Below, one piece after another: positions 1-64,000 of a stretch of 64,000 nucleotides of DNA. The notes under the pieces were generated by a model. The model was not told the DNA's origin. It was given only the letters and a program-made list of their open reading frames with translations, and ran no database searches. Origin of the DNA: Isoetes taiwanensis (lineage: Eukaryota > Streptophyta > Lycopodiopsida > Isoetales > Isoetaceae). The position numbers and the translations under genes were made by a program. Position 1 is the stretch's first letter; the number at the start of each line of letters is the position of its first letter. The stretch spans positions 5,553,727-5,617,726 of the forward strand of contig JAJEKV010000006.1 in the NCBI GenBank assembly GCA_021234155.1. Reading direction: 5' to 3'.

Positions 1-92
1 AAGCTCTCTCTTGAATGTAACATATGTGTTTCACATATTTCTTATACACATATAGTACTCTATTTCTCTGCACAGCAACTTTTATATAAAAA

Positions 93-160
93 GGCACTAT
101 GGGGTCTTGAACCCCTGACCTTCTGCACCCAAGCCAACACCTTTACCAATAAGCCAACTT
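93..160 (-). repeat. tRNA-like segment (possible SINE head)
   Basis: Read on the minus strand, this contains a box A-like stretch (TGGCTTATTGGTAAAGG) and, about 45 bases on, a box B-like stretch (GGTTCAAGACC) flanked by GGGG/CCCC, as in a tRNA T-arm. It is followed by a run of T, a possible RNA polymerase III stop. No proper acceptor stem is visible, so a functional tRNA is unlikely. A tRNA-derived SINE remnant is the best reading. Confidence 0.45.
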
Positions 161-260
161 CTTTCTTGAAGAGATATAATACTTTTTCTAGTATTTATAG
201 TGCATCTACTTTCCTATTTAAATTAGAGGCGTGCCTTTGGTAAACCCACGAAGTGGAGGC

Positions 261-436
261 GCCATAGCCGCCGGAGCAAGCTCTCTCGCCATAGCCGCCG
301 GAGCAAGCTCTCTCGCCATAGCCGCCGGAGCAAGCTCTCTCGCCATAGCCGCCGGAGCAAGCTCTCTCGCCATAGCCGCCGGAGCAAGTTCTCTCGCCAT
401 AGCCGCCGGAGTAAGCACTCTTGCTATAGCTACGGG
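261..436. repeat. 27-bp minisatellite (six copies plus a partial)
   Basis: Six copies of a 27-base unit start at 261, 288, 315, 342, 369 and 396, with a decayed partial copy to 436. The unit is GC-rich (GCCATAGCCGCCGGAGCAAG plus CTCTCTC) in AT-rich surroundings. The period is a multiple of three, so both strands stay open: the plus strand would repeat AIAAGASSL. Nothing else suggests a protein, and the open frames are best read as a by-product of the period. Confidence 0.9.
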
Positions 437-837
437 ATAGTCAACCGGATAACTGTTAACCATATATAAAGCTAGTATCCCCTAGGAATAAACCGACCAA
501 ATGACACGACGTAATCTAGCAAGTCCGGCCAACTTGTTATGATAACATCAACTCACTTGGTGGGACTAATTCTGGAATTTAATTAACGACAGAGCAACTC
601 TCTAGAATAGCAGCATGTGTTATATCCTTGGATATTCTTAGGCAACGATAATAATGTCCGGTTATCTGTTTCCTCGATCCATAACTTTAATTATTTTTCC
701 TTTTGGTAGATGCCTTGATAACACGGTTTCTTGACCCTTGCCATGATTCAGTCCATACTACATTCATATGCTTTATATTAGACCTTATTCGACGTTATAT
801 AAGTAATGTTTTATACACATATTTATAATTAACGTTG

Positions 838-2363
838 TCTCTCTCTAGTGTCAACCTTGACTCGTCTCATTTCCTAGAGAAAGGATTTCTTTTCGCCCAA
901 CCAACTAGGGACTGCCATGCAGCACCCCTCTAGACCATGGGTAGCTTTAATCCTACCACCCCTCACTACTTCTTCTCAATGGACGTGTTCTTTTTATGGA
1001 CCATTTTCCCAGACCACGGTACAAACTCTGTAATACGTAGTGAGTGCTTGTGTTAGAACCCCCACAATATTGTCAACACTTTGTGCCAAACTTCACCATC
1101 TATATGGATGTCATTAATCATCTCTACCACACGCCTGTCAAAGTGACAACAGTCTACCCTCTTTTAGAGCTGTTCTCCCGTACAATCCAATGCCACCCAA
1201 CCATTGTTGATTACTCACCTCCTTCTAGGGTATCCAGATATGGTTGGCGCAAAGTATTTCCAACCATTCCTTTAGTGCCCGAATGGCATTAAGTTCCACA
1301 AATGAACTTACATATTCCAAGGGGTTATGTGAACATCCCAAAGGACAGTACCACCCAAAGACCCCTCAAGATAGGCCTCCTCTATTACGAGATCTTGTGT
1401 TCAAGTCTCTGGGGGTCCGTCATATGTCTTCATGGACGCTGCCAATGTGGCATGACATATAAATGCTATCTACCTATCTATCTATTCATTAAAAATATCC
1501 TTGGTGAATTCAATTCACCATCTCGTCTTAGGACATGGAGGTCTTCTTCCCTAAGCCATGCACCAAATCTTTAAGGAGTTTTTCAGCTCTCGCTACCTTT
1601 CAAGCCGCAAGTCTACCTTTGTATATTAGCAATGACCACCCTTCATGTAACCTTTCTATCCAGATTGCTAAATATCATGCATCAGGGTCCTTTATTTCGT
1701 CAATATGTTTTCTACGTCTATGGCCAATTTTCAGTATCCTGGCCCTTACATCTGCCACATCGTATACAAATCATCCTTTAGTTGTGATCTATATTCAGTA
1801 GAGTCACCAATCCAATTACTCCTTTACGTATCCGTTAACCGTCTTGTGGCTTCCAAGCCGCTATTATATGGCCCTTATGTTGTAAACCTACCTATCATTG
1901 GGGGTTATAATCCAACATTGTCCTACATCCTGGAAATGTTACTTATTACATTTCTCTGTCATGATGTCATGCTGCTGTTTTGGCATTCCAAATGACTTGA
2001 CATCCGCATTTAAGCCATAGTCATGGCCTAAGAGCGGGTGAGCCTTCGTATAAATCGTGAATTACATTACAGAGTCATCAAGGTGCTTGCCTTGTACTTT
2101 GTGAGCCTTTCTACAATTATCTATGTTGAGACAACACGGACTTGTATCCATGTTCGAGTCCTATATATATCCTAACTTATACCTCCATGTAACCCATGGC
2201 GTCACCTCTGCCTGATCCAGGTATGGATAATGTGGGAAAGCTAGTTTCTCATAGAAATAAGGAATTACCTCCCTTTTTATCTATACTTCCTTCTATTGCG
2301 CTTTTTAGATTAACATCATTTGTTAACTAACCCCAATCCCAATGCCGAGGACATTTATTTTCT
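838..2363 (+). pseudogene. Decayed LTR-retrotransposon interior
   Basis: The stretch has only short, broken reading frames. Around 1065-1140 a frame reads CQHFVPNFT followed by a DVINHLYHTPVK-like string. This resembles the end of a Ty3/gypsy reverse transcriptase, where the family has a YRRFVPNF-type motif before the RNase H region. It ends at a polypurine tract and LTR start (2364 on), which fits the 3' part of an LTR element. No protease, integrase or intact polymerase motif was found, so the assignment rests on position and one short match. Confidence 0.35.
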
Positions 2364-2480
2364 AAGAGGGGGAGAATGTGACGTTCCATGTATTTATACA
2401 GTATACATATAAATAAGCTGACACGTCACCCAATAAAGGTACGCCACCATGGAGTATCTTAACCTAAGGGGTTGACCTAA
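2364..2480 (+). mobile_element. Polypurine tract and LTR start
   Basis: A purine tract (AAGAGGGGGAGAA, 2364-2376) is followed by TGTGACGTTCCATGTATTTA from 2377. The same arrangement is seen at 6324-6350. The first 40 or so bases of the LTR resemble the reverse complement of the LTR ending at 49385. I could not find the matching LTR end, so this copy appears truncated or too decayed to follow. Confidence 0.55.
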
Positions 2481-4374
2481 AAGGGATGAATTTAAACTTA
2501 TGGTACTTTAACCCCGTACATAAACTATAATTTTCCCATGGGATTATGCCATAGTTCCAAAGGTTTCTACCACAGTCCAAAGCCTTTTCTAAAGGTTCCT
2601 TCAGTTAATTTGCGTTTCGCCATGTTTTGTCACACCTAACCTATTTATCTTAAGTTAGCATGTCAACCTCAACTTTTGATCCCTTTGAATGTTGTTGTCT
2701 TTGGCTCCCTCATAATGAAGCGGAGGCACTAAAACCCCCTGGTCTTCTAATAGGAAAATCCAATGTTTCAATCTTCGTTAGTAACCGCCATATGATTATC
2801 CAATTCCTTACCCTCTTAAGAGTTTCAAAGTCATAATCTCTAACGGGTCTATGCCGCAAGGAAACGGATCCTCCAGCTTCTACTTCTGTACCTAGAATTG
2901 TTCACCGCGTGTAGGGTAACTCTTCGATTATATGGACTACTGGTCTATATAATCTTAACCGTTCTGATCAATACACCTCGTCTTGATTTTATCGGGACTT
3001 GGAATTCCTATGTACTGCCCTCTTCTTGGTTACCCCTAAAGGTATAATCGCCAAAGTCATCGTACTCCTTCTTATCTTCCATCAGGGGACGCGATATTCT
3101 TATATATCTTTTCATTCCCAAAACCAAATAAATGCTCTTAGCTTATAACGTTGAACTAATACATTGGTATCTAGAACCTTTGAGTAGTTAAGCTCTCATT
3201 ATCGGTTATTCCAATACCGTTCCAACCATCTTCGGGATGTTTTTGAACGTAACATCACCGTATATGCTAGACTTACTCTAGCTATTCTCACTCATTTAAA
3301 CTTTTCTCATCTTCCTTAGTACGACGTATCTATGATAGTCAACTCTATCCATTCGGATAACTTGAATGCTTATCTCTGGTAAAGCATACCTAACCCAATA
3401 TCTTTGTATATAAGCATATCATTATGCTTGTTCTGTAAACATTGTCACGTAATATGCCACCAGCCCTGTACGAATATTCTACCATCTTCCAATATGACAT
3501 ACATCTAGATGTCACAATCGACATCCTTGATATCCTCGCTAGTGTAGTATGTAATACTACTAAATCCTTCAAACATCCGAAACCACTACGTTGTGATTAT
3601 GAGATACAGTAACATGTGTGCACCAACCCTAACTCTAGGCTCATATATAATTCGTTGACGTAGCCCCTAGATGCTTCTCCTATATCTGTGGATTTCACAC
3701 CACACCTTCTAGACTCTCTATCCTTAGGTTGCCTTGGTCCTCACGCTCTAGTCATAAATTCCATAGGGGCACATGCCACCCTAAGTTCCTAGTGGACATA
3801 CTTAATGTCTACTATAGGAATTCTTATCTTCATTACCTCCGTATTCATATATGTGAACTAAAAGTTCTAGTATATACCCTATCTTTTTCTAGTTATGTTC
3901 CTAGTAAATGGTCCTAATACACATCTACCAACGCGGAACTACTCCTCGGGATGCACACACGATACCAAGTCCAGAGCACATCCTCCTTGGCCAGATGTTC
4001 ATTGGATGCCTCCCTTCTTCATCTTCCAGGCTTTGGTGTCTTCAAAGTGTCCCTCCAAACTCTCTATATTTGAAGCGTTGTTTACAACAACTTTCAAGCA
4101 CCTCTTCGTGTGGGTACATTTCTTGCCTTCCTAATGTATCATTAGTTCAACGTCAACTTTCCTTCATAGAATAAGCTTCGCCATAGCTCCAACATACTTT
4201 GTAGCTTTCAGACGGTTGCACCTTTTGCTAGCAATTGTCGTCTTCCATTCTAGCAGTCTTACAGAATGCTTATTCCTGCCTTCGTCAGTTCGACCTCAGC
4301 TCTCTTCACCTTGTGGAAAAACTACGTTCCACACTATTGTCCAGTCTCTTATCCGGCGTCTACATACCCCCGGC
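2481..4374. other. No gene recognised
   Basis: AT-rich sequence with only short reading frames, none resembling a known protein. It is probably decayed LTR-element sequence between two LTR starts of the same family. Confidence 0.5.
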
Positions 4375-4378
4375 CGAC

Positions 4379-4699
4379 GGGTAAAAGCATGTTAGGGTGT
4401 CCCTTAAAAAGTATTATTTAGTGACCAAAAAAGTACCTAAAAAGGTACCCAGGACTGGGTACTGGGTACACGTGTAATATCTCAATAAAAGTTACATTTT
4501 AGAACTTTTATATATATTTTGGTCTCCGGTAGCATTATCTTTATCTTAACTTTGAATATTAATGCGTCCTTGACTTTTATTTTGGACTTTTGTACTAGTT
4601 TTAATGAAAATAAAAATGAGAAAGTACCCAGTTCTGAAGTACCTAGTGTATGTACTTTTGCAGGTTCCAAAAGTGGTACACCCTAACATGCTTTTACCC
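4379..4699. mobile_element. MITE-like element with 22-bp terminal inverted repeats
   Basis: The element begins GGGTAAAAGCATGTTAGGGT(GT) at 4379 and ends with its exact reverse complement at 4699; 22 bases match without a gap and the next positions match in part. It is 321 bp long and AT-rich, and carries subterminal copies of a GTACCCAG-like word on both sides. It is flanked by CGAC at 4375-4378 and at 4700-4703, a candidate target-site duplication. It encodes nothing and is presumably moved by a transposase made elsewhere. The superfamily is unclear, because a 4-bp duplication does not fit the commonest plant MITE groups. Confidence 0.85.
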
Positions 4700-4703
4700 C
4701 GAC

Positions 4704-6323
4704 ATAGGATCTGGCCATTTCCTTAATTTTCACCCTGCATAAGGATCATGCATTTGACCAACGTTATTAAGTGTATTCACGTGCCTACGTGGTCTTCTTA
4801 GTCGTCTATAATCTTGCGTCTTTGTTTCACACCTCAGGAACATCAATCTCTTTACCAAGCACAATATATGTGTAATTTTATCATCCATAATTTATGGATC
4901 AACATCCTCATACAACATTATTCTCTACCGTTCCACGAATCATACCTCGCTTCACGTAGCAATAGCTATACACCATCATGGTCGAAACCTACACTTTTAA
5001 AGTGTTTTCCCTCTCAGGAGCTGGGTACTTATAATCCAGTTTCCACCTTAGTATACCTCCTTAACATGGTCTAGTAGATAATCATAAACCACTTCTCCAT
5101 CAGATATATCGTGCTATATCTAGTCTCCTTCTACATTGAATAGCAATCTAGCTGCCGCATCATACATCAATCCTCGTAATTTTTAGGTCCAGTATTTCAC
5201 TTACATACCAAACAGCGTCATACCATTTTTTCTCGAGTATCCATCCAAAATAGAGACATCGCAACACTCCTTATTCCCAACATTCAGCACTTCTACTTCA
5301 AGTAGGAGCCCGGGACTTCCTCAGTCATCACCATCTAACAGGCTCAGGGCAGACCACGCATGGTTTCAATGCTTCCGCCGTGGACACCATAGTCACAACT
5401 GGCCTTCTGTGATACAGGACGATTACATAGCCATAGCACTGCCGGATAGCGACCGGGGCGGTACCAATGACGTCGAATGTATATGTCAGCTGTACCTGTG
5501 CCCCATAACTATAAGAGTGTCTGTATGTGTGATAAATTTATGAAAATAACAATAAAATGAATAAGTAAATCAAATATAAGAATATCGGGACGCCTGGTAA
5601 ATGATTATACATCTGTCCTCATATGACTGTAATCTATGCTAAAGATAGAGAGTGGGAGTGTGGAAACATTAAAGATAATCGAAAGGAGCAAGTTATTAAA
5701 CACATAATCAAATATAATAGAAGGGGATAAGTATATATGTCTTACACAAACTCCTAAGGGAATAACGAGACTTAGATAATGTTATAACAAGGTTATGAGA
5801 AATAAATAAAGAACGACTGTCTGTAATTAATATTAACGTATATGGGTCAAAATGGAATATACAGTACAATATATAATTCTATAAAAGGGTAACTATAAAT
5901 GTCAGAGGCATCTAAACACTCACAATAGCAATATATGAGTTGTTAAATTTGTACCAAAATAGGAAAAATGAAATTTAGATCCAAAATTACATTAAGCCTG
6001 GCTGTAATAAAATCACTTGTAAAGTGAAGGGAGAATATATAGTGGTATATACACAGTGCGAGGTTAATAACTCTGTATTATAATATAACAACAAATGGAA
6101 GTTCTTTATATCTATACCTGTCTTTAATATATAATCAGCTACCTCTATCTATAGACAGAATGCTTTCAAAAATAGATAGAGTGTGAGCTCGTCACCACGG
6201 ATGAAACAGTGGGACTTCCACAAACTTTGACTGTTCACTTTTGACAGTCCTAAGCGATGATCATGATGTGTTGCCCTGCAACAACAAGCGGTGAGTCTTG
6301 ATGCCGAGGACGGCATCATTTTT
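4704..6323. other. No gene recognised
   Basis: AT-rich sequence with purine-rich patches after 5500 and no reading frame of note. It ends at the polypurine tract of the LTR that starts at 6339, so it is probably the 3' internal part of a decayed LTR element. Confidence 0.5.
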
Positions 6324-6338
6324 AAGGTGAGGGGAGAA

Positions 6339-8012
6339 TGTGACGTTCGGGCATTTTATACGATATCACGATGCACGACACCGTCACTAGGACATAAGGG
6401 GGTAATTGTCTAAGTGGGAGTCGACCACAATGGTTTTATTTAGCTATGTTAATAAATCCATTGTGGATAATTATAAAGTATATAGCCTAATTACCCTAAT
6501 TAAGCTAAATTAGTTAATTAGCACCAACAAGGGGGTGCCACTTGGCCCAAATCGATTGGGCAAGGCATGGTTTCCATTTTGGACACCCAAATTAGGGCTT
6601 TTGTGCCCCAATTCGAATTAGGAGCAGCTGGAGATGGAGGAGAGGAGCTGCTGGGCGCCAAAGGAGCAGCTGAGCATCCAAGGACTTGCTTTGGAGCCAA
6701 GGAGCAGTTGGCCAAGGACATTGTTGACCCCCAATCGCTGACACCCACTAGTCATGCCGCCACCCTAGTTCTGACAAGATGGAAGCACCCCACGATAATG
6801 GTTCCAGCCGAAACACTGGTTAGTTAGCTTGTGAATTCTAGGGTAGCGCCCCTGTTGGGCACTTGTTGTGCTGTTCTCTTTGATCATGCTTCTCTACGTG
6901 TTTTAATGGTAGGAACTAACCCTTGATTGTAAAGGTAAGTTCTCTTTATATTCTCGATTACGGTTTGGTTCTTAAAAAAGATGGATTGATAGTTCTTTGT
7001 ATGGTATCACTGGAAATGGGGGAAATAAGGGCGGGTAGAGACCTCTCGAACTCATATAATGTTAGTATGTTCCTAGATAAAACCCCAGTAACTCCCAATA
7101 ATGCGGCCTCGTGTACAAGAGCCCACCGGGTCATAGACGCTATGGACCGGCTTAGCACCGCACAAGGAACACAAGGTGAAGTGGGGGTGGGGTCTTGCAC
7201 GCAACATAAAAGGCTCCCGAGACTCCTACAGTGGGCTAGGCCCGATAGCCGTCCGCGTAGGGGGCGGGTATGGGTCTGCCTGGGTGTAGAGGTGTGACCC
7301 GTATGGGGCACCTTGCACTTTGAGTAGATTTAGGGCGAGTAAGTCGGTACGCGGATCGGGGGTCGCCCGATGCGGCACGTATTCTCTAGCTCACCCATGG
7401 AACCACCGTGATTCGGAAGGGGACGCTTCCGCGACCTGCCTCATCGGACCGGGGCTTCATGAACCCCCCGAGTAGGCTCACCGGGGGTGATGCCTCGAGC
7501 CCTGTCTCCCAAGGCTATAGCGAAGCGATAGCGTGAATTGACCCATCACGCAAAGTGTGCAATGGAGGGGGGATGGAGTGGACAACCCTAGCCGATGTTC
7601 TATGCCGCCCAACGACATGCCAAGACTTCGGTCCGCTGATCTCTTGAGGCCCAACCGTCGGTCGATCCTCACCGGAGTCCGAGCCCGGGGGTAGAACCCG
7701 AGGTTTGGGTGTTTTCTTAGTTTTAGATGCATATTCTTTGCCGTTGGTATTTGGATGGATGCGCCACCCTTCGTGGTGGTTATTTATATGTGATTTATGC
7801 TGTGTGCTAACCCTTGTATTCATGCTTCCGCGACGTAGGAGTCCCATTGAAGGCGTGGGCCGAATGACCCCTTCGTGTCCTTCTTTCGGGCACCATAATA
7901 TGGGTGGCCGGAATAGACGGAGGGCCCTGCTCATGGCGAGGTGGTCGCCATGGGAGGGGAAAGTCCCCGTATGTATACGTCCGGGTGTCGTATATATTCA
8001 GGGAGCGTCACA
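6339..8012 (+). mobile_element. Long LTR (1.67 kb), 3' LTR of a plus-strand element
   Basis: The LTR opens TGTGACGTTC and closes GAGCGTCACA, giving short terminal inverted repeats with TG/CA ends. It is preceded by a polypurine tract (AAGGTGAGGGGAGAA, 6324-6338), which marks it as a 3' LTR in plus orientation. The second half (about 7030-7990) is strikingly GC-rich. Part of it (about 7755-7900) matches in reverse complement the LTR at 47927-49385, for example GCCACCCTTCGTGGTGG. Several 70-140-codon open frames in the GC-rich part overlap each other on both strands and resemble no protein; I read them as non-coding. Confidence 0.8.
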
Positions 8013-8795
8013 TCTACCTCAAGACCTCCTCTAAATTATAAGATCAACACATGTCGTCGGTAGAAAGATCATCAAGAAGCCCTGCTTCATCTTCAAACAA
8101 AGTACAAAGAAAAAAGAAAATAATGCCATCACCTTCAACAGTGGCCTTCAGCATCAACCGCTTCATCTGTCCAGCTTTGTCTTTCCCCCAAAACTGGCAC
8201 CATGACATAAACGGCCATAGTGGCCTCGATTCCCAGAAGAACAGACAGACTTTGCACGAAGCCATAAGAATATAGGCAAATTTCGTCAAGAAGCCTGCTC
8301 AAGACTGAGCTCTATTCATGCAGCCATGGCCGTGCTAAAAAGCTATATGGCGAAAAAAATTTGAAACCTCTCTAGCATTGGAGCACACAGAGAATCTATG
8401 AGCGAACAAACCCCAAAAATTGCCATAACCCCATTCCGAGCATATGCCATGGCCAGAATCTAACAACCTCTGCTGCAATAGCCCTAAATAAATATTATCC
8501 AAGAACCTAGACGGTAAGGCTCACACCGAGATAATCAGAAGAACCTTCTATTTTCTTCCTTCACACGTCTCCTATGCAGATTTCTCCATCATCCTATTTT
8601 GAATTTCGTGGACGTCCATGCCTTCATATCAGGAAAGTCGAACCTCCATAAAGTATACTACGAAAATCTTTGGCGATTTTCGAAAATCTGAAAACTTCTC
8701 CGGCATCAAAAGCTCATAAAACCTTAGGAAATTAACTTTAAAAAAAATCCAAAAAATTTTCTTCCAGACCGGAAAATCCAAATTTAAACAATAAG
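8013..8795. other. No gene identified; one coding-looking patch
   Basis: On the minus strand around 8145-8270 one frame gives a 43-residue stretch with a hydrophobic centre (LLGIEATMAVYVMVPVLG) ending at a stop. It may be a fragment of a membrane protein gene, but I recognise no family and see no flanking exon. The rest is AT-rich with no features. Confidence 0.3.
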
Positions 8796-9262
8796 ATAGT
8801 AGAAGGATGGGATCTAAGAGACAAACTATATTCACGCAGTGAAAAATAGTTTTTTTGAAACCTTATGACCTAGTCAATTATGTAATTGGTCCTCATGAAC
8901 AAACAACATTTTTGTAATGATGCTGACTAACTTGATTAGCATGCTATCTAACTCAAGATGCCACAGTTTCTTGATTTCTAGCCACATCACTAAAATAATA
9001 TCTTATGCCATTGGATCTATCCAATTTTTTGTTAGACCAAAGAACTATGTCAAAGTTTGTGAAATTAGTTATGGTGAATACAAGGTAATTATGGCGAATA
9101 CATGGTTTTACCATGGTAATTATTTAGGTTTTTGTTTTCATGGAGACATCCAAATTGGGCACTTATTTTTGTTGCCCTTTTGCTTCTGGATCAGGCTAAT
9201 TCGGAATATGATGCGTGTTAGCGTCGTTGCCCTAATTTACATGTTGGATTTGCCACTGGTGT
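8796..9262 (+). repeat. Direct duplication, copy 1
   Basis: This segment is repeated at 10921-11373 with only scattered differences. Copy 1 carries a short extra stretch (about 14 bases) near 9158-9175 that copy 2 lacks. There are no TG/CA ends, tails or flanking duplications, so it looks like a local segmental duplication. The open frame inside it is not recognisable as a protein. Confidence 0.9.
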
Positions 9263-10369
9263 AAGTTGGAACCCTACCATGGCTTTCTATACATTTGTTT
9301 GTAGCAGAGGGGCCAAACCTGTGTTGACGGGTCTGCCCTGCCATCAAAGAAGAATGATCGTCTGTCCGTTTGTGAGATGGAAACTTTGCCGAAGTGTAAA
9401 TAATCTTTTAACTTTGCTTTAGTTCTGCATGCAAATAATTCTTTATTCATCTCAAGTACAACATAGGTGTTTCAAATGTTCACTATATATAATGTTGCAA
9501 AATTCTATATTTTAGCAGGCTCTATGCTGGGTGCAAGTAGATGGACTTGGATGCTTTAGAATTATAAGTTCATATATCATTAGGTCTATTATCATATCAT
9601 GTGGTTTTTCTAATTGTTCAATGTTATACATTTCATTATTAAATTTGAGGCAGCATATTCAAGCAAAAATAGAACAAAAAAGAGCTCTAGTTGCACAAAG
9701 AAAACTACATAAAAGAGAAATATTTTTCTACATTACTTTGTACAAGTAGATTAGAATAAAGCAAAGAATCAATGCACCCATTATGATCGATTCATTATCT
9801 TTTTATTCCATTTATTAAAAGAATATAACATTTTACCTTTCGATTCGAACCTTATTTAAAATATAAAAGCATCTTGCAAACCTTCAAAAAATTATAGAAA
9901 TTGTTGAATAGTAAGAATCTCTCCCTCCAAATATAGGATAAGATGGCACGCTGTATTTGAAATCATGATCGTGCTAAGATGTATTTGGAAGATCACGATC
10001 GTGCTTGTTCCTTTCTTAAACAAGAAGCCACTATAAATGGATCAATATCTTTATTATTGCGCCGTATTAAAATTATTTAGAAGTATAAAGTGCAATGCTT
10101 GGTTGGAGACCTCTGCACGATGTATCTATACAAACGTGTATGAATATGATATGTATAAAGGACTAGTAATCTATAAGTTTTCTATCCCAAATGCATTAGA
10201 AACAAGTGGATTGAAAGAAATGCTGAAGTACTATTGTAATGGAAGCTTCATGTGCCTTTATAATAACTTGTTCCACACTGAGGTCATGGGTTTAAGTATG
10301 GCCAACATCGGTCTAGTAATGAAGAGCTTAAAATCCATTGCCCCAAGGTCATGGATTCAAGTATGCCCA
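9263..10369. other. No gene recognised
   Basis: AT-rich spacer between the duplicated segment and the 125-bp tandem repeat. A 152-codon frame at 10037-10495 runs into the tandem repeat and shows no recognisable domain. Confidence 0.5.
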
Positions 10370-10741
10370 ATTGGTCCTGTGGTAGAGGCCCTAAACCTGC
10401 CATATATATTGGATAGTCCTGTGGTAGAGGCCCTAAAGTTGCCATATATACTGGATAATCACATGCAAGATAATCACATGTTAAGCAGCTCCTAGCATAT
10501 CCTGTGGTAGAGGCCCTAACCTGCCATATATATTGGATAGTCCTCCTAAACTTGCCATATATACTGGATAATCACATGCAAGATAAGCACATGTAAAGCA
10601 CCTCCTAGCATAAGGTATCGTGTATCCTGTGGTAGAGGCCCTAACCTGCCATATATATTGGATAGTCCTGTGGTAGAGGCGCTAAACTTGCCATATATAC
10701 TGGATAATCACATGCAAGATAATCACATGTAAAGCAGCTCG
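10370..10741. repeat. Higher-order tandem repeat, about 125-bp unit, three copies
   Basis: Three units begin near 10377, 10499 and 10624. Each holds CCTGTGGTAGAGGCCCTAA, CTGCCATATATATTGGATAG, a second diverged half (TTGCCATATATACTGGATAA) and CACATGCAAGATAA. Each unit is therefore itself a diverged dimer of about 50-60 bases followed by a linker, showing two rounds of duplication. The middle copy has lost part of the internal GTGGTAGAGG word. Confidence 0.85.
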
Positions 10742-10920
10742 TTAGTGGATTAGCTTCCACATGCACAGTCCCTCAAAGAATTGAATACAAGATCTCTTAA
10801 TTGCTAACCCAATGGACTAGCCACTAAACCCAATATATGGAATGAACATCCTTTAATAAAAAAAATGAAGGAATCTTGGATTTGTGCAAAACATGATTTA
10901 TGAAACCCACTATAAGGAAT

Positions 10921-11373
10921 ATAGTAGAAGGATGGGGTCTAAGAGACAAACTATATTCACGCAGTGAAAAATAGTTTTTTTGAAACCTTTTGACCTAGTC
11001 AATTATGTAATTGGTCCTCATGAACAAACAACATTTTTGTAATGATGCTGACTAACTTGATTAGCATGCTCACCTAACTCAAGATGCCACAGTTTCTTGA
11101 TTTCTAGCCACATCACTAAAATAATATCTTATGCCATTGGATCTATCCAATTTTTTGTTAGACCAAAGAACTATGTCAAAGTTTGTGAAATTAGTTATGG
11201 TGAATACAAGGTAATTATGGCGAATACATGGTTTTACCATGGTAATTATTTAGGTTTTTGTTGTCATGGAGACATCCAAATTGGGCCCTTTTGCTTCTGG
11301 ATCAGGCTAATTCGGAATATGATGTGTGTTAGCGTCGTTATCCTAATTTACATGTTGGATTTGCCACTGATGT
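10921..11373 (+). repeat. Direct duplication, copy 2
   Basis: Second copy of 8796-9262 in the same orientation, starting at ATAGTAGAAGGATGGG and ending at TTGCCACTGATG. It is slightly shorter because of a small deletion in the GGGCCCTTTTGC area. The two copies are separated by about 1.66 kb that includes the 125-bp tandem repeat. Confidence 0.9.
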
Positions 11374-11819
11374 GGGCAATTTGCTATATGTTTTAGAAAT
11401 CTGGGCTCCCATAGAAGTCAATTTGGTGCATGATCAGGGCTGATTTAGTGCATGAGAAAGAATCCGGATCTGACAAGCAAAAAGTGGATCGAACACAAAA
11501 CATCTTGCTGTCCAGGGCAAAATGTAAAATGTGTAGCAACTCTTACTTTCTACTACAAGATAATAGCCATTTTCTATTACTTTAATATCATCTAAATTTC
11601 AAAAAGTATTAAGTGATGTAGATAATGATATTCAAGGTATAATAATGCTACCAATGACAACATTCTATCATCTATAGCATCATCAGAAATGTCATAAATA
11701 TGGTCAACAATATATCAGTACTAATTAATGACAATATATGTGTTACGAATAGCGTCATGAATAATATCACATATTGCATACTTTACTATCTGCTAATGAC
11801 AATGTAAGTGTTATAGCAG
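11374..11819. other. No gene recognised
   Basis: AT-rich sequence built of loosely repeated words such as AATATCACATATTG and TAATGACAATAT, which resume after the LINE copy at 12716. Confidence 0.5.
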
Positions 11820-12715
11820 ATTTTGTTGTATGAGACGGGGTTCTGGCCTTTACTGCATTCTGCTATGCGCAGGCATCTTACTTGCTTCCATAAGGTGGAT
11901 GGGATGGATGAGCATCGCTTGCCCCCACAGGCCGTGTTGTTAACGCAGGGCCCCCAGCGGCTGAAGAGGGTATGGCACGAGCACTGTAAGGGATGGTTTA
12001 GGAGGTGGTCTATGGATTACCAACAGATGGTGGCACTGGCAGATTCTGATGCGCAGAATGGGCAATTGGATGCGGGCTATCTTTGCCACCCCGTGGATGC
12101 CTCTACTCTTGCAAAGCCCAAGACAGAGCACTATCACGCTCAGATTAATCCCGGCCTTGAGCATGGACCCCATCGGTACTTGAAAGCACACATCTCTGTG
12201 AAGAAACGGAGAGCTATTGCTGCCATAAGGACGGGTTCCCATTACCTCAGTTGAAACAGTCATTTGGGGGTGAATGGCGGGCACGGGATCCCCAGGGAGG
12301 AGAGGATATGTCAGTGTTGTGAGATGCACGTGATAGAGGATGAGTACCATGCCCTCCAGCAGTGCCCAGCATATGCCCAGGTCCGAGCAGTGCACACTGA
12401 TCTTAGATGCTCTGACACACCGCTACATCAGTTACTCGCATCACCTATGGTAGTGCGACTGGGAGCTTACATCCTGCAGATTTCGGCCGTCAGACTTGCT
12501 CTTCGGGGGCATGGTATTTGAGAGCCTACTGTTAGGGTTTTTCCTCCCAAGTGGGGGTTTTTTCATCCCGGTAGTAGGGTTCTACTGTACAGTTACATTG
12601 TTTGTTTTTGGTGTTGGGGTTTTTGGCTTCTTTGCCTGTTCTCTGCATGTACCGACTCATAGGCCTCTGGCCTCCGTGGACGTTAAAATAAACTTCCTTC
12701 CTTCCTTCCTTCCTT
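11820..12715 (+). mobile_element. 5'-truncated LINE copy (family A) with TTCC microsatellite tail
   Basis: The reading frames at 11823-12254 and 12264-12521 are the C-terminal end of a LINE ORF2. The first contains FWPLLHSAMRRHL and PQRLKRVWHEHCKGW, matching the copy at 18540-18720. The second contains a zinc-knuckle-like CQCC...H...CPAY pattern, as in the zinc-binding end of plant LINE reverse transcriptases. The 3' end reads CTCCGTGGACGTTAAAATAA and then a (CTTC)n tract (12694-12714) in place of poly(A). Two frames are needed, so it is a dead copy. No polymerase domain is left; truncation during insertion explains this. Confidence 0.85.
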
Positions 12716-13008
12716 ATGCTAGTTACAATATCACCCATACCTTTATGTATAGTATCACATATTGACAATATTATAACATTGCTAGCATCATGAATAATAT
12801 CACATATTGACCACCATTTATTACTCCAATAGTAAATGTTATAGAATATGCCAATTACAATATCACCCATAGCTTCATCTATTGTATCATATATTGACAA
12901 TACTATATCAGTGCTATCATATGATGCTATATGTGTCGATAATAGCATTTGGATAATATCACGACTTATGTTACTTCTACTATCAATACTTGTTGTAATT
13001 TCAATAAT

Positions 13009-13063
<55 letters not shown>

Positions 13064-13857
13064 GGTACAAGTGTTAATCTTACGGCAATTGTAATATAAT
13101 TTGTCATGGCACTACCTTCTTCAAACTCCCATAGACAAGGCACACAAAATAATATTATTAGAACACGGAAGAAAAATATTCTATTAGGGCAAACTCCCTA
13201 GCGCCACTTCATCTCTTATATCATGTGTAATATCCTCTAGTTCATCATTGCCAAGCTGTAGATGCAGTAAATTTGGGGCCTCATTACCAATCTCTTCATT
13301 TTCATCAACATCATAACCTAGGATATTATTATTTGGTGACTTTATTGCTGCAATCATCACTCGAATCACGGTGATCTACTTCATCATCGACCATTTGATT
13401 GATGTCATCTTGCAGAACATCAATTCTCTCAAGTAAAAGAATTGGATCAGTCTGAAGATGCCAAGTTCACATGCAAAGTAGATTGATCAATCATGCGACA
13501 AGATCTAGATGTTGCATGAACCATGATCCACCAACTTCTACGCAGTATAAAAGAATGGCGACTAATTGTCAAAAAAATCGTTAGACTGCCTAGAGAGATT
13601 TTTGTCTAACATTTATGCTGGCGGGTATACTGACGATTGCTTTTATGACACCTTTTTGACGACTTTATGTCAGATTTTTCATCAGATTATTTGTCGCCAC
13701 TAAATATTTAAGTGAACATTAAAACGAGGAGGAGGAGAAGGAGGACTTTGTTATTTCTTTGATTTAAATTTATGTGGTGTACTAATTAATTTTGGCAATG
13801 CATGGCACTTGGTGTGACTCTTAAAATGGGCTTATTTTGAGAGGTGAAAACCGATGG
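12716..13857. repeat. AT-rich spacer with a GATA microsatellite
   Basis: Most of this continues the ATATCACATATTG-type loose repeats interrupted by the LINE copy. A pure (GATA)n tract of about 55 bases lies at 13009-13063. A minus-strand frame of 203 codons crosses it and reads as repeated YLSI from the microsatellite; it is not a gene. Confidence 0.8.
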
Positions 13858-13877
13858 AATAATTGTGAAATTGACTT

Positions 13878-15555
13878 AAAGGAAGCATGGTGGTCTTGGA
13901 GTTTTGGATATTGAGAAACAAGGGCTGGCCCTGGCAGCCAAATACATTTATAGAGCTGGCCATGATGAGATTAATCACCCTGTGTCAAAGCTTATTGATC
14001 ATTACCTTGCTAAGTGTAAACCCTTTGGGTGGAGAAATGTGAACATGCACCTCTCTGAAAGCTTATTCTTTGATTTCAAGGTTCCTAATAATACTCCCGG
14101 AATCATTAAAAAGTGGATTAGAGCATGGAAAGCAGTTAGCAGGATGTATTCTTGGAAGGAGGGCCTTTCTAAGGATCAAACAATTTTTTGGAACCCCTCT
14201 CTAATTCTAAATAACCCTGACATCTGCTTGGCTATGCATTTTCCTATTCAGTGCAAAAAATGGTCAGATAGAGGCATCACTCACATTGCTCATCTGTTTA
14301 ATGATGTGGGCTTTATAGAATTTCAAAATTCAGTTCTTGCAGACATGGGTGAAGATCATGAGAGACTCTACCAAGCCATAAGGAGTTGCCTTAATGAAGG
14401 AGTGTGGCATAACCAAGAAACCCAATGGCATGTTCATGGTAACACAGGTTATAGGGTTAAAAATGCTTACAGATTCCTGACAAGGAGCTACACCATCTCC
14501 ATTCATACCAAATGGGAGATCACTGAGGAGAGATGTATGGCAAATCTAAAATTCATGTGGAACTCTCCTATTAACCCCAAAATCAAGGCCTTTATGTGGC
14601 AACTCGGCATAAGGCTTTAGCCACCAATGTAAAAGATTTAGATTGAACATGGCTGCTTCTAACTTATGTGAGAGATGTTTACGTGAAGTCAAGATGAAAG
14701 TCATTTGTTCAAGAACTGTTTATGGGCTGAGTGGGTACTTGAGCTAGGCTGCCGAGGAATTCCAAATTCCCAACCCGTCCTCTACCCCCTGGTTGAAATC
14801 CTCTTTCCTAATGATCCTCGACCGGAGAATCTACATTCTACTCGGAGGATCCGGAAAGCAAGGAACTCAATCATTTTTGACCAAGAGATTATCCGGCCGA
14901 TTAGGTGATCAAGCAAACCAAATATGATATCTCTTGGATAAGAGAGATTTTCTCAATTCACTAACCGTCTTACTTTTTTTGATCTCAGTAGGTAATATTC
15001 TCATTGCACAAAAGAAGTGAAGTGGAATCGGATTAATCTCGGGGTAAATTCCATGTGGCTGGACCAATTCGAGCCACACCAACAGATTACCATGGTGATC
15101 ATTGTCGTTGTGGGATTTGTTCGTGCATTCAAAGTCCGGGCCTTGCGAGAGGACTCATTTGTGAAGCAATAGACCACTCAGGTCGTTTTAACCCTTCTAA
15201 ATGTCAGTCATGTAGCTGCCCGTTCTGCTCATTCATTTCTGCTACCAAAGGCATGGGCAGAAAGGACAAAAGAAAAGTTGGAGAAGCATCTGGATCTGCT
15301 AAACCAGAAATCTGAAATCAGACTTATCATAGAACTATATATTAGATCATCTCAGTTTTAAGTTTTTGTTAAGTCTTATATGACTATGGATGTAGTATCT
15401 AAGTTTTAGATTTTTTCCAGAATCTAAAAGATAGATCGAATGGGTTAATCACTTCCCAAGATAAAAAAGTTGACTTTTTGTACTCATATATACATATGTA
15501 TTTCTATGTATAACTTATTAATACAAATATAGCCTTCAATCAAAAAAAAAAAAAA
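13878..15555 (+). mobile_element. 5'-truncated L1-type LINE with 20-bp target-site duplication
   Basis: The frame at 13904-14620 begins LGVLDIEKQGLALAAKYIYR and runs to NSPINPKIKAFMWQLGIRL, matching the region after the reverse transcriptase in plant L1 elements. After a frame change it continues into a zinc-knuckle end (LCERCLREV...ESHLFKNCLW), then a further frame to 14908. A 3' UTR and poly(A) follow to 15555. The sequence AATAATTGTGAAATTGACTT occurs exactly at 13858-13877 and again at 15556-15575, a classic LINE target-site duplication. The copy lacks endonuclease and polymerase and has frameshifts, so it is inactive. Confidence 0.95.
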
Positions 15556-15575
15556 AATAATTGTGAAATTGACTT

Positions 15576-16640
15576 TGTTGGTTACTTTATGGCCTAGTGG
15601 TTTAAAGGAAAACATGGATAAACATTTTTGACGAGCTCTTATTGACTAAGGCTAAGGCTACGAGGCAAAAGGAATAAAAGGATTTTGGAAACCACCTTAA
15701 TCTTCTTTTATTATAAACTTATTGGATAAGTATTGAATCAAACCCTAACCATAATTTGAACATCTAGAATTTCCTAACCCTAATTTGGACATCTAGGATT
15801 TTAGGGTTTTATTTTTGTTTTTGAGATATTGGCACATGGCTCTCGCATTTTCGCATATCGACGGCTACCGTCATTTATTGTGTCAAATTCTAAAATATTT
15901 GAAAGTGCGATTTTAAGCAAGTAAATGATGAAACTGGTGACTTAGATTGCTTATTCTCTTGTAGTGCTAGTATTTGGCTAAAGAGGTCGAAGGTTGATGC
16001 AGGCGCGAAAAACGTTAAGCTGATTTATTGTTTTTTCCCCAATTTTTTCCATTTACTTTAACCAACATTTTTCGAGGGTGTGCAAAAAAATTGTCAAGCA
16101 ACTAAGTTTAGCCCTTAAATTATTTCATGAACATCACACCACATAATCACAATAAATGAATTGAATTGAATTTGATCATCCACTGAGACCAGATCATCTA
16201 TGGAACTCAAACAGAGAAACAAAGAACAACAAGCATATTATTGTGTAGGATTAAAACCCCATCCTTTAAGGGTTTTCAAGGAAAAACTTTAGCAATAATA
16301 GACTTGCTGATAGATTGTACATTGTACATGTATGCGTAATGATCAGGAGCACAATTGAACCTGCATATCCAGTATCCCCTGAATGAAAGATGCCAGTACT
16401 CCTACTGAATGCATGTTCATCATTATATATAGCAGTTGATTAGGTGTAACCAATCCCTTGTATTGTGCCCGGATAGGTGCAAATGCTGGGCAGTGCTAAA
16501 GAGCGTGACACTCACCTTCAATAACTCCCAGCTGGCAGCATTAATAGACCATGTTTCCTCGCTTTTTGCAAGCCCATCTGCCGGTTTCAATTCTAAGGTA
16601 GTATGCCCCTATGCAAATGGATGCAATTGCTCTCTAGGGA
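15576..16640. other. No gene recognised
   Basis: AT-rich sequence. A box A-like word (TGGCCTAGTGGTTTAAAGG, about 15588-15606) is present but no convincing box B follows. A short frame at 16436-16640 runs into the inserted miniature LTR element and is not recognisable. Confidence 0.5.
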
Positions 16641-16645
16641 CAACA

Positions 16646-17271
16646 TATAACGTTTCTAACCGACATGCCCTCAATCAACTTGGCAAAATCGTCTAGATGT
16701 TTATGAGTAGTCGCTTCTACACATTTATGCCGGTATCTTGAGAATATGAAACAGTTGGGCAAAACCATCTAGACGAATATGAGTAGTCGCTTCTACACAT
16801 TTATGCCGGTATCTTGAGAATATGAAACAGTTGGGCAAAACCATCTAGACGAAACAGTTGGGCAAAACCATCTAGACGTTTATGAGTAGTCGCTTCTACC
16901 CATTTATGCTAGTGTCTCGAGAACACGACACCAAGATCCACTCGAGCAGTCTCCTATGAGTCTGTTACAATCTCTCCCACTAGAACTATGCTCGTCCCCA
17001 AGCATCACAAGCTATTGAACACATCGTCCCCTGGCCAAGACCAAGTCATGACCTACCGTCCAACAGTATTCCGGGTCATACTTACCCCCATGTAGACTCG
17101 AACTCGAGCCCTGTTTTGATACTAAATGTAATATTCCTAACTGATATGCCCTTAACCAACTGGGCAAAACCGTCTAGACGTTTATGACTAGTCGCTTCTA
17201 CACATTTATGCCAATGTCTAGGGAACGCGATACCAAGATCCACTCGAGCGGTCTTCCATGGATCCGTTACA
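16646..17271 (-). mobile_element. TRIM (miniature LTR retrotransposon) with 5-bp target-site duplication
   Basis: Two direct repeats bound a 626-bp element. The right LTR (17127-17271, 145 bp) reads TGTAATATTCC...GATCCGTTACA. The left LTR (16646-16969) is the same sequence enlarged by internal tandem copies of an about 100-base unit. CAACA flanks both sides (16641-16645, 17272-17276). Next to the right LTR lies TTTTGATACTAAA, a diverged complement of an initiator-Met tRNA primer site. Next to the left LTR the minus strand is purine-rich (GTGGGAGAGAT). Both place the element on the minus strand. The 157-bp interior encodes nothing, so it needs another element's enzymes. Confidence 0.9.
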
Positions 17272-17379
17272 CAACACACCCTTCGTAGATCACACATGGC
17301 CAAATCAACCCAATTCTTGTAAGTCCCATTCCAATCAGGCCATTCATCCCGACAATCAGATCATCTTCTACGAATTGGT

Positions 17380-19350
17380 GTGGCCCAAGTCTTTTTATTG
17401 CATCCCATTTAATTGCTATACTTGGCTCTTCTAATCATCACTACTCTTTTAAATCAAGCTTTGCAAGAAGGCTTGCCAGAAACTTGGGCTGTCAGTAAGG
17501 TCGTACCAATTTACAAAGCAGGTGATACGCATGACCCTTCTAATTATCGCATGATCATGGTAAGTTCTATATTTTCAAAACTCTTAGCCCGGTCTTCCGA
17601 GAAGCAGCTTGACATCATGGGCGTAACATCTCGGTGTATGCGTCTTTGTAGGACCAGTGGGTGCTTTCGTCCATGCCATTCTACAATAGACCATATTTTC
17701 ACATTGGCGCATGCTTATTGAACATAGTCAAAGTTTGAAACAAGACCTCTATATATGCTTTGTGGATTTTACTTACGCTTTTGATACTGATTACCACACG
17801 AGCTTCTTTGGCGGGCTTGCGTGCACTTGGGGTTCCACAAGATCTTCAAAATGCGGTTTATCGGCTCTATGAAAGGGTTTTTGCTAAATTTCCAAAGATC
17901 GGTACTCAAATCACTAGCAATATTGGAGTTCGTCCGGGGTTGCCCTTTATCTCCTACACTCTTTGGCTTGTACATTGATCAATTGGAAGAATGGCTTGAT
18001 AATCATGGCGGCGGAGGTCCACATTTGGCACACTATATCATTAGGCAACTTATGTATGCTGATGATGTTTCACTTTCCGCACATACCGCCGCTAGTATGC
18101 AACAACATTTACATGCTCGCACGGTTTACGTGAGAACACAGTCTGCGTGTTAATCTCCAAAAGACCAAGCTTTTGGTAGTTCAATCTTCTCGTCACAATG
18201 TTCCCGCTTATGTACTATGATAGCCGCTGGTTGAAGTTGTGGATAGCTACAAGTATCTTGGTGTAGAATTGTAAGAACACACTTTGGGAACAGTGTATTA
18301 CCAAGCGGGTGGCTGCTGGATGGAGAGCACTCTATGCAATGCAAAACAATTGTTTTCGCTCAGAAATTCATGATTGGCCACGGAAAGCCCACTTGTTTCG
18401 GGCTTTGGTAGAGCATGTTTTTATTGTATGGCTCAAAGTGTGGGGGCACGCCATTAGTGCTAGTGCTTGGGAGAGCTTGGAGCGGGTGCAAAAGTCCTTT
18501 CTCACTTATAGCCTCGGAGTTAAAAAATCAATTGCCCTATGCTATTCTTTTTACAAGAGACGGGTTTTGGCCTCTTCAACATTACGCCATGAAGCGCCAT
18601 CTCCACTATATCGCAAGGTGCACCACATGGATGATGTTAGGTATCCTGTTCTTGCACTTGCCATGGTCTGAATCTCCTCAGCGTTTGAAACGATGTTGGA
18701 AAGAGCATTGCAACAATATCTCAATGGTTGTTTTTCTCAAAAGATATGGGACGCAGATTACTTTTGGCCCAAGTGAAAACGGTCATTACCATACACACAT
18801 AAATCCCACCTTGGCACCGGGGCCCCAAGCTTATTTGCTTGCTTCATTGTCCGGAACAAGCTTGTAGCTATTGCATCAATTCGCCGACGGGTCCCACAAA
18901 GCTACTTGATTGAGACAATTAGATGGGAGCGGCCGCAATTTGCCGCCGCGAAGAAGACTATGTGCCTTGTTGCCGCCATTCTGTTATTGAAGATGAAAGC
19001 CATACTCTTCGAAGTTGCCCCGCTTTTGAGATAGTCCTAATCATTTTTTGACATTAGCATTCCATTCCACGCTTCCACAACTTCTCAGAGCACCATCTGT
19101 GCATGACTTGGCATTATACATACTTGAGGTTCTAGATAAACGTCAGCAATTACTGAGCCCTCAGTAGTCATTATCTCCGCTTGTCTAGTATCATCATTAT
19201 TGCAAAGGTTTTTCCCTTGAAAACCTTTCGAGGCAGGGGTTTTTTAATCCTAGTAGTAATGATTGTACTAGCCCATTGTATGGGTCCCATGACCTATTGG
19301 TCTCCGTGGACGTTAAAAAAACTATTCTATTCTATTCTATTCTATTCTAA
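17380..19350 (+). mobile_element. LINE copy (family A), reverse transcriptase remnant with TTCTA tail
   Basis: Broken frames encode a non-LTR reverse transcriptase. 17413-17600 reads LPETWAVSKVVPIYKAGD...DPSNYR, the start of the polymerase domain. 17821-18110 holds RGCPLSPTLFGLYID and then the catalytic MYADDVSL. 18540-18870 matches the C-terminal part of the copy at 11820-12715 (GFWPLQHYAMKRHL, PQRLKRCWKEHC). A decayed zinc-knuckle end follows near 18900-19030. At least four frame changes are needed. The 3' end is CTCCGTGGACGTTAAAAAAA followed by (TTCTA)n (19323-19349). The element lacks its endonuclease and is inactive. The exact 5' end is uncertain. Confidence 0.9.
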
Positions 19351-19968
19351 AGTGTATAATTCTCAGGATTCTGAATGAGCAAGTGAGTAAGGATCCTGCT
19401 CTAGCACAAAGCACCTATCCTTAATGTAGTGCCATGGCAGAATTATAACCATTGGATATTCTGTGGATGGAATCCCAACCCTAAGGGTTGCTCCCATGGT
19501 TCGAAAACAACGGAGTTCGGCCCCTAAAATCCGCCCACTTTCCTTAAATTCCAGTCATACCAAAAAAATTTCGGCAATAAAATATAAAATATCCGATAAA
19601 ATACACTAAAAAATGCACTAACCTATAACATATGTTTTTTATTCAGGGAGCCTCAAATACCAAGCGGCATTTTTAATGGCTAGGTATATTGATATTTTTG
19701 AGCCCCGGTTGCTCCACATCACTTACCACATTAAATACTATCTATCTATTAATAAGAGTAAATTTAATTTCACCCTCAGACATGCATGCGTGCACAGGTA
19801 ATGCAGAGGTCAGAAATTCCGTCAGCAACAAAAATAGATAAGGATCAAGCATAGGCTGCCAATTGGATATTTGTTCTAGTGACACGTCTAACTGCAAATA
19901 GAAAATGTTCTTGTAAGAAGGGTTTTGAATAGGGCTCCCTGTCATAGTGAAGGAAAATAAAGATCAGA
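19351..19968. other. Upstream region of the PP2C gene
   Basis: No coding sequence recognised. Short tracts of AT-rich and pyrimidine-rich sequence lie here; the promoter and 5' UTR of the PP2C gene are probably included, but no clear TATA box or start site could be singled out. Confidence 0.4.
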
Positions 19969-21239
19969 ATGCAAGAAGGCATGGAGAATGTGACGGAGGA
20001 AATCAAGGCATTGCACAAAACTTCAGGTGCGCCAGAAAGGATACGAGACTGCCATGAACAGGGCAAAGGCCAAAGCCGAGAGCTTCAACCACAGGTACTC
20101 TTTGGATATTGTCTTATGAGAGGTGCATTACGGACTTCTATGGAAGATGTCCACCTTGCAGAATTTAGGATTGTAAATGGAGCAGAAGTAGGCATTTTTG
20201 GGGTCTTTGATGGCCATGGTGGAAAAACTGTGGCCTCTTATTTGCAGCACCGTTTGTTTGATAATATATTTCAAGAGGGTGGCTTTAGGTCAGATCCTGT
20301 GGGTGCTACAAGAGACGGCTATTTGCTTACAGATGAGAAACTTCTTGATAACCCTCATTTTAATCCTGGAGCTGGTAGCACTGCTGTAACTGCTATGATA
20401 ATTGAGCATGGTGCTAGACTTGTTGTTGCTAATATTGGTGATGCCAGAGCTGTTCTTTGTAAGGATGGCGTTGCAGTCCAGCTATCTGTTGATCATTATT
20501 CTGGCAATCCAAAAGAACGCGCAAATGTTGAGCTTAAGGGGGGGCTTGTCACTACTATACCAGGTCTGTTTTCTTGTCTTTTTAGTAATACATTTCTATG
20601 CTCTGTTTCATTTTTATTTTATTTCTTGTGGACCTGATCAAATTATAAATCATATTGGATGGAGTGTTGTCCTTTTTCAGTTTATGCTGTCATTCCTTTT
20701 CTGTTCCATGATGTATATGCATTCTTTGATCAGGTACACAACTGCTAATGTTTTTGGAAATGCTTCGACTTCTTTCTAGGCAGAAGGATTCTTTGATCAT
20801 GCATATGATTATAGGCTTTTATCTGTGCAAAGTTTCAATTTATTTTTTGTGTCCCTTTCTTAGATTGGAGCATGGTTTTTATGTTGATGTGTACTGGAAA
20901 GGTTAGTGCATGCTCATGGAAAAGGACAACAATATTGCAGGTGATATCCCTAGAGTAGATGGTGTGTTGTCAGTGGCAAGGGCATTTGGGGACAAATCAT
21001 TGAAGGAACATATGAGTGCCAAGCCAGATGTGTGTGATTATGTAGTCGATCTTTCATGCCAGCTTCTAATTCTTGCAAGTAATGGGATATGGGATTGTGT
21101 ATCCAACCAAGAAGCAGTGGATCTCATAAAGGACATAGCAGATCCCATGGATGCAGCAACTATACTTGTTCGTGAAGCCCGCAGGAGGAGGAGCAGTGAT
21201 GACATAGCTTGCATTGTTATCCGTTTTCGGGAGCTGTAA
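19969..21239 (+). CDS. Protein phosphatase 2C (PP2C family), two exons
   Basis: PP2C enzymes are Mn/Mg-dependent serine/threonine phosphatases. Exon 1 is 19969-20563, intron 20564-20940 (GT...AG, 377 bp) and exon 2 is 20941-21239, ending in TAA; the joined product is 297 residues. Family landmarks in order: SMEDVHLAEF (57-66), GVFDGHGGK (78-86), GSTAVTAMI (136-144), VVANIGDARAVL (152-163), PRVDGVLSVARAFGDKSLK (202-220) and SSDDIACIVIRF (283-294). The length is normal for a compact plant PP2C. One oddity: the metal-binding Asp of the usual ASDGLWD motif is Asn here (ASNGIWD, N246), and the DHxP motif reads DHYS. Both changes could lower or abolish activity. An upstream non-coding exon is possible. 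The start was chosen as the first ATG of the open frame. Confidence 0.9.
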
Positions 21240-21879
21240 TGAACTTCAGTTGTCATAGCCTAAAATATGTTGTTGTTTAATCTACTGATGTATAGTTCAG
21301 AGTGGTATGCCCAAAATCAGGATTCCAATGCCCCGGATTTTGTTTATAAGCATTGGCTGGCTATTGTAACATTGTGTATTACTGTGTATTACTGCAATGT
21401 ATGTAAGCTATTTGGAAGTGTATATTATTATAATTGCACGGACTCATCTTAGTAACTGTGCATGAAGCTGGGGGAGGGTTCCTGATGTAGACAAATTGAT
21501 CAACCACTCACGCACCACTTCCTAAGTCTATAAAGTGTACTTGCAACTGGTTCAAATTCTTGATCCCACCTCACAAGCACTCACTGCACCACTTCCTAAC
21601 TCTATAAATTGTAGTTGCAACTGGTTTAAATTCTTGATCCTAGCTCATATAAACCAACATGTTTGAGCAAGCAAACGTATTAAAAAATGCTGCCAAATTA
21701 AAATGCTGCCAAATTATTTGATGGGAGTTACCACTCGAGATCTTGTTGTAGTAATGCATATAATAGGTGTATTTCAGATCCAATTGCGTCTGCATGACCC
21801 CATAATGTGTGCTCAATCAAGAACCTTATTTTTATAACCTAAGATTTGTTTAGGTTTTTTTTTCGTATTCGTATGGGAA
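21240..21879. other. 3' flank of the PP2C gene, no further gene
   Basis: The first 200 bases probably hold the 3' UTR. Beyond it, two diverged copies of a CACCACTTCCTAA-CTATAAA-TTGCAACTGGTT segment (about 21509-21640) form a short direct repeat. No coding sequence seen. Confidence 0.5.
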
Positions 21880-22334
21880 TTACGGTTCAGATGGCTTGGC
21901 AGTTTATATATAATCATCCTACGCTGCAGGTTGTTCTTGATCCTGTGCATCGATCCGAGTTCTTACGGCTCACATTGCTTTGAGACATATCCTACGATGC
22001 ACATGGCCTTAGGAATTATATGTATTAGATCCTACAGTCCAAGTTGTTCTTGATCCTGATCGTCGATCCACGATCCTAGGGGTCATGTTGCTTTAGATTT
22101 TTACACGTGGCGCGATCTCGACCCTTGATCAGGTCCAAGATCCTATGGCTCATGTTGAATGCTCGGCACTTAAGGGGAGGCTTTGAAAATTTTTATGTTG
22201 TTTGAGAGATTTGAACCCTAATCATTGCCTTCCAAGCCCCCCCATTCTAACCATTGAAGTAAGCATTAATTCAAAGAAACATTAATGTTTTATATATACT
22301 TAAGGGTAATGACTAATTAAGATAAAATAAAATA
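21880..22334. repeat. Composite repeat unit 1: GATCC-rich repeats and tRNA-like part
   Basis: About 21900-22150 consists of diverged 110-125-base repeats with ATCCTACG, GATCCGAG and GGCTCA(C/T)GTTGC words. At 22198-22262, read on the minus strand, a tRNA-like segment follows (CAATGGTTAGAATG, then GGGTTCAAATCTC). A TTCTAGAA array comes next. The same order recurs at 37530-38580, so this is the first of two units. Confidence 0.75.
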
Positions 22335-22501
22335 TAATGTTCTAGATGGTTCTAGAAAATTCTAGAATGTTCTAGAAAGCTCTAGAATGTTCTAGAAAGC
22401 TCTAGAATTTTCTAGATAGTTCTAGAATGCTCTAGAAAGTTTCAGAATGTTCTAGAAAGCTCTAGAATTTTCTAGATAGTTCTAGAATGCTCTAGAAAGT
22501 T
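22335..22501. repeat. TTCTAGAA array A, 10-bp period (heat-shock-element-like)
   Basis: For about 160 bases TCTAGA recurs every 10 bases almost without exception. I count seven exact TTCTAGAA words; the rest differ by one base. The array has the form GAA-nn-TTC-nn-GAA, which is the heat-shock-element consensus of alternating inverted nGAAn units. It is continuous with the array at 36633, from which it was separated by the LINE insertion; GAATGCTCTAGAAAGTT at 22485-22501 is the LINE target-site duplication. Confidence 0.9.
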
Positions 22502-22700
22502 TTTTTTTCTTTTGAAGGATGAAATTAAGTAATATTAATATAAAGTAAGTACAAGAAGAGCGATACTAGGGTACCCCTGCCCAAACATGAGCGAGCACCC
22601 ACACAGCACATATACCTACCTACGACTCAGGGGATAAATCTGCCAATGCTATCTACAATGAAAAGGGTCCTTTCCCAAACGACCGCCTTAAACTGCTCCT

Positions 22701-25549
22701 TCAGAGATATAATTTGTACCTTAACTGCGGGATCAAAACCTGGGGCTGTATCTCCTCATTCCGGAAGACCTTCATGCGCCGACGCTTCCAAATAAGCCAC
22801 ACTAACCACGCTTTACACAAATGGAAGGCCAGACTCTGGGGCAGGGACCACCCACTAGGATACACCCCAACAACACACATTTGACTCGGCGAGGTGTGAA
22901 AGAGGCGCTGGACCCACCGCCATGCCGGGCCGGATGTCTGCTTGAGAGAGAAACATGCAATGTTCGGGGGTCTCACTACGCAGGCACCACACATTGGGCA
23001 CACGTCCCGACCGGGTTGATCCTGTGCACACTGCGTGTTCACCCTCAAGGACCAGTGCACTATCGCCATAGCAAAGACCCGAATCTTAGGGGGCGAGATT
23101 GGGTTCCACACCCACCTCAAATGTTGCTCCAGTCATCTCCTGGCACCTGGAGACTCCAGCCGTCCGAGGGAGGCAGCTCATCCTGAATAGCCAAAAGCTC
23201 ATAGCAGGACTTCACGAAATTCGAGGGGTCAACTTTCGGATGACAACTCCACACCCGCCCTGACGCCTGTGGGGGATTCAGCGGTAGAGCATTAGCCACC
23301 CGTGCCCAAATGGCACAGTCCCGCCTGCCAGCCGAACTTGTGGGAGAAAAGTTGCCGGGGGTGCAAGCTGCCCGGGCAATATACCACTCCCCACCGCCGG
23401 GAACCCCACACATCGCCCCCATCTACGCTAGACCCGGGGATCGACGGATGCGGCCAGCACTAGAGGTGCTGCACCCGGGCCAATCGGGATCCACCATGGT
23501 GATGCCTCTAACTGAATACAACTGGCGGCGTCAATGGCAAAATGGGGCTGACCCGCCCAGTGCGCAAGAGTCCCTTCGGAGACGGAGAGGCATTAACATA
23601 TGGCCTCGATATCGCCAAATAACGCCAAAGGAAGCCGCATGCACGCGGCGCTTATGGAAAACAATCGAGTGAGATAGCGACTGATGAAGTAAGACCATGC
23701 CCGGGGAATCAAGCACATTCTCCAGGATCGCAAACACGAACTTGGACAATAGGACCTTGCCATGGAGCGAGAGATCCAAGAAACCGACTCCCCCGCAGCT
23801 TTGGGGCGCACACATTTCCACCAGGCCACTTTAACAACTGCCCCCTCCTCATTTCCAATCCATACAAAGTTACGAACCATTGAGGAAATTTCCCGAACCT
23901 TGCTCTCTGGCGCCAGGATAATGGACGCCATATAAATATGCGTGGAGCACAAAACGGACTTCGCCACTGTGACCCTACCAGCCATGGAAAGCTTCCCCCC
24001 CCCTTCCACCAGTTGAGCCGCAGCCCCACCAGAATGTCCTCCCAAATGCCTGCCGCCGAAATGTCGATGCCAAACGGGATCCCCAAAAGCCTAGAGCATG
24101 TGCCCTGCAGCTGCGTCCGCCAAGGAAATTGGGATACGACCACGGGCATGGGATCCGCCGCTGGCCATAATGTCGATCACTTCGACCAATTCATAAGACA
24201 ACCCGACGCAAGAGAGAATGCGTCCAGCAACTCTTTCGTATTTAACAGATTCCTTTCATCCGCCTGTTGGAAAAGGAAAGTGTCATCAGTATACTGACTC
24301 CTAATCTGCTGTGACCCATCTGCCATCCTCAGCCCCTCCACAACACCCGCCTCCACAGCCGAGATCAAGAACTGCGAGAGGGCCTCTGCCACGATGGTAA
24401 ATAGGAAGGGCGCCAACGGACATCCCTGGCGAACTTCGCGTCTCACACTAAAGACCGGCGATGACTCACCGTGACATAGGACAGTGGCTCTGGCCGACGT
24501 TAAGAGCTTCAGAGTCACTTCTGTAAAGCTCTCCCCACACCCAAAGTCGAGCATCATCCTCTTCAGAAAGTCCCACCGAACACTATCATAGGCCTTTGCA
24601 AAGTCCAACTTCAAGTACATTATCTGCTGACCCGTTCTGCGTGCCTAGTGAATACCCTCGAATGCCGCCACGACATTATTGAGAATGTGCCTGCCCGGAA
24701 TGAAACCAGACTGCATGGAGCAAATAGCCTCCTTCAAGACTGCTTGCAAACGAAGCGAGAGGGCCTTCGCAATAATCAGACCGAAAGAAGCGCAGCCTTC
24801 TTGGACTCATCCGCTGCAATGTAGCGCAGTATCTCCCTCTCCCGCACCCCATCAGACGGCTGGGACCTGAGGGCTTCCAATTCGCGATACAATGCCTCCA
24901 ACGCCTCCCGCTCTTGGCGTGTCTTCCGACTTCCCCATGACTTGGCAAATGCCTTGACCTCAGCTAGGGCCCTCACCATCCCTGACATCCCAAAGTTATC
25001 GCGAAAGGTGCGGAACCATATCTGCTGGCAACCCCAAGAGAAATCAGCATCCTTGAGGTAAGCGGTGTTCAGCTTGAAGACCGTGCGCGCCGGCCTGACT
25101 GCACTCAAGCCCTGGGAAATTAGCTGAGGAAAGTGATCAGAGACCGCGGTGGTCAAAATGTTCTTGCGCTTGAGCAGAGGCGCCCGGTCCGCTACTAGGG
25201 TGTTAGGATAGCATCTGTCATGCCGAGCATACGCCCGTCCGGCCCCGGTCCACTGGTTACACCAAGTAAATGTGGAGTCGTCCGACAACTCCACCAACTG
25301 CCCGGAGTCCAGCAGTTTTACCCATTCCCCCCGCTCGAAGCCCTGTACCACTTCCGCCGCTCTGCCACACCTGTCCTGAGTGGTCTCTACCATGTTGAAA
25401 TCGCCCAACAGCAGCCAAGCCACACCAGCTCCCAGGGCTGCCAGCTTGTGCCTCAAGGACGCCCACAATGCCCCTCTCTGCCGCGCAGTATTATGAACAT
25501 AGACATTCACAATCCCCCACTCATGCGGACCCTCTCGCCACTTGATAAT
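22701..25549 (-). pseudogene. LINE ORF2, second part: endonuclease end, reverse transcriptase, zinc-binding end
   Basis: From 25549 downward the endonuclease continues (GIVNVYVHN, then LLGDFNMVE, then SDHFPQ, all family landmarks). Then LIIAKALSLRLQAVL and SGFIPGRHILNNVV begin the reverse transcriptase directly after ADESKKAALLS. The usual stretch of 100 or more residues between them is missing, so an internal deletion is likely near 24780. A TAG (24645-24647) replaces the Trp expected before ARR. The polymerase goes on with LDFAKAYDSVRWDFL and the catalytic box QYTDDTFLF, where YADD would be usual. After frame changes near 24170 and 23600-23850 the C-terminal PPKIRVFAMAIVH and CPMCGAC region completes it. 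Not functional. Confidence 0.9.
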
Positions 25550-25562
25550 CACAAGACCCCCA

Positions 25563-28500
25563 AAATTGAATTAGTATGATCTTTTTCTAATGCTTTCGTA
25601 GTAAAAACCAACTCCTAAAATCAATACCGGTATGTGGGCCAAAAAGTTTACAAATCATGTCTAGTTATACCATATAGTTCATCAATGCAGTTCAGTAACA
25701 TGACATACGAATAGTATTTCTTCACATGGTATTGAAAGATGATAATTTATAGCTAGTTTTTATGACAACTTGAATATATGATATGTGCTACTGCTTAATT
25801 TATCACGTTTATCGGAATGATATTTGATCACATCTATTATCCTTGGTTTATTGACATTGTAATTTTACGTGCATATTTAGTATGATATTTTACAGCGATT
25901 AATCATCTTTGTTATTTTAGTGTATTATTATTATAGTATTTTATAGTGACTAATTATCAATAATAAAACTATGCTTGGTTTAGATATACCAGTATGATTT
26001 TCCTTCCATGATAATGTCAAAAACTAGTGCGTTTTTTTTTTTCATGATATCAACCTTACTGTGCTTCATGTGGCACGTTTGGTAATACGATAAGAGACCA
26101 TAGTATTCAACCTTCATGTATTAGCGTAATAAAATTTGAGGGTTCATGATTTTTTTTACGTGATTCTAAATTGTGATGTCTCCTAATTAATTAGTATTAT
26201 TTCAGCACATGGTTCATTTGAGCTTATTATCGATATTTTCGGTATTTTGATTACAAAAACAAAGACTACAGAAGACCAAGATGCTCAATTTTTTCCATTG
26301 AATTTTGATATAAAAGTACAATAATATCAGGCATACACCTCTTTCCATAATTTGGAAATAGTATACTTGAGTTGTCATTTTTTTATGGATGAACATTATG
26401 TATAGATTTATTCCACAACAATACCCTCTTGCTTGGAGTAAACACATTATCATTCTCCTTCATCATCGGCTCGTCACATGGCAGCTACGAGCACCTAAAA
26501 TATAAGAGCAGAATAAAACATCGTTTGGATAATTATTCCCCATCTTTGCATTCTGCTATTCCGCATATATCCTTCTAATAAGTTTTTCAAGGAGTGGAAC
26601 ATATCTCTCTGATGAACAGGCAATTAAGATACCATAAAGGAAAATGCCTTGAATTGAGATAAACATTTACACATATATACTGAAATAGTATATACCGAAA
26701 TAGTAGAGAGATATTCCCCGACCATTTCTCTTGCAAATGCAGGGGTGCAATATTGCTAATTTTATTGATAAATTCTTCAATTGTCTTTAAGCCTAGTAGT
26801 GAGGTCCTTAAACCGTCTAATGTTCCGAGAATCTCTTGAATAATAACTTTGTCAAGCTTAAGGGCTTAACCAGTAAAGCTTAAGCAGATTGCATATCATT
26901 TACGGAAAGTAGATCTTTGGCATATTTAGTCCTAAGCTTTGGTGGATCTTGGAAATGAAGAAGCATCCTTCGTCGAGCAGGTGAAACATGAATTCACAAA
27001 CATGCCCTATGTTGTCCAAAAAAATACACATCGGACTATAATGCCCGAATCAAACAAAGCAAAGTGGAACAGATTTCACGTCCTTTGTGATAGTCTCTTC
27101 CAATAAGGAGATTGCTTGTGCTTTTCCATCCTAGCCATGTCTTCCATTATATATTCTGTTGTATGACCTATGTTTGAATTATGGAAAAATCCTGCAATAA
27201 AAAAAAGAAGGAAAATCAGTATTGTCAAAAATATCACTGTATTTTATTAAATGATGAAAATGCCCGTGTGCATGTGTCCAAGAAACAAACAACTTGCAGT
27301 CTAAGCACTATAGTCTAAGCACTACTTAAGCCGAACTTAAAGCTTTGAGCATAGCAGTCTAAGAAATGCTTTGGCTAGCTCATTTATATGAAGATTTAGG
27401 GGCTAGGGACGTTACTAAGCGTATTATGACAATCATGGTACGGTTTCTCATGCTATAAATCATAAATGGCATCCAAAAAGTCATTGCGAACAGGTTCTAT
27501 GCATTAGGCTTGCCGAGGATGTAGGTGATGTTTAGAGATTACAATGCAGACCAATTTGTTATATAACGGATGCAAAGTCCTTTCTTGCGACACGGCGAGA
27601 TCAAAGCAAGGGCGTGGCCATAAATTGAACTATAATAGCAAGTTCTAAAAAGCAATGCAACCATCGCAGATCCAAGTAATGCAAACCAAGCAGATCCAAC
27701 TAATGCACGAGCGAGGAAAGAACATGAATGATTGCAATGCCCATGATATTGCAACAACTAATGAGATGATCACCAATACAACAATCAAAACAGAATTCAG
27801 TAAGAGTCATAAAAAATCAAACTCACCTGGTAGAATTGAGATCGTTTATGTTCTCACAAGCTGCAGAAAGGCCATAAGCATTATTTCTGGTTATACAATT
27901 TCTTTGCCCATCCAGAGCTTCTCCAGCTTCAACTAATTCTCGCATCCATGAATCGGCTCAAGTTCCCTTAATCTGCTATTGAGAATGTATTCAAAAGACA
28001 GAAAACAAAGGATTACGTTCTAGATTATATAGCAACTAAACACATACTTTTATGTATTGCAGATCCTAGTGAGGCAAAATCCTTTAAAAGCTTGGCATTT
28101 GATAACCCACACAATACAAAATTCAAGAATAGTTGGTTCCGTTCTTTGGGACACTTGTTCATTTGAGCGGGGGTCTTCTTCCCCATATGAATCCCGGTTC
28201 TTGATTTGTTTGAAGAGCAAGAGCAGGTGCAGCAAGAGATATTTTCTAAAAGATCCATACTTATTCAAGTGTTATCAATAATGATGCAGTCATAGTCCGA
28301 GAAAGCCGAATATATATTCTCAAGCAAATTTTTGGTGGATTTTACCCAAAGAGAAACAATTCAAATGGCCAAAAGATGTGCAATGAGAAGATACCTCGTT
28401 CATCCCTCGCATCTGCAAACTCCATCAAGAAATAACATGGTGGTTTCTGTTGCAAAACGAATTCAAGCATCCAATCCATGCTCGTCACTGTTCGATGCAG

Positions 28501-28585
28501 TGCGATAGATCTGCAAGAAAATAATATGGTCGGTCTGCTTCTCTTTGGCATTCCAAAGCACATTACTGTCCCACATCCTTATTTC
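25563..28585. other. CACTA-like interior, left part, no gene recognised
   Basis: AT-rich sequence. Variants of TAGTATGATATTTTACAG and TAGTATTTTATAGTGAC around 25880-25950 may be subterminal repeats. Short open frames on both strands resemble no family I know. Confidence 0.45.
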
Positions 28586-28740
28586 ATGCCGGATTTGCCG
28601 TGAAATCGCCATAGCCATGTATTTGCTCTGCTTTTTTATGCTTACTTGGTAAAAAATGCCGGATTTGCCGGAAATCGCCATAGCCATGTATTTGCTCTGC
28701 TTTTCTATGCTTATCTGCACAACAAAGGCCGGATTTGCAA
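28586..28740. repeat. 70-bp tandem duplication
   Basis: Two adjacent copies start ATGCCGGATTTGCCG at 28586 and 28656. Both continue GAAATCGCCATAGCCATG and TATTTGCTCTGC, and a third partial copy begins near 28726. They are nearly identical, so the duplication is recent. Confidence 0.85.
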
Positions 28741-29058
28741 GAAAGTTATGTCATATCTATGAATCCAGCACAAGCTTTTTGCTCTTTGCTCTACTTTGCC
28801 TGCGAACCTTGGTTCTTCCATATCCTTTTGCTCTGTTGTATCCTTATCCGAGATCCACCTGCACTCTTCCGCCATATCTGCTTCCTCCCGTTGCCTTATT
28901 TGCCCTATTCTGTCATATGGCTGATAACTTCCCCTGTGATCCACCTATTTTATCTTAAGCCTTTCAATTTCATATTAAATCTCTATGTTCATGCCTCAAT
29001 TTTTTTTCCCTTGCCAAGTCCTACGCCTAAAATGTATTATGGAGTTGAAGTTTTTGGC

Positions 29059-29345
29059 CAAAGGAAGGAAGGAAGGAAGGAAGAGACTTTTAACGTCCAC
29101 GGAGCCCAATCGGGCTATGGGACCATAACAAACAAAGGGGGCGGAAGCCCCAACAGAACCGTGGGCCGAAGATCAAGCAAAAACCAATCAAAACATGGGG
29201 ACGAAGCCCCGTTACAACAACACATGGGGACAAAGCCCCGTTATCACTCAAAACCCAGGGCTAGACCAAGGCGCCCGATGATCGGGCCAAGGCCATTGAT
29301 CCCTAATGATAGCTCGACCGCCTCGACACCTGCCCCATTTTAAAT
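29059..29345 (-). mobile_element. 3' tail of a family A LINE with a CTTCC tract
   Basis: On the minus strand the sequence ends CTCCGTGGACGTTAAAAG and then CTCTTCCTTCCTTCCTTCC, the same 3' end as the copies at 12670 and 19305. Upstream are three short GC-rich words of the form GGGGCTT(C/T)GTCCCC or GGGGCTTCCGCCCC, possible hairpins in the 3' UTR. Only the untranslated end is left; the 5' limit is uncertain. Confidence 0.8.
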
Positions 29346-29718
29346 GGCTGGGGCGGGCCTCACGGACCCGCACAATTCCTCTTCCGTGGAAAATAAAAAA
29401 TTCCACGAGTCAAGTCTTCCTCGCGACCGAAGGTGGTCCCCTTCAAATGATTGCCATGTCGCAAAGACGCGTCGCCCTGGAAAGAGCATTTTGAAAGCAA
29501 ACCAAAGAGATGGCGGGGCAAGCTTTGTTGCTCCCACCCGTTTTTATCTTGAAGGATGCCGGTCGGCATGGATGTGCATCTCTTTGAGCAAAAAAAAAAG
29601 GCCACCGCGCTCGTGGGGGTCAAATCACTTCAAAGGCCCACAATGCGCCACCCCCTTATCTTTGAGGAGTGAGTGGCCGTACCGGCTCCGAAGATCTGGG
29701 AATAGACCTAAACAATAG

Positions 29719-30209
29719 CTCAAACAACTAAAAGGGGCGCAAAAGTACAAAGGAGGCATTTTACATGGAGACCTTAGAGTCATGAATAATCTTGGCGGCT
29801 TCCACTTTCTCCTGCAGGGGAGGGCCCCCGATTGGCCAACGCCGGTGACCCACCATCGAACTCACCGGGCCCCAAGTCTCCAAATGTGTTTACTTCTAGT
29901 AATCGATATGGCCCGCCACCTCACAATCCGTATCGCCCACAGAGTGGCATTTAAAGAGACCGTTGGATCCCATCAAGTACCATGAGGCAAGCACCGAGCC
30001 GACGCATCAAGGATGTCCAAAGTCCCATTAAAGAGGCATCGGGGGCCGGTGGTGCAAAGAAGAGGGCGCCGGGGCCCAAATGATGGGGCCAAACCAAAGA
30101 AAGTAATGGCGAATCGTGGGGTCATAAAGCACAAGACCTGATGCACAATAAGAGCCAATGAAATTTTCTCAAACGGTTTCCCGCCATACGCTTGATCTTC
30201 TCGGGCCAT
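29719..30209 (-). pseudogene. Transposon-associated gene fragment, copy 1 (DUF8039-like)
   Basis: This GC-rich stretch is a diverged copy of 31060-31490. They share CTCAAACAACTAAA, TTAGAGTCATGAATAATCTT, CCCAAGTCTCCAAATGTGTT, ATTTAAAGAGAC and GCACAAGACCTGATGCACAA. On the minus strand it begins MAREDQAYGG (30209), just downstream of a leader (30225-30450) also found at 56345-56530, where the following ORF likewise starts MATED. The rest is broken by stops. The family call comes from the better copy at 31114-31490. It may be a mobile-element gene carried into the CACTA-like element. Confidence 0.5.
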
Positions 30210-30224
30210 GCTGAGAACAAGGCA

Positions 30225-30540
30225 ACGTTAAAGGGTGCCAAGGTTGGACGGGTCTCTGGCTGCCTAGAAGGTGCTTAGAATCCAATTTGGGGACTCAGAA
30301 AGGCAGGCAGAGCACCTTTTGGGCGTTTGGGGTTTTCGGGGCTAGAGAGAGATTGTAAACCCTAGAGAGAGAAAGCCCGAAAGGGGCAAATCAAGGGGGT
30401 CTATGCAAGGGCAGTGAGGGCGCGATGCTGAGAGCAATAGTGGGACCCAAAACAGTCCAAAACAATTCAAAGCAATCCAAAACTTGGTACCTACGGCCGA
30501 TGCTGGGACCGGCCATGTTTGTTTGGGCATTCATGTTCAA
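30225..30540 (-). promoter_or_regulatory. Element leader shared with 56345-56745
   Basis: On the minus strand this contains CTCTCTAGGGTTTACAATCT, AAAAGGTGCTCTG, GAGTCCCCAAATTGGATTC and GCAGCCAGAGACC, all present on the plus strand near 56400-56525 in the same order. It directly precedes a frame starting MARED. I infer that it is the transcribed leader or promoter region of a mobile element. Confidence 0.6.
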
Positions 30541-31113
30541 ATGTTACATTTGGCCAATATTAGGGACCCATTATTTTTAATATTTGGGCAATGATGTAAT
30601 GGTCTAGATTTTGTGGTAGTAAAAATGTTGTGAGATCATATACTTAATTGTTTGGGCAATGGTTAACTGTTTGGGCAATGGTTAAAATTATATGATTGGG
30701 ATGAAAGGCCAAGATGAAGTGGTGCAATAGAAGGTTGAGATTATGAGGTGCTATTAAATGGCTTAGATTAAACCTTGTGTTGTATAAATATTATGGAAAA
30801 TAAAAAATTCCTCCTCTCTCTGGCTCGTGGCAGAATGTATCTCTTATGGGCTTAGTGGCAAAAGCTCAAGGAGGAGGGTGAGAGCCTCTTCCATATCCAA
30901 ATCTGCCTCAAGCTTTGTACTCCATCTTTTTTTTTTTATCGAAAAACTTATTTTGGTGCACCAAATTATGGGTTCTCTTTTTGTCAAAAATTTTCTTGTA
31001 GTTTTCCTTGGTATGCTTCAAAGTTTTGCTTCAAAGTTTTGTTGCCACACCCCCCTGGATATGGGTAATTCGCCCAACAATCTCAAACAACTAAAGTTAA
31101 AGTACAAAGCATT

Positions 31114-31490
31114 TTACTGCATCTTAGAGTCATGAATAATCTTGTAGGCTTCAGATTCTGTGAGAGGAGAGAGGCAATTGATTGGCCAACGTATGAACCA
31201 TGCCCTCATGTCACTTCCCAAGTCTCCAAATGTGTTTACTCCAGCACATGGTGGATATGGCAGCGCCACCTCACCACAATCCTCATCCACAACTTGCACA
31301 TTTAAAGAGACATTGTCAATACACCATGGATAAGGCCTTCTGGATCGACATGATAGATTTTCCCCACTTCCATTGGTGTATCATCTGTCAGCAAAGATAT
31401 AAACTGGTTGTCATGATAATTTTTGTCCTTCAAACACCGCTTACGTCTAAAGCACAAGACCTGATGCACAATAAGACCATCATAACTCAA
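31114..31490 (-). pseudogene. Transposon-associated gene fragment, copy 2 (DUF8039-like)
   Basis: On the minus strand 31490-31302 reads VGKIYHVDPEGLIHGV. After a single-base frame change near 31310 it continues VSLNVQVVDEDCGEVALPYP, then NTFGDLGSDMRAWFIRWPIN to a stop at 31114. The order (a G.I/V element, IHG, a valine-rich strand with LP.P, then GD.G....WP) fits the DUF8039 domain of plant proteins linked to CACTA and related transposons. This is recalled from the family pattern and not verified by search. The frameshift and lack of flanking domains make it a pseudogene. Confidence 0.5.
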
Positions 31491-31499
31491 AAGGTTTGC

Positions 31500-33862
31500 A
31501 TATTATTTAGAGGAGCATTCTCCAAAGAACACACTAGAATGTAGACATCCGTGCCAAAAAATATGGAGAATAGAATAGAATATGGAGAAGGTTACTTCTA
31601 TAACCTCGCCCCTATTCATAAGGATGTCATATTCGTTAAATAGGATTTACATGTTCATATGGTTATTGGTTTAAAGCTTATATTATCATAAATGTAACTA
31701 CTAGTTGCCTATGGCGAGTCGAGTTTGGCTCTGTTGGTCCCAATGGTTGGTCTAAGAGTAAACTGAATGATCTGAAAACGGTTGGTCGCACGCCTACGTC
31801 GGAAAGGGGAAAATTTGGGGCTTGTCACATCCGGTGTGGGGGTGGCCATTTTTTTTTTCGAAGACCTTTCTTAGGACATGAGCTACCATTTGAACGGTGG
31901 GATTAGCGGATGGAGCATCTTTGGTACCCGGATACTTAAATCCTACAAAATCGTAGGGTTTGCATTTTGACAACCCTCCCCGCCTTTGAAGTGGTTCAGA
32001 GCTTGCGTCTGCGAGGGGTTTCCTCGAGGCTTGAAGGAAGGAGAACAATAAAACCCTTGAGGGAAGGTAATATTCTTGAGTGTCGGTTGTGTCGCCAAAA
32101 TGTTAAATGGCTTATATTTATAATGGCTTAAAAAAAAAAAACATGTGAGTTGTCGCCACTATATTGAATGGCTTGTATCCTGGCTTGAAAAAATATCAAA
32201 GTCATATATTCGTGATGCGATTCTAGACTTGAAGGTCAACGATCGTGTCATTATGAGTCTTTGATCTAGCGAATTTCTTCAATGAATGAATGCTCATGCA
32301 TATTTGACCTAGCAATTTCATGAGAAAATCGTTGGTGCTCATATGACCATTGATACTTATAGCTAAATATAGGTCCTTATCAACCGATCGAATGAAACAA
32401 TGCCAAGGAAAATTGTTATTCATAGAGCTCATATGATTTCTTGGCGATTCGATCAGATCTGAGAGGATAAATAAGAACTGCCAACTAGGCATATACATTC
32501 AGCCAAAGACAAGCCAGTTCCATTCCCCTAGAAGTTAATATAATGTGAATATATGCAATTAGGATCATGCTTTGAATTCAAGATTGCTTTTTCATTTCTC
32601 ATAACTCTTTATTGCATGAAAGTGAAGCATGTTTTATTCTAAGTTGCTGCCTAGGTGAAGTTCAATATCTGAACATCTATTTCCTTTTGCTAGATGGTAC
32701 AATGGGTATGAATATTGTTTGAGTTTAAAAAAAAAGATCTTATGTACTTTCTTGACATTTAGTAAGTTCGGTTTGGCTAAGTGATATACGCACTTCTAAA
32801 ATAAGGTTAATTAGAAATGAGGATGGAGAAATGTATCATCGATTCACCACATTGTTTTTCTGGCCATTCATCTACAATTGAACATTGCTAATTATAAGGA
32901 AGAAACGGCTTATGAACATAACGTTATATAGGGTTGTCCTTCAAAAATTAACGTTATATAGAGTTTTGCATTAGGACACTAGATATCCCTGTCACAAGTC
33001 AGTTATGACCTCAACTTTCACTAGAAAGATACATTGTTGGTAGCAAAAGGGTTATTATCTACACCATACCTCTAGAGCTCCTTATCACTCCAATTATGCA
33101 AGGGACCTCTAAATCATGCATGAGAAGCACTTAAAATAATCCAAAATCCTTTTTCATACAAAATGTGCACTCTATGGATACTAAATACTATACCACAAAG
33201 AATACATTGGCAACTATAAGTACAAATATACACTTGGCCCAACATAAAACTATGCTACATATAATGGTAGAAAACATAGACCACACCATGCAACCAGTAG
33301 ACAAGTCAATGTACATAACATAAGTTTTACGAATAAGGATCATGCTCTAAAAGGAGTGCAAAAATAGATATAATCGTTGAAATTACTAATTAATATAAGA
33401 AATTATGCTCAAAGTCCGTAGTGATTTTAAGGATTGAAAAAACTGTATAAAAAAAACGACATCATAAACCAACATAATAGCCTGCTAACATGCATAGTAA
33501 ATAAGCATGTGCCAAAAACATATAACACACTTCCAAAATTAAACATGGTTCTTGAACTAATAAGAAAAGCTTGGGAGGATTGAAACTAGGTTAAAACCAT
33601 GTATCTGATCATGCTAACCAGTATGTAAAATCATCGTAGATTATAATATTGACAATGTAGGCTCAAAAATCACCTCCTAAACTAGCAATAATTTTAAGAA
33701 ACTAGTGTAAGACATAGAATTAGTATAAAAACTATGATCAAACTAGTAGTGATATTACAAAACCATAAAAGTCATCTAGTTTTCATTGACATTACGAGTT
33801 GCATGTATTAAAAACCACCATTATACTGGTTTCCATCATGATTATGAATGCGAGTTACTTTT
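31500..33862. other. CACTA-like interior, right part, no gene recognised
   Basis: AT-rich, with a minus-strand frame of 84 codons at 31794-32048 that resembles no protein known to me. The stretch near 32100-32200 repeats a GTTGTCGCCA...AATGGCTT word twice. Nothing else supported. Confidence 0.45.
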
Positions 33863-33878
33863 TGGGGGCCTTGTGAAT

Positions 33879-34163
33879 GACCCACCTGCCCCAACGATCT
33901 GCCAAGGTGAACGTCACCTGCCTGCACATGCATCTTCCACGCAACGGCTGTCCCACCTTTGAAGCCCCAGAGGTGGCAACTGCAGCAGCGTATTGTGGCC
34001 CGAACATATCTAGCAATGCCCGAGTGTCCCCCCTGTGACACTTATGTTCCTGAAGGCACAAGATGTCAGGATCCATCTTGCGGACCGCCAACGCCACTCT
34101 CATTCTCTTACTGGGCGACGAACGCACACCTCGAACGTTCCAACTCAGGATCTTCTTGTCCAT
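33879..34163 (-). pseudogene. LINE ORF2, first part: endonuclease N-terminus
   Basis: The frame starts MDKKILSWNVRGVRSS at 34163, six bases past the end of ORF1, and continues to KMDPDILCLQEHK. The WNVRG Asn and the LQEHK Glu are the metal-binding positions of apurinic-type LINE endonucleases. Frame changes occur between about 33890 and 33970, where GGTAVAW and GRWVI lie in different frames. The CACTA-like insertion starts immediately after GRWVI, and the frame resumes at 25549. Confidence 0.9.
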
Positions 34164-34168
34164 AGCTA

Positions 34169-36555
34169 TTACTGAGCAGACGGATTCTTACGCTGCTTTT
34201 TTTTCCTCCCCCGTCTCGCCGGCGAAATAAATCCTTGGTCTGAATCATACGGAATAAGAGCGAGCGGGTTGTCCGTCAGGGAGACCTCCGCATCCAGATC
34301 CGCCTCATCAGCCCAAGAGCGTACCCGCGCCACTTTGTCAAGTTCCATCCCCTCCGAAGAGGCCTGGGTGGATGCCACGTCAGAGTCTGACGATTGTACC
34401 CGCTGCCCCCTGGCCAGCCCTGGGTCCCCCTGTCGGTATCGCCGCTGCTCTGCCTGCTCCTGCAGCTGCTGGATGTGGAGCAACTTCTGGGCCACCATAT
34501 GCTGAGACACCGTTGGATCCGAGCTGCCTTGCCCCACAGGAGCGGCCGATGACACGTTACTCGCGGTGGGCCGGGGTGGCCTACCCAGCATAGGCCCAGC
34601 TGCCGCCTGGGTCCTATCCGGAGGCGGCTTCTCTACTGGCATAGAGTGGGGCGGGGCCCCTGTCACATCCCGAAGAACCTCGTGCCTTGCCTCCCGTGAA
34701 GCCCCTGGCACCAGGGCGGGCCTGTACTCGGGGAGCGAACCTGCAAAGACCTGGAGGGCGGGAAATATTCTCCGGATCTCGGCGCCATTCAACAATCTGA
34801 GGGGAAACCGAAAGTACCAATCACCGCTCCTAACCGTCACTGCGGGAGACAATGGGCTATCAGCGGGCAATGCCACGCAAATCTTCGGCTCCCGAACTAT
34901 GGAGTGAGAAATATGCCCTCCGAGCCCATTGGCAATCGCTATCATGAACTCCGGCAGGAGCATATCTGCAGGAAGATCCACCACTTGAAACCAGCAGGGG
35001 ATCTTGAAGGCCGACAGAGATCAGGCACTCACACCAGGTGTGTAATGCTGATAAATCAGGTAATTCCCCCACATGAGGTCAATCCCCCTCGCCACAATCC
35101 TCTCCACCACTGTGGACGCATCGAACATGAGGAGGAAGAAATTATTCCCCAGGAACTTCAGGGACTGAAACGACGAGACACCCAGCCGCTTAAAGTGAGC
35201 TTGCAGCTACCCACCAACTCTCCTTGTGTCCAACACCCCCGTATAATACACCAACACCGCGCAGGAGACAATATTGGAAATGGACTTGAGGTGCTGCTGG
35301 TGGTCTACCACAACGATATTAGCCGGAGGACCAGTGGAGTCCACCTGCAGCTCCCTTCTGTTATGCTGGTTCAAAAAGGCTAGGGCCTCCCCCATTCGGC
35401 CAGTGTCGGCCGGTGCCACAGTTTGCCGAATCCACTCTGAGAACCGCGGGCGTGAAAGCCTGCTAACCGTGTCATTCGTTCGCCAGGCAGGCCGTGCCGC
35501 CTCGACTCACTGCCCCTCGGCCTCCCGCCTCTCCACACTCGGGGTCCTGTGCTCTGCTGGCTTATCTGGATGTTGCGAAGCACCACTACAACCCTCGCCC
35601 AACGGCAAATTGTTCATAGGCTCCGTGACTGCAAAGGGGTCCTCTGGCAGAGTCGAAGCAGACAGACTTGAGCCGCGAAACGGAGTTGCTGTTTCCAATG
35701 GAGGCATGTTGCTCGGAATCTCAAAATCCGCCTCCCCTGCAGCACATGCCATCCGACCCTGAGGGCTCCCTACCGACGCACCAACATGCAGATTGTCCTT
35801 GCTGCCCAACCACTAGAGACCCTTGCCCACCCCCAAGCTGCTGCCCTGTCCAGCCCATCCCCATGCTCTCCACAATCCTGTTCATAGCCATCAGCTGGGA
35901 ACCCGGATGGAGCAGTTCCCTACAATCCTGCCTAGAAGCTTCCGCGGGGGAACTAATTGGGGCCCAGTTCTGTAGAGCGCACAGCCACCGACCCAGCAGG
36001 CCATATCTGCTGCCCACAAGCAGCCGAATTTGTCTCCAGTTCTGTAGAGCGCACAGTCACTGACGCAGCAGGCCCTATCTGCTGCCCATAAGCAGCCGAA
36101 TTTGTCCCAAGTACCTCTGCCGGATTCTGCTGGGCCGCCCTATTGGAATCAGACAATTGAGAAACCGCTTGAAGCAGCTCCCCATCACCTCGTTCAGAAG
36201 TGTCCTCATGCTGAATTGAAGACCCAGCAGATCGATTCTGCTGGGCCGCCCTGTTCACATCTACCGATTGGGAAATCAGTTGAATCGGGTCCCTGCACCC
36301 TTGTGGCAAACTGCCCCCTAAGGAAGCACTTGGCAGCCCAGCAGGCCGGACCTGCTGCCCCAAGGCTACCGGAGTGGACTCCACATCTGCCGCCTCCCCA
36401 CCAAAAAGATCCGCTGAGGCCATACCATGCTGCCGGATTGAAGACCCAGCAGGTCGATTCTGCTGGGCCGCCCTTGCAAGCTTCAGAATTCGCTTAGGAT
36501 TCATCTGATTGATGTTGCCTTCACCTGCCATGGCATTCACGAGATGTGCGCCCAC
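34169..36555 (-). pseudogene. LINE ORF1 (gag-like, DUF4283-type)
   Basis: ORF1 of plant L1 elements is an RNA-binding protein that packages the element's RNA. The frame opens at 36555 or at the in-frame MAGEGNINQMNPKRI slightly downstream. The N-terminal third contains repeated peptides (RAAQQNRPAGSS, RAAQQNRSAGSS; NSAAYGQQIGPA, NSAACGQQIWPA). A DUF4283-like region follows around 35320-34960 (CAVLVYYTGVL, then LKFLGNNFFLLMFDA, then VARGIDLMWGNYLIY), then the 34984-34169 segment ending in a basic GRKKKQRKN tail. Frame changes near 35960, 35770, 35400, 35200 and 34990 are needed to read it through. No zinc knuckle was seen. Confidence 0.85.
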
Positions 36556-36632
36556 CAGATCCGCTCAGATCAGCGCTTGAGTCCGCCGCCTAGGTTCCGC
36601 CGCCATCCTTACCATCAGAACCATCAGAATCC

Positions 36633-37529
36633 GAATGCTCTAGAAAGTTCCAGAATATCCTAAAAAATCTTTAAAAGTTTTAGAATATAAAAGAATCTAG
36701 AGGAAATCTAAGGAAATCTTTCTAGAAAGTTCCAGAATGTTATAGAAAGTTCTAGAATATTCTCTAAAGAGATCATTTTAGAAAGTTTCAAATTATTCTA
36801 GTAAGTTCTAGAATGTTGTAGAAAGTTCTAGAAAGGTCTAGAATATAAGGGAATCTACGAGAATGTAAGGGAATTTACGGGATTGTAAAGGAATCTAAGG
36901 AAATACTTCCAGAAAGTTCTAAGATGTTCTAAAAGTTTCAGAATGTTCTTAAAAGTTCTAGAATGTTCTAGAATAATAAAGGAGTCTAGGAGAATCTAAA
37001 TGAGTCTAAGAAAATCTTCTAAAATATAAGGGAATCTAAGAAAATGTTTATAAGTCTAAAGGAATCTCTTAAAATCTAAGGGAAACTAAGGGAATCTTTA
37101 TAAAATCTACAAGAATCTAAAGGAATCTTGATGAAAGCTTAGAGTATTTAGATGAATCTTCATAGAATCTCTTTGAATTTTATATAATGTAAGGGAATCT
37201 AGGGCAAACTAGGGAGTCTACGGGAATCTAAAAGAATCTAAGCAAATATTGATAAAATCTTACAGAACCCCAAGGAAATCTTAGAGAATCTCATAAAATC
37301 AAAGAGAATATAAGGGAATCTTCATAGAATGTAAGAATCTTATAAAATCTAAGGGAATCCAAGGGAGTCTAAAGAGATTTAACGTAATCTCCATAAAAGC
37401 TTTGAAAATCTAGAAGAATTTTGATGGAAATCTTGACATCCGACCAAACTTCTAGAATGTTCTAAAAAGCTCTAGATAGTTTTAGAAAGTTTTGGAATAT
37501 TCTTGATTGTTTTAGAATGTTGAAAATAG
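36633..37529. repeat. TTCTAGAA/GAATCT array B (heat-shock-element-like)
   Basis: Continuation of array A beyond the LINE. The first 400 bases keep AGTTCTAGAATGTTCTAGAA-type words. The rest drifts to (A/G)GGAATCTAA with GAATCT recurring at about 10-base spacing. Words such as GGAATCTAAGGGAATCT keep direct GAA units 10 bases apart while losing the inverted TTC. No gene lies here. Confidence 0.85.
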
Positions 37530-38290
37530 TCGTGTATAAGCACCTATATATCTATATCTATAACATATATATGTTCTTATGTTTGTCGCGCTTATCCGAC
37601 CGTCCGTTCGAGATCCTATGGCTTACGTGGCTTTGGCACATATCCTATGGCCCTGATGGCTTGGGAGTTTCTATATAGATTCTATATAGACGATCCTACG
37701 GTCCAGGTTGATTTGATCCTGACTGCCGGTCCGAGATCCTACGACTCACGTGACTTGGGGACGTATCCTACGGCCTAAATGGCTTGGGAGTTTCTATATA
37801 GATTCTATATAGACGATCCAACGGTCCAGATCGATCTGATCTCGATCGTTGATCCGAGATCGTATGACTCACGTTGCTTAGAGAAATATCCTATGGTGCA
37901 CATGGCTTTGGGAATTGTATGTAATCGATCCTACGGTCCAGATTATTTTCGATCTTGATCGTTGATCCGAGATCCTACGGCTCATGTTGCTTGGGTTATG
38001 GTGCACATGGCTTTGTGAATTATATTGCTTTAGTTTTTTGCCACATGGGGCGATCTCAGCCCTTGATTAGGTCCAAAATCCAACGGTTCGCGTTGAATGC
38101 CTGGCCCATTAGGAGAGGCTTTTGAAAATTTTATGGTATTGAGGGGATTTTAACCTTGGTCATTGCCCTCCAAACCCTCCATTCCAACCACTAAACTAAA
38201 CATTGATTCATTAAAATAATTACTGTTTTAAATATACTTAAGGGTTTCAAATATACTTAAGGGTAATAATCTAATTAAGATAAAATAAAG
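37530..38290. repeat. Composite repeat unit 2: GATCC-rich repeats and tRNA-like part
   Basis: Four diverged copies of a 110-125-base unit (GATCCTACGGTCCAG..., GATCCGAGATCCTACG..., GGCTTGGGAGTTTCTATATA) fill 37590-38090. On the minus strand 38141-38215 a tRNA-like segment follows (AGTGGTTGGAATGG, then AAGGTTAAAATCCCC), then ATTAAGATAAAATAAAGTAT and array C. Apart from copy number this matches unit 1. Confidence 0.8.
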
Positions 38291-38580
38291 TATAATATTC
38301 TATAGTTCTAGAAAGTTCTATAATGTCCTGGAAGGCTCTAAAAAGCTCTAGAAAGTTCTAGAATCTTCTACATAGTTCTAGAACTAGAAAGTTCCAGAAT
38401 ATTTTAGAAAGTTCCAAAAAGTTTTAGAATATAAGAGAATTTAGGGAGAATCTAAGAGAATTCTTCTAGAAAGTTCCAAAATTTTGTAGAAAGTTCATGA
38501 AAGGGAATCTACGGAATCCTTCTAGAAAGTTCCAAATTGTTCTAGTAAGTTCTAGAATGTTTGAGGAAGTTCTATACAAA
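38291..38580. repeat. TTCTAGAA array C (heat-shock-element-like)
   Basis: AGTTCTAGAAAGTTCTA words at 10-base spacing, more decayed than array A, ending next to a LINE fragment at 38595. Confidence 0.8.
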
Positions 38581-38594
38581 TTTTGCCTTATCTA

Positions 38595-39005
38595 ATTTTT
38601 TTTTTTGAAGAACGTGTTTTACTTCATATTATACACTCAAAATATTACAAAGTACTTCCAGAACCATATTGGAATTTTAATACGATCAGGCCAATTGGAG
38701 ATCTGAAAGCAATTATACAACTTCTTACGAATTTCTTGAAGCACCACCTGAGAAGAAATACGCTTATCATAAAAGACCTTTCTTCGCCTTCGCTTCCATA
38801 CACTCCATATTAGCCAAGACTTTACCATGTGAAATGCAATCCTTTTAGAAGCAGTCCACTGATTTGGATAAATACCCAAAAGAAAGTGCTGACTATCCAA
38901 AGATACTCCAAAAAGAGAATGCAGCCAGGACCTAAGACTACTCAGCTCTGCACACAAATATAAACAGTGCTCCAATGTTTCAATGCACCGCTCACAATGG
39001 ATTCC
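38595..39005 (-). mobile_element. 5'-truncated L1-type LINE, 3' end only
   Basis: On the minus strand the frame (38975-38637) carries CERCIETLEHCLYLCAEL, then WTASKRIAFHMVKSWLIWSVWKRRRRKVFYDK. This matches the C-terminal zinc-binding part of the LINE at 22701-23120 (SLAFHLCKAWLVWLIWKRRRMKVF). A poly(A), seen as T at 38598-38607, marks its 3' end. No target-site duplication was found. Confidence 0.85.
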
Positions 39006-39335
39006 GATGAGGTGGAGATGCTATGTGGATAGGCTAGGAGGGCAGGAAATTAAAGGCTGTTGGCTTCATTGGGCTGGTGTGCTAAAAAAAAAAAACCTTC
39101 TTAGGCATTTAAGCTTAATATTATTAATTTAGACACAGGTTTTTGCAAGGCCAAGTTTGTCTTTAGGCTTAGATTTTTGCAAGGTCAAATTTTTAGGCTT
39201 TCAAAGTCTTAGTGCCATTCAACATGTAAAGAAATGGCAAAGTAGTGGAATGTTACATATCTATATCAGTTTGTATGTGCAATGCTTAAGAAAAAAAGAG
39301 CATTAGACTTTTTCTTTACATTTGAATGACACGCT
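39006..39335. other. No gene recognised
   Basis: Short AT-rich spacer. TTTTTGCAAGG(C/T)CAA with a TTTAGGCTT word occurs twice near 39137-39200. Confidence 0.5.
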
Positions 39336-40980
39336 ATGTGTGGGAGCCTGAAGGAAGCACACACCAGTCTATGTAATGTTTTAGACCGGGATGTTGTGAC
39401 ATGTCGTATAGTGATCTCAGGTTATGCTAAGAGTGATGAAACCAAACTTGCTTTTGATTGTTTTGAAGAAATGGTTTTGGAAGGCATAATGCCAAACAAA
39501 CTCACATTTCTGAGCATCTTACATGCATGTAGTAGTATGCAAGACGCAAAGTGTGGAAAGCCTTATCACAATTGGATTATTAAATTCCAACTTTCACTCG
39601 CATCTTGTCTTGGAGAATACACTTGTGGATATGTACGTAAAACGTATGTGCATGTATGTGTAGTTATCCACAACGAGGTTATCAAAATTGGGTTGCAATA
39701 TGACATTGTAGTGGGGAGCTGTCTTGTTGATATATATGCCAAGTGTGGAAGCCTAGAAGAAGCATATGCAGTTTTTGAAGTTTTGTCAAATCCAAACATT
39801 ATAACCTGGAATATATTAATCTCTTGGTATGCCAAGCATGGCAAAGGTGCCAATGCATTTGAATGTTTTTACAAAATGCAAGAAGATGGTATCAAGCCTG
39901 ATAAAGTCACATTTTTAAATATCTCAAAAGCATGTATTGCCTTGGTAGATATAAACCTTGCAAGGTTTATTTACATTAATCATTGCTCATAAACCACACT
40001 TGGATATTGCTGTGGGAAATACTCTTGTTGATGTTTATGCCAAATGTTCGAGTTTGGAACATTGTCTCATGGGGTTCAATGATCGCAGCTGGTGCTCATG
40101 AGGAACGCATCCTTCTTGGCTTGAAACATGTTGAGCTGATGGAACAAGAAGGCATGAGACCAAATACAGTTATTTATTGCAGCATATTGAAAGCATGTGC
40201 AAGAAATGGATCTATAGAGCAGGGATGAATTATTCATGAGCATATTATGAACTGTGGAGGTTATGCTGACATTATGATTGGCAATAACCTTGTTCATATG
40301 TATGGCAAATGTGGCTTTCTAGAAGAGGCACATAAAATTTTCAGCAAACAGCAGGAGAATGTTGCATTATGGGAGGCAATGATAACAGCTTGTGTTTATG
40401 ATGTTAAAAGCTCTCTTGTTATTTATTATTTTCAAGAGATGCAAGAGGAGGGTTTGAAAGCAGATCCAAATGCGTTCCTAAGCATTCTGATAGCACGTGG
40501 CAGCACACAAGCACTAGAGCATGGTAGGCTTATTCATGACCTGCTTATTAGCAGAGGACTACTTACTGATGTGGCATTGCAGAATGCCGTAATTGATATG
40601 TATGCTATGTGTGGGAGCCTAAAGGAAGCACGCAACAGTCTATGTAATGTTTTAGACCGGGATGTTGTGACATGGAGTATAGTGATTTCAGGTTATGCTA
40701 AGAGTCATGAAACCAAACTTGCTTTTGATTGTTTTGAAGAAATGGTTTTGGAATGCCAAACAAAGTCACATTTCTGAGCATCTTACATGCATGTAGTAGT
40801 ATGCAAGACGCAAAGCGTGGAAAGCTTCATCACAGTTGGATTATTAAATTCCAACTTCATTTGCATCTTGTCTTGGGGAACACACTTGTGGATATGTACC
40901 TAAAATGTATGTGCATGGGAGAAGCTCATGAAGTTTTTGTATCACTGCCGGATGAAATGTGGTTTCCTGGACTGCATTGA
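39336..40980 (+). pseudogene. PPR protein gene fragment with internal duplication
   Basis: PPR proteins are RNA-binding organelle factors built of about 35-residue repeats. Typical repeats are visible: CLVDIYAKCGSLEEAYAVFEV, then NIITWNILISWYAKHGKG, then MQEDGIKPDKVTFLNISKAC, and LVHMYGKCGFLEEAHKIF, suggesting the PLS class common in land plants. It needs three frames, with a frame change near 39985, a TGA at 40226-40228 and another frame change near 40750. The segment from 39336 to about 39600 recurs at about 40604-40860 (MCGSLKEA(H/R), then NVLDRDVVT). The second copy lacks seven bases (GGCATAA) that the first keeps at about 39483, which causes the last frameshift. No start, targeting peptide or DYW domain is seen. 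Confidence 0.9.
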
Positions 40981-41947
40981 TTCCAGGACATGCATAGCAA
41001 GGCAATATTGCACAGGCCATGCATTATCTTCTCTGGCAGTTCTTTTCACTTTTCGTAGATGTTTGTTATTTTTGAAATTGGTGATCCCAAGGATATGGCC
41101 TAGACTGTCTGATCCTCAGCATGAGCTATATTATATCCCTGACCAACGATCAGGATAGCCAAAAAGTAAGATCTAGCCATAAAGCAAGATTCCCCGAAAA
41201 AAACAAATACGATGATAAATGGTTGGCTCCAAAAATTGCAAAAACTTTTCCAAAAAAAAAAAAATCCACCACCAAAACCATCAAGCAACTACAACTGCAA
41301 GATTGCCCAGTATGCCAAGGATATGCCAAAACTAACTTCTTAACTAATGAAATGCCTCTTAATCAGAGGCAACCCAGAAAATGTAATGTATCGCACAACA
41401 CCAAGTTTTAATGTAATCTATCTCACAACACCAAGAATTAAAGTATATATCAAATTGCTTCTGGTAAAGATACCAAATTTCCTTTAAAAGGGAAAAAAAT
41501 ACCACAATATTTCTTTTACCAATACAAGCAAGAAAAGTCTAAATCCAAGACCTCTAGACATTACCTACATTTTTTTCTCCACCACAAAAAGAAAAGTCTT
41601 ATATCTAAGACCTCTAGACATTACTCTATTTCAATTATCATAATTGTGAGCAGATCTTCAATTTAGTTTAATTCAATTCTTCAAATGCAGAGGAAAGATC
41701 TAACATGGAGTACATCAAGCATTTCAAAAATTAAAGAAAAAAAGACATACTTTTTGACATCTATATTAAGGCATCCAGCACAACAATAGTAGCTATTAAT
41801 TTAGGGCGTTGAGGACATTTTGTAGATTAGAGATTGCTGATCAAAAGAGAAGTTCCGCACACAACAAAAGAAAATTGATCAACAATGCTTGTGTGACTAT
41901 AGCACAAGAGATTTCGCCAAATGTGCATTCCCTTATTCTAGAAAATC
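40981..41947. other. No gene recognised
   Basis: AT-rich. A 96-codon frame at 41121-41411, rich in Lys with one CPVC pair, resembles nothing known to me. Two diverged copies of an AAGTCTxxATCxAAGACCTCTAGACATTAC word lie at about 41535-41635. Confidence 0.45.
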
Positions 41948-42113
41948 CTTGTTCACTTTTTGAATATGCAAAATACCCGACCTCTTTGCCAACAACATTC
42001 AGCACCCCAAGCTTATCGTTATGAGAGTGTAATCCTTGTTCACTTTTTTAATATGCAAAGTATCAGACCTCGTTGCCAACAACATTCAGCTCCTCAAGCT
42101 TATCGTTATGAGA
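41948..42113. repeat. 83-bp tandem duplication at the end of the dioxygenase pseudogene
   Basis: TTGTTCACTTTTT, then ATATGCAAA, GACCTC, TTGCCAACAACATTCAGC and AAGCTTATCGTTATGAGAGTGT occur twice in a row (about 41948-42030 and 42031-42113). On the minus strand this is the last coding stretch of the dioxygenase-like gene, so its C-terminal end has been duplicated. Confidence 0.85.
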
Positions 42114-42952
42114 GTGTGTAAAACCCATCTTTCTTTCCTCATGCACTGTTTCTAGAGATCTAAATACCATAACCTAAGCTCTGCGCCAGCTATCAGAACT
42201 AAAATTTCCACCGGATCCATGGAGCAAACGTTCATGATGTACTGTCACATCGCCGCGCCTTATTTCCATAAATTTTGGCTTATCATTAGCAGCTAATGTT
42301 GCAGCCAATGTATGAGATTTTTCTCTAACCCCATGAGGAGGTCCATGATGTCTAAGTTTTTTCTCTAGATGTGTTCATGGAACAAATTGTAAGCAACCAT
42401 TCTGTATTATTGCATCATCAATAGCAAGCCAAAAAAAAGTTGTTCTTTTATCCTTTGTAACTGACCAATATGCTAGATCTTGATGTCTGTTAAGACCACT
42501 TATTATGAAACTAAAAGGGAGAAAGAAAATGCACATGTTCTTATATTCTGATACTAATACCATTTGAACTATGCATCAGGCTTATTGGGTGGTTTAGCTA
42601 GCAACGGGTTATAATCAAATGTCATATCAGATCCCAACAGTTGTTTAGCTATTGAAGCTGCCCTTCGCTCATATATATTCCCTTTATTATATCTGACAAA
42701 AGCCAACTACTTAATAAAAAAAAATTGCAAATCGCGTATGCCATAGTGCAGGATCTCTGCACATGTGTAGCAAGCAATCTAAGAAACTAACTTGAAAGGT
42801 ACCATTATGTTAATGATGGAGTAGCTTTCAACAAGTTTGCTATAATCTGAGGACATGTCACAAAAATCTTTGCCTTCAACAGGAATCTCACGCCTTAAAA
42901 ATGCCATGAAGTGCTTCTCCATATCAGCCATTTCTTCTTCAGATAATATTCC
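42063..42952 (-). pseudogene. Phytanoyl-CoA dioxygenase (PhyH)-like gene, broken
   Basis: PhyH proteins are Fe(II)/2-oxoglutarate oxygenases. On the minus strand an exon at about 42952-42795 (after TGCTCTTGCAG) reads GILSEEEMADMEKHF, then EIPVEGKDFCDMSSDYSK and SIINIMVP. A second exon at about 42510-42063 reads RHQDLAYW, WLAIDDAIIQNGCLQFVP, EIRRGDVTVHHERLLHGSGG and RKMGFTHSHND. HQD and the later His of LLHGSGG are the iron ligands. The residues expected between the two exons are missing. TGA at 42375-42377 stands where Gly follows FVP, and TAG at 42174-42176 stands where Tyr follows WRRA. Two nonsense codons and a missing exon make it a pseudogene. Confidence 0.85.
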
Positions 42953-44053
42953 CTGCAAGAGCAACTGTGGTTTCTTGTACTGCAATTCGTGGAGGATGTG
43001 TTGAATACAGTAAAGACTTTTTGGCTCTTGACTTATTTGGGAGGATGCAATATGTAGCATTATAACAGGGGGTTTTTTTTGTAATTTTATACGCTTTTTG
43101 GCATGGTTTTCATATGATTTCATGGGCGTATTGCATGAGGCATACTAATCAGTATATCTAGAGTGCACATTGGATTTTTATATTTGAATGGCGTTTTAGC
43201 TATGGTTTTGCAATGGTTGCGCATTATATAGTTCCTATTCACAAAAGAATTATTTGTATTAATTTCTTGAACAGCATGCAAGCATCGGGGATCTCTGCTT
43301 TAGGGTTTATGTCGATCTCTGCTCTAGGGTTTGTGTAGGAAAGGGGTTTTGCAGCAATTCATGGGATCTCGCAATAGATGGCAAAGGCAGGACACCATCG
43401 AACTCGTCTGTGGCAGGCACATGGGGCTTGGTTTGTGTTTCAATGGGTTGTGGGAAAACCATCAGAATCGGTCCAAATTATGCTTCCAGCAACCTTCTGC
43501 AGCAGCAACACTTGCTAAGGATTATGGTATCTATCCACCTCTGGGTTGTGGCCGATTTTGAATCTGTACCCGCACCTAATCCATAAAATCATGCTATACA
43601 TATCCATTAAAGCGATAAACTTTTTTGAATGGGCATTGCACAGCAGATAGGCACAGCAGATGCGGCATTAGCGGATGCATCGGCACAGCAGATGCGGCAT
43701 TAGGGGATGCAGTCGAGAAGCTTTATCATTTGCCTTAACAAAGGCAACATCGAAATGTTGATTCAGGATTATGCGCTGTTAGTCTGAAGCAGGTCTCAGA
43801 GTTTCTTCTATTTGAAGCCGAACTCCAACTATCTAATATCTGGTATAGCTTTGTTTCTATGGGTTTGAATATCTGATATGTTTATATCTTGAAGAGCTGC
43901 TAATGATATTCGTGGGACTCCTTGTGTTCAGAAAGAAATGGCATCAATATCTTGTTCAGATCTTATTCCAATGTCAGTATACTCTAGAGTTTCATGATTC
44001 CAATTTCATATACTACCTACAGACCCGTTTTCATTATTGTCCTTATTTTGTAG
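42953..44053. other. No gene recognised
   Basis: No exon identified. The stretch before the cyclin T exon was searched for the N-terminal half of a cyclin box and none was found. A direct repeat of GGCACAGCAGATGCGGCATTAG lies near 43648-43705. Confidence 0.45.
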
Positions 44054-44737
44054 ATGGCTGCCACTATCTGTATGTTTCTGGCGGGCAAAGAAGAAACACC
44101 TAGACAACTAAAGGATGTTATACTTGTGTCATATGAGATCCGCAACAACAAAGATTTAGCTGCTTGTGAGAGAATGAAGTGGCAGAAGGTATTTCATGTC
44201 AAGTTTTATAACCTGTTGTCTATTTGATCTTATGGGTTGTATCATTTCAGTCTTTGCACCTGTTTAATCTAGATGCATTTCTGATCAGGGGGTTTATGAT
44301 GCACAACGTGAGCTCGTTGTTGTTGGGGAGCGCTTGGTGCTGACGACATTGGGCTTTGATCTGAATATTCATCATTCATACAAACCACTGGTTGCAGCTA
44401 TCAAGAAGTTCAAAATTGCCCAAAATGCTGCCCTAGCACAAGTGGCATGGAACTTTCTCAATGACGGGTAAGTAATTTGATTTGCACAGTAGGCAATTCA
44501 CTGCTTATTAGCGTACGTCCAACCAAAGTAAAAGGAAGGAAGTTCTTTCCTTTAATTTTAGCACACTGGAATGAAGCAGTGTAAGGGATGTGCGCAGAAT
44601 CGCTCTGCCTGCGATTTAAACCTCACCACATTGCTGCCGATGCCATCTTCCTAGCGGCTAAGTTCCTGAAGCTGCCATCTGATGGGAAGAAGGATTGGTG
44701 CCAAGAATTTGGGGGAATATGGAATACTAGTTTCTAG
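44054..44737 (+). pseudogene. Cyclin T-like cyclin box fragment
   Basis: Cyclin T pairs with CDK9-type kinase in P-TEFb to release RNA polymerase II. Exon 44054-44188 reads [20 protein letters not shown], then [12 protein letters not shown]. Intron 44189-44288 is GT-AG in phase 0. Exon 44289 to about 44467 reads [20 protein letters not shown], then [20 protein letters not shown] and [15 protein letters not shown] last exon from about 44590 reads [20 protein letters not shown], then [11 protein letters not shown], and stops at TAG 44735. Compared with plant cyclin T, the first part of the cyclin box is absent, GKVEET has lost Val, and the frame runs out soon after PSDG. No start exon was found, so this looks like a partial, dead copy. 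Confidence 0.85.
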
Positions 44738-47700
44738 TTTTTGTAGCTGTGCTTGTTTGGTGCACACTGGAGTCTTTTTTTATATTGCAACCAAGTTCAT
44801 TGCATGAATTTCCTTTTGACAGCAGATCCCTTCTTATAAAAGCATTGTTAGAGGACCTTTCTTCTTAATACTTAATAGTATGTATCGTGTGCTCCTTTAT
44901 ATATATTTATTATTACATGTTTGTGTATTGCTAGTGGCAACATGCACCATAGGCATGCATATATCTTTAATGGGCCTTGGAGTAACCCAGGTTCGATTCC
45001 TGGAGGCCTTCAACTCTTACATAGCCATTATATATCCTAATAATTGTTATATGTTTGTTCTATCATATTATTATTATGATCATCTTAGTTAAATATGTAT
45101 TATGGTTGTTTTTTTTTTATCAAGCTTCTTCGTAATTAAGTCCACATGCAAATATGCTATACATGGGTAGAGTATACATGTTGGAAGCCCTGAGGGAACG
45201 CGCTAATTTAGAAGCACTTACTGGTAATTGAACCTACATTGCAACTACAATTTTGTCCCTAGCAATCATAAACAGTGCTACTATTACAATCATGTTCCCA
45301 TTGCTCTTACAGCTGCGTAATCAGGAAACCATGATTTCGGGCCATTTGCTATATACTTATGATGACCTCATCGGCATACCTTATTTCTATATGCTCAAGG
45401 AACAACATGTATACAAATTAAGATACGTAAAATCAAACATTGCGTTATTTTTTCACTGGGTGGCGGGCTTAAATCAGACCTAGGGATCGCATAAAACTTC
45501 AGTAGTAAGGCATTGTATAGCATACAAGTGTGTGAAAACAAACATGACGCGTTCTCTACATTCTGCCAGATGTTTGATTTTTCTTCAGCTTATCCTCATG
45601 ATCACAATGTTATAACATTCAGAATATCTATGATGGGTTTGCACATTCTGTTCATTTATTTCTCTAAATGCATACGTTATATAGAGATGGTGTCAAAGCT
45701 TATATAAATAGCTATTCCAGACCATAGCTATTTTCGACCATTTGTAGATCTCATAAACATTGATGTTTGTGTCTGTATTATATATAAGACGTTAGCAGCT
45801 TGACGTAGCAATTGAAAAAGGATAACATGGTCACAAAAATCCCTTTTGAGTAATGAAGCACAAGCTCATCCCTTTCACCTTGGTTAATTTGTGAAGCTAA
45901 GAATATATTTCCTCATCTGTTCCCACTAAATTTAAGTGGTCGATCCTGGACAACGAATTACTGCATGTTGAAGACTTCTAGATAGACTGCATTGTGATGG
46001 AGAGCCAAAAACCCACACATGCCTCAAGAAGGCCTATGGACGATGGTAAGATACGATGATATTTGCAGTTTGATTTCGTGATATAGGGTTTGCATTTTAT
46101 GCATTTCCACATTGTTAGAGTTAGCCCTTGGATTCTAATTCTTGAATTACCAGCATTTATTAATATTGGAACTTCCATTATAGACATGTACCACATGTTC
46201 CTGAGGTCAATGGTCATCTATACAAAGCATTTTTAGCATAAGATGAGCCGTTAAGTTTGTATAACGTCTGGTCAAGATTTCAATGTCTATGAGATATTGC
46301 GTGTAAAGTTGATATTGAACAGATGGCATGCAATATTAACTTTACATGCACTAATGGTTTCTTGATTCAAGATTTGAATGAAGGGAGAAGTTATCCTGCC
46401 TTTTGGATGACCCAGCATGTAAAACTAAATGTCAAAGCTGCAAAGGTTCTCCAAGACACAAAACAAAATTTGTTTTTATGAAATGAGGTAGTTCCATCTT
46501 GTTCTTATTGGAAATATGTTGTAAGATATGCAAGTGATGTAAGGTATCCAAGGAAAGTACTGGGTTGCAAAAGTGCCTCGCTTTGTTCATTGTTTGTTCA
46601 TGAAGATCTTTTCTATAATAATCCAATTGCAAGTTACTATCAAGTTATGGCATCATTATCTAACAAGCAACATGCAACCTATAAAAAAGTCCTTGTATTT
46701 AATCGATTAGGAGCAAGTTCGATCTCTACATATGATTATAACTTTTGAATATAATTGATAATCTATATGTTCCAATGGGCAAATATAGACATGTTGTTTA
46801 GTGATGTCGTGGTGTAACAAAAGAGGGAAAGTTCCAACCTGAACATTATCTTTTAACACCATCCGGACATTCCCTAGCCAGGCTTGATTTTCTATTTATA
46901 ATAGACCATGAGATTGTTGTAAGGTGTATGAAGATCCAAAAAATCAATGTTCAGTCCAACCACTGCCTTATAGCCCAGCAACGCTTAAACCCTATTTTAA
47001 TTACAAAAACCAATAGATTCAAGTTCATACCAATCACCTCCCAACAATCAAACCTGAGCTATGCCATTGGCTGAAAGGGAAAGTCCATAAGGAATGACTT
47101 GTTTTTACCTACAATCATGCCCTAATAGAAAGGCATACCCAATTCCAACAACAACAACAATCACCTAGAAGAAGGAAAAAACACTAGCAATAATTTAGTC
47201 AAATCCTATTTACAAACTATAGTCCTGTGTAAGCGCACCTAACTATGTTAATAAACAAATATGCTAAAAACTCAAAAAGTAGGAATTTATTCCATGTATA
47301 CACCCACAACCATGGACTTCCGACCATCACTTCTTTGGGCCTGCTTCAAACTTTCCACATTATAGATTAAATTTTAAATTATATTAAAAGTGTTTTGTAA
47401 GTTTCTAAACGAATTGCACCTTGCCAACTCCTACAGTAAATGGCTAAGTTCAACCCTGCCAAAGCCTTCTGGTGTGCCTCTTGCTAGTTTTTTTTTCCCT
47501 CGACGCCCAGGACGTTTTGGACACCTCAAATTGAATTTAAAAACTGCAATATGTCGTTGGCGCCAGTTTTGCTCCTGAGACAAATTAGTGATGCTGACGA
47601 TCCGTCCAAAGATTGCCTAAGCTAAACAAAGTGTCTCCGACGCAATGGAACAAAAATCGTCTCAATCCGAGTTTCCTAGAGAAAGTCATGGCCTTCGGAA

Positions 47701-47912
47701 GAAAGGGACTGCATTCTATCGAAACCTCAACACAACCTCACTTTAATATTTTAAAATTTTCTTCCTAACTAGCTCATTCCTCACATGCTTAGGCCAACAA
47801 TCATCCTACCTATGGGTTTGGAGTAACTTTCATACATTAGAGGTCCCCTACTATGTAAACGATCTAACGAGTTAGAACATGGCCAATGCTATGATCTGGT
47901 CTACCAAGATCA
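44738..47912. other. No gene recognised
   Basis: AT-rich, with scattered frames under 80 codons. A box B-like GGTTCGATTCC flanked by CAG/CTG lies at 44991-45001 without a convincing box A. The right end (about 47500-47912) is probably the start of the interior of the minus-strand LTR element whose 5' LTR follows, but no gag or pol motif is seen. Confidence 0.45.
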
Positions 47913-47913
47913 T

Positions 47914-49385
47914 GCTCTGATACCATTGTGACGCTCACCGAACTTGTACAATGCTCCCATCATATAAATACGGGATATTCCCCTCCTATGGCGACTCCAT
48001 CACTACAGAAAGGCCCTCCGTCTGACTCGGACCACTTGTGATGGGCAAGTGTCAGGGTGAAGGACACGGAGGTGTCATTCGTCCCATGCCTTCTATGGGA
48101 ATCCTATATAGCGGAGTGTACATACATATTAGCACCTGGCAACAATATAAATAAATAATATGCCACCACGAAGGGTGGCTCATCCATCATCAATACGAGC
48201 AACAACATAATACCAACATAACATACGAAATGCACCATACATGAGGATTCTACCCCAGCTCAGACTCAAGGGGGTTAACTGACAGTCAGGGCCTCAACAG
48301 ATGACAATGGCATTGGCTGGCATAGAACAATGGCTAGGGTAGTCCACTCCATCCGCCCCTCTTGTGCACAATTTGCAGATAGGCTAAATCATGCTAGGAC
48401 ATGGATGTAGCCTTCCAAAGACGTAATCTCATGGAGTCACCCTACGAGACTACTCTGGGTTACATCTCCCCGGTCTGATGAGGCATAAAAGGAGGGATCC
48501 TTTCCAGAGCATGGTGCTTCCATGGGCGGCTTGAGGATCGTGGCCCCACTGGCGCCACGCATCCATACCCGACTTGAACCCCCCAAAATCTATAGGCTGC
48601 TCCGGCGCGTTCATCGAGCCCAGGACGTCCCTATAGGCACGTATTCTGCAGCCCAAGAGGTATCAGATCCATACCTGGCCCATATGCTAGGTAAGGTCCC
48701 ACCCCCACTTCACCACTATGATCCTTGTCTGGTGCTCAGCCATATCATACCATCGACAGTCAAGAGGGCTCTTGTGCACATGCCGCATTTAATGAGATTT
48801 AAGGGGTTCTAGCTAGGAGCATCTCTAGATCTAGATAGCTTTTAGGTCTCTACTCGTCTTAATCCAGTACAACACAGGAGGAACAAAAAGAGAAACAACA
48901 ATCAGATACAAACATCCATCGCCATCATAAGTAGATCAAAGAATAGAATCTAATCATCAATCTACTCAAACAAGGGTCAGAAGAATACAAGCTATGCTAA
49001 AACTAACCGGTATCATAGCTATCTCTCTGGTTCTCCATCCTTCTGGGTGGAACCAAGGTGAGCAGCAGCTCCTCCTCCATCAAATTTTTCCAAATCGATT
49101 TGGGGCAAATTGGGGTTGGGTGTCCCAAATTAGCAAGCTTGCCTTGCGATTTGAACCAGGTGACTCTAGATTGGTTATTATAAACTAATTTAATATTTTA
49201 GCCCCCCTTGAATATTAGGTTAAGCCCTAAATTCGAATTAGGGTTTAGGGTTAGGTTTCCACCTTAATAATTAATGATTAACCTAGCTACCCTTAGCTTA
49301 TGAATACTTAATGCACCATTAATTATTCATAGTGACATATCATGTATTTATACCTAAAACGCATATAAATACGTGGAACGTCACA
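47914..49385 (-). mobile_element. Long LTR (1.46 kb) with initiator-Met tRNA primer site
   Basis: Read on the minus strand the LTR runs from TGTGACGTTCCACG (49385) to GGTGAGCGTCACA (47927). One base later comes TGGTATCAGAGC (47925-47914), the standard primer-binding site complementary to initiator Met tRNA, so this is a 5' LTR. Its interior would extend to lower coordinates but is not recognisable. It shares ends and internal blocks with the LTR at 6339-8012 in the opposite orientation (for example GCCACCCTTCGTGGTGG and CGTGTCCTTC), showing one family. Confidence 0.85.
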
Positions 49386-49386
49386 T

Positions 49387-49530
49387 CATAGTCTTCGAAT
49401 CTATAGGAATCTTCATGAAATCTAGAGGAATTTAGGAGAACCTAAATAAAATATTGAAGAATCTAAAGGAATCTCAAGAGAATCATAAAGAATGTATAGA
49501 ATCTCAGGAGAATCTTTAAGAATCTAGGAC
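49387..49530. repeat. GAATCT array D
   Basis: GGAATCT, AGAATCT and AGGAGAATC words recur at about 10-base spacing next to the LTR, like the decayed part of array B. Confidence 0.65.
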
Positions 49531-50288
49531 ATGACAGGAACTTGCACCGTAGGAAAACATGCTAAAACTAGAAAAATGCAATGTAGGACGTATTAAATTT
49601 CCTGTATCATAATATATACAAGGAATTTATTGTCGCGGCCAAGGCTGCCGCGAACATTTCACTTTCCCAACTACCTTGCATTTGGGAAAGGGAGTTGGTA
49701 TAGAAATAAAGGTGTTAACATTTGATATAATAAACCAATGCCTAGGTTACTTGATATAATAAACATTTGATATAATAAACCAATGCCTAGGCTATTTAAT
49801 TAGTTGAGCAGAGTTTGAATTGCTGGACTCTAAAGCTTGCAACTTGATTGCTTTTATACGCTTCATGCCAAAGACTTTAAAAGAAGGAGATCTGTTAGGA
49901 ACATTTACTCAAAGGGCTAGATTGAAATGTTCAAGTATTTATTTAGCTCTTAACATTTTTCTAATCCTCTTAAATTATGTGTCTTGCAGTTCATTTGATC
50001 ATGTTAGCCTCCGTCAAATTTTCCCCTGTTTTGTCCCTTTTCGCTCTGTTTTGTCGAAGTTATCTTCCATTTCTTCCATCTATAGAAGCGGGCGTCTAAG
50101 TTGTTGATTGTAATTGGCGTGCAGGACGACTGAATTTTTTTATTTTAGGCATTATTGCGCAGATTTGCTAATCCTTCGTCATGTTTATAGGCATACACAT
50201 TTAGGCAACTATATTCATGCTAATCCTTCGTCATGTTTAAAGGTTCAGCTAGCAAAGACAAGCCACAATTCTAGGCAATTTGCTTTAA
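49531..50288. other. No gene; short direct repeats
   Basis: TTTGATATAATAAACCAATGCCTAGG occurs twice near 49714-49795, and GCTAATCCTTCGTCATGTTTA twice at about 50166 and 50219. The frame at 49820-50107 is not recognisable. Confidence 0.5.
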
Positions 50289-50352
50289 ATAGAATAGAAT
50301 GAGAATGAGAATAGAGTAAAAACTCTATTCTATTCTATTCTATTCTATTCTT
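50289..50352. repeat. Inverted GAATA/TATTC microsatellite hairpin
   Basis: An AATAGAATAGAAT...AATAGAGT arm is followed, after a few A, by ACTCTATTC(TATTC)n. The arms can pair over nearly 30 bases. The TATTC arm resembles the tail of the LINE copy ending at 19350, but the LINE 3' end motif is not next to it. Confidence 0.75.
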
Positions 50353-53300
50353 TGAATATTTTACGTATATATATTAGATATTCTAACTCGGTTTTAAATT
50401 TTGTTAAGACAAAGGAAGTGGAGCTAAATCTTCTAAAATTGAAGACGGAGAATCCTAACGTCAATAAAAATAGTGGTGTTGGCTATATGACTGTATTAAT
50501 CATATTTTATGGAGGTAAGGTTCTATTGCAATGGTCCTATTGCACTTAATATATTCAGCCATTTAGCAAATACGAAGGATTTCAATTTGCAGACTCATAA
50601 TTATTATACCCGAGGTGTGTTTCAATGTAGGTTCATGATAACATCATCTAAACACTCTCCAATAAATTATCATATTGAACATTTATGCTACTGTCCACCT
50701 TGAACTCCAATCTATCATACTTGACTATACTATATATTCTAAACGAGGTGCATCCTGGACTACCTTGGCCTTCAGATCCATCTATCCTATGCCCCAGATC
50801 ATATGTTAGGGCCTCTGGGTAATTTATGATTGGGGGCGCCTATGATATTAAAATATAAAATACAGGTTCACCTAAGGTGTTATGGGAGATGTTGTCTTTT
50901 GTTTGGAAAAGAAATAAAAATTTAAAAAACAATAGCAAGTTCATGAATAGTATATAAACCATGAAATATAGCACAAATCCCAAAACATACCAAAACAAAA
51001 AGTTCCAATTTTTTTTCCAATAGAAAACGCGGCTACGATAACATCATCTCTTCAATATCTTCATAAGAACTTACTGCACAACAATAATGCAGGACAAATG
51101 GCATGACTAAAATCATTAGCTGGACAGAAAGTATGGTTTGCTACTATGCAAATCATATTTTAATCACCTAGTGGATTGTGAAACCCTAACAAATCCGCCA
51201 AGAAATTTGCTGTTTTGACCCAAAAAACTTAAACCAAACATGAGCATTTTATGCATCATCAGAAAGATCTCAGGGAGAGATTTCCAATGCAATAAAGAAC
51301 ACCTACAACGGAATCCGGATTCAAAAGTTATGATAAAAATCGTATTACCATCAAATCTGCACAGCATGCAATTTGCAAAAAAGTATTCGGATTGAAAAAT
51401 ACAAAAATCAGGTATTTATCTTGATAGATCTAGGTGAAATAATATGCTAATGGAAAGCTCTCTACATAAGCTTTCTAATCTGCCCAAGATCATCTGAATC
51501 TGATCTATGTAGCTCAAGTTATAAGTGCAGGAACAATCAACACTCCCTCTCTAACGCTTCTCTTCTTTATCTATTTTTAGTGACTTTTTTAGGTATGATC
51601 TATGGCCTCATAAATGGCGATTTATGCATCCATATCAAATCCTCTAGAACCCCCTGTTATTGTGCTACATATATTCTTTAAACGAAGCCCACCCTGGACT
51701 ACCTCGATCGTTGGATCCGTCTATCCTATACCCGAGATCGTATGTTGGGGCCTCTAGGTGCCTCTCCTTTCGATTATGGTCATTTATGATTGGGAGCGCG
51801 TATGATTTTGAAATATGAAATACAAGTTCGCCCAAAGTTTTAGAATACAAAATACAAGAGACTCAAAACTCTATTAGAATTATTTAACATCCTAATAAAA
51901 CTGCTTTAACCAATGCAACCAGCGAGCTAACGTGCTTATTTTTTTTATTAAATCTATGGTTTTTTTTTTGTTTTTCTTTTTTTTTAATAATAACCCATTC
52001 AGCTGTTTTACGGTGTAGTCTATGGTCTTAGGAATGGTGATTTATGCATCCATATCAAATCCCCCTTGAACCCCTTGTTGCTATATATTTGATGATTGCA
52101 AACTCCCATATAAGCTAAATGCAATTAATACACTACGGCCTAATAAATTAAACAACTAAAATTTTCAAAAATAACAACCTTTGTCTTTAACAGTCTTACC
52201 ATCATAGTAGACAACATTGTTGCTATCAGTTAAAATTCATGCTATGGAAATTGTAATGCCAGGTGACATATTAGGACATAAAGCAAGAAAATAAATGCCT
52301 GACAGAAAACTTGGAAGAACATTCCTACTTTGCACAGGATAAAAACTAGTGTCCTTGTTAACTAACCATGTCAGTTGCATCGTGTCTTAATTATGACATG
52401 CCACCATATATTATAGCATGTCGGAATGGAGAAGAAGATGCCTATCTAACATTACATTGCATCTTATTTGTCCAACCCAAATATGTAAATGCAATATTGA
52501 CAAAATGAAATCTTAACTGAATAAGGTTCCCATCACATGGATATAGCATGCTGGGCATAATATCAAGTGGCATGCTACTCATCTTTATGTCAAAATCATG
52601 TGCTTGTCATACGCTGGGCAAACACATCAATAACGGTCATTAGAATCAGAAAGGATAGAAAAAAAAAAAAGGAAGGGATGTTGCAGTATCACCTTTAATT
52701 GAGGCTTTTGCTAGGTAAATACAGAATAAGCTAGTGCACATAGACAGTTATCCATAGTATGCATTGTCAGTATATCTTATCATATATAATGGCTAGGTAG
52801 ACTTTAGTTGGCTTTCTATGTGTCTTTGATATGGAATAATGCCTAGGGAGATTGATGGTCTAATAGGGACCTTATACTTTAGAGATGAGGGGATATTTAT
52901 GCTACCTAGGTTTTGAGGTCATGTGCCACCTATTTATTCAGCATTGACTTGCTTGCATATGCATATGGGGTCTAAAGTGTGATTCAAAGGGTCCCACATA
53001 GACAATGGGTGTTTGTGTACAAGGACTGAGCAACAAGGACAAGCAGAACTTCACCACCAAGATCATGGCCCCCTATGTAGGGAATGATGGGTTTTGAAGG
53101 GGAGATGAGATTGAATCTGAGCCACTGAAGGTGGGTCGGATCTCATGGGCTGGAATCCATGATATAATGTTGTCAAGCATTGTGGACGAACGTTTTTCAT
53201 ACTCAACAAAAGGAAAAGAGGAGCACGGATTTAAGATTCAGGAGCGTTAAAGGAATAAAAACGAGGAACAAGGCTTATGCTAGAAAGGACGTCTAGATTT

Positions 53301-53430
53301 GGTACAAGGCAAATACTTGTCAAACCAACGAGGCAGATTCCGGGGGATCTGTTGATCTGGGTCGTGCATGCTTAAAGCATACAAGATGCATGTTAATTTT
53401 GTATATACTACAGAATAATTTGATGTTGGG
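50353..53430. repeat. Non-coding stretch with a diverged direct repeat
   Basis: About 50727-50885 and 51668-51842 are diverged copies (CTGGACTACCT, TATCCTATxCCC, GTTxGGGCCTCTxGGT, TTTATGATTGGG). A second pair, TTTATGCATCCATATCAAAT with GAACCCC downstream, lies at about 51619 and 52039. No reading frame resembles a protein. The right end holds the 5' flank of the anion channel gene. Confidence 0.65.
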
Positions 53431-53434
53431 CTAC

Positions 53435-53442
53435 TATAAATA
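53435..53442 (+). promoter_or_regulatory. Probable TATA box of the anion channel gene
   Basis: TATAAATA lies 64 bases before the ATG at 53506, a normal distance for a short 5' UTR in plants. The A-rich context and lack of a nearer candidate support it. Confidence 0.5.
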
Positions 53443-53505
53443 GAGACAAATGTGTGCTTGATATATTGCATTGTTTGTTGCATAGTGTAGTTCATTGTTG
53501 GCGCG

Positions 53506-55635
53506 ATGACTACTGTGGAGGTTGTAGTGCATCAATTTGATGCCCGGAAGCCTGCAAGTTTCTCTGCAGCTGCTCCCGTCTCTGTGTCTGGACGTACTGG
53601 CCGCCGCGCATTCTCCCTTGATGGCCTTCATAATCCTTGCATCCAAATTCCTGAGAAATATGAACTCTTCCATACCCGCCCTACCTTCCAGCCTCTCCCT
53701 CCCATTTCCTTGGAGCCTCCAATTAACAGCTCTCCCTCTTCCCCTGAGAACCATGTTCCTGCTTGCTTGCCTGCTGGCAGGTATTTTGATGCTCTCTAGG
53801 GTCCTGAGCTAGATGTCCTTAAGGTATGTGTGTGTATATATATAACATTACACTCTCCCATTAGTGTTAGTAGAGTCAATTTTGTTTAACTAAAAGTAGG
53901 TGAGTGACCTTTGCACTACGGTTTTTGTGGGCCATGTTGTTTTGGAGTGTGTGTTCATGCAACATAGTCATAGAGGTGGTAGAGGGGGTTATTTAAATGT
54001 AGTCACAATCTCTGACCATGCCAATATTCTGCCTTGTAAGTCCTTGGTGATGCCGATCATGCTAGTGCACCATCCAAGAATCTATATATGTGATAAGTTA
54101 ATATAGAATTCCTTCTTTATACAATTCGCTTTCCTTTTATTCACATAAGTTGTTCATTATGCTTAAAAACATAGAAGCCATTTCGCAATTGCAATTGCGA
54201 CCCAAATAGAGAATATGGAAACGTAAGTATCAATAACTTTAAGCCTTGTTTCTTTTAATTTCACCACCACCTAAATGGTTAGTGCGTAGTTATTATGCTT
54301 GCTTAGTGTTTTCAATTGGTCTTTAGTGGGTAGATTAAAATGATCTTCTTTTTAACATGATTCTCTGTTTACATGTTCACAGGATTATGAGGACATACTA
54401 CTACCCGTTGACAAGAAATGGCCATTTCTTCTAAGGTTCCCAATAAGTACATTTGGTATAGCACTTGGATTGGGAAGCCAAGCTATTTTATGGAAGTTGA
54501 TGGCTGTCTCTACATCAATGGCTTTTCTTCGTGTTCCCTTACAAGTAAATTGCATCCTATGGATCATGGCATTGACTTCATACACCCTCATATTTATCAC
54601 TTATGCTTTAAAAGCATTGTTCTACTTTGAAGCAGTGCGTCGTGAATATTTCCATCCAGTTAGAATCAACTACTTTTTTGCACCTTCTATTGCAGCGATG
54701 TTTCTGGCAATAGGAGTGCCTCCTGTCATTAGTAAATCAATCCATCCAATAATATGGTGCATATTCATGGCACCTTTATTTATTTTAGAGATAAAGATAT
54801 ACGGCCAATGGTTGTCTAGAGGAGAACGAAGGTTGTCAAAAGTTGCAAACCCCACTACCCAGATGTCTGTTGTCGGAAACTTTGTTGGAGCCACGTTAGG
54901 GGCATCTGTTGGATTTAAGGAGGCTGCATTATTCTTTTGGGCTATTGGAGCAGCACATTATTTGGTCGTATTTGTCACACTTTATCAAAGGCTGCCTACA
55001 AATGAATCTATTTCTAAAGATCTCCATCCAGTTTTCTTCTTGTTTATTGCTGCACCTAGCTCGGCATCTATATCATGGCAAATGATTACTGGTGATTTTG
55101 GCAATGTAGCAAAAGTAGTATATTTTGTTGCCATGTTCCTACTTATACTATTGGTGAGCCAATATATCCTTTTCTTCCTTATACCCGTCCATGGAAGCTT
55201 ACTAACCATTGTTATCTCCATAGGTTGCACGACTTAATCTCTTTTTGGGATTTAGGTATATTCTCTCCCTTCTCCTCCCCGTCCTCCTCCTTGAATGCCC
55301 TAACTCAAAGGCTAGATATTTGTTTCAGGTTTTCGGTAGCATGGTGGGCGTACACATTCCCTTTATCTGCAATGTCGTGTGCCTCTCTTCACTATTCCAA
55401 TAAAGTGAATAACTACTACACACAAATAATAACACTAGTAATATCATTTACATCAACAATAGTTGTCATGACATTGTTGATTTGCACTTTATCCCATGCC
55501 TTTATATCGAGAAATTTATTCCCAAATGATATGGCAATTGCTATTACCGAAAAGAGGCGTACTAAGAAGACTAAAGTTGAAGAAGATAAGAGTCATGGAT
55601 CACATGATTGTAACATTTCAATATCTAAAAAGTAA
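53506..55635 (+). CDS. SLAC1-type slow anion channel homolog, with an in-frame TAG in exon 1
   Basis: SLAC1/SLAH proteins are plasma-membrane anion channels of the TehA fold with ten membrane helices. Exons: 53506-53823, 54383-55153, 55224-55255 (32 bases) and 55329-55635, all GT-AG and in frame, 475 codons. Family matches include AGRYFDAL, GPELDVLK, DILLPVDKKWPFLLRFPI, YFEAVRREYFHPVR, LEIKIYGQWLSRGERRLSKV, NPTTQMSVVGNFVGA, AHYLVVFVTLYQRLPTNES, RFSVAWWAYTFP and LFPNDMAIAITEKR. The whole channel core and C-terminus are open. The exception is codon 98, TAG at 53797-53799, between FDAL and GPEL where family members have a sense codon. The gene is either freshly disabled, a sequencing error, or translated from a downstream start that would lose part of the first helix. 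Confidence 0.88.
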
Positions 55636-56280
55636 AATATAGCACCAATCCTTTTTTTACTCAGCTCGCTGATAGAGTCTTTTCAAATCGCCAGTTTCCT
55701 CATTATACTCATATTTCTTATTCAATTATGCATAGTGCATCTAGTAATATTCTTTGTTGGTTGTTATGATTGCCCGCATGCCATGTGCATCTCTATTTGA
55801 GGTGCCAAATGCACAATTGACCTAACCATACTATTTTTCAAATATCTTAATGTAATCATATATATTGTTGTTATTTAACAAGCAAGAATATTATAAATCC
55901 TAACTGGCTCTTGTATCCTTCCCCAAAAAAAAAAAAAAGGGGAAAAAAATACACTAAATGTGTGTGCAACCTCTATTGCCCAAAACTGCGTATATAAGCT
56001 TTCTTGCCTAGTAAATACAGCTTTGAGTTGTATTTTATATACGCAAGCTTTGTTCTACTTGATATTTGAATGCTTACTTGTACGAGGCATCCATCAATTG
56101 GCTCGAATTGTTGGATGGGGATTAGAATTGAATTGACTTTGTCATCCACAAAGACCAAGAGAGTGATCCAATGTGTCAACAAACACGACTTATGAAAGTA
56201 CACAAACGATGTGCTGCCATTGACTATGACTTTTTTTCGCAATGATTGACTACATATTTTACCATACATATATATGCCTT
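55636..56280. other. 3' flank of the anion channel gene, no further gene
   Basis: The 3' UTR probably occupies the first 200 bases. The rest is AT-rich with an A-run at 55925-55938; a minus-strand frame at 55973-56269 is not recognisable. Confidence 0.5.
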
Positions 56281-56344
56281 TGAGGCCTCGCCTACTGCCA
56301 GCGCCCCCTCCCCCCCTCTCTCTAGCACCCTCCTCACTCTCTCT

Positions 56345-56744
56345 CTAGCGCCCTCACTGCCCTTGCATAGAGCCCCCTTGATTTGCCCCTTTCTGGCTTT
56401 CTCTCTCTAGGGTTTACAATCTCTCTCTAGCCCCAAAACCCCCAAACCCCCAAAAGGTGCTCTGACCGCGATTTTGAGTCCCCAAATTGGATTCTAAGCA
56501 CCCTTTTCGCAGCCAGAGACCTCTCAAACTTTGGAACCCCCAAACCCCCAAAAGGTGCTCGACCACGATTTTGAGTCCCCAAATTGGATTCTCGAGCACC
56601 CTTTTCGCGAGCCGAGACCCCTCAAACTTTGAACCCCCCAAAACCCCCAAACCCCCAAAAGGTGCTCTGACCGCGATTTTGAGTCCCCAAATTGGATTCT
56701 GAGCACCCTTTTCGCAGCCAGAGACCCTTCAAACTTTGGAAGTC
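56345..56744 (+). repeat. Triplicated element leader
   Basis: A unit of about 95-105 bases occurs three times (about 56445, 56535, 56640). It runs CCCCCAAACCCCCAAAAGGT, then GCTC, CGATTTTGAGTCCCCAAATT, GGATTCT, AGCACCCTTTTCGC and CAAACTTTG. The first copy and the sequence before it match the leader at 30225-30450 (minus strand), which has a single copy. The C-runs give the minus strand several closely spaced G-tracts. The ORF at 56745 follows at once, so this is probably a promoter or 5' UTR that has grown by tandem duplication. Confidence 0.85.
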
Positions 56745-57301
56745 ATGGCCACAGAAGATGGGCCAGCCTGGGAAAACCAAGGCGAGGGGCCGCCACGCAA
56801 ACGGTCCCGATCAGCCATCATGGACAGGGGAGAGTCATCCTCCATGAAGAAGGAGGCTCGGGCTAAGGCTAAGGCCCCCTCAGCGCGGCCAGCCCGGCCG
56901 GAAGGGATTGATTGCTCAGACCACACAGGAACTCCTGCCTTGGCAGAGAATTGAAGCCACGTCAAAGCGGCCGTGGAGACTAACAGTGCCCATATTGAGG
57001 CTAATGGTGCCCGCCTGGCTGGCATGGCAGTGGACATGGAGTCCTCGGCACCCCATGTGCTCAGAAGGCAACTGGGGATCAAGAAGAACCGCATCACAGG
57101 CCTGTAGATCCGCACACAGCACGTAGAAGATGGCCTTGGCCTGGCACACTTCGAATGGCAACAGGCCAGGCAGGAGCTCACTGACATGCGGGCTCGCCTG
57201 GACTCTGTGTTCATCACTCTGGACACCATGACACAGGAGAGGGAGCAGGCAATGCACGAGACGATGGTCACGGTGTCTCGACTTCAGTCAGAGGTTGAGG
57301 A

Positions 57302-57676
57302 TGTTACAACGCCATGGAAGGGGCCAAGTTTGGCTACCATGAACCCCCTGGATTCCCCACTCCTCGAGTCCCTTGGACTCCCCACGCCAGACTTGTGTTG
57401 ATCCCCTGGATCAATACTGCAACATCGTGCAGTTCTCTAATCATTCCCAGAACGATTCTCCATGGCCTCCCCTTCTTGAGATCCATGATCTCTTATATAG
57501 GGTACCTACTCTTGTGGCATGCCGCCACGTGTATGCATGCATGCATATGGACTCTTGGAGTCTCCTTATGCCACTTGTCCCTTAAACCTTTAATCCTTAG
57601 GTTTAATGGTCCTATGACCTAGGGACCAACATATGTATATAACATATGACTTAGGGCCTAACCTATGTTCGTAACA
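57302..57676 (-). mobile_element. 3' LTR (375 bp) of the nested LTR element
   Basis: Runs TGTTACAACGCC...TTCGTAACA and matches 62552-62912 almost base for base, except for 14 extra bases (about 57467-57480) and a few substitutions. The 5-base GAGGA lies immediately before it. The minus-strand purine tract GAAGGGGGGAGG (57679-57690) abuts it, so in element orientation this is the 3' LTR. Confidence 0.95.
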
Positions 57677-57724
57677 TACCTCCCCCCTTCAAATCCTTGG
57701 TCCCCAAGGATCATGGGAGTATGT

Positions 57725-57945
57725 GTATCTTGAAACCCATTCCTTGGGTCATCCGGTGACCATGGTTTCACCATCTAGTCCATTTGAAACCCTTTCCCTA
57801 AATCACCTCGTGATCATGGTTTTGTCTTCTCGTCCCTTCAGAAACCCGTTCCCTGGATCACCCTGTGATCATGGTTTCATCATCTAGTCCCTTCCGAAAC
57901 CCGTTCCCTGGATCACCCTGTGATCATGGTTTCATAGCTCATTCT
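57725..57945. repeat. Tandem repeat, about 58-bp unit, near the polypurine tract
   Basis: GAAACCC(A/G)TTCC, TGGATCACCCTGTGATCATG and GTTTCATCATCTAGTCC recur about four times. The last two copies are almost identical; the first two are more diverged. CACC(C/T)(T/C)GTGATCATGG holds a small palindrome. It lies just inside the 3' LTR of the element. Confidence 0.85.
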
Positions 57946-60900
57946 TTAGCGGACATCCTACTTGCCATCTCTGATGCAAGTCTCTAATTCTTTAGTTTTA
58001 GGTAACTGACCTCATATTGACTCCACTAATCCTTCCGTGTTATCAAGGGATTTTGAGTCAGATGAGGATTTGGCTGCATGTACACTTCACTTTCTCATGT
58101 GGCCTTGGGAAGTGACTGATCTCGCCACAAGATCTAGTACTCTGCAATACTCTTATTGCGCAGCCTCCGAATGCGAGTGTCTAGAATCGCCTCAGGAGTT
58201 ACCTCAGAGCTAAGGGCTAGGAGTACTGTCACAATCTTTGGACAATATTGCTTTCTTGAGTTGACTTATGCGGAATAGGGTGCACTTCTAATCCATTCAT
58301 AAGTTCTAACTCAACTCATATGATGTCTTCATTGACCCTTCCTGAGTCCAACATATTGGGACATCTATAACTAATGGTCTCAAGGTTCTTACCTTGCCAC
58401 TAGTATTATAATACCTATTTTGAACCTTGTCTATTCTTCTGCCAAGAACCCCAGGTTCTTTATGACGCGTGTACCAACTTTTTGGACTAGAACAGAGGCC
58501 CACTTTATCCCTTAGTTGACACTTAGTGCAACTAAGTACCTGATGCTAGTCATGTGAATTCACTAACCTATGTGAATTCAATATTCTTGATCCCAGATCT
58601 AAGAACACTATGCTACAAAAGACCCTGCTTCTTATAAGCAATACAGTGGTAATGACCATAGACTCCCCCAGAAATCTAATTAGAAACAAGATTCTAATAA
58701 TTGTACCACTCACACTCTGATCATTTATCAGAGATTTTTTTGCAACATTAACCCCAGGTTAATCCTTGCATTTCTAGAGACCTTGCTCTATAAATACCCA
58801 GTACACCAATTATGGCTAATCATGAATTCTAATTGGATTCTCTATCACAACTCCCATAGTTGATTCTCTTCCGCCAAGCATCTCAAGAATCCTTAAATTC
58901 ATGTATACTACTTTGATAACAAGTAGTGATGGTTCAGACTCTGCCCTTTTAGGTCTCTATGGCATGCCTGGCCCTGCCAGCATAACGCCATTCCTCTAGG
59001 AAAACATTCTTCCTAAGTCTGACAACCTTCGTATCTTTATTAGATGAACCCTTTCCTCAACAATTTTGGGTTCCACATTCACATTCCAGTTTGTGACCCC
59101 TTTTTCTTAGGGTCGAATAAGCTAGGAAATCCTTTTCCTCCCCCTTTCAAAAAAAATCAAGCAATCCTTTGCTTTTGGAAGTGAATTCTTAAAGTCATAT
59201 GCATCCATTTTACAGTCTGACATAGAACTTATCTATTATCAGCTTGGATGATATACTAATAGGAGTTTTTGGCCACTCTCTAAGCCTTGCTTATAAGAGT
59301 TTTGACTATTCCTAAATTACCGTATGGTTAGAACCCAAATACCTTGCCTTGCAAGATTGAGCAAGAAGACCTTTAAGTCTACGCTCACACACTTTCTATA
59401 GAGCCAACGGGTCTAACTACCTTACTTCTTGACTTTGTTGGCTTCCATAGCTTAACACCCCAAGTAATGCATCATCAATTCCAAATTTGATTTGCAAGCC
59501 CAACCAACGCATTGGCATAGACCACTTCCAGGTCTCTTACATGCTTAATTTGTGGGGTACTTTGATGCTCATGCCATATTGACTCTTAATTATCATGATT
59601 CTAGTAGATTCCTCATCAAGGAACTACTCTCTCACTCGACGTAAGTCACTAGACTTTGTTATTATTAGCTCTAAATGATCTTTTCAATAGGCATCATCGA
59701 TCTCCTAGAGACCATTGCATCATAAGTGCAGCACCATTATGCTCCATCCATACATCAATCAGTATCTATTCATACACATATGTGTTTGATGTTAATACAG
59801 AGTTCATGCAAAAAACCAGGCAACTCAATTGGCCTTGCAAACTCTAACTTATAGAATTACATGGACCTTGGTTTCCACCACTTCCTAAATGATACCACCA
59901 TGTTTTCCATACCAGAACTCTCATTAGGGGTTCTTGTTGTGCCTAGCTTTGCTTTTCATGCTTTGGCTTAGAGCTAACCCAAGCCATTCTCGACTTTGCT
60001 CAATAGCACAACTCTTATGGTTGCATCACATGATTTACCTAAGTCAACTGCAACTTTAATTGGTCCACCAGTACCACAGCTTCTTGACCTCGTCAAAAGC
60101 TTCCCGTTGTACTAACCCCTAACTCATACTTGAACTTCATTCAAGATTCTTATGGGGCTTTGATTTCCCAGAATACACTTTCAACCATAGGCAGCCAAGC
60201 CAGCAACATTTCCAACCTCAAGACACTCTTAAAGGCTGAAACTATTCTTATACGGCTTGCCCCGTACTGAGATCCTCTCTCGAAAGTGAATAAATCTTAT
60301 CAATGGGAAATTCATAGATAGAATCCAATTATTTGGTTTGAATTATGTGCCATAAAGTCAATTTCCTTGACTACTTGTTCTAACACATATTCACTTCTTT
60401 GCCAATCTATGGCTATAAGGCATAATATACATCTCATAATACCTATACAAGCACAGCTTATATATTGCGACCCATATGTTTTACCCCAAGCCCCGCTTGA
60501 ACATACTGGGCAATAAGATGTATTCACAACTCCTAGTTGTATATAGATGTAGGAATATAACTCTACTAACATTCTTGTTTCCAAACAAGAGATATTGAGA
60601 TTTTCTAACCAATCTCAATATCTTAATTTGAGCATAGGTAGAGTTCATATGGAACTAGACAGTCCAATCAATCATATTGTAGCTTGATTCATCCTTGGCA
60701 ACTTTCCAGAGACACCCTCTGAAATCAGTTTAACAAATGCTACAATAATCTATTGCATGCATCCATATGATCCTAGTTGAATCCGCTTGCTTCTTTATTT
60801 ATTTTAAGTGCTCTTCCCAGAAGAACCCCTTAAAATGACTAACAAGTTGCTTTGCAATTACTATCTTATAGTTTCTACCTGATAAGTTCTCAACCTTATC

Positions 60901-62537
60901 AGTACTACAACTTGTATTCTCTAGATGCGTTAGCTAGCATCTCTAACTATAGTACTTTTAAAGTATAGATTCCATGTGTAGATGTTCATCTATGAAGGTT
61001 ATTTTCTTAACCCAACAATCGCAGATTGTATATGTTCCTTTGGAATTTTTCAAAGGAATACTTCAAGCTAAGTTAATTTATTGCCACTTTCCTTTATGCA
61101 ACCAAGATCCTTCTTGGTGCTTATAAGAAAGCATATCATAGGAGGCATAAAACCTTTAAATCCTTCAAAATTCCTTCCTAGAATTCAATGATCTTATTCT
61201 CAACACTTACCACAAGTGTTGTTATTCCCAAGTGTTATTATGTTCCAAGGAACTAGTCAGGACTTCCGATGTTCTAATAAAAGCTCTGCTTCCAAGATGT
61301 CCACTTAACGGACCCCAAATCCTCCAAGTAACCAAGTCCTAGCATTCATTAAGAACTAGTATCCACAATATTTCCCAAATATTGTGCACTTCTAGCACAA
61401 ACCCTAGGTAGTGCACTAGTGACCCCTTGAGTCAATAGTAATATATCCGTCACCAATTCCCTACAAGGATAACATGCAACCTCGTACCACCCTACCCAGT
61501 AGAGTGAGCCAATGATCCCAGATCAAGTGGTTATCACGGGCAACAACATTCGCATTGGACAGACTACTTACGCCACACTACCCAGTAGTGTGCGTCAACT
61601 GGGCATGATCCCAGATCATGACACCCTATGATGCACTCATTGAAAGGGATCTTTGGAGGGCAATAAAGCTTTTTGTTAAAGCATAATTTCTCTTAGTTCC
61701 TTGAACGTAAAGACACTCTTCAAAAGAATCATCATGGATATCAAAATCAATCAACTAATCTTAAAAACTCAAAGCTCTAGGGGTCTTATGTTAAGCATAT
61801 TCACATGCTCCAGGGTATGACCCATCTCCATGTGGTTCGTCTATGTTCCACTACTGAGCCCCCGACTCCTCATGACGAAACCACCTAACACTCTTGGAGT
61901 GCTATACCAATGTTACAACCTATTTTCCTTTCAGCAAACCCAGTTTGCAAGAATGCAGTAGGTGGTACTACCAACAAGTGCCCTTGGCCCTTGTTCATTA
62001 CAAATTCAACTAGTACCAACATTAGCTAAAATCGTAAATATTAACTAAGGTAAATAACAACCCATTAAAACCTCCCCTTTTTTAATGGTTGATAACGGGG
62101 AACAAAATCCCTGATTTCTTTAATGGGCTGATAATGGGTCCTGGTTACCCTTAACAAAAAATCACAAAACCGAAAATCTCAGAATCACGAAGTCGTGATT
62201 CCGTGCCAGCCAGGATCGATCACTCCGGGCTGCTCGGTACTCGGATTGCCACGAAATTTGGCAGGTAAGCATTTCGGCCCCAAACGCTCCTGCTCGTAAA
62301 TTTTCAGTTCAAACCGAGCTGTTTTGAAAAATCCGTTTTTCCAGGCTCCAAACATGATTTAGCAAGCCCTGCTTGCCCAGAGACTGCTACAGCGATTTCA
62401 CATTGGCTTCTCAGGTCCCCAGGAGCCTGAAGAACGAATCTAAGGCCAAACCTTTGCACTTCGTGGATGCTCCAGAAATTGCTCTCAAGTTCTGCTCTCT
62501 TAACTGCGACACAGCCTCGAACCCAACATCAAACTTA
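57946..62537. other. Interior of the nested LTR element, no gene recognised
   Basis: A long AT-moderate stretch with stops in all frames. At 61485-61630 two diverged copies of a block with ACTACCCAGTAG and ATGATCCCAGATCA words occur. The frame at 60312-60584 (90 codons, minus) is the longest and is not recognisable. Confidence 0.6.
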
Positions 62538-62550
62538 GGCTCTGATACCA
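62538..62550 (-). other. Primer-binding site (initiator Met tRNA)
   Basis: GGCTCTGATACCA on the plus strand equals the 3' end of plant initiator Met tRNA, so its complement primes reverse transcription. It sits one base from the 5' LTR at 62552. Confidence 0.9.
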
Positions 62551-62551
62551 A

Positions 62552-62912
62552 TGTTACAACGCCATGGAAGGGGCCAAGTTTGGCTACCATGAACCCCCTG
62601 GATTCCCCACTCCTCGAGTCCCTTGGACTCCCCACGCCAGACTTGTGTTGATCCTCTGGATCAATACTGCAACATCGTGCAGTTCTCTAATCATTCCCAG
62701 AACGATTCTCCATGGCCTCCATGATCTCTTATATAGGGTACCTACTCTTGTGGCATGCCGCCACGTGTATGCATGCATGCATATGGACTCTTGGAGTCTC
62801 CTTATGCCACTTGTCCCTTAAACCTTTAATCCTTAGGTTTAATGGTCCTATGACCTAGGGACCAACATATGTATATAACATATGACTTAGGGCCTAACCT
62901 ATGTTCGTAACA
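62552..62912 (-). mobile_element. 5' LTR (361 bp) of the nested LTR element
   Basis: Same sequence as 57302-57676 except for a 14-base deletion and a few substitutions, with TGTTAC/GTAACA ends. GAGGA follows at 62913-62917. Confidence 0.95.
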
Positions 62913-63419
62913 GAGGAAGCCACCACCATGGCACGGGGCGCCGAGCGCTCTTGCGAACAACCGGAACCGCGGTTTGGGCTCTTCAGGTACCATCGGGCAA
63001 CAAGCCCCGCTATGGGCGCCACAGGTGTCTTTGGGCTCGAAAGCCCTCGCTACTGGAGCACGGAGCTCCAGGGGTTGCGGGCAGCCATCCATAGACAGGG
63101 CCAGGGTCTCCCTACCGAGGTTCATAGTCACCTGCAGCGGTCAGGAGCGGGGAGATGGCCAAGCAAAGAAGAGGCCACCGCAAAAAGCCGTGCTCCCGAC
63201 TTCCGCAGGGCGGGGGGCGGCTCGGCAGCTACCCGCAACCCCCGGTATGCACGGCCTGACCTACACGGCGGCCGGGGACCATGCAACTTCTTTTGCCCCA
63301 CTCAAGCCACCCCACCATCCCAGCCACCACCACCACCACCCGGCCGGGCCCCGAGCCCCGCCCACCTTTTGACCCGCGAGGCCTTGAGAACTCCAAGAGC
63401 GCAGACGGAGAGGCCATAA

Positions 63420-64000
63420 TCCGGTAGTCCGAGGCATGCGAAGAGGAGGGGAGAGTCTGCGCCCACAACATCGAAACACACATTCTCGATCGGATGACAT
63501 TCCCTAAGCAGTTCACATTTCCCGAGCAGCCCGCCATGGGGCTCAAGCCCAATTAAATGCTTGCATTGTCATATTAGTGGTTGCGGATGCACAGTGCGTT
63601 ATGCCATATTGCGCCCGGGGCAAGATCTTTGAAGGGGCGATCCTGTACATGGGCCGGGGACCTCACACCCGCCTGGCGGGAGGCACGCAGCGAAGCTTTT
63701 CGAGGTCGAGGGCATCCGCCACCAAGGGGTGCGCGGGGATTGGTTCGGGGCGGGGATGCACATTTTCCGCCCGACTGCTCTTGCTGCGGAACCCGCGCCC
63801 CAACCCCAACCGCGGTGAGCGTGGCCACATACGCTTCTCCTACCACAACCCCCTTCTCCTGCTCCTACTCCTGCTCCCCTCGACCCACCCTCTCGACCAC
63901 ATCTTTGCCTCCAGCGCCATCTACTTCTCACTTTCGACCTCTGCGCTACGGGTCCTCTCCCCTGCGACTTCGGGTTGCGCATACCACCGACTGTTAACAA
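63420..64000. other. GC-rich element sequence, no gene assigned
   Basis: After the stop at 63419 another frame reads ACEEEGRVCAHNIETHILDR, then MTFPKQFTFPEQP to a stop at 63555. A further long frame (63581-63997) is rich in Ser, Pro and Thr. Overlapping frames on both strands are what GC-rich sequence gives by chance. The stretch is probably the continuation of the element starting near 56.3 kb, cut by the window edge. Confidence 0.4.

Follow-up and report, generated by a model that had tools for sequence, protein, structure and literature searches.

Perfect-type heat shock element arrays upstream of a tRNA-like promoter core suggest heat-switched repeats in Isoetes taiwanensis

The array and its surroundings in the window

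The window analysed here, a stretch of 64,000 nucleotides from contig JAJEKV010000006.1 of the quillwort Isoetes taiwanensis, carries pieces of host genes for a PP2C phosphatase (19951-20637), a PPR protein (39330-39992) and an SLAC1-type channel (54356-55237), together with a 98-bp tandem repeat at 56437-56741 that has an inverted match 26 kb away at 30233-30423. A LINE-like element occupies 22502-25570 on the minus strand and includes a reverse transcriptase piece (PF00078, 24177-24644, minus strand). Its A-rich 3' end adjoins, at 22502, a 10-bp array with the appearance of a heat shock element (HSE), which is the subject of this study (Table 1). No repeat match was found on the far side of the LINE-like element, whose target duplication was sought as well, with no 11- or 12-base word in common. 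A second A-rich run, at 38590-38620, adjoins the degenerate array of another copy of the repeat, a comparable one being found next to the 3' end of locus L008. It is possible that LINEs prefer to insert at these repeats.

A preliminary description of this DNA had reported a strict 10-bp array with seven exact copies of TTCTAGAA, built from alternating GAA and TTC sites that match the HSE consensus. The periodicity is borne out by Tandem Repeats Finder, which detects a period of 10 at 22339-22501 (16.3 copies, 73% matches) with further rows at periods of 20, 30 and 60, and TCTAGA is present in strict register in 15 of the 16 ten-base units. All seven copies of TTCTAGAA were recovered (22350-22487). 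The whole window holds 22 of them, whereas 100 dinucleotide shuffles average 1.38 and never reach this number. The motif also fits the HSE of plant heat shock factors (HSFs), given as TTCtaGAAnnTTCt from HSFA2/HSFA3 ChIP peaks (PMC10230730; this and the other papers cited are drawn on as excerpts).

The claimed alternation of GAA and TTC holds for one perfect run of six half-sites but is interrupted elsewhere, with 9 of the 32 half-sites lost. TTC is intact in 10 of the 16 units and GAA in 13; units start with CTC in five cases and with TTT in one, GAT is found in three, and the remaining exact alternating runs are no longer than three. A perfect-type HSE is defined by inverted nGAAn motifs, three or four in a row at 5-bp spacing, and the window contains a run of six. 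The suggested comparison with shuffled sequence favours the array, since no run of more than three half-sites arose in 50 shuffles of the window or in 1,000 shuffles of the array. We conclude that the window array is an HSE in a partly decayed state.

The feature exceeds the interval 22335-22501 that was first described. Repeat sequence extends down to approximately 21881. The window also holds a more degenerate second copy at approximately 36630-38590, and the two copies share 71% identity over 637 bases. Another degenerate array, composed of GAATCTAAAGGAATCT units, is located at 49397-49526, apart from both element copies.

Table 1. Features of the two element copies, in window coordinates
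Feature	Position	Strand	Details
TTCTAGAAnn 10-bp array, perfect-type HSE	22339-22501	-	16 units; 23 of 32 half-sites intact
Longest exact alternating run	22350-22377	.	six TTC/GAA half-sites
TATA-like block, first copy	22287-22306	-	CCCTTAAGTATATATAAAAC; conserved form CCCTTAAGTATATTTGAAAC
A-box region, decayed	22251-22262	-	TTACTTCAATGG; most aligned copies TTGGTCTAGTGG
B-box-like sequence	22207-22217	-	GGTTCAAATCT; most aligned copies GGTTCRAATCC
TTTT right after B box, possible Pol III terminator	22185-22197	-	CATAAAAATTTTC
Portion of element 3' body	21881-22184	-	GTAGGATC-type repeats, resembling dispersed copies
Second copy, adjoining degenerate 10-bp-periodic array	36630-37520	-	perfect type and TTC-every-10 type mixed
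Second copy, degenerate HSE array	38304-38580	-
Second copy, TATA-like block	38225-38263	-	two in tandem
Second copy, A-box-like and B-box-like sequences and TTTT	38124-38199	-
Second copy, 3' body	37540-38123	-	end near 37551 with ACAAACATAAGAACATATATAT

A dispersed repeat with the array upstream of A and B boxes

Read along the minus strand of the window, the element comprises a 10-bp-periodic region, the perfect-type HSE array, a TATA-like block, an A box, a B box and TTTT. A young unit of 1,371 bases (locus L006) begins with ACAAGAAATTTAAT and continues with approximately 700 bp of 10-bp-periodic sequence, of which one part has TTC every 10 bases and the other is of the perfect type, TTCTAGAAnn. 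These are followed by the conserved CCCTTAAGTATATTTGAAAC, the A box, the B box, TTTT, GTAGGATC repeats and the 3' end ACAAACATAAGAACATATATA. The perfect-type array sits in the middle of this unit rather than at both ends, and the A box lies approximately 890 bp inside it. Among the copies, the tRNA-like core is mostly found 70-150 bp past the last HSE motif. TTC at every tenth base is the spacing that defines step-type HSEs (PMC4552642), and a 1.7-kb flank of L006 contains 89 TTC pairs at a lag of 10, compared with 11.7 expected, with few GAA. GAA-poor arrays with the same step-type spacing were also seen at 36630-37520 and in the flank of L011.

All genome-wide counts cover 1,658,258,908 bases in 1,110 contigs. 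The flank at 21900-22339 yielded 2,506 first-look candidates (40 of them scored), and the young 1,371-base unit yielded 4,007 (39 scored). At least 41 rows, query included, span 1,200 or more of the 1,371 bases at 92-100% identity, and L006 and L008 are 99.2% identical over 1,373 bases. Outside the young unit the flanks diverge, usually within TA-rich DNA. The family is spread across many contigs, with tandem copies in some loci (L011-L014) and a tail-to-tail pair in L012. The window array is therefore one part of a dispersed repeat that measures approximately 1.37 kb in its young subfamily. Because the unit is dispersed in many near-identical copies, we infer that it is mobile; no consistent target-site duplication was seen by eye in a few copies.

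A genome-wide count of arrays had been proposed as a check. Sites matching TTCTAGAAnnTTCTAGAA number 5,979, compared with 68 at an 11-bp register (reversed controls 9 and 11), and a triple motif occurs 972 times against 1. A 10-bp register is needed by an HSE, yet it is equally left behind by tandem duplication of a 10-bp unit.

The association of the array with the A and B boxes extends well beyond the window. Exact A-box and B-box pairs at tRNA-like spacing occur 794+768 times in the genome (reversed control 0), and among the pairs listed at least one looks by eye like a true tRNA gene. TTCTAGAA is found 90-120 bp upstream of such a pair 704+534 times (1,238; reversed control 0), whereas the mirror arrangement downstream occurs 11+15 times (26; control 0), one element being able to contribute more than one TTCTAGAA to either count.

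Forty loci were then scored that had been picked by their A and B boxes only (odd rows 1-79 of those listed from 1,562 matches; low-numbered contigs, with 7 of the 40 on C102). Six alternating half-sites with a score of at least 15/18 are present upstream in 35 of the 40, the exceptions being L046, L047, L052, L053 and L062. Four or more adjacent exact motifs are present in 33 loci and three or more in 36, and the longest exact run comprises four to seven motifs in 32. Among 1,000 dinucleotide shuffles, none scored 15/18 or more, none had four or more adjacent motifs and nine had three. A further control of 1,000 shuffles likewise gave none at 15/18 or above, and in a per-locus control with 30 single-base shuffles each the maximum reached 15/18 in two of the 40 loci (L047 and L057). 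For run length, a null drawn from the opening 380 bases of the loci as cut and one built on the true upstream stretch had the same outcome. TTTT lies 10-45 bp past the B box in 36 of the 40 loci versus 331 of 1,000 shuffles. When a loose set of TATA-like words is scored, 28 of the 40 match, versus 91 of 1,000 shuffles.

Twelve longer loci (L004-L015) were also read for polarity. Boxes were found in ten, and upstream HSE scores are 16-18 in nine of these; in L014 the chosen box pair lies at the edge of the locus and the upstream score is 9. Downstream of the boxes, scores stay at 10-11 of 18, which is background, in all ten. When triple-motif sites were considered, 29 of the 46 listed (overlapping rows merged) fall within 600 bp of an A/B-box site. 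The remaining 17 lie farther away, and some are perhaps degenerate copies, L016 being an example.

Element class and known systems

The preliminary description had linked such arrays to the long terminal repeats (LTRs) of plant retroelements. Their recurrence in a dispersed mobile-type repeat, at a promoter-like position, agrees with part of this proposal, but LTR identity is not supported. An LTR retrotransposon such as ONSEN, which would have direct long terminal repeats whether or not gag/pol lies between them, was rejected on self-comparison of the 1,371-base unit of L006, which lacks an end-joining repeat in either orientation. Reading frames longer than 88 codons are absent from five copies. 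The A and B boxes stand at the spacing seen in tRNA-derived SINEs, but a SINE proper was rejected because the ~890 bp before the A box belong to the repeated unit, so that this box is not at the 5' end. Alu copies, unlike the quillwort unit, begin at their Pol III core.

The order of TATA-like block, A box, B box and TTTT is that of tRNA genes, but the tRNA models recognised no cloverleaf: ARAGORN found no tRNA in 16 loci, and in 14 loci Rfam gave none with an E value of 1 or less. One weak match to the Rfam tmRNA model covers the boxes of L045, with 10.7 bits against a cut-off of 47. Seventeen Rfam rows with E of 0.0025-0.88 were set aside, all being below gathering scores and several falling on the palindromic array. 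Helitrons have 5' TC and 3' CTRR ends, the latter with a hairpin. Such ends were not seen by eye at ACAAGAAATTTAAT and GAACATATATATCAGATAT, where the borders of the unit run through TA-rich DNA and are not base-exact. MITEs inserted into (TA)n, such as rice Micron, have flanking (TA)n and terminal inverted repeats. Several quillwort copies have TA-rich flanks, one unit examined for it has no end-joining inverted repeat, and no consistent target duplication was seen by eye.

Repeats that bear HSEs are already known from nematodes, Brassicaceae and humans. On our best reading, the quillwort element would work most like the HSE-Helitrons of Caenorhabditis and ONSEN-type elements, with its tRNA-like Pol-III-type core as the difference. 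The excerpted Caenorhabditis study describes 953 HSE-containing Helitrons with more than 10,000 HSEs, including eight copies with more than 100 (PMC6927752). These elements are similarly dispersed, mostly non-autonomous and rich in HSEs that are partly tandem. However, HSF-1 binding and a heat response were demonstrated there, and the quillwort element differs in having a tRNA-like A/B-box core after the array and no TC/CTRR ends by eye.

ONSEN/COPIA78 and other heat-responsive COPIA elements of Brassicaceae resemble it as plant elements whose promoter carries alternating nGAAn motifs of the 4P class (PMC3907296, PMC5059998). In the excerpts at hand, the 4P class (four or more motifs) accompanies the strongest heat response among Brassicaceae COPIA elements and step spacing is mostly insufficient (PMC5059998), and the ONSEN 4P site is said to stem from duplication of nTTCnnGAAn (PMC3907296, PMC5059998). 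All these elements are LTR retrotransposons, however, unlike the quillwort unit with its lack of terminal repeats and of long reading frames, and they differ as well from the quillwort loci with longest exact runs of four to seven motifs (32 of 40). HSF sites in high-copy repeats are also reported, in the parts of the sources available, for Alu SINEs (PMC3334603) and human satellite III (PMC9032817). Alus further have a Pol III promoter (PMC3334603), a putative feature of the quillwort repeat, but the latter includes the long segment before its A box; satellite III is pericentric (PMC9032817), whereas the quillwort family is dispersed over many contigs.

Possible roles of the array and the host heat shock genes

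Starting from the observed array, its polarity, its promoter-like anatomy and its dispersal in many near-identical copies, we hypothesize that this mobile-type repeat is non-autonomous and that the array serves as its upstream regulatory part, forming an HSF-coupled promoter with a tRNA-like Pol-III-type core. We consider this reading about evenly balanced between right and wrong. HSF trimers would bind the alternating nGAAn runs under heat stress, and the bound array would activate transcription from the TATA-like block and the tRNA-like A/B-box core. Expression of the element, and perhaps its mobilisation, would thereby be tied to the host heat response. HSF binding, heat induction, the polymerase used and any benefit to the element are all predictions from sequence. 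The runs of at least four adjacent exact motifs, which correspond to the 4P class, and the presence of HSF genes in the host argue for this reading, whereas the decayed A box of the window copy, the failure of the tRNA models to recognise the core, the step-spaced, GAA-poor parts of some arrays and the short exact runs (three at most) in the host small heat shock protein loci read argue against it. Thousands of perfect-type arrays, many in dispersed repeats upstream of a tRNA-like promoter, suggest that these are heat-switched repeats.

Within the array, extra constraint on the HSE core columns is not significant (variability 0.153 versus 0.206 for other array columns, p = 0.10), and shifting the register by one base gives a larger column difference than the HSE register does. 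With a variability of 0.109, the proximal block is better conserved than the array. In this test 38 rows were aligned, with the unit register set by L015, and four were dropped: L040 and L053, whose aligned stretch has no array, L043, from another subfamily, and the indel-rich W2. This outcome makes a neutral passenger array a serious rival, which we hold to be quite possible, if somewhat doubtful; a neutral satellite was also what the preliminary description had named as a refutation. Slippage inside the repeat would then have produced a 10-bp minisatellite, copied along with the repeat, that owes its HSE-like look to descent from one palindromic unit and has no HSF role. This rival is favoured by the absence of special conservation at HSE positions, by the window copy's higher-order periods of 20, 30 and 60 bp, a sign of tandem duplication, and by related arrays that keep TTC while being poor in GAA. 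The confinement of the arrays to one side of the A and B boxes and the survival of perfect runs of four or more in 33 of the 40 sampled loci speak for an HSF role instead, but both also follow from common descent, and therefore neither is decisive.

Two other roles for the array were weighed. Because its units are palindromic, an array transcript would form a long hairpin, and minus-strand RNA of 22335-22501 is predicted to fold at -62.8 kcal/mol (shuffle mean -31.5, z = -8.6, with none of 200 shuffles as good), so a role in feeding small-RNA silencing of the family can be envisaged. We judge this very unlikely, as such folding is expected from any array of palindromic units and the position upstream of a promoter-like core would be left unexplained. 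In plants, the transposases of CACTA and hAT elements recognise short motifs that occur repeatedly, and the array might bind a protein that moves the element rather than HSF. The repeated short motifs in a repeat of unassigned class and the TA-rich ends of several copies are consistent with this idea, but the mid-unit position of the perfect-type array and the match of its motif to HSE grammar make it highly improbable.

Returning to the HSF-coupled promoter, a broader version would hold that, in a repeat superfamily, perfect HSE arrays have been fused to a tRNA-like Pol III core, giving more than 1,000 candidate units for heat-switched transcription by Pol III (or by a mix of Pol II and III). 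Their perfect HSEs might outnumber those of host heat-shock promoters, and the units might act as a heat-timed source of transcripts and a sink for HSF. We regard this extension as rather unlikely. Among HSE-bearing repeats, the quillwort family would stand out by its thousands of perfect sites and by its uncommon partner, the tRNA-like promoter core. It lets one test directly whether repeats benefit from being part of the heat response, and whether a Pol III-type unit can be driven by HSF. Neither the family nor a plant repeat that joins an HSE array to a tRNA-like core is listed in the titles and opening parts of abstracts that were searched, most subscription papers being outside reach.

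The host genome contains 16 matches to the HSF DNA-binding domain and 76 to HSP20, and 14 of the small heat shock protein (sHSP) loci were read as a positive control, albeit a weak one. None has an exact run of more than three motifs, and runs of three occur only in L029 and L030. Near-HSEs number 9, compared with 3-10 in ten shuffles, when the first 1.5 kb are taken as cut with minus-strand genes unturned. Once the loci were oriented and the first exon was located, 6 of the 14, from related genes, proved to have HSE-like sites: those scoring 13-14/18 start 145-159 bp before the inferred ATG, a count made without a null. HSE matches are thus better in the repeats than in the host promoters read.
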